Both the position numbers and the translations under genes were made by a program. The notes under the pieces are model-generated. The model was not told where the DNA came from and searched no databases. It saw only the letters and a list, made by a program, of their open reading frames with translations. A stretch of 64,000 nt of DNA from Shewanella baltica (GTDB lineage Bacteria; Pseudomonadota; Gammaproteobacteria; Enterobacterales; Shewanellaceae), in assembly GCF_900456975.1 (NCBI RefSeq), contig NZ_UGYM01000002.1, positions 2,356,001 to 2,420,000 of the forward strand, in the 5' to 3' direction. Every line of letters starts with the position of its first letter. Position 1 is the stretch's first letter. Of this stretch, positions 1-64,000 are shown piece after piece.

Positions 1-530
1 CCGACGACTTGCCATTAGTGCAATGGGCGGTTGAAGATGCGCTGTACAAGTTACAAGCCTCGTTAGACGATTTATTGGATAACTTCCCTATGGGTCTTGG
101 CGGCGCATTACGCGTGGTGATGTTCCCATTCGGTCGTCCACTGAAACGCCCAAGCGATGTGTTAGATCATAAAGTCGCTAAGATTATGCAAACACCGTGT
201 GAAAGCCGTGACCGTCTAGGTAAAGGCCAGTTCTGGACCAACTCTGAGCACAATGCTGTGGGTATCCAAGAACAAACGCTACTGGACATCATTGCATCTG
301 AGCCTCTGCATGACAAAGTCTGTAAGGCGAGCGGTAAACGTCTACCCTTCATGTGGTTAGATAAAGTAGCCGCTGAAGGTAAAGCACTAGGCGTGCTGAG
401 CGACGATGAAGTTAACTTGCTAGAAAGAGCGGAAATCGGTCGTATGAAGTCAATCAACGTTGATGACTTTGACCCAGCTGAACTGCGTCCAGAAGTGGTT
501 TCTACCACTTCACAGGAACGCGCAGCGTAA
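1..530 (+). CDS. fadE: Acyl-CoA dehydrogenase FadE, C-terminal part (partial)
   Basis: Open from the left edge of the window, so the start lies outside. The visible ~175 residues match the C-terminal region of the large (~800-residue) FadE-type acyl-CoA dehydrogenases that catalyse the first, FAD-dependent step of fatty-acid beta-oxidation. I recognise the stretch FPMGLGGALRVVMFPFGRP and the following RLG/FW segment as typical of the bacterial FadE C-terminus (DUF1974 region). It ends with TAA at 528-530 and is followed directly by a rho-independent terminator. The active-site part is not in the window. Confidence 0.85.
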   Translation, partial: DDLPLVQWAVEDALYKLQASLDDLLDNFPMGLGGALRVVMFPFGRPLKRPSDVLDHKVAKIMQTPCESRDRLGKGQFWTNSEHNAVGIQEQTLLDIIASEPLHDKVCKASGKRLPFMWLDKVAAEGKALGVLSDDEVNLLERAEIGRMKSINVDDFDPAELRPEVVSTTSQERAA

Positions 531-555
531 TCCACTCAGTAAGATTTAAACCAAC

Positions 556-584
556 AAAAAGGAGGCTAATTAGCCTCCTTTTTT
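556..584 (+). terminator. Rho-independent terminator of fadE
   Basis: Hairpin AAGGAGGCTAA/TTAGCCTCCTT followed by a T run, 26 bases after the fadE stop. Confidence 0.9.
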
Positions 585-848
585 ATAACAAGTCTATCTG
601 CCTCTGTCACGAATCAACCGCTCAATATGATACAAGCTCAATCAGATAAAGCTTCACAACCAGATGACGAAAGCTATTCAGCGTTAACATAGCTTATCCT
701 TTATCCTGCAAACGATGTCGCATAACAGCTAGTACCGCGGAACTAAAATAACAATGTAATGGCGTGAAGACAGTGCCAAGCGTTGTGCTTTAAAACTAAG
801 AATACATCGTTAATACAAGCTTAAATGTACTGCGTCGTGTATCAATAC
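585..848. other. Intergenic region without recognised gene
   Basis: Lies between the fadE terminator and the convergent formamidase-like gene. I see no ORF with a ribosome binding site, no RNA gene and no clear repeat. Confidence 0.5.
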
Positions 849-2138
849 TTACTGCAAACGAGGCATAGTAAGAAGTGACTTATCAAGCTTCAAGGCAACG
901 CCCACGCTGCGCCCTGCGAGATTAGGAACAGAATAGTGAGCAGCACTACCGAGGAGAATCGCACATTCTGGCAGCGTCAATCCATAATCTTGTTGTAACC
1001 ACTGAATAAGCCCTGTTGTTGCCGAACGTAATGCCTCATCTAATGATCCCGCCTGACCTAAGACCATGATCTGATCCGGTGATTCAACACGCGGCATCGC
1101 TATCGATTTAGCCTTGATCACATCAACCGTGAATTCAACATCCATAGAGGTTTCCAAAGCATACTGCGAGGTTTCACCATCCCCTTGCAACGCATGAGCG
1201 TCGCCAAGATAGAGTAAAGCACCAGGTTGTTGCACAGGTAAATAAACAATATTGCCTTCAACTACTTCGTTAAAGTCCATGTTGCCTCCAAAGCGTCCGG
1301 TATCACCCGTAGATACGGGCGCAGAACCAAAACCTGGTGCAACAGCCAGCCCACCTAGCATAGGCCGTACTTTAATTGTGTAGTCTTTTAAATGTTCAGT
1401 TGGCGTTTCCAAGCTCGCCACTCCACGCTCTCTGTCCAATTTCCAGCGCACAGGCTTTCCAAGTTCGTCCGCTTGAGTCGCAAAACGTGCCCCCAATGCT
1501 CGCCCTACTATCGCATCCAAGCTATCAGCATAATCTCGATTCAATCTAAGTCGATTTATCCGTATGACCAGCGTATCCCCTGGCGTTGCGGTGGCAATAA
1601 AGAAAGGGCCAGTTTGTGGATTTCCAAATAGAGCCTTAGTGACGCCGTGCTCATCGACCCCACCCGAGTCAATCGTTTTTGTTTGTACTGTATCCCCAGG
1701 CCAAATCGTGAGGACGGGTGTGCGATGAGGATCAAATAGATAGGAATAGTTTGTCGGCATGAATTCATAACGCCGCGGTTGGCCTTCTGGACGCGTGGCT
1801 ATTTTCCGTGCCGAAAAGGCATGTTTCACCCGAACATTTGGATGATTGGTATCAGGAAAATCGGCAATACCTTCAATGGTATTATCCTGCATCTTGCCCT
1901 CATAGTGATAGACCGCGCCATTCGCATCTGTGCTTTCAAAGGTAAGACTTGTACCTTGGCGATGTCCGCTCAGCTTGTCACCGTCTATATCGCCACTGAG
2001 ATTGTCACCCTTGGATGTTAATGTCAGTGTGCCATATACAGGATTACCCCAGAGATCCGCTGTCAGTAGCCATTGTTCAGCTGCGTGCGCCTGACCAAAC
2101 ACCAGACTCAAGCACATGAGTGTGGAACATTTCAACAT
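849..2138 (-). CDS. Acetamidase/formamidase family protein, exported
   Basis: Resembles the FmdA/AmdA acetamidase-formamidase family (amide hydrolysis to ammonia and a carboxylate). Recognisable family blocks are the N-terminal HRTPVLTIWPGDTV segment, the GGNMD block near residue 300 and the GDAHALQGDGE block, which hold conserved acidic and His residues of this fold. I chose the ATG at 2138 rather than the longer ORF start at 2192: a GGAG ribosome binding site lies 7 bases upstream, and the new N-terminus is a good signal peptide (MLKCSTLMCLSLVFGQAHA). About 429 residues. An exported location is inferred from the signal peptide, and the true substrate is unknown. Confidence 0.8.
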   Translation of the reverse strand: MLKCSTLMCLSLVFGQAHAAEQWLLTADLWGNPVYGTLTLTSKGDNLSGDIDGDKLSGHRQGTSLTFESTDANGAVYHYEGKMQDNTIEGIADFPDTNHPNVRVKHAFSARKIATRPEGQPRRYEFMPTNYSYLFDPHRTPVLTIWPGDTVQTKTIDSGGVDEHGVTKALFGNPQTGPFFIATATPGDTLVIRINRLRLNRDYADSLDAIVGRALGARFATQADELGKPVRWKLDRERGVASLETPTEHLKDYTIKVRPMLGGLAVAPGFGSAPVSTGDTGRFGGNMDFNEVVEGNIVYLPVQQPGALLYLGDAHALQGDGETSQYALETSMDVEFTVDVIKAKSIAMPRVESPDQIMVLGQAGSLDEALRSATTGLIQWLQQDYGLTLPECAILLGSAAHYSVPNLAGRSVGVALKLDKSLLTMPRLQ

Positions 2139-2230
2139 CGGTATTCTCCAGTTTAACTTGCGAATATGAGAGTGAGTTTGTCGTATCAACAAGATAAAAC
2201 ATGGCTGTGATACCTTATGACATGCTCAAG

Positions 2231-4213
2231 TTAACTCTTTATCATGTTATCCACCACACCCTTGTCAGCTTCGTCATTTATTACAGCGTTAGCGTCTGAT
2301 TTCTCAAGCCTTAATTGCTCAGCCACCTCTTCCGCTTTTGCCTTTGCTAAAGCGGCTTCTGCGGCGGATTTCTCTTGGGCTTCCTGTGCTTCTCGCTCTG
2401 CAATCGCTTGCTGTACTTTGGCTTCTTCTAAGGCTTCAATCGGCAACAAGCTAATCAGCTCAATACCATTCGGGAACACAGTATCATTACCTGATACTAC
2501 GACGACCTTACCTTCCTTGGTTAAATAAACCAATGGCATAGCCGTTTCACCGTAACGCTTACGGAAATGCTCAAAGCTGAAGTTTTCGGTTAAATTGGTC
2601 ACTTTAAGTTGAGCGCCTCTCGCCATCAGGCTTGCAATCTTGGCATAGGACACGGCATCACCAAACAGACATAAGCGCTGCTTATAAGTTTCAGAGAGCT
2701 GGTGGCGCGCACTGCCCACTTCGGTATTATTTAAGCCAAAGACCTTCTTAGTGCCAAAGAAATCTTGAAAATGGAAACTCACTAGAGGGTTTAATTGTCG
2801 ATAAGGCGAAATGATCAACACGCGGCCAATCCCAGTTAAATCCATATAGGTTTCAGCATGTTCAGATGCGGGATTGCCAAAATACACCGGGATATTATCC
2901 ATACGTGCTAGGCGAATATTATCCCAGTTATTATCAGCCAATAGCACTTTGACATCCTTGGCTTTTAAGATTTTCGCTAACTCACGGGAAAATTTAGAAG
3001 CACCGAAAATCAATAAACCTTGGGCAGAATCGGCTTTGACACCGAGGAATCGCGCCCAACGTCCCGCGGTTAAACTTTGGATAACGACCGTGCCGATAAT
3101 AATTAAAAACACTAAGGGCACAATCGCATCGGCGCCTTGCACATTGTTGGCTTCTAACTTAATCGCAAACAATGACGATACCGCCGCAGCGACTATGCCT
3201 CGCGGCGCAATCCAGCATAAAAACCATTTATCGGCCCTCGACAAAGAGGTGCCGACACCAGAAACCCAAATACTCAGCGGCCGAGCTAACAACATAGTGA
3301 CCGCTAAAACGCCTAGTCCGCCCCAACCTAAGTCGAGCATGGCATTAGAATCTAATCGCGCCGCCAATAAAATAAACAATGCCGAAATCAGTAGTACGGT
3401 TAAGGTCTCTTTAAACTCAAGGATTTCAGCAATATCCACACCGCGCATATTGGCAAGCCAAATGCCCATAACGGTCACAGTCAGTAGACCCGACTCTTCC
3501 TGTAATAGGTTCGAACCGACAAAGATGCCGAGCATTAAGGTTAAGACTGCGGTATTGCGCAAATAATGTGGCAACAGGTTGCGTCTTAATATTTGCCCAG
3601 TGAGGTAACCTGCTGCCGCTCCAAGCCCTAATCCTAGAGAAAGCATTGAACCTAGGGCATAAAGCACATGCGTTGTCTGATCGCCTGAAACTGTAATATA
3701 TTCAAAAACTAATACTGCGAGCAGCGCGCCTATGGGGTCAATGACTATGCCTTCCCAGCGTAAAATACTCGCCAATTGGGATTTTGGGCGCACACTTCTG
3801 AGCATAGGCACGATAACCGTCGGTCCCGTGACCACCACTAATGCACCAAAGAGGAGTGCAATTTCCCAACTAAAATCGAGTAAATAAAAGGTGGCCGTGC
3901 TGATACAAGCCCAAGTGATCACTGTCCCTATGGTCACAAGATGCGTCACCATACGGCCATGATCTTTGATTTCTTTAAAGTTGAGAGTCAATGCGCCTTC
4001 AAACAAAATCACGGCAACCCCGAGAGAAATGATCGGAAAGAGTAAATTGCCAAAAATAGCATCGGGATTGAGGAAGCCAAGTCCGGGGCCGAGGGTGAGT
4101 CCACAGAGCAGTAAGGGCAAAATCGCCGGTAACCGCAATTTCCAACCAAGCCATTGACAAAAAAGCGATAACACCCCAATCAGCGCTAACATACCCGTGA
4201 TTTGTTCAACCAT
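2231..4213 (-). CDS. CPA1-type cation:proton antiporter with C-terminal TrkA-N domain
   Basis: About 660 residues. The first ~390 are a run of about 12 hydrophobic segments typical of Na+/H+ exchangers, with an ND-type region (GIVIDPIGALLAV) around residue 150-165. A Rossmann-like TrkA-N (RCK) segment follows (LLIFGASKFSRELAKILKAK, ~400-420), then a charged Ala/Glu/Lys-rich tail (~570-650) likely to be helical. The fold suggests monovalent cation efflux gated by a cytosolic nucleotide-binding domain. The start at 4213 is preferred over 4240 because AAAGGA lies 6 bases upstream of MVEQITG. Ion specificity cannot be read from sequence. Confidence 0.85.
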   Translation of the reverse strand: MVEQITGMLALIGVLSLFCQWLGWKLRLPAILPLLLCGLTLGPGLGFLNPDAIFGNLLFPIISLGVAVILFEGALTLNFKEIKDHGRMVTHLVTIGTVITWACISTATFYLLDFSWEIALLFGALVVVTGPTVIVPMLRSVRPKSQLASILRWEGIVIDPIGALLAVLVFEYITVSGDQTTHVLYALGSMLSLGLGLGAAAGYLTGQILRRNLLPHYLRNTAVLTLMLGIFVGSNLLQEESGLLTVTVMGIWLANMRGVDIAEILEFKETLTVLLISALFILLAARLDSNAMLDLGWGGLGVLAVTMLLARPLSIWVSGVGTSLSRADKWFLCWIAPRGIVAAAVSSLFAIKLEANNVQGADAIVPLVFLIIIGTVVIQSLTAGRWARFLGVKADSAQGLLIFGASKFSRELAKILKAKDVKVLLADNNWDNIRLARMDNIPVYFGNPASEHAETYMDLTGIGRVLIISPYRQLNPLVSFHFQDFFGTKKVFGLNNTEVGSARHQLSETYKQRLCLFGDAVSYAKIASLMARGAQLKVTNLTENFSFEHFRKRYGETAMPLVYLTKEGKVVVVSGNDTVFPNGIELISLLPIEALEEAKVQQAIAEREAQEAQEKSAAEAALAKAKAEEVAEQLRLEKSDANAVINDEADKGVVDNMIKS

Positions 4214-4449
4214 AAAAAATCCTTTAGGTGAGAAAAACAATGAGCTCGCATTATCTTTAATGAAATAGATGACATGAGCATGATAATGGCTCGGGAATTA
4301 TCTATTTCGCTTAACAATAGCAGCAAATGCATAAACGCTATAAAGTTTATCGAAGACTGCATGGCCTAAGTGAAACCAAGGCGCAACAGCGATGGACTGC
4401 AAGCTGCAGCGATTTTACGAAGCAATTATTTGATGAAAAAGATAGAAAT

Positions 4450-4481
4450 AAAAAGGCCTTACATTGCTGTAAGGCCTTTTT
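4450..4481. terminator. Terminator downstream of tRNA-Asp
   Basis: Perfect stem AAAAAGGCCTTACA / TGTAAGGCCTTTTT with a TTGC loop just 3' of the tRNA on the minus strand. It has A/T tracts on both sides, so it can work in both directions. Confidence 0.85.
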
Positions 4482-4488
4482 ATTGATT

Positions 4489-4565
4489 TGGCGGAGCGGA
4501 CGGGACTCGAACCCGCGACCCCCGGCGTGACAGGCCGGTATTCTAACCAACTGAACTACCGCTCC
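4489..4565 (-). tRNA. tRNA-Asp (GTC), CCA encoded
   Basis: The minus strand folds into a standard cloverleaf. The acceptor stem is GGAGCGG/CCGCTCC with discriminator G and encoded CCA. The D-arm is AGTTCAGTTGGTTAGA, the anticodon loop CTGTCAC has anticodon GTC, and the T-arm contains GGTTCGAGTCC. Length is 77 nt. Confidence 0.97.
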
Positions 4566-4587
4566 AAATTCTTCCATATCCGACATC

Positions 4588-4643
4588 TGACGAGTTTTAA
4601 ACCCGCTAGCACCAGCGTGACAGGCCGCTGAAGCTAAAACAGC
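4588..4643 (-). pseudogene. Decayed tRNA-Asp remnant
   Basis: On the minus strand, about 20 bases upstream of the intact tRNA-Asp, a stretch retains the CGGCCTGTCACGC anticodon arm and a GCGGGTTTAAAACTCG T-arm-like segment of tRNA-Asp, with many substitutions and lost acceptor pairing. It looks like a tandem tRNA-Asp copy that decayed. Confidence 0.7.
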
Positions 4644-4699
4644 CATAACGATAATTCAACTGACTTATCAAGGCTTCTGCTTAAGATGCGAAGAATAAT

Positions 4700-4733
4700 A
4701 CGGTTGAGCCCTGCGGGCGTCAACCGTTTTTTT
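4700..4733. terminator. Hairpin with T run between tRNA-Asp region and TIGR03503 gene
   Basis: Stem ACGGTTGA / TCAACCGT enclosing a GCCCTGCGGGC hairpin, followed on the plus strand by TTTTTTT. No plus-strand gene ends here. It may separate the minus-strand TIGR03503-like gene from the tRNA locus. Confidence 0.55.
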
Positions 4734-4853
4734 ACTTAGATTTATCATTTGATTAAAAAAAAACCAAATCAATTTCCGACCTTGATTTATGTGCCAAATA
4801 TTGCTCTACGCCCTAGTTCAAAGTCATAACTCAAACACATCAGCGATACTTGG

Positions 4854-6227
4854 CTAACGGTCTTTATCCGCCTCATCTGGCATAGTGAGATCGATTTCAT
4901 CTAATGACGGCGCAGCAGCTGGATTCGCCGATGCTTCTTCCAATAAACGTGACTCAGCGGCAGCTAAGGCCTGTGCTAGACTTTGGCGTTTACGCCACAC
5001 AATTAATCCCACCACGCCCAAGACTAATAAGATAGTGTTGATTGTGATGATCCAAAACATGGCATCTTTCTTTGCAAGTTCTTCTTCCTCTGCCGCTTTT
5101 TGTGCAGCAACAGCAGCTAACTCTTCGGCGCTCGGCGGTGGCTCTGGTGGCTGAATTAAGTTGAAAAATAGCTCAGGTAAATCCAGCACAATCTCTCGAC
5201 CAGTAATCGTTGTCGTTGCTACAAAACCTTTAATACGATAACTACCAAACTCAGTCACAGTCGGTAAATCTAGTTCAGAGTCCGGCTCAGTAAGGCCATT
5301 CACCGTTAAAGGCAGTTGTAAGCCAGCAGGGCCCACCAACTCAAAGGAAAAATGCGTTTCAGCCAGTTGCAGCACAGCACTATCGACGTGCAGCATGATT
5401 TTCCACTGCCCCGTTAACGGATCGTCTGGGGTAATGACTTCTAAATTAATTGGCCGCGGCGATAATCTAAACGGAAATGAAATCTGCCGCTCAAACACGT
5501 TGTTGCGTGCTTGCACCACAAACTCATAATCCCCCCAAGGCTGCTTTACATTGATATTGCTGGTAAATACACCATCATCGGGTTTTTCATCATAATCTTC
5601 ACCATTGTCTTTGTAGGAACCGACAATAATGTCACCCGCGGCAAAATTCTCATCGCCGGCCCTGTGCTTACTCACAAAATGAGCCGTCCATTCCACCAGA
5701 AAGTCGAGTCCTGGCATGCGCACACGCTGAGCATCCCCCATCAACTGGGCGACAATTTTCACTTGCTCACCTTGGAATATCGGCTGCGGCAAAGGCTGAA
5801 CTTCGATTTCGAGTTTAGAGAGTTTGTTGAGGGTCGAACCAGGGACGACTTTACCCACCAACTGCCAAGGTCCAGGCATAGGCGACTCAATGTAAATAAT
5901 ATCGCCGGTAATGCCATCGACCCACTTGACGGTTTCGGGATGGCGATTGGCGTACCATTTACTGCCATCGGGCAACACAATGACTACCGGTGCAGAACCG
6001 TATTCACGCTCCACTAACAGCGTCATGTTATCGACCATATGGTCGATGCGAAAACGGTTCTTAAGCTCAGAAGCCGTCTCCAATCCTATAATCGGCGCGG
6101 CCTTGGGCGGCTTGACGACTTTTTTAGCGGTTTCAGCCTCGGCGGCCAATACAGACGTCACACTGGCAAACAGCGTAGTGACAACAAGGCAAAGCGCTAA
6201 AATGGGTTTATGGCGCGACATCGGCAT
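4854..6227 (-). CDS. TIGR03503-like conserved membrane-anchored protein
   Basis: 457 residues. There is an N-terminal signal peptide (residues 1-28), a long beta-rich extracytoplasmic part containing an NGEDYDEKPDDGVF segment, a Pro-rich linker with an E/A-rich helix (~375-395), one C-terminal transmembrane helix (ITINTILLVLGVVGLIVW) and a short cytoplasmic tail. The layout and context match the gammaproteobacterial family I know as TIGR03503, of unknown function. It starts 10 bases after the dnaQ stop on the same strand, so the two are probably cotranscribed. A second Met at residue 3 is an alternative start. Confidence 0.65.
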   Translation of the reverse strand: MPMSRHKPILALCLVVTTLFASVTSVLAAEAETAKKVVKPPKAAPIIGLETASELKNRFRIDHMVDNMTLLVEREYGSAPVVIVLPDGSKWYANRHPETVKWVDGITGDIIYIESPMPGPWQLVGKVVPGSTLNKLSKLEIEVQPLPQPIFQGEQVKIVAQLMGDAQRVRMPGLDFLVEWTAHFVSKHRAGDENFAAGDIIVGSYKDNGEDYDEKPDDGVFTSNINVKQPWGDYEFVVQARNNVFERQISFPFRLSPRPINLEVITPDDPLTGQWKIMLHVDSAVLQLAETHFSFELVGPAGLQLPLTVNGLTEPDSELDLPTVTEFGSYRIKGFVATTTITGREIVLDLPELFFNLIQPPEPPPSAEELAAVAAQKAAEEEELAKKDAMFWIITINTILLVLGVVGLIVWRKRQSLAQALAAAESRLLEEASANPAAAPSLDEIDLTMPDEADKDR

Positions 6228-6237
6228 AGTGATTTTT

Positions 6238-6966
6238 CTATCCTCTCCAGAGGCATTTGCCTGATTTTGCGACTAAATCAAGGCGTTGTTCATGCATAGT
6301 CAATTCATCGGCCGATGCGCCGATCACTTTAAGGTTAAGTGATTGCGGATCAAAACGTTGAATACCACCCGCTTCCTGCCCCGCTTCCTCGTTGGACAAA
6401 TTAAACTTTGTCTGCCCGCCGGTCATGATCAGATAAACATCGGCGAGGATCTCAGCATCGAGCAAAGCACCGTGATATTCGCGGCGCGACGTATCCACGC
6501 CATAACGCTTACAGAGGGCGTCAAGGTTGTTTTTCTGACCAGGATGCAAGAACTTAGCGATGACTAAGGTATCGAGGATCTGACAAATATCAGCGGTTTT
6601 TGGTCCACGCGGCTGCAACAGTGAAAACTCATGATCCATGAAGCTCACGTCGAAGTTCGCGTTATGGGCGACGATTTCAGCGCCGTCGATAAAGTTGATA
6701 AATTCTTGAGCAACTTGATGAAAACGCGGCTCTTTGGAAACGCGCTCATCGGTAATACCGTGAACGGCAATGGCTTCAGGATCGATGGCTTGACCTGGAT
6801 TGATATATTGGTGGTAATAACGCCCCGTCAAACGACGGTTCACCACTTCCACACAACCAATCTCGATGATCCTATGGCCTAAATAAATGGCGCCGCTGCC
6901 CTGGTTCATACCTGTGGTTTCGGTATCCAAAATAACCTGACGGCTAGCGTTAGAGATAATATTCAT
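6238..6966 (-). CDS. dnaQ: DNA polymerase III epsilon subunit (proofreading 3'-5' exonuclease)
   Basis: 242 residues, the usual DnaQ length. It carries the DEDDh motifs: Exo I DTETTG (residues 15-20), Exo II HNANFD (~98-103), and Exo [11 protein letters not shown] with catalytic His and Asp. The C-terminus is the alpha-binding tail. It is divergent from rnhA with a short shared promoter region, the same arrangement as in E. coli. Confidence 0.96.
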
Positions 6967-7037
6967 TTTTTTTATGCGCTTCTTATGACAATTTTTGGTT
7001 ATACTCGGCCGAAATTCCCGGCTATGGTAACAATTTG

Positions 7038-7508
7038 ATGACTGAACTAAAACTGATCCACATCTTCACCGACGGCTCTTGCTTAGGCAATCCCGGTCCT
7101 GGCGGCTATGGCATTGTAATGAATTATAAAGGCCATACAAAGGAGATGTCCGACGGTTTTGCGCTCACGACCAATAATCGCATGGAGTTATTAGCCCCGA
7201 TCATCGCGTTAGAAAGCTTAAAAGAGCCTTGCCAAGTCGTACTCACCAGCGACAGCCAATATATGCGCCAAGGCATAATGACGTGGATCCATGGCTGGAA
7301 GAAAAAAGGTTGGATGACATCAAACCGTACCCCAGTGAAAAACGTTGACCTGTGGAAACGTTTAGATAAAGCCTCACAGATGCACACCATCGACTGGCAA
7401 TGGGTTAAAGGTCACGCGGGCCACGCTGAAAACGAACGTTGCGATGTATTAGCTCGCACCGCGGCAGAATCAAAACCGACCCAACCCGACTTAGGCTACC
7501 AGCCTTAA
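7038..7508 (+). CDS. rnhA: Ribonuclease HI
   Basis: 156 residues. The RNase H catalytic carboxylates are visible: D in [15 protein letters not shown] in MELLAPI, D in SDSQY, and the C-terminal D in [11 protein letters not shown]. It degrades the RNA strand of RNA-DNA hybrids. The ATG at 7038 is used rather than the TTG codon directly before it. Confidence 0.96.
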
Positions 7509-7588
7509 CTCTGTGGCCCTTACTTAAACTAGCTAAGTTTGAACAGCCAAAGTTCATACAAGCTAATTCGAAAAAGTAAGTTCGATGC

Positions 7589-7621
7589 CATCACGCCTAA
7601 GCTAAACACTTAGGCGTGATG
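7589..7621. terminator. Bidirectional terminator between rnhA and the LysR gene
   Basis: 13-bp perfect stem CATCACGCCTAAG / CTTAGGCGTGATG with a 7-base loop, midway between two convergent genes. Confidence 0.85.
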
Positions 7622-7677
7622 ATTTATTTCACTATTCATCTCACCGTAAACCCACAGTTCAAATTAACCGCTTAAGC

Positions 7678-8616
7678 TCACTGCATATGGCCATTGCTAT
7701 CAAACTGCTTATTTGGTTCCACGCCTGCGATATTGAAAAAATTCTCACAGAACTGCACAAAAGCTTGGCCAAGGGATGTCGCCTGACGGCTCTTATGGGT
7801 GATGCGATAAAACTGCCGCTCCAGCACTAATCCCTCAATCGTGACTAACGCCAACTCTTTGCGGCTGATTTCTTTCTCCAGTGCCAGCTCAGATAACACC
7901 CCAAGCCCAGCACCTTGTTTCACCGCCAGTTTAATCGCATCCGGCGTAGTAAAGCAGAATTTGGCTTCTGGCTGCATATCCAACTCATTGGCGGCATTGA
8001 CAAAATACTCACGAGTGCCCGAGCCTTCTTCGCGTAACACCCATGACTGGCCTCTCACTTGCGCCGGTTTAACCACTTTCCCCGCCAGAGGATGCGCCGG
8101 ATGACAAAACACCAGCAGCCTATCCTTATGCCAAGCTTCAACACTCAAGCGATTATCGGTGCAATGACCTTCAATAAAGCCCATTTCAGAGCGGAACTGC
8201 GCAACCGCTTGGATCACATCTTGAGTATTTGTGATCGCCACATCCACATGGGTTTGAGTGTGCTGCTGACAAAATGCCACTGCGGCTTTCGCCATCAGAT
8301 AGTTACCAATGGTCGAACTGGCACTGATACTTAAACGCCCAACCAAATCGCCACCATGATAGGTAAATGCCTGCTCAATTTGCTCGACACGGTGCAATAA
8401 ATCCGTCGCCAGTGGCAACAATAAATTGCCCTGCGAGTTCAGCTGTAATCGATTGCCAATGCGCTCGAAGAGGCGGGCATTAAGCTGTTTTTCTAACTCA
8501 GCCAAGGCCATAGAAGTGGCCGGTGGTGATAAATTAACTTGCTCCGCCGCCTTTGCGACTTGGCCACTACGAGCCACAGCCTCAAATACCGCCAATTGTC
8601 TTAAGGTGATCCGCAT
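7678..8616 (-). CDS. LysR-family transcriptional regulator, YeiE-like
   Basis: 312 residues. N-terminal winged HTH (LRQLAVFEAVARSGQVAKAAE, ~5-60) and a C-terminal effector domain. The effector domain shares with E. coli YeiE the segments SSTIGNYLMAKA, MGFIEG and WVLREEGSGTREYF, which is why I place it in that branch. It probably regulates a nearby or divergent target, but the adjacent upstream gene (yafS-like) is on the same strand. The ligand is unknown. Confidence 0.85.
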   Translation of the reverse strand: MRITLRQLAVFEAVARSGQVAKAAEQVNLSPPATSMALAELEKQLNARLFERIGNRLQLNSQGNLLLPLATDLLHRVEQIEQAFTYHGGDLVGRLSISASSTIGNYLMAKAAVAFCQQHTQTHVDVAITNTQDVIQAVAQFRSEMGFIEGHCTDNRLSVEAWHKDRLLVFCHPAHPLAGKVVKPAQVRGQSWVLREEGSGTREYFVNAANELDMQPEAKFCFTTPDAIKLAVKQGAGLGVLSELALEKEISRKELALVTIEGLVLERQFYRITHKSRQATSLGQAFVQFCENFFNIAGVEPNKQFDSNGHMQ

Positions 8617-8649
8617 ATTAAAACCTGTACTTAAAAAGGAAATGGCTTA

Positions 8650-9387
8650 TCAGTTTTCCGAATGCTCTGATAAATGCCCTGAACGTCCCGCGGTCGGTGC
8701 CGTGGTCCAATTCGTTTGCCGCACCTTACGTTTATCGCGAATAGGCGTGAGTGGCGACTCAAGCTTACGCGCCACAATCAAATACAAACTGCCCGCACTA
8801 GGAAGCCATGACGCTAAACTCTGTTGAAAAAATGTGCCTTGGTTGAAATCACCCATTAGGGGGTGATAGACCAAACGCTCATCGCCCACCACTTGATAAC
8901 CTAATAAACCTAACCAATCTCGCACCCTTGATGGCATAAAAAAGCGGCCATTCCATGGGAGACAATCCTGATACTTAGGCCATAACTTACCCAAAAATAC
9001 TGGACTCAAGGGATTAAAACCGACGATAAAAAGATAGCCTCCAGCGATGAGTACCCGATCGGTTTCACGAAGAATACGGTAAGGATCGGGTTCAAATTCG
9101 AGCAAGAGACTCATGACGATCGCATCTATCGCCGCATTCTGCAGAGGTAAATGGCAAAAATCGCCTTCAATCGAAGCGCCTTTGGATGGCGAGAGTGAAA
9201 AATGATGGGCGACTGGCGATGCCATGCTCGACAATTCGGCAGTCAAAGGCCCTAACTTTAATAAATGATAACCAAAGACTCTTGGCCACCAATCTTCAAG
9301 TTGTTTAGCAACGGCGTGTTGCAACGCCTCACCATTGGGTAAGTCGCTCCATTGTTCGGGTTTGAGCTCAGTACTAAAATGCGACAC
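8650..9387 (-). CDS. yafS: SAM-dependent methyltransferase, YafS-like
   Basis: 245 residues. Class I methyltransferase of the Methyltransf_11 type: an acidic strand end and IEGDFCHLPLQ, followed by AIVMSLLLEFEPDPYRILRETDRVLIAGGYLFIVGFNP. The glycine-rich motif I is weak. The order yafS / gloB (divergent) beside rnhA-dnaQ matches the E. coli neighbourhood and supports the name. Substrate unknown. Confidence 0.8.
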   Translation of the reverse strand: MSHFSTELKPEQWSDLPNGEALQHAVAKQLEDWWPRVFGYHLLKLGPLTAELSSMASPVAHHFSLSPSKGASIEGDFCHLPLQNAAIDAIVMSLLLEFEPDPYRILRETDRVLIAGGYLFIVGFNPLSPVFLGKLWPKYQDCLPWNGRFFMPSRVRDWLGLLGYQVVGDERLVYHPLMGDFNQGTFFQQSLASWLPSAGSLYLIVARKLESPLTPIRDKRKVRQTNWTTAPTAGRSGHLSEHSEN

Positions 9388-9541
9388 AGAGTTCCTCCGT
9401 TAGCTTGGTAGACAAGTATCCAATTGGGTCAAAGATTACTGCCATTTAGCCATGGGGCAAAAGCGGCAAAGGTCGCCAAGGGCCGTTCACTCATGGATAA
9501 TACCTTTATCTTCGAATTGAAATACAGACATAGGCGGTTCT

Positions 9542-10333
9542 ATGCTCACTATAACAGCGATCAAAGCCTTTAATGACAATTATATCTGGGTGTTACAACA
9601 ACAGCCCCATACACAGGTTTATGTCGTCGATCCCGGCGATGCGAGTGTGGTGATTGACTATCTAGAAGCCAATAAACTCACGCTAGCGGGCATTTTACTG
9701 ACCCACCACCACAATGACCATACGGGTGGCGTCGCTGAACTTCAAGCCTACAGTCAAGACCGACTCACAGTGTATGGCCCAGATAATGAGAAGATTGAAG
9801 GCATCACCCATCCGTTGAACGCAACAGCACAGCCCAGATTGACACTCGACTATATGAGTGGCGAGCTGCAAGTCTTAGATGTACCGGGGCACACAGCAGG
9901 ACATATTGCCTACGTTATTGCAGATGCCTTATTCTGCGGTGATACCCTCTTTAGCGCTGGCTGCGGACGCTTATTTGAAGGTACGCCAGCGCAAATGCTC
10001 AACTCACTACAGCAACTTGCCCAGCTTCCCGCCGACACTCGGGTGTATTGTGCCCATGAGTACACACTTTCAAACCTCAAATTTGCCCTCGCGGTCAATC
10101 CCAACAATCGCGCGCTGCAAGACTATAACGAACGCGCCATAGCATTGCGTCGCCAAGACAAAGCGACTATCCCCTCCACCATCGCTTTAGAGCGCGCCAT
10201 CAATCCCTTTCTACGTGCCAGCGACACTGAGATTGTTGACAGCATAAAACAGCATTTTAGCGATCTAAATCATGCCAATTTAGACGAACTTGGCGGTTTT
10301 ACCCTGCTCAGACAGTGGAAAGATAATTTTTGA
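9542..10333 (+). CDS. gloB: Hydroxyacylglutathione hydrolase (glyoxalase II)
   Basis: 263 residues. Metallo-beta-lactamase fold with the binuclear metal motif [10 protein letters not shown], plus [23 protein letters not shown] and CAHEYT. It hydrolyses S-D-lactoylglutathione to D-lactate and glutathione in methylglyoxal detoxification. It is divergent from yafS. Confidence 0.95.
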
Positions 10334-10565
10334 TCACAAAAGCAATATTATAGATTGAAATTTAAACAGTTTTTTCCATTTTTGATGATGTAAATCAAAA
10401 ATGGCCTTACATTATGTACGATAATTAAGGGACAAGATCGAAAAGATCCCATAGAATGGCTCGTTTTGCGTGAAAACTTTGCGCGCTGCGTCGTCTTTAT
10501 CTTCATATAAAACATACTGTTACTATAAAGAAAAGCTATGCACTAACAGAGGACTACCGTTTTCA

Positions 10566-12110
10566 ATGAGAGTATCACTTTATGTTGTAGGGGGATTTGC
10601 CCTACTCACAGGTTGTCAGACTTTAGACAACCATGGCGTTAATCAGACAGAAGTTGAAGCCGTCACAACCGAAAATACAGTCCCAGAATATTACCTCGCA
10701 ACTGAGGCTCCGTCGGCGCAAATTACCGATGTGTGGGAGCGAATACGTCAAGGTATGCAGTTACCGGTTCCAGATCAAAAATTGGTAAACCAATATCGCG
10801 ATTGGTACATCAAAAATCCGCAGCATCTAGAGATCATCTCAGAGCGTGCTGCACCTTATATGTACCTGATCGTGGAAGAGCTTGAAAAGCGTCATCTTCC
10901 AATTGAGATCGCTCTATTACCTATTATAGAAAGCGCCTTTGATCCATCGGCGTCTTCAGCAAGTGCGGCATCGGGTTTGTGGCAATTCACCACGCCTATG
11001 GCCAGCCATTTCGGTTTAGAAATGAACTGGTGGTACGACGGTCGCCGTGATGTGCCCGCTTCAACGACTGCGGCGCTCGACATGTTGGAATATCTTTACG
11101 ATAAAACCAATAACAATTGGCTTTATGCTATTGCGGCCTATAACTCGGGTGAATCTCGGGTGCTCAATGCGATTAAACGTAACGAGAAGAAAGGCTTAAA
11201 AACCGACTTTTGGTCATTGGATTTACCCAGTGAAACCGAACGCTACGTGCCGCAACTGCTTGCGCTGGCAGAAGTCATTAAACACGCCGATGAATATGGC
11301 ATCACCTTAGCGCCAATCAGCAACAATCCTTCAATTGAAGTAGTTGATATTGATAGCCAAATTGATTTAGCCATGGCGGCAGGTTTAGCAAACATGACCA
11401 CACTTGAGCTGCAAAAGCTCAATCCTGGTTATAACCGCTGGGCCACCTCGCCACTGGGGCCGCACACTTTAGTATTGCCGATTGATAAATCGGAAGAATT
11501 TAAGAAAGCACTCGCCGAAACAGAAACCGAAGATAGGATCAGTTGGCTACGCTACACGATCAAATCAGGTGACAGTATTGGCAAAATTGCGAAGCAGCAC
11601 CACACGACTATTAATGCAATTCGCGCCGCCAACGGCATGAAAAACAATACCATAGTCGCGGGTAAGCATTTGATTATTCCTGTCGATGCGCAAGACAAAC
11701 AGCTCTATGCCCTGTCGACTCAGCAACAATTGCCGAAGAAATCGCACGCTGCGACTGAATCGACAAAAATTGCCTATCAGGTTAAGTCTGGTGACACACT
11801 TTCTGAAATCGCCCAAGCCCATAAAGTGACAGTGAAACAACTTAGCGTTTGGAACAAATTAGGTAAGAGTGACAAGCTACAAAATGGTCAAAAACTGGTG
11901 ATCTTAGCGCCGAAAAATCTTGAGCAAACTGCGCAAATTCGCACTGTGAGTTATAAGGTCAAATCCGGTGATTCACTTGCCCGTATCGCCAGCAAATTTA
12001 ACGTGACTGTGGCCGAGCTATTAGAATGGAATAGCCTAGCGCAATCACAATATTTGCAACCAGGCCAAGTGATTAAATTAGTAGTCGATGAAAGTAAGTT
12101 AAACGCATAA
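10566..12110 (+). CDS. mltD: Membrane-bound lytic murein transglycosylase D
   Basis: 514 residues from the ATG at 10566. The longer ORF start at 10470 would bury the lipoprotein signal; the chosen start has AGAGGA upstream and gives MRVSLYVVGGFALLTGC with a lipobox Cys. An SLT catalytic domain follows, with Glu in LPIIESAFDP and the GLWQF motif, then three LysM repeats near residues 350, 430 and 470 (YTIKSGDS, YQVKSGDT, YKVKSGDS). It cleaves peptidoglycan at the outer-membrane inner face. Confidence 0.93.
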   Translation: MRVSLYVVGGFALLTGCQTLDNHGVNQTEVEAVTTENTVPEYYLATEAPSAQITDVWERIRQGMQLPVPDQKLVNQYRDWYIKNPQHLEIISERAAPYMYLIVEELEKRHLPIEIALLPIIESAFDPSASSASAASGLWQFTTPMASHFGLEMNWWYDGRRDVPASTTAALDMLEYLYDKTNNNWLYAIAAYNSGESRVLNAIKRNEKKGLKTDFWSLDLPSETERYVPQLLALAEVIKHADEYGITLAPISNNPSIEVVDIDSQIDLAMAAGLANMTTLELQKLNPGYNRWATSPLGPHTLVLPIDKSEEFKKALAETETEDRISWLRYTIKSGDSIGKIAKQHHTTINAIRAANGMKNNTIVAGKHLIIPVDAQDKQLYALSTQQQLPKKSHAATESTKIAYQVKSGDTLSEIAQAHKVTVKQLSVWNKLGKSDKLQNGQKLVILAPKNLEQTAQIRTVSYKVKSGDSLARIASKFNVTVAELLEWNSLAQSQYLQPGQVIKLVVDESKLNA

Positions 12111-12181
12111 GGCTAAACAGGTTCATAGTTCGAACTGATTGGTGCAATATAAACCCTTAGCAAGATTGATCCACAGATAAC

Positions 12182-12217
12182 AAAAAGGCAGCAACCCTAT
12201 CGGATTGCTGCCTTTTT
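12182..12217. terminator. Terminator between mltD and the BsuPI lipoprotein gene
   Basis: Stem AAAAAGGCAGCAA / TTGCTGCCTTTTT with a 10-base loop. It lies between convergent genes and has T runs in both directions. Confidence 0.9.
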
Positions 12218-12251
12218 CTATTATGAGCTTTCCAGATTATGAGAGGCGGCG

Positions 12252-12872
12252 TTATTCCATCGTCAGTAATAAGACAACAGGCGCCATAACGACGGCATCG
12301 GATTCTAATGCCTTAGCGGCAAAATGCGCTTCTAAACGAGCACCGCCAGCGGGTATTCCAGCAAACGCTTTGGGCGGAATGCTAAAGGAAGTGGTGATCA
12401 CTTTCCCCGCTGCCAATTGGCTATCGCGTAACGCTTGGGTAAACATCATATCATCGGACCATGCCCACAGACGTTTGCCCTCCTGCGTTACCAGCCACAA
12501 ATCCGCCGTCATTCCTGAGTTATAACGCAGGCCGACGGCATAGGTTTGTGGATTGGTCACAGTCAACGTCGCCTTAACTGGCTGCTTGAAATCCACAAAT
12601 GGATCTAAGGCTAACTCGCCGCGAAGCAGTCCTGGCGTAGCATCAGTCGTCATAGGTTCAACCTTTAATGTCGGTGTACTTTTAAGGCCTGAAACATCGA
12701 GCGCCAGATCGGCAGCGCGAACAATCTCAGGCTGAACCGCCGCGGCTGTTGTCGTCTCGCCCTTGGTAGACGGACTCGTGTCAGCGGCTTCAGGCGCCGA
12801 GCACCCAACAAGTTGCCCGCCGACAAAAGCACTCGCGCAAACAAGCAATGCGTAGCGCATTGGAGCAACCAT
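12252..12872 (-). CDS. Lipoprotein with BsuPI-type (intracellular proteinase inhibitor-like) domain
   Basis: 206 residues. N-terminal lipoprotein signal with Cys at about residue 24 (QLVGC), then a low-complexity Thr/Ala linker. The C-terminal beta domain has the BsuPI signature order: LTVTNPQTYAVGLRYNSG, then ADLWLVTQEGKRLWAWSDDMMFTQAL. Members are extracytoplasmic beta-sandwich proteins, and an inhibitor role is not established here. The ATG overlaps the asmA stop (TAATG), so the two are translationally coupled. Confidence 0.75.
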   Translation of the reverse strand: MVAPMRYALLVCASAFVGGQLVGCSAPEAADTSPSTKGETTTAAAVQPEIVRAADLALDVSGLKSTPTLKVEPMTTDATPGLLRGELALDPFVDFKQPVKATLTVTNPQTYAVGLRYNSGMTADLWLVTQEGKRLWAWSDDMMFTQALRDSQLAAGKVITTSFSIPPKAFAGIPAGGARLEAHFAAKALESDAVVMAPVVLLLTME

Positions 12873-14695
12873 TAGAAACCTCCTAGTTTTTTCAGTAAGG
12901 AGTCTTTTAATTTCTCCTTAGCTTTGTCGGTTTCTTCTTTTAACTGATTATTCAGTAACGCTTTAGTATCCAAGGCATATTCAGGTTTTTGGAAAGTCCC
13001 GGTAATAGCCAACGGAATGTCAATTCCAGCCAGCGCATCTTTGTCGCTACCGCCCTGACCTTTTAATGAATTCACTAGGCTAGTCGTCAATCTGTAGTCT
13101 AAGGCTTCAGTCAATAAATTCGCCGTACCTTTGCCCGCCAAACGCAATAAAGGTGAAGACATAGCAAGATCTGGGTTAGTGGCAACGCCATTATCCAGCG
13201 AGAAACTACCAGTCAGACTCGAGAAGTCGGTTTTGCGCTCTTCCTTGGTTTCTGGCGATAAGTCACCCTTTAACTTAGCTTGGGCGCTACGGATCATCTG
13301 CGGTATGTTAACCCCGTACAAAGCCCCGTCATTAATATCAAAATGGCCATTGGCTAATAGATTTTTCTTTAACTGCTCAGGGATCAAACTCTTACCTTTA
13401 CCTTTCACATCAAAGTTGGCCGTACCCGCCAGTAAATCCACATCCGCCGCATCTTTCAACAAAGGACGAATTTGTACACCCGTCACTTTTTTATCGAATT
13501 GATAACTTGCCACCGCTTGACGTGCATCGACCTGAGCGCTCACCAGCAACTTACCTTGGTATAAATCTGCATTCAGTTTCGTCAGATCTAACACGCCATT
13601 TTTAATCCCCACATCCATCAACCAATTTTGAGTCGACAGATTAGCGACCTTAATGGACTTAACGGTCAACTTGAGTTTTACATCAAGCTGCTTAAGGGCA
13701 GAGAGATCAGGCTCAACTGCCGGAGTGCTGGCAGCGGGTGCTTGTTCTGTTGCGGCAGCGGTCTCCGTTTTAGGTAACAGCGTATCTAAATCGATATCGC
13801 CGAGTTGAAAATCAGCATTGATTTGCGGAATTTTCGTGGCGTAATTTACGCCAACTTTACCCGCAGCGGTAATACTCGCCGCGGTAAGCTGCGCAATATC
13901 TACGGACAATTGCTGTTTATCTAACGCGATTTGAGTTGCTAAGCTAATCGATGTTTCGAGTTTCTTATTGGGAATACTTTCACCTTCCACCACAGTGTCA
14001 ATTTTGAGTCCATTGACGACGAGTTGCGTAAAGTCTCGGCTTAGTTTTAGCTCACCTTTGCCTTCGCTGCTTACCGTCATGTCCGGCATAGTTGCACTAA
14101 ATTCAAAGGCGATGGGCGCAAATTGTTCTAAAGCGAACTCACCTAAGGTGAAGCTTTTTAAGGTAAAGACTTGAGTTTGCTTTTTCGCTTCGTCAATCAT
14201 ATTAATTTGGGTATTGGTGATTGAAATACCGCCAATATTAATATCGTTCAGTTTGGCATTTGAGGAAGTTTCGGCCGCTGGAGTTGCGGCTTTCTTACTA
14301 TTATCACCACTTAATCCATCAAAACTGCTGGTGCCATTCTTGCGAGTCACTAAATTAATGGTTGCGCCATCGAGACTCAGCTCCGCAATTTCAATTTGCT
14401 GACTAAACAATGGCATCAACGCCACTTCGGCAACGGCTTTGTTGACTTCTAACATAGCCTTAGGGGTAAAGCCTTCAGGATTAGATAAAGACACGCCACC
14501 TAAATTAATGCCGATAACAGGGAAAAAGGTCCAGGATAAATCGTCAGTAATGACTAATTCACGACCCGTTTGTTTTTTGACGGCATCAACTATTTCAGGT
14601 TTAAAATCATTAGGGTCGAAAAATACGGTGAGATACACGGTGACTAAAAGAATGAGCGTCACCACTAAGGCCAGGAGCCACTTAATGAATTTCAT
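12872..14695 (-). CDS. asmA: AsmA-family envelope protein
   Basis: 607 residues. One N-terminal transmembrane segment (residues 4-26) is followed by the AsmA N-terminal motif FDPNDFKPEIVDAVKKQTGREL and a long beta-rich periplasmic body ending in an AsmA C-terminal region (LRLAGKGTANLLTEALDYRL). Family members are bridge-like proteins implicated in outer-membrane lipid homeostasis. It is coupled to the downstream lipoprotein gene by a one-base overlap. Confidence 0.88.
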   Translation of the reverse strand: MKFIKWLLALVVTLILLVTVYLTVFFDPNDFKPEIVDAVKKQTGRELVITDDLSWTFFPVIGINLGGVSLSNPEGFTPKAMLEVNKAVAEVALMPLFSQQIEIAELSLDGATINLVTRKNGTSSFDGLSGDNSKKAATPAAETSSNAKLNDINIGGISITNTQINMIDEAKKQTQVFTLKSFTLGEFALEQFAPIAFEFSATMPDMTVSSEGKGELKLSRDFTQLVVNGLKIDTVVEGESIPNKKLETSISLATQIALDKQQLSVDIAQLTAASITAAGKVGVNYATKIPQINADFQLGDIDLDTLLPKTETAAATEQAPAASTPAVEPDLSALKQLDVKLKLTVKSIKVANLSTQNWLMDVGIKNGVLDLTKLNADLYQGKLLVSAQVDARQAVASYQFDKKVTGVQIRPLLKDAADVDLLAGTANFDVKGKGKSLIPEQLKKNLLANGHFDINDGALYGVNIPQMIRSAQAKLKGDLSPETKEERKTDFSSLTGSFSLDNGVATNPDLAMSSPLLRLAGKGTANLLTEALDYRLTTSLVNSLKGQGGSDKDALAGIDIPLAITGTFQKPEYALDTKALLNNQLKEETDKAKEKLKDSLLKKLGGF

Positions 14696-14752
14696 ATAAA
14701 TATCCTTATCAAAAACAACTTGAATTTAAAGCTACTAATTCATTTAAAAATG

Positions 14753-15259
14753 TTAATTTAAAAATGCAAAGTTCAACATCTCACCACTTACTGCAATACC
14801 ATTTTCATCGGCATACAGCATCATACCGGGCGTAACCATTACGCCGCCCATATCTACAGCAACATTAATTTGGCCTTGACCTAACTTCTCGGTTTTTATC
14901 GGCATGGCACCTAAGGCATAAACACCTAAACTAAAAGTATTTAATCGGGCTACATCACGAACACAACCATTGATCACTATCCCTTGCCAGCCATTATCTA
15001 GTGCGCTTTGCGCAATGAGATCGCCTAACAATGCGCGGCGCAGAGAGCCGCCCCCATCGACAACCAAAACTTTTCCTTGCCCATCCTGTGCAAGTATTTC
15101 TTTTACCTTAGAATTATCTTCAAAACACTTGACTGTGACTATCTCGCCCCAAAAGAGCCGCTTACCGCCATAGGGTTTAAATTCGAGGGGAAGTAACTGT
15201 AATTTAGACGGATAGTGGTCAAATAAATCTGGTAGTAGATCAAGCATTTGAATCTCCAT
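14753..15259 (-). CDS. rraA: RraA-family protein (regulator of RNase E activity A-like)
   Basis: 168 residues. It contains the RraA core segments FWGEIVTVKCFEDN, GKVLVVDGGGSLRRALLGD and GWQGIVINGCVRDV, where GGGS and the RD dyad are typical. E. coli RraA binds and inhibits RNase E; related proteins are aldolase-like. An internal ATG at 15247 (MLDLLPDLFDHY) is an alternative start that fits E. coli RraA length better. Confidence 0.88.
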   Translation of the reverse strand: MEIQMLDLLPDLFDHYPSKLQLLPLEFKPYGGKRLFWGEIVTVKCFEDNSKVKEILAQDGQGKVLVVDGGGSLRRALLGDLIAQSALDNGWQGIVINGCVRDVARLNTFSLGVYALGAMPIKTEKLGQGQINVAVDMGGVMVTPGMMLYADENGIAVSGEMLNFAFLN

Positions 15260-15479
15260 AATAGCCTATCACTTTAGACTACCCATAATTGTAGACCCCG
15301 ACAAGGTCAAAGCAAAAATCAGCGAATTTTTTATTTAATTTTAACCAGCAAAGGCTTGGTGTATATTGGCATAGGCACTATAATCTGCGATAGTTAACGT
15401 CCTATGACACCCTTTAATGTTTCATAAGAAAGTTTCATCAATCTGTTCTCACACCTCTTTGTTATAAAGCGAAAACCAA

Positions 15480-15800
15480 ATGACTACTGATCTTGATTTG
15501 CAGAGCGCAATCGCGGCTCTAGATGAATATGGATATGATAAAAAAGTCTCAACGGATCTTGAGCAAGCACGTAACAAGCAACAAATGGGTAAATATATTA
15601 AATCCCTCGACTATAGTTTACGTCGATTATTGATATTACAAGAAACAGTTAACGAGTTAGTTGAAGAAAAGAAACATCAATTAGCCCAGCAAGAAAACAT
15701 TCAAACCTACAAAACAAAAATCATTAACTTGTCGAGAGAATTTAACATTTCTTACGATGAAGTCTTAGCGCTGATGACATCATCTAAATCTAAGAATTAA
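15480..15800 (+). CDS. Small coiled-coil protein resembling the H-NS N-terminal domain
   Basis: 106 residues, rich in Lys/Glu/Gln and mostly helical. The segment from LQETVNELVEEKKHQLAQQ to EFNISYDEVLALM follows the pattern of the H-NS oligomerisation region (long coiled coil, then a helix ending in a 'P/S-x-D-E-L' turn). The C-terminus stops where the DNA-binding QGR domain would begin. It could be a truncated H-NS-like modulator or an unrelated coiled-coil protein. A strong terminator is not visible downstream. Confidence 0.6.
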   Translation: MTTDLDLQSAIAALDEYGYDKKVSTDLEQARNKQQMGKYIKSLDYSLRRLLILQETVNELVEEKKHQLAQQENIQTYKTKIINLSREFNISYDEVLALMTSSKSKN

Positions 15801-15859
15801 ACATAACGCTATTCTGCTCTATCATTAAGCCGTCAAATTATTCGGCTAACACCTGCATA

Positions 15860-15899
15860 TGCCATATAACGAAATATATAATTTTTCAGTTATATGGCA
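15860..15899. repeat. Inverted repeat downstream of the small coiled-coil gene
   Basis: Perfect 11-bp arms TGCCATATAAC / GTTATATGGCA around an 18-base AT-rich loop, without a following T run. Confidence 0.6.
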
Positions 15900-16002
15900 A
15901 TAGGTTCTGCTTGCCATTATTTGCTGAGTGTTAACGATTTCATTTCATCAGTAACTGTATTGACTTCACTTCCTCACGGTAATGTGTGCAACGATTCGGC
16001 AT

Positions 16003-16028
16003 AAAAAAAGCAGAGCCTGAGCTCTGCT
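16003..16028 (-). terminator. Terminator of the DUF885 lipoprotein gene
   Basis: Stem AGCAGAGC / GCTCTGCT with CTGA loop. The plus-strand A run becomes a T run on the minus strand. Confidence 0.85.
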
Positions 16029-16049
16029 AATTTATATCAATATGCGAAC

Positions 16050-17822
16050 TTATTTGTTTTGCATTAATTGACGAATATATTTCACTGGCGCGCTGCCGTA
16101 ACTCAAGAATTGTTCGTGGAAGGTTTTAAGATCAAAATCTTTGCCTTGCGCTTTCTTGTATTCGTCACGGAAATCATAGATTTCACGATAACCTGAATAG
16201 TAGCTCGTCAGCTGAACTTGGCTAAGCGTAGCGCGGCGCCACTTGCCTTCGGCTTCTGCCTGCTGTTGGAAGGCTTCGTTCATCATCAGGGCAATGGCTT
16301 GCTCTTCAGTCATGCCTTTCACATGAATGCTGTAATCCAAAATAGTGTTACAGATAACACGTAAATTCCACTTGTAGTACATCAACCACATTTCAGGCTC
16401 AAAATTACCATAGCCTTCTTCGAGCATCATGCGCTCGGTATATACCGCCCAGCCTTCGACCATAGCGCCATTACCGAATAAACTTTTCACTAAACTCGGT
16501 GATTGGTTCGAGTAAACTAATTGAGTGTAGTGCCCAGGAATTGCTTCATGAATATTGAGGATTTGCAGGATCCAGTGATTATATTCACGTAAATAACTCT
16601 CGGCTGACGCATCACTCATACCATCGAGCGGCGTCACATTGTAATAAGTATTACCAGATTTATCGTAAGGTCCTGGTGCACTAATTGAAGCACCGGCATA
16701 ACCACGCATATATTCGGGTGTTTCACGGACGACAAGTGGCTTTTTAGGATCTAATGTGACTAAGTTTTTCTTATTTACAAATTCAATTAACTCTGGAATT
16801 TGCTTACGCACTTCATTCACGAATTCATCGCGCTGAACATGCTGAGTCGATAATTTATCGATTAACTGGCGAATGGCGAGCTTACTGTCAGCAGGTTTTG
16901 GCGTAGTAAAATATTTAGGCCATAACTTATCGGTAATTTTTGCCATTTCCCCTTGAACACGGTCTTTATCGGCCACGGCTTTTTGATACAGCTGTTTTGC
17001 TGTCATGCCCGCTTGGATATCAAAGGCAAATTTTTGCTCGTATAGTTCCTCGCCAATTCTAAAACTACGGGCACCATCTTTTTTGAGTTGAACCACTAAT
17101 TTGTCTAACCAAGCGATATGGCCGCTAATCGCGGCAGTGGCAGCATCAAACCGTGTGTTAAATAACGCTTTTTCTGTAGCCGTCAGACCAGAATCGGCGA
17201 CCTGTTTTAATAAGTCATCGGAAAACACCGAAAATGCACCTTGGTTTTGCATCACAGCTAATTCGGTATGTTCCAATGTCGGCTTGCTAATGTTTGCCTG
17301 CGCGGCTGCATAATAAGCTGGTACATTTTCTAAACGCACTAATACAGAACGTAATCTGTCATCTAATGGGGCAAAGTTTTCATTGATAATTTGGGCAAAA
17401 CCACCCGATACGTTGTAGCTTGAAGGATCCCACTGCCAAGATTTAAAACTGTCAATTTCCCATGCCATGCTGCCGAGTAAATTGTCGATCAGATGGTAAT
17501 CAATCAGTTCATTTGGCGTCAGCGACTTTTGCTCGAACTGGGTCAATTTGGCTTGTTGTGCTTTCACAAACGCTAGTGTTTTCGCACGACCAGCCGCATC
17601 GGGGATTTCAAGATAGCCATCATTAACATGCTTGCCACTGTATAAGGCCCACGTCGGTGATAATTCCCACAATGAATCAATAAAGGATACTGAAAATTGC
17701 TCAAATGACTGGGCTTTAACTTCAGCCGCAACCACAGGCTTAGTTTGACTGCTATGGGATTGACAACCAGCAAGGCCGGCCAGCGATAACACTATCGCAA
17801 GGGAAATAGCGGATTTTTTCAT
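16050..17822 (-). CDS. DUF885 family lipoprotein, putative metallopeptidase
   Basis: 590 residues. Lipoprotein signal MKKSAISLAIVLSLAGLAGC. The body is the helical DUF885 family with the zinc-site-like HEAIPGHYTQL (~420), followed by MVEGWAVYTERMMLEEGYG, the likely third ligand region. Family members are uncharacterised, presumably zinc-dependent peptidases. It is a single gene with its own terminator. Confidence 0.82.
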   Translation of the reverse strand: MKKSAISLAIVLSLAGLAGCQSHSSQTKPVVAAEVKAQSFEQFSVSFIDSLWELSPTWALYSGKHVNDGYLEIPDAAGRAKTLAFVKAQQAKLTQFEQKSLTPNELIDYHLIDNLLGSMAWEIDSFKSWQWDPSSYNVSGGFAQIINENFAPLDDRLRSVLVRLENVPAYYAAAQANISKPTLEHTELAVMQNQGAFSVFSDDLLKQVADSGLTATEKALFNTRFDAATAAISGHIAWLDKLVVQLKKDGARSFRIGEELYEQKFAFDIQAGMTAKQLYQKAVADKDRVQGEMAKITDKLWPKYFTTPKPADSKLAIRQLIDKLSTQHVQRDEFVNEVRKQIPELIEFVNKKNLVTLDPKKPLVVRETPEYMRGYAGASISAPGPYDKSGNTYYNVTPLDGMSDASAESYLREYNHWILQILNIHEAIPGHYTQLVYSNQSPSLVKSLFGNGAMVEGWAVYTERMMLEEGYGNFEPEMWLMYYKWNLRVICNTILDYSIHVKGMTEEQAIALMMNEAFQQQAEAEGKWRRATLSQVQLTSYYSGYREIYDFRDEYKKAQGKDFDLKTFHEQFLSYGSAPVKYIRQLMQNK

Positions 17823-18043
17823 TATTATGGGTCCTTTGTTGATATTTAACAGGCATGCAAAAATTACCTAAGTTAATCATATTGTCCCAATAATTGCAGC
17901 AGTGTTAGCCGTGAATACATCTACGGTTACAAAATTGTGAGTTCTCGATATTTATGCCGCCTATCATTCGCTTATTCGAGGTAAAATTCCCACTTTGCCA
18001 AACGAACTCAGATAACGATAATCGCCAATTCTGTTTCACCTCC
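17823..18043. other. Intergenic region, no gene seen
   Basis: Upstream region of the DUF885 gene. Nothing beyond ordinary AT content is recognised before the inverted-repeat element begins. Confidence 0.5.
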
Positions 18044-18046
18044 TGA

Positions 18047-18374
18047 TATACCCAAGCTACCTGAATATACGAGTTTCAGAGCGCCTAGGGGGCTCCAATT
18101 CAAGGCACATCAATGACAGAATGTCGGCTACCTTTTGAATTGATGCAACATAGAAGTGGAGTGCCCTAGGCGCTCCGTTCCGGCGGCTGATGTTAACCAC
18201 GGGGTAACGCACTTTATGCCGTGTTGGTTATTTTTAACTTAGCCCACTAGGTCTGCAAATAACCGCAATCGCCATGGACGGCGTGAATGCAATTTATGCA
18301 GGAGCAATAAATGGCCTTGCCCAAAGTGCGTTAAATTACCGCTGAATCCTGCATCTTCAGGTTGTTTGGGTATA
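18047..18374. repeat. MITE-like element with terminal and nested inverted repeats
   Basis: About 328 bp bounded by 19-bp imperfect terminal inverted repeats (TATACCCAAgCtACCTGAA at 18047-18065 and its complement at 18356-18374, 17 of 19 matching). Inside, GAGCGCCTAGGG (18079-18090) pairs with CCCTAGGCGCTC (18164-18175). A further arm (GGTAACGCACTTT-like) pairs with AAAGTGCGTTA near 18324. No transposase-sized ORF. I recognise this kind of TATACCCAA-ended repeat as common in Shewanella genomes. Confidence 0.75.
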
Positions 18375-18459
18375 TAATATCGCCCTGCTCCGCTGTTAAC
18401 GCGTTGGCGTAACAGTTTGCTTATACATTATTGACCTGACCCTTTACCTGAGACATTCA

Positions 18460-19863
18460 ATGCCATTTTCCAAACTTGGATTAAGCGATCCGATTTTAAG
18501 AGCCATCACTGAGCTCGGCTATTCACAACCTACTCCAATCCAAGAAAAAGCCATTCCGGTGATCTTGAAAGGTAAAAACCTGCTGGCTGGCGCGCAAACG
18601 GGTACAGGTAAAACCGCCAGTTTTGTGTTGCCAATACTGCAAATGTTTGCCGATATGCCGAAAATTCGGGCTAAACGCGTTCGCGCCTTGATCTTAACGC
18701 CAACCCGCGAATTGGCCGTTCAGGTAGAAGACAATATTGCCAAATACGCAAAATACCTGCCGCTGACATCTATGGCCATGTATGGTGGCGTCGATGCCGC
18801 ACCACAGAAACAACGCCTTATCGAAGGCGTCGATATTCTGGTAGCGACCCCCGGTAGATTGCTCGATATGTACACCCAAAGAGCGATTCATTTCGATGAA
18901 ATCTCGGTATTAGTCCTAGACGAAGCCGATAGAATGCTCGATATGGGATTTATCGAAGACATCAATAAAATCATCGAACGTCTGCCAACAGAACGCCAAA
19001 ATCTGTTGTTTTCGGCAACCTTATCTAAGCAAGTGCGCTTTTTAGCGAAAACAGCGGTTGAAAACCCTGTTGAGATTGAAATTGCCCGCGACAGTGCGAA
19101 CGCACCGCAAATCGACCAATGGTTGATCACTGTCGATAAAGATAAAAAGTCTGCCCTGTTAAGCAAACTCATCACTGAGCAAGCTTGGGAACAGGCACTG
19201 ATCTTTATCCAGACTAAACAAGGTGCCGCCAAACTGGTCAGCCAACTCGAAAAACGCGGTATTGCCGCCGAAGCCATTCACAGTGGTCGCAGCCAAGCGG
19301 TACGCGAGCAATTATTAGTCGATTTCAAGTCCGGAAGACTGCGCTTTTTAGTTGCGACCGGCGTGGCTTCTCGCGGTATCGATATCGACGCCCTTACCCG
19401 CGTGGTCAACTATGATCTGCCCGATGAAGCCGATGATTATATTCACCGTATTGGCCGAACCGGCCGTGCTGGCGCCTGCGGCGAAGCCATCTCCTTTGTT
19501 TCCAAAGATGATTTTAGAAACCTATGTGCTATCGAGCGCCGTTTAGGCCACATCATAGTGCGTAAAGAAATTGAAGGCTTTGTGCCGAACAAAGAAGTGC
19601 CAGTTTCTATCCTCGACTTTGTGCCGAAAAATACCACGCCAAAAACCTTTAAAGCCCGCGCACCTGAGGCCAGAACCTCACGCCCCGCGAAAGAAGGCTC
19701 CTTTGAAACCGCCCATGCGAAAAAGCATCGCAGTGCTAAATCTAAGCCGGAGGCAAAAGCCACTGTAGCGCGTCCACAATCCGCGCAGACTGATAACAGT
19801 AGCGAGACTACGGGTCGCAGTGCGCCCTTTAATCCGTGGAACAGCGGTTCTAAAACGAACTGA
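18460..19863 (+). CDS. rhlE: DEAD-box ATP-dependent RNA helicase, RhlE-type
   Basis: 467 residues. All helicase motifs are visible: Q motif (GYSQPTPIQ), AQTGTGKT, PTRELA, TPGRLLD, DEAD (~155), SAT, and domain 2 motifs ATGVASRGIDI and HRIGRTGRAG. The basic Lys/Ala/Pro-rich C-terminal tail (~375-467) is typical of RhlE. It remodels RNA or ribosome precursors in the cytoplasm. Confidence 0.92.
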   Translation: MPFSKLGLSDPILRAITELGYSQPTPIQEKAIPVILKGKNLLAGAQTGTGKTASFVLPILQMFADMPKIRAKRVRALILTPTRELAVQVEDNIAKYAKYLPLTSMAMYGGVDAAPQKQRLIEGVDILVATPGRLLDMYTQRAIHFDEISVLVLDEADRMLDMGFIEDINKIIERLPTERQNLLFSATLSKQVRFLAKTAVENPVEIEIARDSANAPQIDQWLITVDKDKKSALLSKLITEQAWEQALIFIQTKQGAAKLVSQLEKRGIAAEAIHSGRSQAVREQLLVDFKSGRLRFLVATGVASRGIDIDALTRVVNYDLPDEADDYIHRIGRTGRAGACGEAISFVSKDDFRNLCAIERRLGHIIVRKEIEGFVPNKEVPVSILDFVPKNTTPKTFKARAPEARTSRPAKEGSFETAHAKKHRSAKSKPEAKATVARPQSAQTDNSSETTGRSAPFNPWNSGSKTN

Positions 19864-19871
19864 TGGCCTAA

Positions 19872-19939
19872 TACAAAATCATGATCCCGTACAAAGTCGC
19901 GATCCCGTATAAAGTTATGATCTAGTACCAGTCGTGACT
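19872..19939. repeat. 18-bp imperfect tandem repeat
   Basis: Three 18-bp units (19872-19889, 19890-19907, 19908-19925), consensus TACAAAGTCATGATCCCG, plus a degenerate fourth starting at 19926. It fills the gap between rhlE and ppiB. Confidence 0.8.
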
Positions 19940-19978
19940 TATTAGAAGTAGAAACTCATTAAGATAGAAGATATTAGC

Positions 19979-20479
19979 ATGATTACATTCAGCACCAATT
20001 TAGGCGACATCACCATAGCACTCGACTTTGAACATGCGCCTGTCAGTTCAAAAAACTTTGTCCGCTATTGTGAAGAAGGCTTCTTTGAGCACACGATTTT
20101 TCATCGAGTGATCAAAGGCTTTATGATCCAAGGCGGCGGATTTACCGCAAAAATGAAAGAAAAGCCGACCCACGAGCCTATCGTGAACGAAGCCAACAAA
20201 GGCCTAAGTAACACCATAGGCACTATCGCTATGGCTCGCACCGATGCGCCTCATTCGGCCACGGCGCAGTTCTTCATTAACACCGCCAATAATGATTTTT
20301 TAGACCACACGGCCACCACCAATAACGGTTGGGGTTATGCGGTATTTGGTAAAGTCACAGCGGGAATGGACATTATCCAACAGATTGAAAAAGTCAAAAC
20401 CACCACTGTCGCCGGCCACGAAGACGTGCCCCGCGAACCCATCGTTATCGAGAAAGTGACGATTAATATCCAAAGCTGA
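19979..20479 (+). CDS. ppiB: Peptidyl-prolyl cis-trans isomerase B (cyclophilin)
   Basis: 166 residues. Single cyclophilin domain with [31 protein letters not shown] and [10 protein letters not shown], all typical of PpiB. No signal peptide, hence cytoplasmic. Accelerates proline isomerisation. Confidence 0.95.
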
Positions 20480-20507
20480 TCGTTAAAACGATAAGACTTT
20501 TCTTTTT

Positions 20508-20551
20508 AAATAATGAATCGCTCAGTTTTGGCTGAGCGATTCATTATTTTT
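20508..20551 (+). terminator. Terminator of ppiB
   Basis: Long stem AATAATGAATCGCTCAG / CTGAGCGATTCATTATT with a short T/G loop and a T run. Confidence 0.92.
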
Positions 20552-20823
20552 AGTAGCGGTTTTTAAAATTAATTAGTTCGCAAAAAAATCATACTTAATA
20601 AATGCTGCTTAATATAAATTTACTTTACCTAATTTAACCTCAATCACTTAACTTAAAACTTACTTAAAGTAAAAAATCTTAAATTATAGCTTCTTAACTT
20701 AAAATCAGTAGATTAATTATCCTCTCACGTTTTAAAATCTATCTAATATACACTCAATCTTAATCAATTTAGCCTATCCTATTGATATCATAGCCATACC
20801 ACTACAATTAATTCAACTCACTG
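20552..20823. other. AT-rich intergenic region
   Basis: Very AT-rich, with several CTTAA/TTAAG-type words and no ORF with a ribosome binding site. It lies between ppiB and the end of the convergent cyanophycinase-like gene. Confidence 0.5.
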
Positions 20824-22620
20824 TCATTGTTCTAACGCTTTTAGTGTTAACCCCATCGATTGATATCCGTGTTCTTGATTTAAAATACCTTGGCAGCTTA
20901 ATGCCGCCATTGGAGAAATAGTTAATTCGTACTTATCACTCAGTGATGTTGAATATATACCTTGCCGGCACGCATTGCTGACCCAAGTAAAAAAGTCACT
21001 CTGCTTACTCATTATTGGCGTCAATTTGGCAGTCTGAGCTAGGCGGATATGAGTCAAATGCTCACCAGTGGCGTCAATTTCAGCATAGGAACCCGGAGTG
21101 AGATAGTGCGAAATCGCATTTATTTCAGAGTTAGCTTGGCTTTGTTTCAATCGCTCAACTTGCGCTAATGCCCATACTCCATGCTCACCGACCACTGAGA
21201 GCGAACGATGTGATAAATCGACCAATAATGCTGTATTTTCATCGACCCCAAATGCCATTTTGCTATCGGCATTGGCGCTAAGGAGCAAGAGTCTTAAATA
21301 ACGGTCTCGTTGTGAAAAGTGTGTGTCGGGTATACCAAAGGGAAAAAATCCAAGCCCACCTTGCTCGCGATAAGTGACCGCCGTTGCAGGAACAGAGGCA
21401 TCACAATTAGCGACTTCACAACGCTCACTTGGCGCCTCGGTCGCGAAAACGCCAAAACTCAGAGCCCCCTCACTCGTGCCGCCGGTGATCATATTTTTAT
21501 CAGCCATCACAACAGTGCCAGCGCTGGTGCCACCGATGACAATTTCTTGTTTGGAAAGACGTTTCTTGATGATGGTTAATGCTTCACTGGGTGATTCATC
21601 CGGCGTCGTCCAAGCCTTTAAAGTCAAACTCTGATCGCCGCCATTTAAAAAGAGTCCGTCGATTTGATTAAGCAATTGATAGAGTTTAATGGGGCTGGCA
21701 CAGAAATCCTTTTGTAGCTCAACTTGCTTTGGATAAAGCCTCGCCCTATCCGTATTACCTTGTATTTGCTGTCTAAACATTTCGAGTTGGTCACACTGAC
21801 GGGTAGCGATACCGGCTTGCAACGCTGCATCTAAAGGCAGCCAAATAACCTCGGCCCCCATTTGCTCAAATACGCTGACATAGTAATCGGCCGCTTCAAA
21901 GGGATCGCGCGCAGAGGCGGTCACAACGGCGATCAGTGGACGTTTGGCATTGGGGTTACTTTGCTGGCGCTTTGCTAACGCTTGCTGCGTAAATAATTGA
22001 TAAAGCGTCGCGGCATGAGAATTGGTTGTGGAATCAAGTAACACTTGTTCTTGTAACAGCGTGCCGTCAGCAAGCATCTGCTTTTCTTCAAGTAAATCCA
22101 GCAGTGTGTAATATTGTTGGTCGCTCAAATGCGCCAGAAATTGCTTATCTATCTTTGCAATGGCTTGTTCAAGGTTTGCCAAGGTTAAGCTGTCACTATG
22201 TAAACGGCCAAGTGAACGGCCAATTTCAACATCGCTATTTTCAAGACTATTACTGACTGGAGAAAACGCTTTAGCCGCTTGCCGTAATATCACTTTTTGT
22301 TGCTCATTTAACGACTGCAATCTTGGGTGTTTTAGTGCACGTTCGAGCCACTGTTCGTAGAAAACATAACGTGTTTCGCGTTTGGCATCGGCTGAGAATT
22401 TGACTTCCGATTGGCAATTTGCGGGAGCTTGAGAGCTGCAGGTTTTCATCCCTCCGCCCACCAGCATAAGATCAAATGGTTGATGAGTGGGTATCGATAA
22501 ACTCAGGGTTTTCGCTGGCGCTGACTGCACGCTTGGGGCGATAAATAGCAAAAGAGTAAAGTAAGAAATACTTAAGCTATTGAGCAAAAAAGATAAGTTT
22601 TTTAAGCAACGATTTTTCAT
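20824..22620 (-). CDS. Exported cyanophycinase-like peptidase (family S51)
   Basis: 598 residues from the ATG at 22620, which exposes a signal peptide (MKNRCLKNLSFLLNSLSISY...APSVQSA). The C-terminal half has the S51 type-1 glutaminase-like fold. It carries LFLNGGDQ, the nucleophile elbow GGTSAGTVVMAD with catalytic Ser, and the later FGVDENTAL segment. An extra ~200-residue N-terminal helical part lies before it. Cyanophycinases cleave multi-L-arginyl-poly-aspartate into beta-Asp-Arg dipeptides. It is divergent from a receptor, transporter and isoaspartyl dipeptidase set, which fits scavenging of that polymer or its dipeptides. Confidence 0.82.
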   Translation of the reverse strand: MKNRCLKNLSFLLNSLSISYFTLLLFIAPSVQSAPAKTLSLSIPTHQPFDLMLVGGGMKTCSSQAPANCQSEVKFSADAKRETRYVFYEQWLERALKHPRLQSLNEQQKVILRQAAKAFSPVSNSLENSDVEIGRSLGRLHSDSLTLANLEQAIAKIDKQFLAHLSDQQYYTLLDLLEEKQMLADGTLLQEQVLLDSTTNSHAATLYQLFTQQALAKRQQSNPNAKRPLIAVVTASARDPFEAADYYVSVFEQMGAEVIWLPLDAALQAGIATRQCDQLEMFRQQIQGNTDRARLYPKQVELQKDFCASPIKLYQLLNQIDGLFLNGGDQSLTLKAWTTPDESPSEALTIIKKRLSKQEIVIGGTSAGTVVMADKNMITGGTSEGALSFGVFATEAPSERCEVANCDASVPATAVTYREQGGLGFFPFGIPDTHFSQRDRYLRLLLLSANADSKMAFGVDENTALLVDLSHRSLSVVGEHGVWALAQVERLKQSQANSEINAISHYLTPGSYAEIDATGEHLTHIRLAQTAKLTPIMSKQSDFFTWVSNACRQGIYSTSLSDKYELTISPMAALSCQGILNQEHGYQSMGLTLKALEQ

Positions 22621-22668
22621 AGTGGCACTCAATAAAAAGTGTGCGCCATGTATTGACTCAAGGCTCAT

Positions 22669-22967
22669 GTTACGGATAGTCTTTTAACAGGTCAATAACA
22701 AAAGACTTCAGTTTATTACATGAAAACAGAAACAACTCTTTTCCAAAGATACCACTACCGCACATGGTATCTGTCCGAATGGTGGGACGAATAACCGCTA
22801 AACACCTTGTGTTTGGTGGAGTCTAGTCTAGCCGTCTTACTCCCCTCTCAATCATTTGATTGACGTTGCGCTTTTTGCAAAACATTAACTAATGCCATGC
22901 GTATTGACTCACGCGCAGCTTAGCCACGTCTAAAAAATTCTAATAAGAGATTTATCGGGAGCTTATC
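22669..22967. promoter_or_regulatory. Divergent promoter region, cyanophycinase / TonB receptor
   Basis: About 300 bases between the divergent genes. It must hold both promoters, but I cannot assign -35/-10 boxes with confidence. Confidence 0.4.
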
Positions 22968-25571
22968 ATGAGAAGTTCTGTATTTTTGTGCGCTGTTTTT
23001 GGGTTGGCCTTGTCGCCCGTTGCTTTAGCTGTAGCCAATGAACTAGAAAAAACAACTGAGCAACCTGCCGCAGATGCACCGGTCGAGCGTGTCGCAGTCA
23101 CAGGTTCACGCCTAAAAGGGGTGGATATGGAAGGCGCCAATCCACTACAAAGTTTTACCCAGGATGACATCACTAAACGCGGTTACGAGAGTGTGAGTGA
23201 GTTTCTACGCGATCTCCCACAAGCTTCAAGTGCGGGGACTTTCTCGGAAACTGGAGGTGTCGGTGGAGCCGATGGAGCACCAGCTGGCGCATCCGGCGTC
23301 AGTTTGCGCGGATTGGGTTCAAGCTCAACCTTAGTGCTAGTCAATGGCCGAAGAGTCGCCGTTGATTCATTCTCTAATGGTTCTGACTCGTTTGTGAACG
23401 TCAATTCAATCCCTTTATCTGCCATTGAACGCATCGATGTGTTAACCGATGGCGCATCGTCCATCTATGGTTCGGATGCCATTGCCGGGGTGATTAACTT
23501 TATCCTCCGTAAGGATTTTGTCGGGCATGAGCTCAGTGCCCAATATGGGGATGATACTTCTGATCACGATGCCAGCCGTAAGAATCTGACCTACGCTGGC
23601 GGCTTTGCCACAGAAAACAGCAATACTACAGTTGTAGTCGATTATGCGACGCGAAACGCCATCTTTAATAGCGATAGACCTGTTAATGTTACCTTTGAAT
23701 CCAGCACTCGTATGACCATAGATGGTGAGGATTACGCTGAGTCTTGGTGTGGCGACGATACTCAAAAAAGTGGTACACGTTGCAATTATGACTATGTTAT
23801 TAAACGCGCTATCCAACCTGACTTTGACAATATAGGCACGACCTTTAATCATATTTATCATCTAGATAATGGATTGGAGTTTTTTGCTGAAGGCATGTAT
23901 CAAAAGAATACCGGTTCAGCCTATGAGGCGCCTGCGGGATATACAGTGGATATTGCTGGTGATTCTGCCAACATTCCTCAGTATGTTCACGACATTGACA
24001 TGCTAGATGGGAGTGTCAGCGACGTTATCACTGTTCGAACTCGTTTCCCTGAGCGTCGAGTACAGGAATATGACACTCAGAGCTATCGAGTCCTCGCTGG
24101 ACTGCGCGGTGAACTTGCCGACTGGAGCTGGGAAACCGCGGCGAGTTATGGCAAATCTACAAACGAAATCAACAATGTTGCTGGCTATATGAATGCCACT
24201 AAACTGGATGCCGCCGTGGCGGCGGATGAATTTAATCCGTTCAATTTAGGCCATGATAGTAGCGCTGCACAAATTGCTACCCTGCGCGATCCCGGCATTC
24301 GTAAAGGTGAATCAGAGGTGTTGTCGCTGGATTTTAATATCAGTGGCGATTTGTTTGCATTGCCCGCAGGTACAGTAAGCTCGGTTTTTGGTGGAGAGCT
24401 GCGAAAAGAGCAAATATTTGATAGGCCATCTATCAACGCCGTTAATAACGAAATTATCGGCTTAGGCGCAAGCGATGCCGAAGCAGACCGGACGCAATAT
24501 GCTGTGTATGGCGAGTTTAATTTCCCCATTACCGACACCTTAGATGTGATCGCAGCTTTACGTTACGACCACTATAGTGACTTTGGTGGTGATGTTAACC
24601 CTAAAATATCAATGCGTTATCGCCCACTTGAGGACTTAGTATTAAGGGCGTCATGGAGTACAGGTTTTAGAGCCCCTTCGTTATCCCAATTAGGCGCAGG
24701 GACGTCGCTCAGCAGCCAGTATATCAATTGTGGTTCAGCTGAACCTTACAATGCCTTATGCGGTACTGCTGGCGCTGAGTTTGGCGAACTCGAGTTTGAC
24801 CAAGAAACCATAGGCAATAAGGATTTATCCGCAGAAAAATCTGCCGCCATTAACGTTGGCGTCTCTTGGAACCTCACCGAAGCACTACAATTGACCGTCG
24901 ATTACTGGCGCTACGAGCACGATGATATTGTTGATATTGATGCCAACACTACCTTGGGCGCCTGTATTAAAGACAGTACAAAAATCGTGACTAGCGTTGC
25001 AGAACTGGGGGATGAATTTGGCTGTGTTGTTGATGGCTAAGGGGATATCAGCTTCTTACGCACCGGCTATTTTAACGTCGGCAATCAAAATACTGATGGC
25101 ATCGACTACAAGCTAGATTATCGCTTAGACACTGAAACCGCAGGTGAATTTAAGTTTTATGTTGCGGGCACTGAAACCCTATCGTTTGAAAGACAAGTCA
25201 CACCTTCAACCCCAGTGGAAGATTTATTAGGGCGGTTAAGTGGCGCCTCAGAAATTGCTCGCCCTGAAAGCGTGCTTGATCTAGGAACCGACTGGCAGCT
25301 CAACGATTGGAGTGCCAGTTTATCGGGTCACTACATCAGTTCATTGGGTGATGGTGACTTTAAATTTGATAACGAAACCGTCGACAGTTGGCTCACCTTC
25401 AGTGCGAGCCTTGGTTATGAGTTAAATGAACACCATAGCTTTTTGGTGTCAGTGCGTAACCTAACAGATGAAGAACCGCCCTACGCCTCCTCTCCAACCA
25501 ATGGCTATGCAAGCTCAGTCCATGATTGGTTAGGCCGTCGCTGGAACGTACGTTATACCTTCAAGTTTTAA
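22968..25571 (+). pseudogene. TonB-dependent receptor with one in-frame stop
   Basis: One reading frame of 868 codons broken only by TAA at 25038-25040. Before it are 690 residues: a signal peptide, a TonB-box-like VERVAVTGSRLKG, the plug domain (NPLQSFTQDDITKRGYESVSEFL, LVLVNGRRVA, IERIDVLTDGASSIYGSDAIAGVINFIL) and most of the barrel. After it, in the same frame, follow GDISFLRTGYFNVGNQNTDG, more barrel strands and the usual aromatic C-terminus (WNVRYTFKF). The simplest origin is CAA to TAA in a VDG-Q-GD context. Truncation would remove the last barrel strands, so the product is probably dead unless read through. It sits in the putative cyanophycin-dipeptide uptake operon. Confidence 0.88.
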
Positions 25572-25650
25572 TGTACTGACTTGAGGCATTGGCCGCAGCG
25601 TTTAATTGTGGCCAATGCCTTGTTCTGACCCTTTATAAAGGCACATTAGG

Positions 25651-27096
25651 ATGAAATTACCTACTGCAAGGGCAATGCCCGACGCTTTTGTTATTTTATT
25701 TTTTATCGTTTTAGCCGCCGCAATAAGCAGTTATCTGTTTCCTGCGGGTTGGTTTGCTATGGTCGATATCGTTGATAGCGCTGGCAACATCACTCAAAGA
25801 ATCGACCCACAACAGTTTTTCATGACATACGATAACGCGCATCATGTCAGTCTATTTTCAGCCAACAACAAAACGGGGCTGACCAATTTTGCCTTCGACG
25901 GCATGACATCAGGCGATCGCATGGGCTCGGCCGTTGGCGTCATGGCATTTATCCTTATCGTGGGTGGTGCCTTTGGTGTCGTCATGGACACTGGCGCCAT
26001 TACTCATTGCATTATGGCGATGATCGCCAAACTGCAGCGCAGCCAAGTATTACTGATCCCATTACTGTTTATAATATTTTCATTAAGCGGCGCGATATAC
26101 GGCATGAGCGAAGAGGCCATTGCATTTTGCATTGTACTGTTACCGCTTTTTCAGGCTTTAGGTTATTCAGCGGCAACTGTGGTCATGGTCACCTATTTGT
26201 CCACCCAAATTGGATTTACTACCTCATGGATGAATCCATTTAGCGTGGCCATTGCGCAAGGGATTGCCGGTGTACCTTTAATGTCTGGCGCTGGTTTACG
26301 GATTGCAGCTTGGTTAGTTTTCACTGTTGTCGGCTTAATTTTTACCCTGCGCTACGCTAAAAAACATCGCTCGGCAGTGGATGCCACACTCGTGCATGCT
26401 AACGATAATCCATTGAATAATAAATGTTCTTCCTTTGACATTCTCGTGTTGCTTTGTTTACTCGGCGTAATTATGTGGGTGATTTGGGGAGTGGTAAGCC
26501 AAGGCTATTATATTCCGCAAATCGCCAGTCAGTTTTTTGCACTGGCATTGGTTGTTGGGCTGATTGCCGTTCTTTGGCGGAAACGTAGCTTAAACCAAAT
26601 CTCAAGTGCCTTTCAAAAAGGCGCCAGTAAACTGTTACCCGCCGCTATGATTGTGGGATTCGCCAAAGGTGTGGTGTTATTGCTTGGCGGCGATGACCCA
26701 CAACAGCCCTCTATTCTTAACACTGCCTTACATTATGCCGGCGAGTCCTTGGCAACGTTACCTGATGTCACCTCTGCCATTGTTATGTATATATTTCAAT
26801 CTATTATGAATTTCTTTGTCGCATCTGGTTCCGGTCAAGCCGCCCTGACCATGCCTATCATGGCGCCGCTTTCCGATATTGCAGGCGTCACCCGCCAAGT
26901 ATCAGTGCTTTGTTTTCAGTTTGGTGATGGACTGACAAATTTAGTGATCCCTACTTCAGCCTCATTAATGGGTTGTTTAGGTGTGGCTAAAATTTCATAC
27001 GCTCAATGGCTTGCGCTTATTTGGCGCTTTCAATTATTGCTGACCTTGATGGCCAGTGCCGTCATTTTATTTGCCGTTATTACAGGATATAGCTGA
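25651..27096 (+). CDS. YfcC-family (DcuC-like) inner-membrane transporter
   Basis: 481 residues with about 12 transmembrane helices. Family hallmarks of YfcC/AbgT-DcuC superfamily carriers: GAFGVVMDTGAI, GMSEEAIAF, GFTTSWMNPF and the C-terminal NFFVASGSGQAALTMPIMAPL followed by DGLTN. Placed between a TonB receptor and an isoaspartyl dipeptidase, so a peptide or basic amino acid substrate such as beta-Asp-Arg is the natural inference. Its stop overlaps the next start (TGATG). Confidence 0.85.
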   Translation: MKLPTARAMPDAFVILFFIVLAAAISSYLFPAGWFAMVDIVDSAGNITQRIDPQQFFMTYDNAHHVSLFSANNKTGLTNFAFDGMTSGDRMGSAVGVMAFILIVGGAFGVVMDTGAITHCIMAMIAKLQRSQVLLIPLLFIIFSLSGAIYGMSEEAIAFCIVLLPLFQALGYSAATVVMVTYLSTQIGFTTSWMNPFSVAIAQGIAGVPLMSGAGLRIAAWLVFTVVGLIFTLRYAKKHRSAVDATLVHANDNPLNNKCSSFDILVLLCLLGVIMWVIWGVVSQGYYIPQIASQFFALALVVGLIAVLWRKRSLNQISSAFQKGASKLLPAAMIVGFAKGVVLLLGGDDPQQPSILNTALHYAGESLATLPDVTSAIVMYIFQSIMNFFVASGSGQAALTMPIMAPLSDIAGVTRQVSVLCFQFGDGLTNLVIPTSASLMGCLGVAKISYAQWLALIWRFQLLLTLMASAVILFAVITGYS

Positions 27097-28265
27097 TGTT
27101 AACTTTAATCCGTAACGCCGCCGTTTATGCGCCGCAGTTTTTAGGGCTACGCGACGTGTTATTTTGCGAGGCGAAAGTCCTTAAAATCGCCCCCGTCATT
27201 GATCTTAAGCATGCAGACTTAGTCACAATCATCGAAGCCAATGGCCGCCCTTTAATCCCAGGTTTAGTGGACCCCTTAGTGCATATCACAGGCGGTGGCG
27301 GTGAAGGCGGTTACCACACGCGTACTCCAGAGATGCAACTAACAGATGCTAGCCTTGCTGGGGTCACTACGCTCGTCGCAGCATTGGGAACCGACGCCAT
27401 TAGTCGCAGCTTGAACGAACTTGTCGTCAAAGCGAAAGCGCTCACATACGAAGGCTTGTCTGTCTTTTGCTACACAGGCTCTTACGAGTACCCCGTAAAG
27501 ACCCTTACTGGCGATATCACCCAAGATCTGGTGTTAATCGACAATGTTATTGGTGTGGGTGAGATTGCAATTGCAGATCACCGAGGATCGCAACTCACAG
27601 TGCCAGAACTCGCCAGAGTCGCAGCGCAAAGCCGCGTCGGTGGCATGCTCAGCGGTAAAGGCGGCATAGTGTTTGTGCATGTGGGCGATGGTGCAACTGG
27701 TATCCAAATTTTGCATCACATCGCGCAGCAGTCTGATATCCCTTTAACGCAGTTCTATCCCACTCACATGAATCGCTCCCAGCAGTTATTAGTGCAAGGG
27801 CTTGAATTTGCACGACAAGGTGGGGTTATTGATTTCACGACGTCGACTAATACTCAATATTTAAACGAGGGTGAAGTCGCGATCGTTAATGCGGTCCATT
27901 TTGCAATCTCGCAAGGTGTTAACTTGAGTCAAATCAGCTTAAGTTCCGACGGAAATGCTAGCCTGCCCATATTTAGTTCTGACGGTGAATGTATTGGAAT
28001 AGAAATGGGTAAAGTCAGCAGCCTATTTGAAGCGCTAGTGGCTTTAATTAACAGTGGTTTACCCCTAGAACAAGTGCTTCCTTTAGTGACCTCAAATGCC
28101 GCTCGGGTGCTCAAGCTAAAAAGTAAGGGCAGAATAAGCGAAACACACGATGCCGACTTTGTGTTATTAACGGATAACTTTAATATCGATAAAGTATGGA
28201 GCAAAGGGCAACTACTCGTTGATGAAGGTAACGCGCTGAAATGGGGAACATTTGAATCGCAGTAA
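27096..28265 (+). CDS. iadA: Isoaspartyl dipeptidase-like amidohydrolase (M38)
   Basis: 389 residues, the length of IadA. Family blocks: PGLVDPLVHITGGGGEGG, VIGVGEIAIADHR, FVHVGDG, PTHMNRS and SLSSDGNAS. The later His ligands and the catalytic Asp are present. The first metal-binding HxH is LVH here (Leu at residue 61 in place of His), and the bridging carboxylated Lys of E. coli IadA is replaced in a GVGE context (Glu156). It would cleave beta-aspartyl dipeptides made by cyanophycinase. Coupled to the transporter gene by a one-base overlap. Confidence 0.8.
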   Translation: MLTLIRNAAVYAPQFLGLRDVLFCEAKVLKIAPVIDLKHADLVTIIEANGRPLIPGLVDPLVHITGGGGEGGYHTRTPEMQLTDASLAGVTTLVAALGTDAISRSLNELVVKAKALTYEGLSVFCYTGSYEYPVKTLTGDITQDLVLIDNVIGVGEIAIADHRGSQLTVPELARVAAQSRVGGMLSGKGGIVFVHVGDGATGIQILHHIAQQSDIPLTQFYPTHMNRSQQLLVQGLEFARQGGVIDFTTSTNTQYLNEGEVAIVNAVHFAISQGVNLSQISLSSDGNASLPIFSSDGECIGIEMGKVSSLFEALVALINSGLPLEQVLPLVTSNAARVLKLKSKGRISETHDADFVLLTDNFNIDKVWSKGQLLVDEGNALKWGTFESQ

Positions 28266-28794
28266 CTCAATAATGGCGCACGCCGCGCGCGTGCACCACA
28301 CTCATAAACTGTGTGCAATGCAAGTAGATTACCCGCAAACAGAGCGTATCAAGCTCATTTTCTCAAGGTGAAAGAGTTTGCATTGCTAAGCGCACTCTAC
28401 TCCTCGCTGATTGACTGACATTTTAAAACGCGCAACGTTACGCCATCGAGACCCGAACTGCACCATTACAGTTACCGCGCTTCAGTCAAACTATCCCATA
28501 AAAACTGGGCATCTTATTGCCCTATTTAGGAAAAGTATTTTATATTCGGCAGATTAACGCCACTGCCAAACAGCTTATTCTCTATCCTCTTTGCAGATAT
28601 TGGACATACAAGGTACGCGTAATAGCGTTAGATTAACCATCTGATATAGATGAAAAAACCATGTCTGTATCTATTATAGTGTCTTGCTAACTCTTATTAT
28701 CCCCTTTCCTTTCGAGCCCAAGATCACTGCGAACTTGGACCGCGAATCCGATTAGGATGAGCAAAGAAAGCCTGCTGTAGCGCGCATAAAAGGC
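28266..28794. other. Intergenic region, no gene recognised
   Basis: About 530 bases. A GC-rich hairpin GGCGCACGC..GCGTGCACC lies just after the iadA stop (near 28275). Otherwise I see no ORF or RNA gene. Confidence 0.45.
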
Positions 28795-28857
28795 TGTTTA
28801 ACTTAGAGCGCAGGATGTTTAACTCGAGTCACATGATGTTTAACTTGGGTCACAATA
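28795..28857. repeat. 21-bp tandem repeat, three units
   Basis: Units at 28795-28815, 28816-28836 and 28837-28857, each starting TGTTTAACT and ending in a variable GTCACAAT-like part, immediately upstream of the broken DMT transporter gene. Confidence 0.85.
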
Positions 28858-28953
28858 AGCTATACCATGACTTCAGCGATCTGCTCCATCGAGCCAACAC
28901 TCTCAAGTCGATACTTTTTCAGAGACGCAGTCTACACATGTTGGGAAGAGATT

Positions 28954-29844
28954 TTGAATAATACAAAAGGTAGTCTGTTTATGGTGGCTGCTATGGCAGC
29001 ATTTTCTATTGAAGACATGCTCATCAAATCTGCAGCAGAAACCACCTCTATCGGCTTCATTCTAGCGTTATTTGGCCTAGGTGGGATGTTGATTTTTATA
29101 CTGTTAACCTAGCGCAAGGGCGAAACTGTGCTTCACCCTGCGGCATTGTCGGCCCCCATACTGTTACGCGCATTGTGTGAAGTGATCGGCCGCTTCTGTT
29201 TTGCTTTAGCTATCACCTTAACACCACTATCAAGTGCATCCGCTATTTTGCAAGCCACACCTCTAATAGCCATGATTGGCGCAGCCTTGTTATTCGGTGA
29301 ACAAGTCGGTCATAAAAGATGGCTTGCGGTATTGGTTGGTTTTGTGGGCGTGCTGATGATCATTCGTCCAGGGCTTGATGGCTTTGAAGCCACCTCTTTA
29401 TTTGCCGTTATCGCTACCTTAGGTTTTGCAGGACGCGATTTAGCAACCCGTGCCGCATCACCCGTGTTATCTAACATGCAACTTGGGGTGTATAGCTTTT
29501 TTGTGTTAATTCCGACAGGCTTAGCCATAATGATGTACCAAAATGAGCCCTTACAGTTTAGTACCACTGCGGCAACACAAATTCTGGGAGCCATCGTCTT
29601 TGGTGTCATGGCCTACAATGCGCTGACAATCGCTATGCGCGCTGGAGATGTCTCAGTAGTCAGCCCCTTTCGGTATACACGTTTACTGTTTGCCTTAGCG
29701 TTAGGCATATTGATATTTGGAGAATCCCCAGATTTACTGACACTTCTAGGGAGCTTACTCATAGTATTAAGTGGCGGCTATACCTTAATCCAAACGCGTA
29801 AAAGAACCACGACGAATAACATACCTAATGCGGCAAAAACCTAA
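28954..29844 (+). pseudogene. EamA/DMT-family transporter with in-frame TAG
   Basis: A single frame interrupted only by TAG at 29110-29112. Upstream: first two transmembrane helices (SLFMVAAMAAFSIEDMLIKSAA, IGFILALFGLGGMLIFIL). Downstream: the remaining eight, including PLIAMIGAALLFGEQVG and the second EamA repeat (ALGILIFGESPDLLTLLGSLLIV). The likely start is TTG at 28954 with a GGGAAGAG ribosome binding site; a start at 28867 adds no membrane sequence. CAG or TGG to TAG would explain the stop. Probably an inactive exporter. Confidence 0.85.
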
Positions 29845-29949
29845 GGACTCAAAAAATGGCTAATCGTGTGTCAGAAATGCTTGGTTTTACCAAGGACACG
29901 GAAGGAGAACAAAACGGCGATCTGCCCAGCTTTTGCCCCAAAGCAACAA

Positions 29950-29978
29950 AGGGAACCAGTAAGATACTGATTCCCTTT
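29950..29978. terminator. Terminator-like hairpin at left island edge
   Basis: Stem AAGGGAA / TTCCCTT around a 13-base loop, between the DMT pseudogene and the tRNA-3'-end-like sequence. Confidence 0.6.
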
Positions 29979-29983
29979 GCTTT

Positions 29984-30012
29984 AATTTGGGAGAGAGGGA
30001 GTCGAACCCTCT
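29984..30012 (-). repeat. Left attachment-site-like tRNA 3' remnant (attL)
   Basis: Minus strand reads GAGGGTTCGACTCCCTC then TCTCCC, a T-arm and acceptor 3' half without the rest of a tRNA. It aligns with 60288-60310. Confidence 0.55.
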
Positions 30013-30248
30013 AAAGTACCGTATTAGCGCCTTTTCAGTGGCTTTCAGAGGGTCTGTGAGGGTCTATAAGAACCTGTTTGGATCCCAAAGAGATCCCACT
30101 CTGGATCTTCTGAACACTCAGAAAAAAATTTTAAATTCGCACAGATGTTTTGCACAAAACTGAACTATTGAATCCCCAAATACGACAATTTATCACACCA
30201 TGTTTCTAGTTATTCAGGACATACTTTCCTGCAAAGCGAGAAACCACG
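30013..30248. other. Left island edge, no gene
   Basis: Non-coding edge of the island between attL and the first small gene. Apart from the direct repeat nothing is recognised. Confidence 0.45.
30077..30098. repeat. Left copy of TTTGGATCCCAAA direct repeat
   Basis: GTTTGGATCCCAAAGAG then ATCCCA. It nearly repeats 60224-60246 in the same orientation, so it is a candidate integrase arm-binding site just inside the island. Confidence 0.55.
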
Positions 30249-30506
30249 ATGATGCAATCGACTGCGTTTGAACAACAAGCCCACAATCTGCTGATGGTCT
30301 TCGAATTAATGACTTATGTGATTAAAAAAGAGATGCCTGATAGCGACACCTTTTCTTACGAGGACAACGTTGAGCAAGAAATACTCCTGCACATGCTTAA
30401 ACAACGCTTAGTGCGTGAAAAAATGTCCGCCGTTCAGATTGAACTCGCAATTTCATTTGCTGAGCAATTTATGCAAACAGGGCTAATTTCCATGGCACAG
30501 ACCTAA
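30249..30506 (+). CDS. Hypothetical small helical protein
   Basis: 85 residues, no family recognised. Predominantly helical, acidic N-terminal half, no membrane segment. A weak GCGAG ribosome binding site lies upstream. It precedes the 136-residue gene by 36 bases on the same strand, so probably one transcript. Confidence 0.55.
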   Translation: MMQSTAFEQQAHNLLMVFELMTYVIKKEMPDSDTFSYEDNVEQEILLHMLKQRLVREKMSAVQIELAISFAEQFMQTGLISMAQT

Positions 30507-30542
30507 GTAAAAGTTGAAAGGCCAAACCAATAGGAGCAACAA

Positions 30543-30953
30543 ATGGAACACTCAACTTTTATTCATGTAAATCAGCTTAAAACATTTAGTCCTTGGAATG
30601 AACACTGCAAAGTCGTGTTGCTTGCAGATATTAAACTGAACGACCAAACCTCAATAGAGCTGCTGTTTACACGCTACATTTATCTTCACTTAAATTTAGA
30701 TGGACATGTTCTAGGTGTGAGTATTAGCCAATCTATTTTTGAGGAGCATCCTGAGTTTAGCTCTCAGTTTTTAAACGACTTAGAAATGATGCAACTATTA
30801 CTCATGTATGTTGATGATATAACAAATTTTTGCCAATTATTTGCCGCAGAGTTTGAGTATGTCTTAGGGTATCACCCGACAGTCTACTTTGAAGCCGCGG
30901 AACAATATTGGGAAAAGCAGATTATTGAAGTGCAATCTAACGCGCCTCAATAA
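30543..30953 (+). CDS. Hypothetical protein, paralogue of the gene at 33044
   Basis: 136 residues, unknown function. Shared with its paralogue: SPW(N/D)-H--V-LLADI, FTRYIYLH, LG(V/I)SIS-S--EEH-EF, LEMM-LLLMY-DDI--FC-LF-AEF and YF-AAEQ-W--QIIE. A GCGAACC..GGTTCGC terminator follows both copies. The two copies bracket the AbiE toxin-antitoxin genes. Confidence 0.65.
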   Translation: MEHSTFIHVNQLKTFSPWNEHCKVVLLADIKLNDQTSIELLFTRYIYLHLNLDGHVLGVSISQSIFEEHPEFSSQFLNDLEMMQLLLMYVDDITNFCQLFAAEFEYVLGYHPTVYFEAAEQYWEKQIIEVQSNAPQ

Positions 30954-30962
30954 TCACCTACT

Positions 30963-30988
30963 AGCGAACCTCACGGTTCGCTTTTTTT
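30963..30988 (+). terminator. Terminator after the 136-residue gene
   Basis: Stem AGCGAACC / GGTTCGCT with loop TCAC and seven T residues. Confidence 0.88.
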
Positions 30989-31072
30989 ATTTGCTTATAG
31001 CCTTAGCTCAATCTAAGTCGCCAACGCCCACAAACAGCGAACTATCAGATAAAATCGGCAATACACTGCACA

Positions 31073-32008
31073 TTACAGTATCCGACCTGCAACCCACGTT
31101 TCCAATACATCAGCCAGTTTAATGAGTTGTTCTTGATGCTTGGATTTGTTTTTCGCTAGGTTTTGGATATTCAATAGCTTCCATCTCACCGCAGGTAGTG
31201 CCGCGACGCTCGGTTCATCAAACAATGACCAATCAGGCTGACCCTGTTTAAAAGATAATAAAAAGTCTCTGTCTTTTGCAGTAAAGTGATGCTGCAACGC
31301 TGTCAGCATTTCTGAGCGAGTTAAAACCAGCTCATCGAGTTTAATCGGCTTTGTCGTCATTCCATTGAATTCAGTTTGAAAGCTTTCATCAAGTGGTTTC
31401 CAGCGTGGAGACATCACTTCATTAATAGGCCTTGGATGGCTAAGTGTATAAGTGAGAAAGCCGACTAAAATCTCTCGAGTGATCCCCTCTTCCGCCAACA
31501 GCATTTTCACATCAAATAGATCCCTTGGGTGCTGCCTATCCATCGCTGCACATAACTTACCACCGTATAGATCAGGCAGGCTTACGACGGGGATCTCTGC
31601 ATACCCAAACTCTTCTTCAACTAACTCAACGACTGGCATTAATACCGCTTTGTGTAGCGTACCTCTCGCAACAGGAGAGACTTCAATTTTTATTGTGACT
31701 CTATCACTTATCACGACAACCCTGAGCTCATCATATTTATTGTCTTGAAATACAGCACTAAGGTTCGGTTGTAGATTGATCTGTGCAGTCAAACGACCAA
31801 GCGCTTCCTTCACACTTTGTAGCGCTTGTTCCCTTGGCTCCAAAGGAAGATAAGCCAAATCGATATCGACCGATAAGCGTGGGAAGTTGCGTACAAATAG
31901 GTTGATAGCCGTACCGCCCTTTAGGGCAAATACCTTCTCTTGGGCGACGAGCGGCAGCATCCGAATAAGCAAGGTCACTTGCTGGTAGTATATCGATGAC
32001 TTATTCAT
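31073..32008 (-). CDS. abiEii: AbiEii toxin (nucleotidyltransferase)
   Basis: 311 residues. Nucleotidyltransferase toxin of the AbiEii/MenT type: the signature FALKGGTAINLF and DIDLAYLP (~33-55) supply the GG-x-N and DxD-type catalytic site; KIEVSP and DLFDVKMLL follow. The toxin of type IV AbiE systems, which abort phage infection by blocking growth. Its start overlaps the antitoxin end by 8 bases. Confidence 0.88.
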   Translation of the reverse strand: MNKSSIYYQQVTLLIRMLPLVAQEKVFALKGGTAINLFVRNFPRLSVDIDLAYLPLEPREQALQSVKEALGRLTAQINLQPNLSAVFQDNKYDELRVVVISDRVTIKIEVSPVARGTLHKAVLMPVVELVEEEFGYAEIPVVSLPDLYGGKLCAAMDRQHPRDLFDVKMLLAEEGITREILVGFLTYTLSHPRPINEVMSPRWKPLDESFQTEFNGMTTKPIKLDELVLTRSEMLTALQHHFTAKDRDFLLSFKQGQPDWSLFDEPSVAALPAVRWKLLNIQNLAKNKSKHQEQLIKLADVLETWVAGRIL

Positions 32009-32789
32009 ATTGATTTTCTTCTGTCTTAATAAACGATGCAGGCACTGTTATTTGATACCGTCCATCGTAACGGCCATGAGCCACCACCTGACGCTTTCCC
32101 GCACCAAGCGTGATTTGCTGCTCATCTAGCCTTTTGCTCCACTGGTGTTGATAGTAGTGGCCTAAAAAGAGAAATACGCGATTAGCTTGTACGGCTTCAC
32201 TTCGATTCAGTATTGACTGTATTTTACGTGGACTGAGATTCACTAACCCTTGAAACAGCTCCGCGGCATGCTCAAAACTGATATGTTTGCCAATGGCATT
32301 GACGACCTCATAGGCTGCAAGCTCCGCACAACTTGCCTTAACCTCTCTATTGTTCACCCCTATAGTAATAAAGTCTTTTTCCAACGTTTGGGTCAGCTTG
32401 CTACTGGTATAAAAAAGCCAGTTTTGCGCCTCCAATTCGCGGAACCACTTTGGCAAAGCCTGCTTACTTTGACAGCCAACCCAAACTTGCTCGCTGCTTA
32501 GTTGAAGATAATGACTAAGCCCTTGATGCGTTAGGCTACTGACTCCCGCAAGGTGAACAGGAAGCTTTAGCTGCTCATTCACAGCCTTGAGCGCTTCAAC
32601 CCAATGAGGCTGTAACTTGCCTGTTGACTCAGGACGAACGTAAACCCCCGCACTTATCTTGTACAACCAACCACTCTGCACATATTTTCTCACCAAAGAT
32701 GAGCTGATCTCATTTTGTGTCAACCATGACTGAAGCACTACCGCACCAGGACTCGTATGATTAATAAGCCAGTTTATTTTTGATGACAT
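32001..32789 (-). CDS. abiEi: AbiEi antitoxin and transcriptional regulator
   Basis: 262 residues. N-terminal winged-helix (SSLVRKYVQSGWLYKISAGVYV, ~30-55) followed by the AbiEi antitoxin domain (LAGVSSLTHQGLSHYLQL, VNAIGKHISFEHAAELFQGL). Known members neutralise AbiEii and repress the operon. First gene of the pair. Confidence 0.87.
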   Translation of the reverse strand: MSSKINWLINHTSPGAVVLQSWLTQNEISSSLVRKYVQSGWLYKISAGVYVRPESTGKLQPHWVEALKAVNEQLKLPVHLAGVSSLTHQGLSHYLQLSSEQVWVGCQSKQALPKWFRELEAQNWLFYTSSKLTQTLEKDFITIGVNNREVKASCAELAAYEVVNAIGKHISFEHAAELFQGLVNLSPRKIQSILNRSEAVQANRVFLFLGHYYQHQWSKRLDEQQITLGAGKRQVVAHGRYDGRYQITVPASFIKTEENQYE

Positions 32790-32797
32790 AGTTGCAC

Positions 32798-32880
32798 CAT
32801 AAGTACCAAAATATAGAGTAAATTAAACCAACTATAGAAGCAGAGTTTATAAATTGCAATTACTTAGTACCCTAGGTACA
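32798..32880. promoter_or_regulatory. Possible AbiEi operator region
   Basis: Upstream of abiEi there is a 13-bp palindrome GTACCCTAGGTAC (32867-32879) and a separate AAGTACC (32801-32807) matching its half-site. Autoregulation by AbiEi makes this the natural operator, but the match is short. Confidence 0.35.
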
Positions 32881-33043
32881 TGTTTGTCGAAAAATGCAAA
32901 CTAGCAAAATGAGGGGAAGATTAGTTACCAGCAAAAGGCTAAGAAGGGATTCTTACTTAAAACGTTAAACTTAACCCCTGAACCCACAGAATTTCCGGTG
33001 CCCAATTCTAGTTATTGATAAGGACAATAACGAGGAGTTAATA

Positions 33044-33442
33044 ATGAGTCAGTCACCGTTTATTCGCGTATATCAACGAAAATCAAAAAGCCCTTGGGAT
33101 GATCATAGTACCGTCTTGTTACTCGCTGACATTGACGAAAATGATAACGATCCTAGAGCCTTACAATTCACTCGATATATCTATCTTCATCGCGACATCA
33201 AAGGACAACACTTAGGCATTAGCATCAGTAAATCACTTCTTGAGGAACATGCTGAGTTTGATACTCAGTATTTAATGGGCTTAGAAATGATGATGCTATT
33301 GTTGATGTATAAAGATGATATTTCTGCCTTTTGCGAGTTGTTTACCGCGGAGTTTCAACAGATATTCGGGTTGCCCCCGATTCTCTATTTTGACGCTGCT
33401 GAACAATTCTGGGCTGAGCAGATTATTGAAGCCGAAGCTTAA
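33044..33442 (+). CDS. Hypothetical protein, paralogue of the gene at 30543
   Basis: 132 residues, unknown function, roughly half-identical to the 30543 gene product. A GAGGAG-like ribosome binding site (CGAGGAG) is 8 bases upstream. A third, truncated copy of its middle part lies at 39799-39894. Confidence 0.65.
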   Translation: MSQSPFIRVYQRKSKSPWDDHSTVLLLADIDENDNDPRALQFTRYIYLHRDIKGQHLGISISKSLLEEHAEFDTQYLMGLEMMMLLLMYKDDISAFCELFTAEFQQIFGLPPILYFDAAEQFWAEQIIEAEA

Positions 33443-33482
33443 GCTAACATTCAGCAGTAATGCTAAGCGTTAGCCACTTACT

Positions 33483-33507
33483 TGCGAACCTGAAAGGGTT
33501 CGCTTTT
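33483..33507 (+). terminator. Terminator after the 132-residue gene
   Basis: GCGAACC / GGTTCGC stem with TTTT, similar to the terminator after its paralogue. Confidence 0.8.
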
Positions 33508-33561
33508 CATACCTAATCAAACTTGTCTACGAATTAAGTCCATATTCATATTTAATGAAGC

Positions 33562-33722
33562 TCTAACAACACATGACAACACAAACGCTTTGGGACTTTT
33601 CCGAGTTAGACTGTTAGCTCGAATTAGTGAGTTTCGAATTAAAATTTCTATGTATTAATGCCTTGCTCACCGGAAAATTAGGAGCGTAGCGAGTAATTTT
33701 TCAGAGAGAGTAAATTGTTAGA
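33562..33722 (-). repeat. attC-like site of integron cassette 1
   Basis: On the minus strand it begins at the cassette gene's stop with ATCTAACAA and ends with TTGTTAGAG, complementary 8-bp outer arms (RYYYAAC / GTTRRR type) 161 bp apart, with an imperfectly palindromic interior. This is the usual position and form of a cassette attC. Confidence 0.65.
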
Positions 33723-34341
33723 TTTCACCTGCATTTCTAAGCTGCCCCAAGGTCACCATATATTGGTTGGCAATGAGTTTAATTGCATAGCCAACATCCA
33801 ATACTGGGAAATTCACTTGTTTACCGAACGCCTCTTGGAAGATGGTATCTAGACTCTTTCCATGCGTGTCAAAACTGGTGAGACGGTAAATAAAATATAG
33901 GTAACTTAGCCTATCACCATAATCGTTTTTAACCTGGGCAAGCATGCTATTTACATCCATTGCTCGATTCAGACTTGACCAAGAAGGATCTGAAGGCTCT
34001 AGCTTATCTTTATGAGGCAACAGCGGCTCATTTAAGAGCTTGTGGTAATCCAGCTTGAATGCATCAACCAGACTAGCGTATCGACTGGCTGTTTGAGCAG
34101 GAGCGTCAAATAAGTAGATAATCCAGAAATAGTTTTCCAGGATGGTTCTGGAAAGAATATGAGTTATATAGCGCTCATCAACACCAGCATTTTTGTCGCA
34201 GCTAAAGCTCTCAAGAAGAGTTCCTGCTATAGAATAAAAACGCAATGCTTCTTGACCAAAGAAACCATTTGCACCGCTTCTCGATCCAAGCTGCTTGATG
34301 GCTTCAAGTTCATTCTTCAACTGTTCAAAATAGTCTTGCAT
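33718..34341 (-). CDS. Cassette-borne hypothetical helical protein
   Basis: 207 residues, all-helical in appearance. SRTILENYFWIIYLFD and LSYLYFIYRLTSFDTHG vaguely recall DUF5677-type proteins, but I would not name it. It is flanked on both sides by attC-like sites and its stop overlaps one of them, as in integron gene cassettes. Confidence 0.6.
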   Translation of the reverse strand: MQDYFEQLKNELEAIKQLGSRSGANGFFGQEALRFYSIAGTLLESFSCDKNAGVDERYITHILSRTILENYFWIIYLFDAPAQTASRYASLVDAFKLDYHKLLNEPLLPHKDKLEPSDPSWSSLNRAMDVNSMLAQVKNDYGDRLSYLYFIYRLTSFDTHGKSLDTIFQEAFGKQVNFPVLDVGYAIKLIANQYMVTLGQLRNAGEI

Positions 34342-34356
34342 ACGATTCCTTGAAAA

Positions 34357-34546
34357 ATCTAACGCTTCAAGAAGCGGCGCGTTTTTCAGCGTCCGCCTTG
34401 CTTGGCTTGTGTACGCCCAGCATGGGCATGAACTAATGAGGTGGCCAAATTTAGTGTGCCACTACAGAGTAATTGTTGACTAAAATGTGATGCGAAGCGA
34501 AACCGAGCCAACTTTTACGAGTCCCGCTTGAACGAATGGTTATAAC
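34357..34546 (-). repeat. attC-like site of integron cassette 2
   Basis: Minus strand: starts GTTATAAC (overlapping the stop of the EVE-HNH gene), continues CGTTCAAGCGGGAC, and ends CTTCTTGAAGCGTTAGAT, giving TTCAAG-containing L boxes at both ends and a GTTAGAT R box. Close to Vibrio-type attC architecture. Confidence 0.75.
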
Positions 34547-35349
34547 TTCCCATGCAATTTTAACAATTCGAACCATGGATCATCCGATTCAATTCTATGA
34601 ACTGCTCTATGGCAGTTGGCACATAGTATCCCCATGTCAGATTCTGTTGTTTTTTCTCCAGCCTTTATTAAATTCAACGGCTTTTTGTGATGCGCTTCTG
34701 CATAACTAAAACCGTATAAATCCACAAAATCGTAATCGCATGCCTCACAGAATAATGAACCATTGTCTTTTACGAACCTCTCTTTGGCTCTCTTTACTAA
34801 TTTTGGGTCTCGTTCTCTAATTTTATGAGTTCTAGTTCGATATTTTGTTTCATCAGAAGAATATTCATTTTCTACATCTTCACTACAATCACCTGCCCAC
34901 ATCACCCAAATTTTATTAAACTGACTATCAGTTAGTTTAAAATTTGTACCTTGCCTAGCTGTCAAGAGCTGCATTCCTGATAACTCCTCATCCCTTAATA
35001 GAAGTGATGACTCTACAAGACCTGATTTCAAATCTAGGCGAGCAGATTGCAGTTTTATACCGACTTTAATTTCTGAGACCTCCCTTTTTTCCCAATACTC
35101 TTCAAGTAAAAATTCAGGATGCTTTACATCTGATTTATGTACCGGAGGTTCGGCAATCACACCGAAACCAACTAAACCATAAGGATCTTTTGACTTACCT
35201 TTTGATCTCCATATAAATACTCGATCTCCACTTTGCATTTCATTTTGGTGTTTAGCATGCTTAACTGCCCAATAGATATAATCAAACTCACCTAAGTAAG
35301 TATCTACGTCAAAATCTTCTCTGTTCCCTCTAAAAATCCAATCTGCCAT
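34540..35349 (-). CDS. EVE-HNH endonuclease (modification-dependent restriction type)
   Basis: 269 residues. The N-terminal ~150 residues look like an EVE domain (WIFRGNREDFD start, YWAVKHAKHQNEMQSGDRVFIWRS, GLVGFGVI), which binds modified bases. The C-terminal HNH nuclease has zinc Cys pairs (CEACDYDF, LCANC) and the catalytic AEAHHKKPL and CHRAVHR. The same architecture as VcaM4I, an EVE-HNH enzyme that cuts DNA with modified cytosine. It would act as a type IV-like barrier to modified phage DNA. Carried as an integron cassette. Confidence 0.78.
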   Translation of the reverse strand: MADWIFRGNREDFDVDTYLGEFDYIYWAVKHAKHQNEMQSGDRVFIWRSKGKSKDPYGLVGFGVIAEPPVHKSDVKHPEFLLEEYWEKREVSEIKVGIKLQSARLDLKSGLVESSLLLRDEELSGMQLLTARQGTNFKLTDSQFNKIWVMWAGDCSEDVENEYSSDETKYRTRTHKIRERDPKLVKRAKERFVKDNGSLFCEACDYDFVDLYGFSYAEAHHKKPLNLIKAGEKTTESDMGILCANCHRAVHRIESDDPWFELLKLHGKL

Positions 35350-35363
35350 GAAATCTCCAAGAA

Positions 35364-35379
35364 GTTATAACGCCCAAAT
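35364..35379 (-). repeat. 3' remnant of attC 3, cut by the IS10-like element
   Basis: Minus strand GGGCGTTATAAC, the standard end of an attC, immediately before the EVE-HNH cassette. The rest of the site is across the IS at 36698-36808. Confidence 0.7.
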
Positions 35380-36697
35380 CTAGCGAATCCCCAGATAAAT
35401 TCGATGGGATTCAAATAAGTAGACACGCATGATGCTGTTTGATCTAATCAATTTCGCCAAAAACCTACTAGATCCAACATCATGCGTGATATCGACATAT
35501 TACACGATTTACTCAAAAAACAATGCCCTCAAATACACCCAAAACGCCTTAATTCTCTGATGGTTGCTACTGAGTCTTTACTCGATGGCAATCAACTCTC
35601 GTTAACCCAGTTAGGACGGAACATAACGGGTAACGTTGCACCAAAACACAATATCAAGCGTATTGACCGACTGCTCGGAAATCTACATGTTGTCAAAGAT
35701 AAGTTCGCTATTTATCAATGGCATGCACAGTATCTCTGCGGCTCAAATCCGATGCCCATTATTCTTGTGGATTGGTCAGATGTGCGCGAACAACTGCGAA
35801 TGATGACCTTACGCGCATCAATAAGTGTTAAAGGTCGCTCCATTACGTTGTACGAACGCACTTTTCTGTTTGAAGATTACAATGCCCCGCGCAGTCATAA
35901 CGCTTTCTTAGCTGAGCTTGCTAACGTATTGCCGCCAGGATGCTGCCCGCTCATCGTCACCGATGCAGGTTATCGCAATACTTGGTTTAGGGAAGTCGAG
36001 CGCCATGGCTGGTTTTGGCTAGGTCGAGTTCGCGGTGATGTCAGTTTTATGCTCAACGGCCAAACATCATGGCAGTCAAATAAATCCCTCTACCCTAAGG
36101 CGAATTCAACCGCGAAATACATAGGTAGCGTCAAGTTAGCGCGCAAGTCTCCGCTACAATGTTGCCTGCACTTGTTTAAAGCTAAACCTAAGCTGCGTAA
36201 GGATAAACGTTCTTCTAAAGCTGGGCGAAATCACACCGCACAAAAGAGTTACAGCTTAGGGAGTAAAGAGCCTTGGCTACTCGCAACAAATCTACCGCCG
36301 GACTACTTTGGCCCTTCAAAGGTCGTCGATTTATATGCTAAGCGAATGCAAATTGAAGAAACCTTCCGCGATTTAAAAAGTCCGCAATATGGCATGGGCC
36401 TCAGACAAAGCCGCAGCAGTTGTCCAAAGCGATATGATGTATTGCTACTCATCGCTATACTCGCTGAAATTGTGTTGTGGTGTATTGGGTTAGCGGCGCA
36501 ACACCTTGGATGGCAGCGATATTTTCAAGCCAATACAGTGAGAAAGCGTGCAGTGCTATCAATTGTTAGACTTGGAAAGGAAGTACGCAAAAGAGACAGA
36601 TATCCGGTAAAGGAAACAATTTTTCGCTGGGCATTAATCGAATATATAAACTTAGTTCATGACGCTGGAAGACCCCAATTATGAGGGGATCCGCCAG
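35380..36697 (+). mobile_element. IS4-family, IS10-like insertion sequence
   Basis: 1318 bp. Terminal repeats are CTAGCGAATCCCC (left) and CTGGCGGATCCCC (right, reverse complement), like IS10 ends (CTGATGAATCCCC). It encodes one intact transposase. The 9-bp flanks CGCCCAAAT and CGCCCCCTG match in only the first five bases. Confidence 0.88.
35482..36684 (+). CDS. tnp: IS10-like transposase (IS4 family)
   Basis: 400 residues, co-linear with IS10 transposase: ILHDLLKKQCPQIHPKRLNSL, HNIKRIDRLLGN, PIILVDWSDVREQ with the first catalytic Asp, IVTDAGY with the second, and the YxxxR-E signature YAKRMQIEETFRDLKSP with catalytic Glu. Full length, so probably active. Confidence 0.95.
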   Translation: MRDIDILHDLLKKQCPQIHPKRLNSLMVATESLLDGNQLSLTQLGRNITGNVAPKHNIKRIDRLLGNLHVVKDKFAIYQWHAQYLCGSNPMPIILVDWSDVREQLRMMTLRASISVKGRSITLYERTFLFEDYNAPRSHNAFLAELANVLPPGCCPLIVTDAGYRNTWFREVERHGWFWLGRVRGDVSFMLNGQTSWQSNKSLYPKANSTAKYIGSVKLARKSPLQCCLHLFKAKPKLRKDKRSSKAGRNHTAQKSYSLGSKEPWLLATNLPPDYFGPSKVVDLYAKRMQIEETFRDLKSPQYGMGLRQSRSSCPKRYDVLLLIAILAEIVLWCIGLAAQHLGWQRYFQANTVRKRAVLSIVRLGKEVRKRDRYPVKETIFRWALIEYINLVHDAGRPQL

Positions 36698-36808
36698 CGC
36701 CCCCTGTTAAGGGGGGAGCAACACAATACCGAAGTCGCCGCATACCACCTTAACCAACGCATGGTAAAAATACCACGCGTTGCGAATCACACTTAAACAG
36801 TTTGTAAT
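36698..36808 (-). repeat. attC 3, 5' part (superintegron-repeat type)
   Basis: Minus strand: CTGTTTAAGTGTGATTCGCA, then an ACGCGTGGTA/TACCATGCGT hairpin, then TGTTGCTCCCCCCTTAACAG leading to GGGGGCG, where the IS10-like element interrupts it. This is almost the textbook Vibrio/Shewanella superintegron repeat. Confidence 0.85.
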
Positions 36809-37398
36809 TCCTTGGTTAACTCGCTCAGGGCAATAATCAACTGACGTTGAATGAACAGGTGCTGAAACAGTAACTTGTTCAGATCACTTGTCTTAGTAAA
36901 CGAATGGAATTGTGCTGCTTCAGCTTCCGTGACCTGTGCTCTTCGCAATTTGTGTAAGCTTTCACTCGTTACATAATTCAATACAAATACGCTGTTAACG
37001 ACATTTACGAGCGGCAACGCAAAATGAACTCTTAGGTTACGGATATCTTTAAACATTCTATTGATAGCTAATGGATCATTTTCTGATTGTTCGCCTCCAT
37101 CAGAAGGCATAAACGTTTCTTTTGCCATTGATGTGTTCTTAAACATCTGGCTGGAGTAGCCTAAATTAAGCATGTCTAATTCTGCTGCCTCGCGAATAGA
37201 GATCACTGCGGCAAAATATGCGCTCAAAAACCAGTTTGCTTGAGGCAGGTTTTCTTCTTTTGCATCTAAGTTGGAAAACTGTTGAGCAAAGTATCTAGAC
37301 TCATTAAAACGGTCTATAGCTGCTGGCAGCTTTTTAAGTTCACTTGTTTCAAATTCCGAAGTGATTACCTGATTCTCAAAGCCACTCACATATCTCAT
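36793..37398 (-). CDS. Cassette-borne hypothetical protein with RNxxxH motif
   Basis: 201 residues, helical, no assigned family. Residues 120-125 read RNLRVH, i.e. the RNxxxH pattern of HEPN RNases, in the context MFKDIRNLRVHFALPL. HEPN function is an inference from this motif and the helical content. The gene ends in an attC and is the most upstream member of the cassette cluster. Confidence 0.6.
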   Translation of the reverse strand: MRYVSGFENQVITSEFETSELKKLPAAIDRFNESRYFAQQFSNLDAKEENLPQANWFLSAYFAAVISIREAAELDMLNLGYSSQMFKNTSMAKETFMPSDGGEQSENDPLAINRMFKDIRNLRVHFALPLVNVVNSVFVLNYVTSESLHKLRRAQVTEAEAAQFHSFTKTSDLNKLLFQHLFIQRQLIIALSELTKELQTV

Positions 37399-37944
37399 AT
37401 CAATCTCTTACTATAAATTATCGGGAGAGGCATAACGTCTTAGTATTTATGCGCATGCGCGTTTATCATGTTAGACCAGTGAAAATGCGAATCGTTAACT
37501 ATTTGTATGGCAAAGAACTTATCAGCTTTTTATCAAATACACTATCAAGAAAAACGCGCATACGCGTTTTACAAGCCTATTATCTAAGTTTCGCTTTATA
37601 TAAGTAATTAATTTTAAATAATTTTAGATGTTAATGATTGAGATAACGCGCACAAACATTGACTTAAAAACACTCAGAGCTACGCATTTTTGAATACGAC
37701 TGTCTAGTCGCTCCAGTTTCGGCCACTTATGGTGAATTGCTGAAAGCAGAACATAGATGAGAATTTGTTGGGAAATGAGGTAGCTAGTTTGTGGTCAAAC
37801 GCCCCGTGTTAACTCACTTTAGGGTATTAGCTTGTTAAGATAGATCGCCCTTGAATCTTATCGAAGTGAATAGAGGTTCATATAACTTCAGGTCACACGG
37901 ACGTTATTCATTTAGATACTTATATTTCCATGTATGCTGAGAAG
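37399..37944. other. Non-coding stretch upstream of the cassettes
   Basis: About 545 bp. Near 37433-37440 the minus strand has GTTATGCC, a recombination-site-like end. A GCGCATGCGCG word (37450) and an AAAACGCGCATACGCGTTTT palindrome (37554-37573) follow. No integron integrase gene and no ORF with good signals are seen. Confidence 0.5.
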
Positions 37945-39207
37945 TTAGCCAGCATCTTGCGGCTTTAGGTGTTCCATTTCATTGAATATGTAGTCATTCA
38001 ATATCACACGTTTGAAAAGTAACTTTCGCGTTACTTCAGGGACATCTACTTCGTTACACACGGATTCAAACTCTTGGATAATCGTATTAATCTGCGATCT
38101 GATAATTTCTTCCGCTTTTTCGGCCTTAATATTGAAGCTTGGTGCTGCTTTCAGACAAAGTGATAACAGAGACAAATTTGAATTGTCGAAGAGCTTCATT
38201 CCATGATTTGCCACCCCACCGCTATGGTTTTGTGGACAAATATCATAAGCAGGTGATAGAGATATTTTATCCCCTTCGACAAAGAAAGCGTGATTACGAG
38301 CATGGTCATCCGAATTGCCGATCAGCACGTTAAATACCATCCGTGCAAATAGCTCTTGGCTATCAGAGGCAAATGCGATGCAATACTGCTTCATAACGTT
38401 TACTAGGTCTACATAAGAAGCCTCGCTAGCCCATGCTTCATCTAAGCCTAAAACTGTCAGTCCGGACACCATAGAGCGACGACACCAAATACCACCAATC
38501 AACTCTCTATCGAATCGTTTAACAAGAAGAACATCCTTGCCTAATGCTTTTTTTAATACAACTTCGGCCACATTGAGTCCGGCTAACTTAGCTAACTTCA
38601 TGGCTACGTATTCTGAATAGACAACCTCGTAAGTATCATTTTGGGATGAAAACTTAGCAATATACTTAACTTCGCCAGCAGTGATCATCGCTTTCGGACG
38701 AGCGCCTCCCAGCGATGTACAATGCATAAGTGCTTTATCCAAATCCAACGGGATTTTCTTACCTTGAGCGACGATTTCAGACACCAGGTATAACTCTTCA
38801 AGCGTGGCTGCATCAGTAGAACGATCAACATACTCAGTGGCCGATTCTTGAAAGTCGAGAGAACCGAACCGGTCTGAAGCGGAATGCATCAAATACGTCA
38901 TTTCGTTAAACTCAGCATCGTAACTTTTGCTCATCAGCCGAGAAATAATGGCCCTACGTCCCCAAGCATCAGGAGCTGCATCACGCAAGCATGAGAATAT
39001 AGACATACCTTGAACTGGCTGCATAGTACCAGCAGAAAGCGGTAATTCATGTGAGTAAATTGGCTCTGCATCTGGACGCTTCAAGTAAGACTGACCATAG
39101 GTAAAATGTTGGCCAGATTCATCAATAGTGAGTCTACCGGCTACCACAGGTTCTGACTGTCCTCTAAGCCATTTCCAAACGAAGCATTGGTTACTAGAAG
39201 TCGTCAT
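37945..39207 (-). CDS. hipA: HipA-family Ser/Thr kinase toxin
   Basis: 420 residues. HipA N-terminal domain, then a kinase core with the GGARPKAMI loop, AKFSSQNDTYEVVYSEYVAMKLA, the catalytic NVLIGNSDDHARNHAFF and the metal-binding SPAYDICPQ. HipA toxins phosphorylate aminoacyl-tRNA synthetases to arrest translation. Its start overlaps the end of the antitoxin gene by 14 bases. Confidence 0.9.
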   Translation of the reverse strand: MTTSSNQCFVWKWLRGQSEPVVAGRLTIDESGQHFTYGQSYLKRPDAEPIYSHELPLSAGTMQPVQGMSIFSCLRDAAPDAWGRRAIISRLMSKSYDAEFNEMTYLMHSASDRFGSLDFQESATEYVDRSTDAATLEELYLVSEIVAQGKKIPLDLDKALMHCTSLGGARPKAMITAGEVKYIAKFSSQNDTYEVVYSEYVAMKLAKLAGLNVAEVVLKKALGKDVLLVKRFDRELIGGIWCRRSMVSGLTVLGLDEAWASEASYVDLVNVMKQYCIAFASDSQELFARMVFNVLIGNSDDHARNHAFFVEGDKISLSPAYDICPQNHSGGVANHGMKLFDNSNLSLLSLCLKAAPSFNIKAEKAEEIIRSQINTIIQEFESVCNEVDVPEVTRKLLFKRVILNDYIFNEMEHLKPQDAG

Positions 39208-39529
39208 CCAAAATTACCTTTTTCCTTCTTACTCGATTAGGCAGCAGTGCTTCTATTTTCGCATTTTTTTTATGTTTAATAGCAAACCGATTTTCATCGG
39301 TTTCAAATAAGGAAACACCTAACACCCAAGCAGTTTCGAAGTAAAGTCCGATACTTACAGACGGATCACCCTTAAGAATCTTTATCATAGTGGGCTTAGA
39401 TGCCCCAACTCGTGAACACAGCTCTTCTACTGTGATTTTCTTTTCCTTACGCTGGATTGAAAGCAGAGTGGCGAAATGGGCTAGTGCAGCACTAGCAACA
39501 GTGCCAACTTGAATTTTATTCCTTCCCAT
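39194..39529 (-). CDS. hipB: HipB-like XRE antitoxin
   Basis: 111 residues from the ATG at 39529 (a GAAGAG ribosome binding site precedes it; a longer start at 39556 is possible). HTH_3-like segment KKITVEELCSRVGASKPTMIKILKG. The basic/acidic tail (KHKKNAKIEALLPNRVRRKK) is an unusual extension. It should neutralise HipA and bind the operators upstream. Confidence 0.85.
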   Translation of the reverse strand: MGRNKIQVGTVASAALAHFATLLSIQRKEKKITVEELCSRVGASKPTMIKILKGDPSVSIGLYFETAWVLGVSLFETDENRFAIKHKKNAKIEALLPNRVRRKKVILDDDF

Positions 39530-39561
39530 AGAAAATTTCTCTTCACCATAAACCAATTAGA

Positions 39562-39664
39562 GTAAACAATAATTTACCAAAACCTGAATGTCAAAGTAAT
39601 AGATTAAAACCAATTTGGTAAATACTAATTTACTGCAATACTTTTAAAGTAAACTGTATTTTAC
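39562..39664. promoter_or_regulatory. Three GTAAA-N6-TTTAC operators upstream of hipBA
   Basis: Perfect palindromic half-sites GTAAA and TTTAC separated by exactly six bases occur at 39562-39577, 39618-39633 and 39649-39664. Their position directly upstream of hipB indicates HipB binding sites. Confidence 0.75.
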
Positions 39665-39726
39665 TCAAGAAACAGTCGTTGAAACGACAAAAAATGAACA
39701 GTAGAGATCCAATCTGAACCATCTAT

Positions 39727-39802
39727 TGAATCACTGCTTTAATACGCTTCGGGGAAAAACGTTTTAAGGTATCAATCCACTTTTGGACATTTTCCAAGTT
39801 AC
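39727..39802 (-). pseudogene. C-terminal fragment of an unidentified protein
   Basis: Minus strand has an open stretch reading ENVQKWIDTLKRFSPKRIKA to a TAG stop at 39727, with no start. Possibly a gene remnant left by rearrangement. Confidence 0.3.
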
Positions 39803-39894
39803 AATTTTCAGTCGATATATCTATCTTCATCGCGACATCAAAGGACAACACTTAGGCATTAGCATCAGTAAATCGCTGCTTGAGGAACATGCTG
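39799..39894 (+). pseudogene. Truncated duplicate of the 33044 gene
   Basis: Bases 39811-39894 are nearly identical to 33172-33255. The following CAACA-TGACAACACAAACGC matches 33566-33587, i.e. the sequence at the edge of attC 1, with the intervening ~310 bases missing. Confidence 0.8.
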
Positions 39895-40017
39895 ACAACA
39901 TGTGACAACACAAACGCAAAGCAGGAAAACAAAACCATTAAACAAATGCTGGATGAAATGGGTAGAGTAACCAGTGTGAACATCAACCCAATCCTTCAGG
40001 AAGGATTGAAACTGTGA
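39889..40017 (+). CDS. Possible 42-residue ORF fused to the duplicated fragment
   Basis: MLTTCDNTNAKQENKTIKQM and on to a TGA 10 bases before the CoiA-like gene. The C-terminal half (LDEMGRVTSVNINPILQEG) looks protein-like. The start lies in duplicated DNA, so it may be a chimera or gene tail. Confidence 0.3.
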   Translation: MLTTCDNTNAKQENKTIKQMLDEMGRVTSVNINPILQEGLKL

Positions 40018-40027
40018 GAGTAACTTC

Positions 40028-40900
40028 ATGAACTTAATCCCCTTTGGCCTTCGTAGTGATGGCGTGTATATCGATGCAGAAGCCGCGACACGGGGCAAGG
40101 CTTGTAATTGTGTTTGTCCATCGTGTGGCATTTCTTTAATCGCTCGGCAGGGTGAAGTTTATGCCTCCCACTTTTCTCATGATCCCAAAGGCGGCTGTAA
40201 AGAAGAGATTGAGGCTTGCCAATTCTCCTTCTTTGTCTCGGTGCGCTACATGCTCAAGCAGATGCTGCAGGAGACAGGCATGTTGATGTTGCCACCTATG
40301 GAGATAAACTTCGAAGGCGACAAGCATGTCATTACCAAAAGCGCGAAAATAACCATTGAGCACAAGAACATAACACTTGATAGCTATGAGCAGGATGTGA
40401 TGTTTGACTTAATCCTAATGGTATCAGCCCGCAAGTTATGCATTTACATAAGTCACCCTGGGCGCCCCGCACCGATATATAATAATTTGGGTGGGGATCA
40501 TCGCACAGCGGTACTCAGTCTTGAATTAATCCATTTCTCGAAATTATTCAGTGAATCACACAAGCTAAAATCATCGACACAGCTGCTCCATGAATGGCTA
40601 GAAACAGCTATCAAGGGAAAGCATTGGATCTACAACCCAAGGGGAAATGAGTGGCTTGAGCACCAACAAAGTAGAAAGCAGCATGATGAACCCAAGACCA
40701 CAAGAGACCGGATTAAAGAGCAAATAGCTAAGTTCGACCAAAGAATAGTCGTGATGTATCGCTGCGTATTCTGTAAATTGGACTTTGAAGGTAGCTCGTT
40801 ACTCAACCTCTGCCCTAAGTGCAATGATCATCTGAGTGTTATTAAAAAGCCGGAGATTGCGCCCCAAAATCCACCCAAAGGGAAGTATCACTATAGATAA
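40028..40900 (+). CDS. CoiA-like protein with zinc-ribbon ends
   Basis: 290 residues. The N-terminus carries a CoiA-family signature: CNCVCPSCGISLIARQGEVY then ASHFSHDPKGGC (residues ~27-60). The middle has YEQDVMFDLILM and LCIYISH, suggestive of a PD-(D/E)xK-like nuclease core. A second zinc ribbon (MYRCVFCKLDF / CPKCNDHL) is C-terminal. Stand-alone members in mobile islands are poorly known; a DNA-processing or defence role is inferred. Hsd and Zorya genes follow nearby. Confidence 0.6.
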   Translation: MNLIPFGLRSDGVYIDAEAATRGKACNCVCPSCGISLIARQGEVYASHFSHDPKGGCKEEIEACQFSFFVSVRYMLKQMLQETGMLMLPPMEINFEGDKHVITKSAKITIEHKNITLDSYEQDVMFDLILMVSARKLCIYISHPGRPAPIYNNLGGDHRTAVLSLELIHFSKLFSESHKLKSSTQLLHEWLETAIKGKHWIYNPRGNEWLEHQQSRKQHDEPKTTRDRIKEQIAKFDQRIVVMYRCVFCKLDFEGSSLLNLCPKCNDHLSVIKKPEIAPQNPPKGKYHYR

Positions 40901-40940
40901 AGTGAGTGCATGATAAAGTAATTACAACTCTTCGAGAAAA

Positions 40941-41155
40941 ATGATGATTCAACCGATTACAGAAACCAAAATGATTTACAAAATCACTTATCCCAATGGA
41001 AAGATCTACATTGATAAGGCTTGACCAATAGCATTAACTATTGGAAAAATGCGAGCGGTGAGCTTATAGTCAGGGATTTTACTACTTCAGAACGAATAGA
41101 TATGGCCATTCACCGCAAGATCATTTATCAATCCACACCGACTCTACAGAGATAA
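40941..41155 (+). pseudogene. Frameshifted small GIY-YIG-like protein
   Basis: Frame 1 reads MIYKITYPNGKIYIDK then stops. A one-base deletion near 41019-41020 would join it to NSINYWKNASGELIVRDFTT and on to a TAA at 41153, giving the IYKITYPNGKIYIGKDLT start characteristic of small GIY-YIG proteins. Confidence 0.7.
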
Positions 41156-41501
41156 ATCGTATGGAGTAGGTTCTGATCAGAGAGCATAGGGTCAACGATC
41201 CAAGTATCGGATATAACCAATGGCCAAAGTTCGTTAGTAACTAACGACGCTAATCTACTTTAGTGGCAATTCAAAATGAAATTCCATTAATAATTCCTAA
41301 CTGTTTTTAGTTGATAACCAAGAGGTGAAGCCCTGTCCTAAAAGAACTAAAATCTGGTAGTATATAGCTTTGGTCAAATGTTGATAATTCAGGGTATACT
41401 CTTTTACTTTGGCAAGATAAAGCGTACCACTTTTCAACAGTTGTCCTCTTCTACACCTCAATGTGAGTGTTGGAGTAATTATCTGAATTCTAGGGAATCA
41501 A
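41156..41501. other. Non-coding region upstream of the membrane metalloprotease-like gene
   Basis: About 345 bases, AT-rich. A TATACT box at 41395-41400 could serve as a -10 for the next gene, but no matching -35 is clear. Confidence 0.4.
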
Positions 41502-42602
41502 ATGGTTTTTGTTAAAAGAGAAATTTTTAGCTCAACCTCTCAGCTAGAAGCTGATTTCTGTGAGTACCCACCTGCCCCTTTGATTCGCCCTGCGCTAAAA
41601 CCTACACAATTTTACCGAGTACAAGCTGCACATTTCAATCGATATTTATACTTATTATTTCAGATTTTTAGGTCGTTAATTAGTGGCGGAGATTCGAATA
41701 GTGAGTTTAATGCTGAGGTTAATAATTTACGACTATCTATAACTAAAATTCTAGTTGAACTACCAAATGAATTCTTCAAAATTAAAGAATCATGCCCAAG
41801 CAAGCTATTGTTTTTATTTATTATTTCAAGTTATATTCTAGTCGTGTTTTTATTCATACCTGTTCTAGTTTTGGTGTTCTTATATTCAGTGACTGCAATA
41901 TTTATAAGCATTCTAAGAGGACGTTTAGGAAACTCCTTGGGTTACTTTGTTCCTATACAATTCAATGGAATGCCAGAGATAGTTGTTCACGGAACCCTTA
42001 TCCCCAAGGAAACACGAACACTTGCCATTGCGGCTATATGTTCTCATGAGCATATCCACTTACGTCAATCGATAGTCTTTGCTTCAACATACAATCCTTG
42101 TAGAACTAATTCTGCGTTTGAGGGGAGGAAAGGTGAGTTAATCAAGGCACTGATTAATTCACCTGACGAAGACTTTAGTTCTTTTTCATATTATGCTTTG
42201 CTAAATGAAATGGAAGCACGACTACATGAGGTTGTGCTTTCTTACTATCGAAAATATCGAATTTTGCCAACATCGTATCATTCGTTCATTGAATTATTGA
42301 TGGGCTCAAAGAATTTAGGAGAGCTTACCAGACTCTACGATAAGACATTTGGTGATAAATCTCAGCTATATAGTCAAATGCCATATGAGGTTCGTTATGA
42401 ACCGATGGAGTGGCAAATACTATCTGTCATCAACAGATTTAAAGATCATAAACATTCCTACAGATACATAACGGAAGTTCTTCCCGTTATGTACCGAAAT
42501 TTACTTATGTTATATGGTGGCGAACAAGAAGCCTCTGAATTTATAAAAACCGTTCCTTGCCACGACTTTTATATCGATTTATACGGTGAAGTTACTGGGT
42601 GA
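41502..42602 (+). CDS. Putative membrane-anchored metalloprotease, unknown family
   Basis: 366 residues. A Cys-free soluble N-terminus (1-98) is followed by a strongly hydrophobic hairpin (~102-140) likely spanning the membrane twice, then a soluble part with SHEHIHLRQ (HExxH zinc signature at 182-186) and a downstream helix YALLNEMEARLHE (236-243) that could give the third Glu ligand. I do not recognise the family. It is convergent with the Zorya operon, 42 bases from the 50-residue ORF. Confidence 0.6.
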   Translation: MVFVKREIFSSTSQLEADFCEYPPAPLIRPALKPTQFYRVQAAHFNRYLYLLFQIFRSLISGGDSNSEFNAEVNNLRLSITKILVELPNEFFKIKESCPSKLLFLFIISSYILVVFLFIPVLVLVFLYSVTAIFISILRGRLGNSLGYFVPIQFNGMPEIVVHGTLIPKETRTLAIAAICSHEHIHLRQSIVFASTYNPCRTNSAFEGRKGELIKALINSPDEDFSSFSYYALLNEMEARLHEVVLSYYRKYRILPTSYHSFIELLMGSKNLGELTRLYDKTFGDKSQLYSQMPYEVRYEPMEWQILSVINRFKDHKHSYRYITEVLPVMYRNLLMLYGGEQEASEFIKTVPCHDFYIDLYGEVTG

Positions 42603-42644
42603 AACGGAAGATACTAAATTAATCTTTGAATCGCCACTATTTCA

Positions 42645-42797
42645 CTAGACAACTTTGAGCCTCATTAGTGTACGTTTAACATAAATATAAAAACCTTCAC
42701 CTAAACAGTGCTCATAAGCATAAGAAGGGTGTCTATGCTCTTCATCCGAGTCTATTAACTTAAGCAGTATTGTATGAATTTCTTCAGAATTTAACAT
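42645..42797 (-). CDS. 50-residue ORF at the end of the Zorya operon
   Basis: Starts 22 bases after the zorE stop with an AAGG ribosome binding site 7 bases upstream. Sequence runs MLNSEEIHTILLKLIDSDEE to MRLKVV, with an acidic N-terminal helix and a basic aromatic C-terminal half. No known family. Last gene of the operon by position. Confidence 0.45.
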   Translation of the reverse strand: MLNSEEIHTILLKLIDSDEEHRHPSYAYEHCLGEGFYIYVKRTLMRLKVV

Positions 42798-42819
42798 ACG
42801 AAAACCTTATAAAACTTTA

Positions 42820-43956
42820 CTATCTAACCTTTGCCTGAAAGGTTTCAAAATTATTCAATGCATCAAACGCAGTAAACACATTCCAGCCATGACTTCTCAA
42901 TACTTTCGCATTATCCATGTTAATTAACACAGCAACCTTGCGCCTAGGCCAACAAAGATCAATAGCTACCATATTGCTATTATTATTAATACCAATACCT
43001 AACTCAGCACCAGGTAAACCCATTGATTGACACTTTTGCAGTAGACCATCTAATGCAGTGTCTGCACATTCGCGTAAATTATTAAAATCAAACACATCGA
43101 ACTTATGTTGTTCTCTTCGCAGTTGATTTATTTTAAGCACATCAGTATTGCTAACATAGATATGCCCATGATGAGGTTGTTTTTTATGACAATCTGCGCA
43201 AAGGACTCTTAAATTATCAGAACCATTATCTGCTTTATTGCCATTAATATGATGGGTATGCAACAACTTAGAGTCGTTTACTAAACAAACACCGCATTGC
43301 TCGCAAGTGTAATTTAAGTCACTTCTTAATTTTGAAGAGATCGCAGGCCAATCTGCAGTATAGCTGCTAGATACTTTGTTACTGTTCGTAGGTAAGCTTT
43401 TAAAGTATGAACTATACACTTCAAAAAATTGTTCAAAAGAAAAATGATTAAATACCATCTCTTTTACCGCATAGCTCTGAGTTGCATATCCCTTATAATT
43501 AAGGATTTTTAAGCAATTTTTGCAAACACCTAAAGCAGCCTCTCCCTTTATTTCTTCTTGATAGCTGTGCATTGAGCCAAAAACGGGAAATAAACCATCA
43601 ACTCGATTAATAACATCATATCTCTTGAATCTACCAGTATTCCTCATTAATTCTAATGTAGAACATTCAGCAACATGAATACGACGTCCTTGCTTTCCAT
43701 CTATCAGTACAGCTTCAATATCTTCACCTTGGTCAGGGATATAAAGCATGACTTGATGACCGTCATAATTCAAAATTCCATCAGAACCATCAATCTCATC
43801 AAGTTGGATATCCTTACCTAGAATAAGCCCCTTAATTAAATGACTACCTATGCTCTCAATTTCTGTTGACCGACTAGTAATAGTAAAGTTAGTAACAACT
43901 TTACCTAGCGGTGCCACAGCCCGATGTAAAGTACTAAAATCAACCGTCAGCTTCAT
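42820..43956 (-). CDS. zorE: ZorE, HNH endonuclease of type II Zorya
   Basis: 378 residues. The HNH core in the second half has CEQCGVCL, the THHINGNK His pair and NLRVLCADCHKKQ, with four zinc Cys. The N-terminal ~150 residues are a beta-rich domain, and a second Cys pair (CKNCLKIL) precedes the HNH. In type II Zorya, ZorE is the DNA effector activated by the ZorAB membrane motor. Its ATG overlaps the zorB stop (TAATG). Confidence 0.87.
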   Translation of the reverse strand: MKLTVDFSTLHRAVAPLGKVVTNFTITSRSTEIESIGSHLIKGLILGKDIQLDEIDGSDGILNYDGHQVMLYIPDQGEDIEAVLIDGKQGRRIHVAECSTLELMRNTGRFKRYDVINRVDGLFPVFGSMHSYQEEIKGEAALGVCKNCLKILNYKGYATQSYAVKEMVFNHFSFEQFFEVYSSYFKSLPTNSNKVSSSYTADWPAISSKLRSDLNYTCEQCGVCLVNDSKLLHTHHINGNKADNGSDNLRVLCADCHKKQPHHGHIYVSNTDVLKINQLRREQHKFDVFDFNNLRECADTALDGLLQKCQSMGLPGAELGIGINNNSNMVAIDLCWPRRKVAVLINMDNAKVLRSHGWNVFTAFDALNNFETFQAKVR

Positions 43957-44654
43957 TATTGTGCCTCTAATATCCGTTTAATCTGAATATCAGCATTTGT
44001 TATCGCTCTAAATGAAACTCGACGAGACATTGCTTCATCTTCCACATTATTTTTCATTATTAAGCGTGATGAAGAAAAACCAACAGCGGCGATATTCGCT
44101 TTGATCCACTCAGAGTCGTTTGGCATCAACGAATAACCATACTCTAAAACTGAGCGAGTACGACCTTGTGATAACTGCATATTATAAAAATATGCCTGTG
44201 CCTCAGTAGAGCCTCGAAGACCTAAACTTGATGTATGCCCCTCAATTCTGATTTCATCTAATGAATCCCTATAAGGTGTAAGCACCTTAATATATCTAGG
44301 GAAAAAATCATTCAAGATCTCCTTATAGGCATCGCTTAACCGTGTTTCATTATTAGCAAATAACACATCTGGTGATTGAAAGTTAAAGGCGAGCGTTTCC
44401 TTATCAATGGTCGCTCCCCACTTATCAAGATCATTTTTAAACTCATCTTCCAATGCTTGATAAATGGCCACTTGGTTTTCCTGATACGCGACAGCGACGT
44501 CTTTTATTTTGTCGTTTTCCTTCTGAGTAATCATCATGAACACAATCGCAATGAATAGAAAAACCATCATTAAACCGGCCATTAAGTCAGACACAGTTAA
44601 CCAATGTTCACCACTGTCCTGTGCACCATTGCTAGTACCAAATATCTTGTCCAT
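43956..44654 (-). CDS. zorB: ZorB, MotB-like stator subunit of Zorya
   Basis: 232 residues. A short cytoplasmic start, then a single transmembrane helix with the ion-coupling Asp (HWLTVSDLMAGLMMVFLFIAI, Asp at ~24), a coiled linker, and an OmpA-like peptidoglycan-binding domain (IRIEGHTSS, QLSQGRTRSVLEYGY). Together with ZorA it forms a proton-driven motor anchored in the wall. One-base overlaps on both sides. Confidence 0.92.
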   Translation of the reverse strand: MDKIFGTSNGAQDSGEHWLTVSDLMAGLMMVFLFIAIVFMMITQKENDKIKDVAVAYQENQVAIYQALEDEFKNDLDKWGATIDKETLAFNFQSPDVLFANNETRLSDAYKEILNDFFPRYIKVLTPYRDSLDEIRIEGHTSSLGLRGSTEAQAYFYNMQLSQGRTRSVLEYGYSLMPNDSEWIKANIAAVGFSSSRLIMKNNVEDEAMSRRVSFRAITNADIQIKRILEAQ

Positions 44655-46420
44655 TAGGCTACTCGCTGATTAACAACTTCATTCATGGCTTGAGTTAACT
44701 TAATGTAATCGTCAACAAACTTACCACTGACTTGAGCTAGCGCTTGTCCCATCTCGTTCATGACACGGTTTATTTCCTGCTGCATTGCCGTATCAATCAG
44801 TTTAAGTTGTGAATCAACAGCTTCACCTGTTAAGCCTACCTGATGCTTCACTTGTTCTTCCATGGCATCAAATGTGCGTTTGGCTTGGTTGATTTGCTGA
44901 GTAGCAGCGTCATCAATCACTTCATTAAGTCGTTGTTGTAGTTTTTCAGCTGATTTAACGACGGTGTCACGGACATTCTCAGTGTCAGTGACTAAGTTTT
45001 GGTTTGCTTCTTTCATTGTGGAAGTCATATCTTTAGCGTCTGCAACTAACTTTTCAATCATGTCACGCATGGTGCTATTCAAGTCACTTACCGCATCTTG
45101 CAAATGTTGCTTGATAATTTCAGTCTGGGATTGCAGATAATCAGAACTTGTCTGTAAGCTTTCATTTGTACGGGATGTATTATTGGTAAATTCAGTCGCT
45201 GCTGTATCGATATTTTTACTGATGATATCAGAGCTCTCAGTTAAGCGAGCACCGACACTGTTAATCCCTTTCTCTGTTTCGCTGGCAAACTTCTCTAATA
45301 GATCATTTGACGTTTTCACATGATTTTTAATGTAATCATCAGACTCGGTTAGCAAGGTCTTATAATGCTCACTTGCAGTATTAACCGCCGCAGAAATATC
45401 TTCGACGGTGCTTTGAACTTGCGCTCTAATTTCAGGCACAGCTTTAACCGCTTCATCACGCATTAATTTAAAGGCTTCCAAATGGCGTTCAAGCTCAGCT
45501 AATTGATGCTGATTAACTTCCATTACGCCTTTTAGTTCATGCATAGATTGCGGGATGATTTTACTTTGCTCACTAATATGCGCAACTGATGACTCTGTTG
45601 CTGAAATGGACTCGACACCTTGGGCATATTGCTGCTGCATTTGCTCAAGTTGTAACTTATAGTTTTCTTGCCATTCAACAAGCTTAATCACTGCCTCATT
45701 TAGCAGTTTAAAGTTATCACCAAACTGCTCGGTTAAATTATTATTGAAATCTGCAATGACCTGTTTGAGGGCTTCAATCACTTGCTCTGTGGCAGACTTA
45801 GACAAAGTATCAGCAAAGTCTTGCAGTTTAAGCCAAAGCTTCTCAGAAAATGCGTCAAACTTTTCTTGTTGCTTAATGGATTGTTCTTGCAGAATTTTTG
45901 CCGACAATTTGGCATTGTCATTAATGTCACCACGCAGAATTTTAAGTTGCCCAAATAATGTGGATTCTTCATTACCCACAAGCGCATCTTTTAAAGTACG
46001 GGTTTCAGTAACTTGTGCCTGCATCGCACCTAATATTGCCTCAGGCGTAGCATGCGAAATACTCTCTTCAAGCTGCTTAGGCCTCAAAAAAGAAAATGTC
46101 GCTAATGTTTTGAAAATCAACGAGAGCAAAATACCCGCTAAACTGGTAATAAAAGCCGTTTTTAACCCTTCAAGTAAAGGCGGAATACTGGCTTCAATAT
46201 CGAGCTGATTAAAATCTAACAAGCCCAATACAATGCCCAGAAATGTACCAAAAATACCCATAGTGGTTAATAATGTCGGTACATAATTCACAAACTCAAC
46301 TTGCTTTGCTTGTTTAGTAAAAAATAACCCTAATGCACACACTAAAGCCATCAACACTAAAATGGCACTACTCACCGATTGTGTATTAAGGCTTCGTAAT
46401 AAACTCTCTAATATTTCCAT
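44654..46420 (-). CDS. zorA: ZorA, MotA/ExbB-like subunit with long tail
   Basis: 588 residues. The N-terminal ~120 residues hold three membrane helices with the MotA/TolQ/ExbB pattern (YVPTLLTTMGIFGTFLGIV, GLKTAFITSLAGILLSLIF). About 450 residues of nearly unbroken coiled coil follow, rich in Gln/Glu/Ser/Thr. That long cytoplasmic tail is what marks ZorA and is needed for signalling to the effector. It starts 34 bases after the hsdS stop on the same strand. Confidence 0.92.
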   Translation of the reverse strand: MEILESLLRSLNTQSVSSAILVLMALVCALGLFFTKQAKQVEFVNYVPTLLTTMGIFGTFLGIVLGLLDFNQLDIEASIPPLLEGLKTAFITSLAGILLSLIFKTLATFSFLRPKQLEESISHATPEAILGAMQAQVTETRTLKDALVGNEESTLFGQLKILRGDINDNAKLSAKILQEQSIKQQEKFDAFSEKLWLKLQDFADTLSKSATEQVIEALKQVIADFNNNLTEQFGDNFKLLNEAVIKLVEWQENYKLQLEQMQQQYAQGVESISATESSVAHISEQSKIIPQSMHELKGVMEVNQHQLAELERHLEAFKLMRDEAVKAVPEIRAQVQSTVEDISAAVNTASEHYKTLLTESDDYIKNHVKTSNDLLEKFASETEKGINSVGARLTESSDIISKNIDTAATEFTNNTSRTNESLQTSSDYLQSQTEIIKQHLQDAVSDLNSTMRDMIEKLVADAKDMTSTMKEANQNLVTDTENVRDTVVKSAEKLQQRLNEVIDDAATQQINQAKRTFDAMEEQVKHQVGLTGEAVDSQLKLIDTAMQQEINRVMNEMGQALAQVSGKFVDDYIKLTQAMNEVVNQRVA

Positions 46421-48194
46421 ATATTTTATATCTTTCTGTAGTTAAGGTAAGTGGTTAAATTGCCTGTTCGACGATGGCGTCGGTGAGGTGCAGTTGGGTG
46501 ATTTGCGCATCCGCTAAACGGACTTTGAGTTGATCACAAAGTGCCATTAACTCTTCGACTTTAGCGACAATCCGGTGTTGCTCTTCGAGTGGAGGTAAAG
46601 GTATTACTATACTTCGGCTCTTAGTTACAGAAATGTTATCTTGACCAGCAGTTCCTATTAATTCAATACTTTGAAGAAACACTCCTGATATTAGATAAGT
46701 ATAAATATAACTATTAAGTTTTAACTCAAGGGGTCTAAAAAAGACTATAGCTTGATTACAATTCCATTCAGGGTATTCGTCAGGAATTATTGCGATTTTA
46801 CCTAATGGTGGGCCTACAATATTCATCACGACATCACCTGGATATAAAATTGAACGAGTCAACTTATTGGTGTGGTGATTTGACTCAACAAATTGTGACC
46901 GATGATAAAAGTCAATTTTTTGGTTTTTTATATTGTAAACTTTTAAATATGGTACTCCCGTTTCTTCATTAAACTTTTCTTTTGGTGGAGTAGAACCAGA
47001 AGTTATGGCAAAACAAATGTCATCAAGCCTTACGTAAGACCACCCGAGAGGAAGCTCAAATAGTTTTTCTTCGTCGGTGATGGCGGGCAGTGGCTTCTGC
47101 TTTTTGATTTTCCCCTCTTTGAACAGTTGGGCTTTTTCTTTGGCGATACGCGCAAGTAGTTTGGCTGCTGGTTCGTCATTAGGGTCTTGTTTGACTAGCT
47201 TACCCATCACGGCAAGTTGCAGGATGGTTTGCTTTAGGGTGTCGATGCTGGCGCTAGTAGTGAACAAGATGTCGAAGTGCTCGGCAACACGTTGCCAGTC
47301 CTTAACAACACTATTTGTAACAGGCAGCTCAAGGCTGTTTTCAGAAGCACGCTCAAGGCTGACATCAGCTTGACTTGCCGTATTAGCAGCCGTTTGTGGC
47401 AGTAGCAGCGCATTGAGCAGGGTTTCTACTAAGGTTTGGTGTGCCGCAATGCTCGCTTCGGTTTGCGTTTCAAGGGCATCACACAAGCTCATCAACTCAT
47501 CGACTTTAGCGACGATACGGCGTTGTTCTGCGATAGGAGCTACAGGTATCCATAACCTTGGAATATCCCCAAGGTTTAGTTTATTAGTATGGCTTCCTCC
47601 TGCTTTAATCTCATCATACTGCCTAAGTAATAGTGGACTATGGAATACCTTGTGAAGATACCCGGATAATAACGATTCATTAAAAAACTTTAATAAACCA
47701 ACGCTTACGAAAAGACTGAAAGGCTCAGACGTATCAACTATTGTTGCTCTACCTAATGTACCAATACGGCAAATCAGAATATCACCAAGTTCAGGATTAC
47801 AACGTTGATTAATCTCCTCGTGCTGCTCCTGTGAAATATATTTACAGTCTGCAAAAGAAACTGTTTTTCCATCTATATCTTTGACGGATATAAAAGGTAC
47901 TCCACTTTCAATGTATTTAGGGGTGTGATGGACACCATCAGTAACTTGCTTAGATAATTCGTTTACTCGACTCCACTCCCACCCTTGCGGCAACTCAAAC
48001 GGCTTTTCTTCTTCACTAATCTCAGGCAACGGCTTTTGTTTTTTAAGTTTACCTTCTTTCACCAACTGCGCTTTTTCAGCGGCTATGCACTCAAGCAAGA
48101 CTGAGGCGGGTTCATCATTCACATCTTGCGGCACTAACTTACCACGTACGGCGAGTTCTAAAATCAGCTCGCGCAGTTTTTTGATGCCATAAAG

Positions 48195-49252
48195 GGCTTT
48201 GTTTCCTAAATCGAGTCAGCGAACAAAACTCTCATCATTGTTCAAATATCAAGCTACATAGTGGGTTTCAGGCATACCTAGCCCAGTAAGCTTGTTCAAA
48301 GCCCTAATCATCGCGTAAGTTTCTCCCACCTGAGCGTTATAATTCCGCATGCTCAACGTGCCTCCTAGCAGTTGTTTTACCCTGTACATGGCGGTTTCTG
48401 AGATTGAACGGCGATGATAACCATACCGTTTTTTCCACTGCTTATTTGAGCCATGAAGCTGTTGCCAACTGACGGCTAAGTTTCGTGGATGCCCTTGTTC
48501 CCATAGCGCAGCACCTTCCCTAGGTGGAATGAGCACTAAAGCGCGTTTTCGACGAACGGCTTCGTGACAGGCTTTCGTGTCGTAAGCACCATCACCCGAG
48601 ATATTACGGATTTTTCGATGGGTTTGCTTAAGTAAATTGGGCATCACTTCAGCGTCTGTGACACCTGATAAACTGAGTTCTGCGGCAATAATTTCATGGC
48701 TATGTGTATCTACGGCAATATGCAGTTTACGCCACACTCGGCGCTTTCCATCTGTACCATGTTTCTTCACTTTCCACTCACCTTCGCCATAGACCTTCAA
48801 GCCTGTTGAGTCGATAGCTAAGTGCTTAATGGCGCCGCGAGTCTTGGTTTTAAAAGCAATATTGACCGTTTTCGCGCGTTTACTGATGCAGGTGTAATGC
48901 GGGCAAGATAATGGGATGTCACCCAGTTTAAACACTGAATTGATGAAGCCTTGTAAGGCTCGCAGTGGCATAGAGAAAATACGCTTGACCATCAACGCAG
49001 TGGTAATGGCCAAGTCGCTAAACACTCGAGGGCGACCTTTCTTGGGCTGCTCGACTTTGGCTTTCCACTTAGCAATTGCATCCTCATCAATCCAGAAGGT
49101 AAGTGAACCGCGGTTGATTAAGGCTTGGTTGTATTGCTTCCAGTTGGTTGTTTTATAGTGAGGTTTTGACACGGTTGATGGGTAAGTTGATAGGCGATGC
49201 CGATCAGATCTGCGGCTACGGTTTTAGTTCAACCTATTTAGGAAACAAGGCC
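48195..49252 (-). mobile_element. IS5-family (IS903 group) insertion sequence
   Basis: 1058 bp with terminal repeats GGCTTTGTTTCCTAAAT and GGCCTTGTTTCCTAAAT, close to IS903 ends (GGCTTTGTTGAATAAAT). Perfect 9-bp target duplication GCCATAAAG at 48186-48194 and 49253-49261. Confidence 0.95.
48249..49172 (-). CDS. tnp: IS903-type transposase
   Basis: 307 residues, the IS903 length. DDE residues in LAIDSTGLKVYG, SGDGAYDTKACH and RSISETAMYRVKQLLGG. Intact. Confidence 0.95.
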   Translation of the reverse strand: MSKPHYKTTNWKQYNQALINRGSLTFWIDEDAIAKWKAKVEQPKKGRPRVFSDLAITTALMVKRIFSMPLRALQGFINSVFKLGDIPLSCPHYTCISKRAKTVNIAFKTKTRGAIKHLAIDSTGLKVYGEGEWKVKKHGTDGKRRVWRKLHIAVDTHSHEIIAAELSLSGVTDAEVMPNLLKQTHRKIRNISGDGAYDTKACHEAVRRKRALVLIPPREGAALWEQGHPRNLAVSWQQLHGSNKQWKKRYGYHRRSISETAMYRVKQLLGGTLSMRNYNAQVGETYAMIRALNKLTGLGMPETHYVA

Positions 49253-49410
49253 GCCATAAAGCGAAAACTTATTGGAACTGCCACGGCCTGCTGAAGACTT
49301 TTGCTCTATCGCAGTCGTCCAAATATCAAGGTGAGTGGTAATTAAATTTTCAGCCGTTGGCGTGGCTTTGATATTGCGAGCGTGAGTGTCTGTTATGGAT
49401 AAATCAGCCA

Positions 49411-50913
49411 TTACTTGCCCTCACCGTCTGATGCTGCCGAAGGTGACGATAATGAGGCAGACAAGATGCCTTTGAGTTGGTCACGCAAGGCTTGAATATC
49501 CGCTTGTTGTTTAGCGTAATCGGCTAACAAGGTTTGCGGATCATGGCTTACCACTTCGCCCACATGGGGGTTTTTAATATCGAGGTTGTAGTTACGGGCA
49601 ATAATGTCGTCGATGGAGACTTTCCATGCTTGCTCGTTTTCGACCCGCGCTGCAAAACCATCGGCTTCATCGCCCCACCACGCAAGTTCTGTTTCAAACT
49701 CTTCAAACTTCATCGGTTTGGTTTTGTTGTAGTTTTTTACCCCTGCTGGATAAGGGTGCTCGTAAAACCAGATGTCTTTGGTGGGCTGGCCTTTAGTGAA
49801 AAACAGGATATTGGTTTTAATGCCCGTGTAAGGATTAAACACACCATTAGGTAAACGCACTATGGTGTGCAGATTACATTCTTCGAGCAGCATTTTTTTG
49901 ATTTTGGTTTTAACGCCTTCACCAAATAAGGTGCCATCGGGCAATACCACGGCGGCGCGGCCGCCCTTGCCATTTGTTGCAGGGGCTAGCACCTCAATAA
50001 TTAACTGTAAAAATAAGTCGGCGGTTTCGCGGGTTTGAAACTCACTGGGGAAGTTTTTTTCAATGCCGTCTTCTTCGGTGCCACCAAAGGGTGGATTGGT
50101 GATGATAACGTCAACCTGCTCGTCCCAACTTGAAAGCGGTTTGTTTAAGGTGTTGCCGTGTTTAATTTGCACCGGCACTTCAATGCCGTGCAACATCATG
50201 TTGGTGGTACACAATAAATGCGGTAATTGCTTTTTTTCCACACCAAATATTTGCTGTTGCAGGGTTTGATGGTCGTCTGCTGTTTTAACGTAGTTGGCTT
50301 TAACGTGGTCAAAAGCGCAAGCTAAAAAGCCGCCGGTACCACAGGCCGGATCCATAATCGACTCACCCAGCTTGGGGTCGGTTACCGCCACAATAAACTT
50401 AGTAATGGCACGCGGGGTATAAAACTCGCCCGCGTTACCAGCACTTTGTAAGTCTTTTAATATTTGCTCGTACAAGTCACCAAACAAATGCCGCTCGTTT
50501 GAGTCGGTAAAGTCGATTTCATTGAGTTTATTGATGACTTGGCGCAAAAGCGTGCCGTTTTTCATGTAGTTAAAAGCATCTGAAAACGCCGCTTTTACCA
50601 CATAACCGCGAGGATTTTTATCTATTGGTGCGGTGAGATTTTTAAGATCAGGGAATAGCTCATCATTGACAAATTCAAGTAGCTCGTTACCTGTGATGCC
50701 TTCGTTATCGGCCGCCCAATTGCGCCATAAAAAATCACTCGGGATAGGTGTACTGTAATCATCGAGTTCTAGCTCTAACTGCTCTTCTTGGGCATCGAAT
50801 ACTTTTAAGAACAGTAACCAAGACATTTGGCCTAGTCGCTGGGCATCGCCATCGACGCCGGCATCTTTACGCATAATGTCTTGAATAGATTTAACGGCTG
50901 AACTGATAGACAT
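49411..50913 (-). CDS. hsdM: HsdM, type I adenine methyltransferase
   Basis: 500 residues. HsdM N-terminal helical domain, then the N6-adenine methyltransferase with GEFYTPRAI, motif I DPACGTGGFLACAF and catalytic NPPFGG (motif IV). It methylates the recognition site with HsdS and, with HsdR, forms the restriction complex. Stop overlaps the hsdS start. Confidence 0.95.
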   Translation of the reverse strand: MSISSAVKSIQDIMRKDAGVDGDAQRLGQMSWLLFLKVFDAQEEQLELELDDYSTPIPSDFLWRNWAADNEGITGNELLEFVNDELFPDLKNLTAPIDKNPRGYVVKAAFSDAFNYMKNGTLLRQVINKLNEIDFTDSNERHLFGDLYEQILKDLQSAGNAGEFYTPRAITKFIVAVTDPKLGESIMDPACGTGGFLACAFDHVKANYVKTADDHQTLQQQIFGVEKKQLPHLLCTTNMMLHGIEVPVQIKHGNTLNKPLSSWDEQVDVIITNPPFGGTEEDGIEKNFPSEFQTRETADLFLQLIIEVLAPATNGKGGRAAVVLPDGTLFGEGVKTKIKKMLLEECNLHTIVRLPNGVFNPYTGIKTNILFFTKGQPTKDIWFYEHPYPAGVKNYNKTKPMKFEEFETELAWWGDEADGFAARVENEQAWKVSIDDIIARNYNLDIKNPHVGEVVSHDPQTLLADYAKQQADIQALRDQLKGILSASLSSPSAASDGEGK

Positions 50914-51000
50914 AAATTTCTCTTTTCGTTTTTAATGCTTAACGCTTAATTTTTAGTTGTAAGTAAAACGCACCAAAGTACGCACTGCTTATTAGACTGA

Positions 51001-53484
51001 TTATTGTGCTATTTGGTAGATTTCGGCTTCTAACTCACTAATGGCTTGTTCGTACTGGGGTTTGCCACCAAAGCCTTTTTTGATGATGTCACTTAAACTG
51101 CCTATGTCATTAAATGGCTGAACTTTAAGCACTTGCAGATTTTCAATTTCTTGCACGCCCACATCGGCGTATTTTACCAATAAATTCTCGAGTACGGCTT
51201 GGGCCGTGTCGGAATATTTAGTGAAATAATTACGTTTTTTAACGTTATTAGCCCGTTCAGCGCGGGTTAACGGCGGTTGGTCGTAGACGACATGGCAAAT
51301 CATATCGAAGGGATCCATGTCTTTGCCCACTTCTTCCTCAAGTGCAGACCAAATAATCCCCTCTTGCGCCAGCTCATCGATTACCGCTTGTTTACGGTCG
51401 GCGTCATTCCAACGCCTGACAAACTCATCAAGCGAACTGAACTGTTTCGCCATGGTTTTACGGGTGTAATCCTTAAAGGATTCAGTGACCAGTTTGCCGT
51501 CGCTGTCGTAATACTGCACCCGCTCAGCAACTTTGCTGACTGTCACGCCAGATACGCGGTACTTGTTAACCTTACGAGTTTCGCCTTCGTCCCATTCACT
51601 TTCATCAAAGCTACCATCGCCTTGAGGATCATTTTTGGTGTTGTCTTGGTCTTGGCCTTCGCCTTGTTGCTCATCTTGAATGTCCCCCTGAACATCTTCC
51701 TCGTTTGGTTCATCATCAGCGGCATCAATATCCACGTCTTCATCTTCAATGTCTTCTGGCGTCACTTTAATGATTTTTTCAGGGGTACCATCAAAACGTT
51801 CGTCGGCAAATAACTCGGTTGCCTTTTTGAAATCCAGAATGGTAAACCATAACTTATTGTATTTATCATCTATTCGAGTGCCGCGACCGATGATCTGCTT
51901 AAATTTAGTCATGGATTGAATATTTTGATCGAGCACCACTAACTTACAGGTTTTCGCATCGACACCTGTGGTCATGAGTTCTGAGGTGGTCGCAATAACC
52001 GGATAGGCCTTTTTAGGGTTGATGAAGTTATCCAGCTGGGCTTTGCCGAGTTCATCATCACCGGTGATCTTCATAACGTATTTGTCATTTTTCGCCATTT
52101 GCTCAGGGTTAAGATTGGCAAGTGCGCGTCGCATCCGTTCGGCGTGATCAATATCGTTGCAAAAAACAATGGTTTTACCCATAGGATCGGTGCGTTTAAG
52201 GTAGTTAGTTATGGTTTCGGCCACCAACTGAGTACGCTCATCAATCACCATAGTGCGGTCAAAGTCTTTTTGGTTATAGATCCTGTCTTCGATAACTTCG
52301 CCATTGTTGTCGATTTGGCCCTTTGTGGGTCGCCAGCCTTGTAAGTCCACATCAATATCCACCCGAACCACTTTATAAGGCGCTAAGAAACCATCGTCGA
52401 TACCTTCTTTGAGCGAATAGGTGTAAAGCGGATCGCCAAAATAATCAGAGTTAGAGACCTCATCGGTTTCTTTTGGGGTTGCGGTTAAGCCCACTTGCGC
52501 GGCACTGCTAAAATACTCGAGAATTTCGCGCCAAGCGCTGTCGTCACTGGCACTGCCACGATGACATTCATCAATAATGATCAGGTCAAAAAAGTCTGGA
52601 GCGACTTGTTTAAACGCTTTTTGACTCTCATCAGGGCCAGTCAGTGCTTGATAAAGTGCTAGATGGATTTCATAAGCAGGATCGACTGTTCGGCCAGTAA
52701 TTTTGGTCATCGATGTGCCAAAGGGCTGAAAATCGTTTATGCGAGTTTGATCGACCAAAATATTACGGTCAGCGAGGAATAAAATGCGTTTCTTGGCACG
52801 GGATTTCCATAACCGCCAGATGATTTGAAATGCTGTGTAGGTTTTACCTGTGCCCGTTGCCATCACCAGCAATACCCGATCTTTACCCGATGAGATAGCT
52901 TCAACGGTTTTATTGATGGCTTGCAACTGATAATAACGCGGGTGCTTACCCGTGCCGTCATCGTAATAGGCTTCGTTAATGATAGGTAACTGCGCTGCGG
53001 TATAACCTTTCCAAATACAATATTTAGCCCAGAGTTCTTCAGGACTAGGAAAATCTTCTAAGCGGATTTCGGATTCAAGGTTGTGAGCCTCTGGCGTGCC
53101 CGGGCTGTTTGTGATGGCATGGGTCTTGTCGTGGAATATAAAACCATCGCCGTTAGAGGCAAACACAAAGGGAACATCGAGCAAATGAGCATAATCGAGT
53201 GCTTGTTGTATGCCCTTACCGACTTCATGCTTATTCGCTTTAGCCTCAATCACCGCCAGCGGCATACTCGGTTTATGGTAGAGCACAATGTCGGCTGACT
53301 TAACCGTTGTGCGCATGCCCATTTGACCCCGAACAATCACCTTACCATCACGCAACTTCACCTCCTGGCGAATTTGCGTCATATCATCCCAACCCGCATT
53401 TTTTACCGCAGGCATGATGAACTTTGTGATGATGTCTGTTTCGGTTAACTTTGCTTTATTGATGCTCGCGTTATGGTTGACCAT
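51001..53484 (-). CDS. hsdR: HsdR, type I restriction subunit (EcoEI/EcoAI-like)
   Basis: 827 residues. N-terminal PD-(D/E)xK nuclease ([19 protein letters not shown], ~70-90), superfamily 2 translocase ([32 protein letters not shown]), then an acidic Asp/Glu/Gln-rich linker (~570-620) and the EcoEI_R_C-type C-terminal domain. Length and C-terminus fit the type IB branch. ATP-driven translocation and cutting of unmodified DNA. First gene of the operon. Confidence 0.93.
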
Positions 53485-53731
53485 TACTAATCCAATTCCC
53501 TCTAGATAGATAACCGAATATTCTGGTTATTGAGTTTGCCACAAAGCCCTTAAGTAACCTAGGGTTAGAACAGCAATTACCCTGTAATTATCTTATTTTG
53601 TGTTTTACATCAAAACCAAATAACGTGGACATTTCATCATAAATATCCAATCAACTGATTAATTTGCCCGAGGATGTGCTTACTTATCTATGTGGGGAAC
53701 AGGGACGACCTCGCAATGAAGCCTTAACAGG

Positions 53732-53759
53732 CTGAAATAATAAAAAATTATTATTTCAG
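53732..53759. repeat. Perfect AT-rich hairpin
   Basis: CTGAAATAATAA and TTATTATTTCAG around AAAA. Confidence 0.7.
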
Positions 53760-53828
53760 ATGGCAGTACCAAAGTGTGCAGCCGACTTCATCTACTGGTA
53801 ATGCATTGTAAAATCTTTGTATACCCTT

Positions 53829-53852
53829 CAAAAGGCACTTAGGTGCCTTTTG
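53829..53852. terminator. Terminator of the gene at 53880
   Basis: AAAAGGCAC / GTGCCTTTT with TTAG-type loop, downstream of the minus-strand gene ending at 53880. Confidence 0.75.
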
Positions 53853-53879
53853 TCGTTTGTGGAAATTAGAGATTGTTTG

Positions 53880-54758
53880 TTAGCGATAAAACCTTTCGGT
53901 GAGTTCATCACACAGCAGAGTACGATAGATAATTCGTTGCTTAAGTGATGCCGCATCTTGCGCGGTTAATAAAGGCTGACGAGTCTTTTTATCAGGCCTT
54001 GTGGTTAGCTCATCATAGAGCTGCTCATGAAGTCGTTTAATGTCGCTAAAAATGTGCAAGGATTGAGAAAACAGCATGACCTTATCGTAGTAGCCTTGCC
54101 CTATTCCATCATGCCATTTCAATAAAATGGTTTGCCGCGCGGCTTTTGTCTTAAAGGAATGCTCCATTTCGACGGCACAAATTGTTCCATCCACCTCCCT
54201 CACTATCCCATCCACATTTCGCACGCTGCTGTGAGTAAAACGCCGTTTAAACTCGGGTTCAGTCATCATGGCACACCATAGCGGATTTGGCTCTCCATTA
54301 GGCTTGTGATGATGGATGCCTTTCAACAACACAAACTGCATGATTAAGTCGTGCATTAAAGTGTTCTGGTTCACTTGCAGCGCCGGATGCTCTTTCGCAC
54401 GATAATAGACTGCAACATTCAGTAACTCTTCGGCGTATTTTGCGCCACTGTAAGTGAGTGTATAAACACGGCCATCGTGGGAACGATGGGTAGTAACGAG
54501 GCAGAGCAGTTGCTCTTGGACAAGCTTATTTAAATGCTCCAGAGATTGCCGATGGCTGATGCCATAGAGCCAAGCAATGTTACTCGGTGAAATCAGACCG
54601 AATCGAGCCACCAATTTCATGGTGAACTCGCGGCGGATTTTCCCCGTTTTATTGTTATTTACACCAGGTCGATATTGCATATCGAAATTCAAAAACGGGT
54701 CGTATCGAAGTGGAAGATTCGCGACCGATTTATCCTTTGCGCTACTGTGTGATGTCAT
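53880..54758 (-). CDS. Replication-relaxation-like protein (wHTH plus nuclease-like domain)
   Basis: 292 residues. N-terminal winged helix (FGLISPSNIAWLYGISHRQSLEHLNKLV, ~50-80). The C-terminal part has H-DLIMQFVLLKG, VDGIVREVDGTICAVEMEHSFKTKAARQ (a D-ExE-K arrangement as in PD-(D/E)xK folds) and YYDKVMLFSQ. This layout matches the replication-relaxation family found on mobile elements. Role here unknown; it may belong to the island's transfer or maintenance functions. Confidence 0.55.
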   Translation of the reverse strand: MTSHSSAKDKSVANLPLRYDPFLNFDMQYRPGVNNNKTGKIRREFTMKLVARFGLISPSNIAWLYGISHRQSLEHLNKLVQEQLLCLVTTHRSHDGRVYTLTYSGAKYAEELLNVAVYYRAKEHPALQVNQNTLMHDLIMQFVLLKGIHHHKPNGEPNPLWCAMMTEPEFKRRFTHSSVRNVDGIVREVDGTICAVEMEHSFKTKAARQTILLKWHDGIGQGYYDKVMLFSQSLHIFSDIKRLHEQLYDELTTRPDKKTRQPLLTAQDAASLKQRIIYRTLLCDELTERFYR

Positions 54759-55575
54759 TAAAAATACCTTTGATTAAATGGGTACAATTAACTAGCCATC
54801 GAGGGGACAAATTTAACGCATTGATGATATTTTTGAGTGAATAGTTGCAGATTTTCATCACGATAAACTGCTTTCATCCTGTCGGAATGAAAATAGCGAT
54901 GAACATCGCTACCAAGCCAGCCTTTGGCTGATGAGTCACTTGCTGCGCAAACGACTCAGATGCCCTGAAGCGCCCGCCAGCTCTGATGACTCGTCATCGA
55001 CGCTGGCTTACGAACTCCGTTCTAGCACTCCACGACATCAGACGCGCATGCACCGAGCTACGCTCTGTACTAACCGCATTTTCGCCGCTCACGTCGAGGG
55101 GGCGATGTGCCATCTTATTCCCCCTCGCGTCTCGCTCACTTTTCTCACGAAAAGTCTGGGGTTTAGGGGTGTATTTGTGCCAAATTCACCCCTAAATTTT
55201 GCTGAGGCAAAACTAAAATGCGGTTAGTACAGACCAGCTGTACATGCGCGTGCTCCTTTGAGCCATTACTGCGTAATCGCCCAAATCCGCGCTTGAAAGC
55301 TTGTTATCACAAGCACTTTTGTCGCAGAAAATCGTACCGATTTTTGCTCGTCAAAAGCACATTCTGTTAACGCCAACCTGCAAGCTCAGCATTAAAATGT
55401 CGTCAATAATGTGAGTGTGAAGTCCGAGACAAGATAAAAAAATGAAAGAAAAACTACAAAACTCACTCAACATTTTTATTGTCCACCATTGCGAAAAATA
55501 TGCTTGAAAAAGTGCTTTTTTTCATTAATGTCAATTTAGGAGCTTTACTCTTAATCACATTAAAGGAATAACAGC
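54759..55575. other. Long non-coding region with nested inverted repeats
   Basis: About 800 bases, GC-richer than its surroundings. Outer arms ACGCGCATG (55042) / CATGCGCGT (55243) and 19-bp arms TCTGTACTAACCGCATTTT (55064-55082) / complement (55215-55233) enclose a 35-bp palindrome TTTAGGGGTG..CACCCCTAAA (55162-55196). Overlapping short ORFs here have no ribosome binding site and odd composition. Confidence 0.6.
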
Positions 55576-55785
55576 ATGACTGACAATAATCACAACGGCC
55601 CGATCGTAAACATTGATGGCACACCTATGATAGGTAACACAGGAATCGATGTGCATGGCAACCCATTTGGCATTACTGAATCCGACACATCGGCGTGTAA
55701 TAGCAGCATAAGCGATGATGCTTGGTCATTGCCTAACGACACATTTAGCTGCGATTTCGACAGTGGATTTGGGGATGGTTTCTAA
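55576..55785 (+). CDS. Small acidic hypothetical protein
   Basis: 69 residues, rich in Asp/Asn/Ser/Gly, no Lys or Arg, ending SGFGDGF. AAAGGA ribosome binding site 8 bases upstream. No family recognised. Three bases before the next ORF, likely cotranscribed. Confidence 0.6.
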   Translation: MTDNNHNGPIVNIDGTPMIGNTGIDVHGNPFGITESDTSACNSSISDDAWSLPNDTFSCDFDSGFGDGF

Positions 55786-55787
55786 TT

Positions 55788-56033
55788 ATGCGCCGTCATC
55801 TAAACGACAAAACACTTGCCAAATGGATACCTTTAGTCCTTTTGAGCATTATCACTATCATGTGCTTTTGCTGGTTTATCTATACTGAGGATATGAATTG
55901 CCTTTTACCTCCGTTAATACTGCATATTAAGTACGCCTTCGGTGTTTTAGCCTATGATAGACGTTATGCAAATACACCCGAGCCCGAGGATCCATGGGTG
56001 CGTTTTAAGTACATGATGTTCCGGTTTTGCTAA
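55788..56033 (+). CDS. Small membrane protein
   Basis: 81 residues with one clear transmembrane helix (WIPLVLLSIITIMCFCWFIY) and a basic start. The rest is polar with PEPEDPW. Unknown function. Confidence 0.55.
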   Translation: MRRHLNDKTLAKWIPLVLLSIITIMCFCWFIYTEDMNCLLPPLILHIKYAFGVLAYDRRYANTPEPEDPWVRFKYMMFRFC

Positions 56034-56093
56034 ACCTCAACGTAACTAACCAGACAAATTAGTGAATGACGCCTATAGGGCGGTTAAGGAAAA

Positions 56094-56174
56094 ATGATGG
56101 AATTTTTACTACCAATTGCGCTAATGATTATTGGCAGCATAGTGCTTGTGAAAAGATGTAAGCCAAAGAAATAG
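56094..56174 (+). CDS. 26-residue membrane micro-ORF
   Basis: MMEFLLPIALMIIGSIVLVK followed by RCKPKK. AAGGA ribosome binding site 4-8 bases upstream. Short hydrophobic peptide with a basic tail, third in the small gene cluster. Confidence 0.45.
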   Translation: MMEFLLPIALMIIGSIVLVKRCKPKK

Positions 56175-56330
56175 ATAAGAAAAAACGCTGAAATCCGTGA
56201 CCATAGTAAGGAATCTGCCTAAATGTTTAAGCAGTTTCCTTATTTAAATCGCATCGAAATCAATCTGGCTCAACCACCACTTCGAGCCAACAACTTTCGC
56301 CAGTTAGCTTGACTATTAAGTAAGGCGTCA

Positions 56331-56789
56331 TCATCTGAGAAAGTTATTAAATAACTCAATCTCAACAGCACTCCAGTCTGGAAAGCGTATCGAACCAAAC
56401 TGCCACAAATACCCCTTAAAAAACTCTTGGCCCTTTCCTTCAACGTGGTCATCGATAAGAATATCTCCTTTCAGCAATCCTTTGTTCGGAATGATGATAA
56501 GACGACTGACATATTCCATGCCTAAGTGTTGCTCTACCCAAATCCGCTTCTCCATATAGCACAATGGATTTTGCAAACTTGGCGCTGTGGCTATATAAGG
56601 CTCAATTTCTGGATGTTCGAGCATCTTTTTCATCACAGCAATGCCACCTACTTTAGGGGCTAAGCAGCTGAAAAATCCCAATTCAGCTTGAGGGTATGCC
56701 TGCTCAGGTTTCTGGAGTTTTTTAAAGGTTACAGCTTCTGTATAATTTACAAGCACATCGTCCATGTCTACATATACTATTTTTGGCAT
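56331..56789 (-). CDS. 5'(3')-deoxyribonucleotidase-like HAD protein
   Basis: 152 residues. HAD motif I VDMDDVLVNY (residues 7-16), motif II in IATAPS, Lys in IPNKGLLKGD and motif IV LIDDH. Fits the NT5C / YorS-YfbR-like deoxynucleotidase family (dephosphorylates dNMPs). Its presence next to integrases suggests a mobile accessory, possibly acting on nucleotide pools. Confidence 0.8.
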   Translation of the reverse strand: MPKIVYVDMDDVLVNYTEAVTFKKLQKPEQAYPQAELGFFSCLAPKVGGIAVMKKMLEHPEIEPYIATAPSLQNPLCYMEKRIWVEQHLGMEYVSRLIIIPNKGLLKGDILIDDHVEGKGQEFFKGYLWQFGSIRFPDWSAVEIELFNNFLR

Positions 56790-56821
56790 AAATTAACCTT
56801 AAGTAATTTCAATCATTTAAA

Positions 56822-58063
56822 TCAAAATGTGAAAGCTTTTTCAGCCATTTCTCTCATGCAGTATTTTTGCGTTGGTAGCCACTTACCATAGTGTTTCTCG
56901 ATCATCTTTATGCTGGTATGTCCCATTTGCCGAGCAACCCAAGATAAAGGTAGTCCTGCCGAAATTAAGTGCGATGCAAAGGTATGCCGCGTTTGACTTG
57001 GCCCTCTAAAACGAATCCCAGCTTTCTTCAAGTGGTAACAATAAAATCTTTGTCTCAAGTGGGCATCTGAAGTGTATGCTTTTCTAGTATTACTATTACA
57101 AAATACAAAGTGAACACGCTGCCTCTCTATAGACTTATTGTCCTCTCGAAGCACATTAATCGTTTCTAGTGCAGAATAATTATAATTATCACGCTGATCA
57201 ATGAGTATTGTTTTTGCCTGCGGGAGTAACTCTATATGCCTGTTACTAGATAGGTTTTTTGGCTTTTTGTAAATGCCTTCAACGACTGCACGCGAGATAT
57301 GAATTGTATCGTTCTCTAAGTCAACATCTTCCCATGCCAACGCCATCAACTCACTGACCCTTAGACCGAGAAAGCAATTACAAATGATCATATTGACTTC
57401 AGATTGTCTATCTGTGGCCACTGATGCTATTTGGGTTATCTCTTCGGCTAAGAATGGATCTGGTACTTGCGTTAACACTTTGAGATTTGTAACGTTAGTC
57501 GATTTTAACCTATCCAGCGGATTAACCGATATTGCCTCATCCAACAGCGCAAAGGTAAATATCTGATTTAAAATGCTTAAAATCTCCTTAATCGTTTTGT
57601 TACTCAAATACGCTAGTTTAGTATTCATCCATGATTCAATATCTAACGGCTTAATTTTATCAACTGCATCATTTGCAAAGCGAGGCACGATATGCGTCAG
57701 AATCTTATTCTCGTAGTTTTTAATCGTACATGGCGCTAACGTTATCCTTTTCGCGTTCAAAAAAGCGTCAATGTAATGATTGAAGAATTTAGCTTCAAGC
57801 TGTTCCTCTCGAATGAAATGATAATTATCAAGTTGCTTCAAAAATTGCTCATGATTATATTTTGCTAGATTTTTCAAATCACTAACGATTACTGATGCGC
57901 GTAACAATCCTTGTTCAGTGCACTCAATATCATCTAATGCCATACGGTATAGTTTTGAGTTAAGTTTAAACATCATTCGGACGCAGGTACTTGAGCGAAT
58001 ATCTAGATGTTTAATATTTTTTTTCTTACAAAACAATTTCGCTTGCTCAACTGTCATTAACAT
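56822..58063 (-). CDS. int: Tyrosine recombinase / integrase
   Basis: 413 residues. N-terminal arm-binding and core-binding (SAM-like) domains, then the catalytic domain with Arg in LGLRVSELMALAWEDV, the H-x-x-R box QTRHTFASHLI, GH in QMGHTSIKMIEKHYGKW with catalytic Tyr. Divergent from a second integrase. Confidence 0.92.
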   Translation of the reverse strand: MLMTVEQAKLFCKKKNIKHLDIRSSTCVRMMFKLNSKLYRMALDDIECTEQGLLRASVIVSDLKNLAKYNHEQFLKQLDNYHFIREEQLEAKFFNHYIDAFLNAKRITLAPCTIKNYENKILTHIVPRFANDAVDKIKPLDIESWMNTKLAYLSNKTIKEILSILNQIFTFALLDEAISVNPLDRLKSTNVTNLKVLTQVPDPFLAEEITQIASVATDRQSEVNMIICNCFLGLRVSELMALAWEDVDLENDTIHISRAVVEGIYKKPKNLSSNRHIELLPQAKTILIDQRDNYNYSALETINVLREDNKSIERQRVHFVFCNSNTRKAYTSDAHLRQRFYCYHLKKAGIRFRGPSQTRHTFASHLISAGLPLSWVARQMGHTSIKMIEKHYGKWLPTQKYCMREMAEKAFTF

Positions 58064-58412
58064 CTTGTCTATCCAAAGTATGAAATATACCTTGATATTA
58101 ACTTAAATTAATGATATTAAAAGGAATCTTCACTGTGAAACTCAGCTTAAATTCCTTCCTAAACAAAATAATCACTCCAAGAACTGCCCTAAAAAGTAGT
58201 CAATTCAAAAATAATTTTTTTAAATATCAGTAGTGTTGCCTGGCTCGACAACAAACCTTAAATCAGAATAAAATAATTAAAAATCAGCAACATAAAAAAC
58301 CTATGAAGCTTGGGTTACAAAAATAAAAAGCAAAGAAAGCATAATCAAAATTTTCAGCGCCAAATCACTTCGATGACAATAACCTCATACCAACAAAATG
58401 CGAGGTTAAGAT
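58064..58412. other. Divergent integrase intergenic region
   Basis: About 350 bases, very AT-rich, between the two integrase loci. It presumably carries promoters; no recognisable operator. Confidence 0.45.
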
Positions 58413-58601
58413 ATGTCTCAAAAACTAGGATGGGTCACTGCAGAAATTTTGGAACGTTACAAAGGGTTAACTTATAACGCAATTAAGAGCAAAATTCGTC
58501 GTAAGGTGCTGATTAAAGGGATTCATTACAAGAAATTCGATGGTACGAATATGTTTCACTACGAAGCAATTGACGTATTAATCAATGAACAAGGGAATTA
58601 A
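58413..58601 (+). CDS. xis: Excisionase-like protein
   Basis: 62 residues. LGWVTAEILERYKGLTYNAI, KSKIRRKVLIKGIHYKKFDG and a final helix match the winged-helix excisionases of genomic-island integrases. A GAGGTTAAG-type ribosome binding site precedes it. It sits 5 bases before the integrase gene, as expected for a xis-int pair. Confidence 0.7.
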   Translation: MSQKLGWVTAEILERYKGLTYNAIKSKIRRKVLIKGIHYKKFDGTNMFHYEAIDVLINEQGN

Positions 58602-58606
58602 GCACA

Positions 58607-59881
58607 GTGAAACAATTTCCTTTAAATACAGTGCAACTAACACCTGCTGAAGCAAAAGGGGTAATAAATCAGCATCAAATTAAAAATATTGAAGTACATG
58701 GTAATTCGTTAAGAGCTGTGTTTAAACGACAAAACAGGACTTATAAACAAACACTGTATGTGGGCCTTACATCTCTAGAAATTGTTTCCGTGATATCTAA
58801 GTTAGATGGATGGCGGAAGTTATCGCCAGCCGAGTTGGAACTCGCGTTCGCTAATTATAAAAGAAATAATACCAAAGTCCCTTTAACTATTAATGACTTA
58901 ATAGAAAACTATACAAAAAACCACTATCCCACCTTGGCTCCCGCTACAGTCAAAAGCTATAAAGGTCACTTTAAGCGTATCTCATTGGCTATTGGTGAAA
59001 AAAATATACTTGAAATTAACTCAAATGATGTCTTTAAGTTTCGTAACGAACAATTATCTACGTTGGCATGGAAAACAGTGAATGAGACGATCAGGCTGCT
59101 GGATACACTTTTACAAAATGCCGTCGACAACGGTGATTTAGTAAAGTCGCCGATCAATTTACGAAGAATGAAAATTAAGCAGGGTCATGGCGATAGCACA
59201 ATCACTGAAAAATTATTCACGATCGAGGATCTTAACAAAATTCAGAATAGTATTTCTATTAACCCAATGATTGCACTTATTATATTGTTCAATTGTTGCG
59301 CAGGGCTCAGGTTTTCAGAGCTAATGGGTTTATCTTGGGAGGATATTGATTTAGAAAAAAGAATTATTACCATCCGCAGAGCGAGAGTAGATGGAAAATA
59401 TAAAACCTTAAAAGTAAGAGGCGTCGAATCTCGTCAAGTCGATATTTTAGATCCTGCGCTTTGGATGCTGAATGAAATGAAGAAAAGGTTCTATGAACTA
59501 TCACCTCAACAAACAATCAAGACTCTTGGTGCGGATTATAAACAAATCAAACAAGAAAATGTCCGATTCGTCTTGCTATGCATGGATACACAAACAAGCT
59601 ATCAAAACGAACAGAAATTTAGAAAGGATTTTTATCATTTTCTGAAGGTTATCAACGTCAGCAAGACAAAACCAAACCATTGCCGACACACTTTTACATC
59701 CTTAGCATGTAATGAAGGTGCTAATCAAACGTACATTTCAAAACAACTCGGCCATGCAAGCGTCTTAACAGCAGAGAAACACTATCTTAAATGGAATAAA
59801 TCTCCAAACAAAGTAGAACGAGATAGCGCATCCCAAAAGATAAATTCTATTTTTGAACGGTTCACAACCGCTCAAGGGTAA
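58607..59881 (+). CDS. int: Tyrosine recombinase / integrase of the island
   Basis: 424 residues. Core-binding domain (TINDLIENYTKNHYPTLAPATVKSYKG), catalytic Arg in CAGLRFSELMGLSWEDI, CRHTF box, GHAS and Tyr in AEKHYLKW. Adjacent to the right attachment-like site, so probably the enzyme that integrated the island. Confidence 0.92.
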   Translation: MKQFPLNTVQLTPAEAKGVINQHQIKNIEVHGNSLRAVFKRQNRTYKQTLYVGLTSLEIVSVISKLDGWRKLSPAELELAFANYKRNNTKVPLTINDLIENYTKNHYPTLAPATVKSYKGHFKRISLAIGEKNILEINSNDVFKFRNEQLSTLAWKTVNETIRLLDTLLQNAVDNGDLVKSPINLRRMKIKQGHGDSTITEKLFTIEDLNKIQNSISINPMIALIILFNCCAGLRFSELMGLSWEDIDLEKRIITIRRARVDGKYKTLKVRGVESRQVDILDPALWMLNEMKKRFYELSPQQTIKTLGADYKQIKQENVRFVLLCMDTQTSYQNEQKFRKDFYHFLKVINVSKTKPNHCRHTFTSLACNEGANQTYISKQLGHASVLTAEKHYLKWNKSPNKVERDSASQKINSIFERFTTAQG

Positions 59882-60223
59882 CTATAGAGCTGCTTACATT
59901 AGATAAAATAAGCATGCCAATATCCAGCATTATTAAGGTTCTAAAAAATCACCGGAACAATGCTGGTTTCAACATTTCAACTGTTCTTCCCTTCACATTA
60001 GCTAAGCAACATTTCAGTTGTTTTCACCCCATCAAATAATTCTAGAAATTGTCGAACTAACATAGATGATTTTTTACACACCTACACTTGATAACATACC
60101 AACTGCATGTATGCCTAAGATGGGTAGATAAGTGCTGAATGAGTGAAAGAATATCACTAAGGTAAAACCGGAAAAAATGATTGGAAGGGAGATTTTAGGC
60201 TAAACAACTATATTAAAATCCAC
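59882..60223. other. Non-coding downstream of the integrase
   Basis: About 340 bases, AT-rich, no ORF with signals; presumed attachment-proximal DNA. Confidence 0.45.
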
Positions 60224-60246
60224 ATTTGGATCCCAAATAGTTCCCA
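60224..60246. repeat. Right copy of the TTTGGATCCCAAA direct repeat
   Basis: ATTTGGATCCCAAATAG then TTCCCA. Near-identical to 30077-30098, same orientation. Confidence 0.55.
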
Positions 60247-60286
60247 AAACAAAAACAGCGACTCGTAAGTCGCTGTTTTTGTTTAA
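60246..60286. terminator. Terminator at right island edge
   Basis: Long stem AAACAAAAACAGCGACT / AGTCGCTGTTTTTGTTT around CGTA. Confidence 0.85.
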
Positions 60287-60287
60287 G

Positions 60288-60310
60288 AATTTGGCGAGAG
60301 AGGCCTTCGA
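60288..60310 (-). repeat. Right attachment-site-like tRNA 3' remnant (attR)
   Basis: AATTTGGCGAGAGAGG then CCTTCGA, aligned with the left end at 29984-30012 but decayed in the T-arm part. Confidence 0.5.
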
Positions 60311-60520
60311 CTTAACAATGTAAATACATGAATAATAAAAACAAATTAAACCATAACTTCAAAAAGCATTACTTAAAGCATTACTTTTGGTAAAACTTCA
60401 ATGCAGACCTCTCTGAAAGATTATTGCATAGCAGTCAACGTGTCTCATATAACCTTTCTGCCTTTATCCTGATATCCGAAGGATTACAAATTAGCGCTCG
60501 TGCCAGTTACCACATTGAAG

Positions 60521-60649
60521 CTATCCACGTTCAACACTCGATACAAATGATCTGACAAGTTCCACTTGGTTATAGCCTAGCTCTACACGGCGTAGCTTAA
60601 CCCCCCCTACCAAAGAATCCCTCAGCTTTACAACTTCATCATCAAACAT
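60521..60649 (-). pseudogene. Truncated XRE-type repressor
   Basis: 42 residues with a strong GGAG ribosome binding site 7 bases upstream. KLRRVELGYNQVEL is followed at once by RSFVSSVERG, the two ends of an HTH_3 domain, with the recognition-helix turn missing. It ends in a stop directly after ERG. Confidence 0.55.
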
Positions 60650-60711
60650 AAAAAAGCTCCAGTATATTGAATACTGGTTACAGTGTACGGAGGAAGAGAA
60701 TTAGACTACTA

Positions 60712-60915
60712 CAACAAAGCTTTGATCCTGACGTAATAGAGGAGGCCCTTGCTCACACGGATAAAAACCAAGTACGTAGTGCCTATAACCGCAGTATTTA
60801 CCTTGAGCGCCGTCGAGTGATGATGACATGGTGGAGTGAGTACATTATGGAAGCAGCTAAAGGAAACGTAAGCCTTGCGCATAATGCCAGAAACTTGCGA
60901 CTTGTAGCCCAATGA
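60712..60915 (+). pseudogene. C-terminal fragment of a P4-type integrase
   Basis: FDPDVIEEALAHTDKNQVRS, AYNRSIYLERRR and MMTWWSEYIMEAA are the characteristic last ~60 residues of P4-like integrases, including the Tyr region. Everything upstream is lost. Confidence 0.75.
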
Positions 60916-60944
60916 AATAGCTCTTTCCTTTATTTAAAGCTACA

Positions 60945-60986
60945 ACATAAGTAAGGGGCTGCCATATGGCAGCCCCTTACTTATGT
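60945..60986. terminator. 42-bp perfect palindrome
   Basis: ACATAAGTAAGGGGCTGCCAT followed at once by its exact reverse complement, with no loop. It is GC-rich at the tip and lies between the integrase fragment and the zinc-ribbon gene; it may act as a terminator for both. Confidence 0.7.
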
Positions 60987-61005
60987 ATTCCACTATCAAA
61001 TAACC

Positions 61006-61137
61006 TTAGTGGGTAGACAAAGAACCACACTGAGGGCATCGAGCATTCTGGCTCTCAGAGAAGAATGTTGCACCACAATCCTCACAAACCATACTGTACC
61101 GAGCATTACACTGTTTAATTATCCTGATCACTTTCAT
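61006..61137 (-). CDS. 43-residue zinc-ribbon protein
   Basis: MVCEDCGATFF and RCPQCGSLSTH give two CxxC knuckles 17 residues apart. An AAGGAG ribosome binding site lies about 9 bases upstream. It is divergent from the XRE gene across a palindromic operator. Confidence 0.65.
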   Translation of the reverse strand: MKVIRIIKQCNARYSMVCEDCGATFFSESQNARCPQCGSLSTH

Positions 61138-61167
61138 ACATTCCTACTCCTTCATTTAATGTAGAAA

Positions 61168-61194
61168 CAAAATATCCCAAAATGGGATATTTTG
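61168..61194. promoter_or_regulatory. Palindromic operator between divergent genes
   Basis: CAAAATATCCC-AAAAT-GGGATATTTTG, perfect 11-bp arms, between the zinc-ribbon and XRE starts. Likely the XRE regulator's own site. Confidence 0.7.
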
Positions 61195-61216
61195 CAACTT
61201 ACTCTAATATCCGAGC

Positions 61217-61468
61217 ATGAAAAAAATATGGTCGGATCGCGAAGAAGCTTTGCGTAATGAGCTGAAAGCCATGCGTAAAATGGCTGGGTTCAATCAAAGT
61301 GAACTTGCACTTAAATTAGGAAAGCCCCAAAGTTTCGTATCCAAGTACGAGAGCGGGGAACGTCAACTCAAAATCCTAGAGCTTGAGCAGGTTTGCCTTG
61401 CCTGTGGCACATCAACACATGCATTTTTGAAAGGTTTTAGTGAACAGCACCCAGTTACTGATGCATAA
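61217..61468 (+). CDS. XRE-family transcriptional regulator
   Basis: 83 residues. HTH_3 domain LRNELKAMRKMAGFNQSELA, LKLGKPQSFVSKYESGERQL. No Shine-Dalgarno before the ATG, while TAATAT ends 6 bases upstream, so the message may be leaderless. Confidence 0.85.
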   Translation: MKKIWSDREEALRNELKAMRKMAGFNQSELALKLGKPQSFVSKYESGERQLKILELEQVCLACGTSTHAFLKGFSEQHPVTDA

Positions 61469-61737
61469 AAAAGCCTAAATGAAGATAACTCTGGTTGCTT
61501 AAACAATTGACGTTTAGCTAAAAACAGCAAAAACCTATCTGATATATCCCTATGTTAGGTCACTAGCAGCATTACCTAGATGATTATTGTTTATACCAAC
61601 ACACTTAACCTCTTTAAAAAGTACTATCTTCCAACTGTAGAAACAGGACAGTTGGATAATCATCCAACAAATATTATAACCCATTGTAAATAAATACTTT
61701 AAACTACAACCTTTATCTGTAATTAAAGGAGAGATTT

Positions 61738-62088
61738 ATGCTATATAAAAAGAAATTTGGAGCCGATTTCGATTTAGGTTTTAGCTTGAGCAAATACCCG
61801 TTTTTGGTTGATCAAAGTAGTGCCAACGATATGTGTCCAAGCTTTTACTTTAAGCTTGATGACGTTTACTACATTTTGTGGGTTGATCATGCTGCAGTTG
61901 GGCTACGGGAAGATGAAAGCAACAGCCGCTATACGGTGGTCGAGGCTGAAAACTTTGGGGATAATGAATATCCAGAGCTACAAACGAAAGCGAGCCCTGC
62001 GCTCGTCGAACTAGAAGCCATGGCCGATATTGTGCTTTACCTAAATCAGCTGAAAAGCCGATTTGATGCAGAACAAGTCAATCATTAA
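61738..62088 (+). CDS. Hypothetical protein
   Basis: 116 residues, acidic, mixed alpha/beta (FYFKLDDVYYILWVDHAAVG). AAAGGAGAG ribosome binding site. Family not recognised. Confidence 0.6.
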   Translation: MLYKKKFGADFDLGFSLSKYPFLVDQSSANDMCPSFYFKLDDVYYILWVDHAAVGLREDESNSRYTVVEAENFGDNEYPELQTKASPALVELEAMADIVLYLNQLKSRFDAEQVNH

Positions 62089-62161
62089 TGAGACTTATCG
62101 ACTGTAGAAGTGGCGCACAAATTCATTGATAATTCACCGCATGAACACTGAGGGCTTAGTT

Positions 62162-62365
62162 ATGTAAACCACCTATGAAGAAGAATATCTCAACTATCAA
62201 ATTTATATCGAACCAAATCCTGATCGACACAATGAAGGCTTTGAATGGGCTATCTGCAAAGATGATGCGGTATGGGATAGTGGCCTAAATTTTTCAATCG
62301 ATGATGCACTAGAGGCTGCACGTAAGGCTGTAGATTTGCGACAAAGAACGGCTGTCGTTAGTTAA
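62162..62365 (+). pseudogene. Small hypothetical gene with a stop at codon 2
   Basis: ATG TAA, then an open frame TTYEEEYLNYQIYIEPNPDR through WAICKDDAVWDSGLNFSIDD to TAA at 62365. A GAGGG ribosome binding site is upstream. CAA to TAA at codon 2 explains it. An alternative frame from the ATG at 62174 gives an unconvincing 37-residue peptide. Confidence 0.6.
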
Positions 62366-62519
62366 CTAGGCGACGCCACTAGTGATAACTTGCTTGAAAA
62401 ACATCGGTCTTTCGAATAATGCGGAGCTATTTACGGGAAAGAGACAGGGGACAATTAACAGGAATTAGGCTCCTACTACAACGAGGATTGATACACCCGA
62501 CTATTCCCCCTCTGAGTAG

Positions 62520-64000
62520 TTAAACTTGCTCTAAAAGCTTCATTACAACTTTACCAATTTGCATTGCCAAATATGGTGGCACAGCATTACCTACCTGCAC
62601 ATATTGCTGTGTTCTATTCCCTTCAAATATGTAATTATCGGGAAATGTCTGTAATCTTGCAGCTTCTCGCACAGTTAAACTTCTACACTGCTGTGGATCA
62701 TAGTGAATAAAGTAGTGGCCATCTTTAGAAATGTGACTAGTTACCGTTGTCGCACACTTATTTGCAGCTTGAGTCCTGAAGCGATCTGCATGCGCCCCCG
62801 AATCCCAGTTTTCATGATCAGGGGCTAACTCTAACGGATAATCTCTTGCTTTAGGCGATGTACCACCGCTTAACTTGGTAAACGCAGCACTGAAAGCATA
62901 CCGAACTAAATCTGAAGTCATGTGGCCGCGAGTCGCATGATTTAACACACAACCAGGATGGCCATCCAAATACCAGTCCTCTAAATGTGCGGGTATATTC
63001 TGCTCAAGTTCTGACAATAGAGAACTTTGACGATCTAACCCTAACATTGGTTCAAGATTTAATTTATCAACAGCCCCACTATCGAATCGCGTTTTCAAAA
63101 TGCATTTTAACTTTTTAGCATTGGTTTGTACTTGTTTCTCCCAATCTTGTTGAATATCTTTCTGCTTAGATAGACCACTTCTTAATGGAGGTAAATCAGA
63201 CAGCACTTGTTCAACAGTTACAACTTGTTCCATTGGATAAATGGTATCTGGTACATGGGTAATATCTTGTCGCACTCCCAACAAAATTACGCGATGCCGT
63301 GCTTGAGGAACACCATAATTTTCAGAGCGAATAAGAAAGTCAGCAGAATCTGGGTATTGAGGATCGTTTGGGTCGTTTGCCTCTACAACAAGTGAAAAAA
63401 CTCTATATTTAGAAACACCACTCACTCCAGTTACTAGGCCCGGATTTCTCAAGTCTTCCAATATTTGGGGAAACATAACGTTGCCATCGATTTTGGCAGA
63501 TAGAATACCTCGTACATTTTCCATAACAAATACATCAGGTTGTGCTATAGATAATACTTTAAGGTATTCCTTGTATAAGAAGTTTCTGTGGTCATCTTCA
63601 GCTTTATAGTCTTTAATTCCCGCATTACGAGAACGTCCAGCTAAAGAATATGCTTGGCACGGCGGTCCACCAATGACAACTTTAGGGCCTTGATGAGTTG
63701 TAATTAATTCACGGATGCGAGTGTGGATTAGATCATTGTCTTCACCCAGAGCTCTAGGTTCTTCTAACGTTTCGTAAATGGCCTCTTGAGCTTGTTGAGG
63801 GTATAAATCGAAAATTTCTTCCCGAGTTAGCTTTCCCCGGACATAATTAAAGTAGTCTTCTAACCCACCATCTAATATTTTAATTTTTCTGTAGAAGGCT
63901 CGCGTTGTTAATGTTTTATGTGCTGAAGGCTCTTTCTCGACTGATACACCGATCTTGAACGGTTTGATACCATTGCCATCTGTTACAGAAGATACACCCT
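62520..64000 (-). CDS. DNA cytosine-5 methyltransferase (partial, runs off the edge)
   Basis: At least 492 residues; open to the window end. Motif IV GPPCQAYSLAGRSRNAG with catalytic Cys, motif VI ENVRGIL, motif VIII QARHRVILLG, then a target-recognition region and motif X GNAVPPYLAMQIG. The upstream part (FKIGVSVEKEPSAHKTLTTR) contains the SAM-side motif II region. Methylates cytosine C5. The partner nuclease, if any, is outside the window. Confidence 0.92.
   Translation of the reverse strand, partial: GVSSVTDGNGIKPFKIGVSVEKEPSAHKTLTTRAFYRKIKILDGGLEDYFNYVRGKLTREEIFDLYPQQAQEAIYETLEEPRALGEDNDLIHTRIRELITTHQGPKVVIGGPPCQAYSLAGRSRNAGIKDYKAEDDHRNFLYKEYLKVLSIAQPDVFVMENVRGILSAKIDGNVMFPQILEDLRNPGLVTGVSGVSKYRVFSLVVEANDPNDPQYPDSADFLIRSENYGVPQARHRVILLGVRQDITHVPDTIYPMEQVVTVEQVLSDLPPLRSGLSKQKDIQQDWEKQVQTNAKKLKCILKTRFDSGAVDKLNLEPMLGLDRQSSLLSELEQNIPAHLEDWYLDGHPGCVLNHATRGHMTSDLVRYAFSAAFTKLSGGTSPKARDYPLELAPDHENWDSGAHADRFRTQAANKCATTVTSHISKDGHYFIHYDPQQCRSLTVREAARLQTFPDNYIFEGNRTQQYVQVGNAVPPYLAMQIGKVVMKLLEQV

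Follow-up and report, generated by a model that had tools for sequence, protein, structure and literature searches.

Type I restriction-modification (RM) operons are known to carry cargo genes, and in EcoprrI prrC is placed behind hsdS. Besides the EcoprrI-PrrC pair, such operons have been described in the Vibrio cholerae island VPI-2 (hsdM-hsdS-tgvAB-hsdR) and in EPEC (hsdM-hsdS-darTG2-hsdR), and the passages of these papers considered here place the VPI-2 and EPEC defence cargo directly behind hsdS, inside the RM locus (PMC12707154, PMC11411939, PMC12409362, PMC12255303). In all three the cargo is enclosed by hsdR, and Zorya type II is not named among embedded type I RM cargo in those passages of the four papers. 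Zorya has been described near RM genes in two other settings. VPI-2 has a type I Zorya (VC1761-64) beside its type I RM system (VC1765-69) in one island, yet this Zorya lies beyond hsdR by locus number and is presented, in the portions of the papers considered, as a separate module (PMC11411939, PMC12409362). In the Druantia III-Zorya II islands, Zorya II stands beside other DNA-targeting systems, with type I and type IV RM enriched around Druantia III; the parts of that paper considered here do not describe an operon of Zorya II with RM (PMC13192584).

Here we investigate a locus of Shewanella baltica in which a type I RM operon ends with zorA, zorB and zorE. It shares with the VPI-2 and EPEC operons the position of the cargo behind hsdS, and with the VPI-2 Zorya the presence of both systems in one island. 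However, its order is hsdR-hsdM-hsdS, so that the cargo is terminal; Zorya lies past the last hsd gene and is not embedded in the sense of guilt-by-embedding. Is this a special partnership of RM with Zorya? Or is it one filling of a place that accepts many different systems? The window, by which we mean the whole stretch of DNA analysed, is 64,000 nucleotides long (contig NZ_UGYM01000002.1), and positions are counted from its first letter. The features are as follows.

51001..53484, minus strand: hsdR, type IB restriction subunit, 827 aa (PADLOC PDLC03049, E 0; Pfam EcoEI_R_C, HSDR_N, ResIII)
49411..50913, minus strand: hsdM, N6-adenine methyltransferase subunit, 500 aa (PADLOC PDLC03025, 4e-238; Pfam N6_Mtase, 9.9e-90, and HsdM_N)
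49253..49411, minus strand: 5' piece of hsdS, about 53 codons, severed by the IS; its ATG overlaps the hsdM stop (sequence read)
48195..49252, minus strand: ISSod12 (IS5 family), transposase ORF 48249-49172 in the direction of the operon (98% to annotated ISSod12; Pfam DDE_Tnp_1)
46455..48194, minus strand: remainder of hsdS, 3' of the IS, containing both target-recognition domains (ORF 46455-48134, GTG start; PADLOC Specificity_I, 6e-177; Methylase_S in two stretches)
46421..46454, minus strand: hsdS-zorA junction, 34 bp (sequence read)
44654..46420, minus strand: zorA, MotA-like motor subunit with a long tail, 588 aa (PADLOC ZorA2, 1.3e-262; PDB 8vvi chain F, E 1.7e-37)
43956..44654, minus strand: zorB, MotB-like subunit with an OmpA-type peptidoglycan-binding domain, 232 aa (PADLOC ZorB2, 2e-95; Pfam OmpA; PDB 8vvi chain A, E 1.4e-46)
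42820..43956, minus strand: zorE, HNH nickase effector, 378 aa (PADLOC ZorE2, 3.6e-144)
42645..42797, minus strand: 50-codon ORF, probably left over from a gene for an AAA protein (61% over 49 aa to the N-terminus of an S. atlantica protein)

An earlier note on this DNA had placed the six genes on one strand with overlaps or gaps of at most 87 bp and zorA 34 bp after hsdS, and the coordinates agree on re-reading. The gap between hsdR and hsdM is 87 bp, hsdM and hsdS overlap, hsdS runs from 49411 down to 46455 with the IS inside it, and zorA and zorB have one base in common, as do zorB and zorE. The naming of the systems as type I RM and Zorya type II was likewise sound, the PADLOC models for type I REase, MTase and specificity subunits and for ZorA2, ZorB2 and ZorE2 all matching. 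The note had the gene set right, but its start at 42645 takes in the 50-codon ORF, which is likely a remnant because it resembles the N-terminus of a longer S. atlantica AAA protein (L035:13621-15372, 583 aa, AAA_5) encoded by the gene after zorE.

The RM genes are of the EcoAI/EcoEI kind (type IB) in their HsdR, HsdM and HsdS, with the hsdR-hsdM-hsdS order and the EcoEI_R_C domain, and relatives are annotated EcoAI/FtnUII, a plasmid one as subunit R of that family. In contrast to such systems, the operon is extended by a complete second defence system and its hsdS is split by ISSod12. The Zorya genes have the composition and order of type II, with zorA, zorB and zorE adjacent and zorE in the place of zorC and zorD. 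In ZorE, 9 of the 11 HNH/DUF8245 positions named in PMC13192584 are identical, the numbering being taken from the ZorE of locus L062, whose residues suit all 11 names; the two that differ, E99 and H235, are variable among 15 aligned ZorE proteins. The ZorA and ZorB matches relate the proteins to the solved motor complex 8vvi, which we infer to be the type II complex of PMC11890865 since it outscores 8vvn and 8qyy. What sets the window apart from described Zorya type II is that zorABE follow hsdS as the final genes of an RM operon. No Druantia model was among the PADLOC matches listed for ten ORFs around the locus.

The IS parts the first 53 or so hsdS codons from the remainder. It is flanked on both sides by a perfect 9-bp target duplication and is one of four copies in the genome, the other three being 100% identical to it, which together indicate a recent insertion. 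Since the IS splits hsdS, the RM system is predicted not to function in this strain: the locus would be type IB by descent and probably not a working RM, with restriction and modification both probably off. The modification-dependent barrier of the earlier note is thus probably absent here. An IS within hsdS and a truncated ORF after zorE could suggest a locus in decay, in which the Zorya genes persist by accident beside a dead operon. We regard this as highly improbable, given how recent the insertion is, that the reading frames of hsdR, hsdM and the zor genes are open and highly similar to those of relatives, and that the ZorE residues are conserved. In this strain zorABE may now rely on read-through from hsdR, or on the IS.

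A shared transcript of RM and Zorya had been proposed, to be doubted if a strong promoter and terminator lay between hsdS and zorA. A gap of 34 bp leaves little room for both, and a scan of 46421..46454, which was a weak one with fewer promoter-like sites than in shuffled sequences, found no consensus promoter-like or terminator-like site. The same order is found in a second genus, in Colwellia L040, where hsdS is followed after 51 bp by zorABE. Gaps of 34 and 51 bp are most simply explained by a transcript spanning hsdS and zorA, and by its spacing Zorya II in the window is probably expressed from the RM operon. In Pseudoalteromonas, strains TB64 and P1-25 share 90% identity over the 320 bp before zorA though only P1-25 shows the RM family, and so zorA may carry its own promoter there.

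The earlier note had also asked whether hsdS and zorA adjoin in other genomes. In addition to Colwellia L040, the same RM family precedes zorABE in S. atlantica, a Pseudoalteromonas and another Colwellia, with one to three mostly defence-type genes interposed, so the order does recur in other genera. In S. atlantica, an AbiD gene and about 260 bp separate hsdS from zorA, and similarity to the window resumes 2 bp before zorA. The RM family was found upstream in 4 of 40 Zorya II loci, several of which are on contigs too short to tell, and elsewhere Zorya II mostly stands without it. A leftover hsdS 3' end before zorA in locus L043 is suggestive only and was rejected as proof, as 20 of 200 shuffles score as high and the profile search did not list it.

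What, then, occupies the place behind hsdS when it is not Zorya? The order sample gave 31 HsdM matches, namely the window, 25 relatives that were read, and five weaker matches that were left out (G224 twice, G132, G007 and G126). A co-directional ORF at least 100 aa long starts within 200 bp of the end of hsdS in 23 of the 25 relatives; counting the window, this makes 24 of 26. The first or second gene behind hsdS matches a known or candidate defence model in 19 of the 25 (11 scanned directly and 8 through clustering with a scanned protein; in L100 it is 555 bp away). The occupants include DRT, Septu, GmrSD, Mokosh-like, AbiD, SIR2 and PDC-S11, among others, and Zorya is the occupant in one of the 26 loci, i.e. 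the window alone. In the other six relatives there is either no cargo, an IS-like ORF, or cargo that matches no defence model. Sorted by similarity, the co-directional first cargo genes make up 16 groups that do not resemble one another, and the order sample plus the window accounts for 15 of these; this count omits the IS-like ORF of L092 and the opposite-strand ORFs of L097 and L100. In L092 the first ORF looks, by its size pattern, like part of an IS inside a broken hsdS, and a co-directional ORF lies about 134 bp past the displaced hsdS end. No cargo is present in L097, where inspection by eye shows a hairpin resembling a terminator immediately after hsdS; this locus is likely the empty state of the slot.

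Different defence genes are thus found in one position on closely related RM genes. Among 26 pairs with HsdM at least 90% identical, any cargo group is common to 6. The window and L080 have HsdM that are 94% identical, with Zorya in one and DRT in the other. In this pair, as in L086 and L100, the DNA is similar over the final 108-116 bp of hsdS, as far as the stop codon, and no further.

Under ordinary crowding of a defence island, Zorya would lie beside RM by chance; there would be no set position, and expression would not be shared. In the window, integrase genes are found 3-5 kb from the RM operon, and Methylase_S is within 20 kb of zorB in 6 of the order sample's 20 Zorya II genomes, at varied distances. 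The part of PMC13192584 considered here also describes islands of Druantia III with Zorya II, as well as type I and type IV RM surrounding Druantia III. Against this stands the position, which is not random. With four Zorya-bearing loci added, a co-directional ORF lies within 200 bp behind hsdS in 28 of 30 loci. The corresponding figures are 7 of 27 for the 5' side of hsdR (Fisher p 1e-7) and, among the other ORFs of the loci, 148 of 328 (p 1e-7, or 1e-6 for 24 of 26), although the loci are not statistically independent. The recurrence of the order at 51 bp in Colwellia also argues against chance, and we think crowding an unlikely account.

The position is not peculiar to this RM family. Of 32 hsdS loci of other families, hand-picked from a longer list and mostly with both domains and enough flanking DNA, 26 have a co-directional next ORF that lies within 200 bp. 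Twenty of these 26 next genes were scanned: 16 match PADLOC defence models, a few of them weakly, including PrrC, Septu, CBASS-type and PDC, and four are hsdR, directly after hsdS with no cargo. Of nine large ORFs past smaller genes behind hsdS, eight match HsdR; they were chosen as such, hence this is not a frequency.

PrrC-like genes fill the slot in 3 of the 20 scanned operons, and this bears on whether Zorya II acts as a guard of the RM system, backing up restriction or sensing its failure (phage DNA mimics that counter restriction being one example), in the way that PrrC guards EcoprrI. That pair is the classic precedent in the parts of the literature considered (PMC12707154, PMC12409349), and a statement made in passing in PMC12255303 has Zorya II activated by Ocr. 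In the portion of PMC13192584 considered here, however, the DNA mimic reported to raise Zorya II defence is DinI, whereas Ocr is reported to raise that of Druantia III. Of 394 genomes, 3 carry both families, where about 1.5 would be expected from 20 and 30 carriers, and in the window hsdS is broken while zorABE are intact. The slot, moreover, holds many unrelated systems, for most of which we know of no link to RM failure. A guard function is improbable on this evidence, and a special RM-Zorya partnership is rejected on the co-occurrence and on the many other occupants. Of the fusion proposed earlier, what holds is the gene order, which is contiguous, co-directional, tightly packed and seen again in other genera. 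That type I RM is specially coupled to Zorya is not supported, as the same slot holds many unrelated defence genes.

The pairing looks instead like one filling of a reusable slot. We consider it likely that zorABE are a cargo module directly 3' of hsdS, read as the last genes of the operon. The RM genes would form a constant chassis, behind which genes are exchanged or stacked between strains, presumably by recombination, and transcribed as the final genes of the RM operon. According to the published model of Zorya II, ZorAB would detect disturbance of the envelope by an infecting phage and then recruit the ZorE nickase, leading to DNA cutting. RM and Zorya would then provide independent, additive layers of protection from one transcript.

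The target-recognition domains of hsdS are exchangeable and alternate with conserved blocks. We suggest, tentatively and as something that may well prove wrong, that the place behind hsdS serves whole defence systems as a docking site, whatever the gene order, the conserved last 110 bp or so of hsdS making the cargo a third exchangeable module (TRD1-TRD2-cargo). If so, recombination that alters RM specificity would also load and stack other defences, motors like Zorya included. Should the slot prove general, unknown defence systems could be sought 3' of hsdS in any type I operon, R-M-S operons among them, which would be passed over by searches for genes enclosed by a defence system. A general slot would also explain how RM and other systems travel and are expressed jointly with no specific mechanistic partnership. 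The Zorya case indicates that the slot accommodates a multi-gene membrane motor, beyond single genes or toxin-antitoxin pairs.

Plasmids were also searched. ZorA relatives (E at most 1e-20) are present in 11 of 72,556 plasmids, none more than 42% identical, and the one region opened, from V. coralliilyticus (12 kb on each side), has Zorya without RM. The whole operon matches 31 plasmid records as DNA, and among the 10 listed, eight cover the IS part alone. Two RM plasmids were opened, and they carry a DUF262 pair and an AAA/nuclease pair, 2 bp behind hsdS.

The six closely spaced genes that an earlier note placed on one strand, hsdR, hsdM, hsdS, zorA, zorB and zorE, with zorA 34 bp behind hsdS, were borne out on the minus strand by gene calls, PADLOC (a scan with defence models) and Pfam. 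The restriction-modification (RM) genes belong to type IB, the EcoEI/EcoAI kind. Judged from its proteins, the Zorya system looks intact and of type II, since the best match of ZorAB among solved structures is complex 8vvi and the ZorE residues are kept: nine of the 11 positions named in PMC13192584 are identical, and the remaining two are variable among 15 aligned ZorE proteins.

Is this pairing found elsewhere? The note had proposed to look for hsdS-zorA adjacency in other genomes. When GTDB genomes were scanned for relatives of ZorA, 40 loci came up, and four of them have this RM family upstream in the same orientation. Genes filling the position directly 3' of hsdS are here called cargo.

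Loci of other genomes (L-numbers) with the RM family upstream of zorA
L035, S. atlantica: hsdS, then AbiD, then zorA
L037, Pseudoalteromonas sp. P1-25: unknown protein and McrB/McrC-like pair between hsdS and zorA
L040, Colwellia MAG: hsdS, 51 bp, zorABE; direct adjacency
L043, Colwellia MAG: SIR2 and PtuA/PtuB-like proteins between hsdS and zorA

Only L040 is without intervening cargo. In S. atlantica, alignment with the window resumes 2 bp before zorA and runs to about 42668. A 50-codon ORF at 42645-42797 is probably what is left of a gene for an AAA protein, of which S. atlantica has a complete copy after zorE (L035:13621-15372). The other 36 loci have no close hsd genes of this RM family within the available flanking DNA, several contigs being short; six of them have weak HsdM similarity (24-27%) on one side or the other.

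Of the 394 genomes searched in this order, 20 have Zorya II (ZorB2, E<=1e-40) and 30 have the HsdM family (E<=1e-150). Three genomes (G000, which is the window's own, G138 and G236) contain both, against 1.5 expected, and of these only the window's genome has them adjacent. Methylase_S of any kind (E<=1e-5) lies within 10 kb of zorB in 3/20 Zorya II genomes and within 20 kb in 6/20, uncontrolled fractions in which broken contigs may hide some; all six genes within 20 kb share the zorB strand. RM and Zorya do not look like a special pair.

The position behind hsdS was investigated in 25 of the other 30 loci in the order with HsdM matches, fetched with their surroundings. The hsdR-M-S genes are constant across them and the downstream content differs. 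In 23 of the 25 (24/26 with the window, 28/30 with the four Zorya loci also), the end of hsdS is followed within 200 bp by the start of a co-directional ORF no shorter than 100 aa. In these 28 loci the median gap to the next ORF is 10 bp, and 25 gaps are of 60 bp or less. With the same ORF caller, the control counts were 7/27 on the 5' side of hsdR and 148/328 among the remaining ORFs of these loci. L092 is counted among the 28 through an IS-like ORF inside its broken hsdS; a co-directional ORF also follows the displaced hsdS end. There are two exceptions. In L100, 555 bp separate hsdS from the next co-directional gene, and L097, which has no cargo and, by eye, a terminator-like hairpin directly behind hsdS, is likely an empty slot.

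Defence matches, by direct PADLOC scans or by clustering with scanned proteins, were found in 19 of the 25 loci.

Cargo behind hsdS in the 25 loci (PDC, candidate defence families)
L080: DRT UG5-nitrilase, direct scan
L085, L091: Drt1a, direct scan
L081, L082: PtuA/Septu, direct scan
L083: MkoC-like helicase, direct scan
L084: DarG, second gene, direct scan
L088: GmrSD pair, direct scan
L089: PDC-M04AB, direct scan
L093 (second gene), L095: PDC-S11, direct scan
L094: AbiD, by clustering
L103: SIR2, by clustering
L090, L098, L099, L100, L102, L104: defence match, by clustering
L086, L087 (SEC-C protein and unknown), L101: no defence match
L096: HipA-like second gene, Pfam only
L092: IS-like ORF
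L097: no cargo

Across the 30 loci, the co-directional first-cargo proteins sort into 16 groups that show no similarity to one another. HsdM is at least 90% identical in 26 pairs of loci, and 6 of these pairs have any cargo group in common, a count over 29 loci (without L097) in which L092 pairs are unreliable.

In 12 pairs compared, conserved DNA blocks lie within hsdR and hsdM, in the middle of hsdS and, in most cases, at its end. For window-L080 and L086-L100 the last of these blocks covers the terminal 108-116 bp of hsdS, up to the stop codon; target-recognition domains and cargo vary. Cargo may be exchanged through the conserved hsdS end; a matching border behind the cargo was not identified in the 12 pairs. 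Both proximal and distal changes occur, since L082 and L037 have a McrB/C-like pair in common in second place with different first cargo, L098 and L099 have a common first cargo and then diverge, and L086 and L087 stay similar throughout the 9.6 kb of downstream DNA that was aligned.

In some loci two further intervals of the operon contain genes. The hsdM-hsdS interval is a second cargo position of the same operon family. The proteins encoded between hsdR and hsdM each have two N-terminal CxxC pairs, and the two that were scanned match nothing in Pfam; they are possibly a regulator or further partner.

L043:1957-3033 and L081:6981-8093: DUF1016/YhcG-type nuclease gene between hsdM and hsdS, 71% alike
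L035:4759-5163 (-), L089:4845-5252 (-), L094, L101: opposite-strand genes between hsdR and hsdM, encoding related proteins of about 135 aa, 46-83% identical to one another

Other type I families were represented by 32 hsdS loci of the same genomes, hand-picked from the Methylase_S list. The next ORF is co-directional and within 200 bp in 26. Of 20 such first genes scanned with PADLOC, 16 match models other than type I RM and four are hsdR.

First genes behind hsdS in other type I families
L123, L125, L126: PrrC
L122, L124: PDC-S20
L131: PtuA/PDC-M01A
L137: PDC-S11
L144: PDC-S23 (a second type I system in the window's genome)
L153: SAVED-HNH effector
L129: PDC-S62
L134: Ppl-like protein
L136: PDC-S63
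L139: PDC-S08
L149: PDC-S05
L135: PD-T4-1, weaker match
L143: two REase_II models, also matched by AAA_5 proteins of L035 and L037, weaker match
L141, L145, L147, L148: hsdR directly behind hsdS

Large ORFs further downstream, chosen for the smaller genes preceding them, are HsdR in 8/9, so the cargo in those operons lies between hsdS and hsdR. PDC-S11 and PtuA are thus found behind hsdS whichever of the two operon orders applies. In L144 (G000:C2 47894-48973) the hsdS frame is open, and PDC-S23 and another gene lie between hsdS and hsdR.

Among the papers listed by literature searches on Zorya and type I RM, embedding and hsdS cargo, none had a listing that described an hsdRMS-zorABE operon or an order-independent slot behind hsdS. 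V. cholerae VPI-2 has TgvAB inside its type I RM system and Zorya I adjoining it, and EcoprrI carries PrrC. Embedded defences are reportedly the subject of a preprint by Payne and others. Since embedding is how the PDC families were identified (PMC12988326), some of the M-S-cargo-R pattern probably belongs to that earlier work. Around Druantia III, RM systems of types I and IV also occur (PMC13192584).

The most likely reading is that the RM operon would serve as a chassis at whose end the cargo genes stand. Zorya II, with its envelope sensing (PMC12904381) and ZorE recruited by ZorAB (PMC11890865), would add an early, envelope-triggered nickase response to sequence-based restriction. As the occupants are so diverse, we read RM and Zorya as layers rather than a circuit.

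In the window, an insertion interrupts hsdS some 53 codons into the gene.

48195-49252, reading in the zorA direction: ISSod12 inside hsdS, with a perfect 9-bp duplication

The insertion is recent, given this duplication and the fact that the genome's three further copies are 100% identical (four in all). The 3' piece of hsdS retains both target-recognition domains and a possible GTG start; a working HsdS without its N-terminus seems unlikely. In a V. cholerae strain with IS256 in hsdS, methylation was absent (PMC11411939). ISSod12, being oriented towards zorA, might also influence zorABE expression. The hsdS of L092 is likewise apparently broken, by ORF pairs of IS3-like size (judged by size).

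Elsewhere in the window, two divergent integrase genes 3-5 kb from hsdR suggest a mobile island. The HipA-like gene and the small ORF are possibly a HipBA pair, and the methyltransferase is another possible RM component.

56822-58063 (-): phage-type integrase gene
58607-59881 (+): phage-type integrase gene
37945-39207 (-): HipA-like kinase gene
39194-39556 (-): small ORF overlapping the HipA-like gene
62520-63524 (-): gene for a C5-cytosine methyltransferase, close to the end of the window
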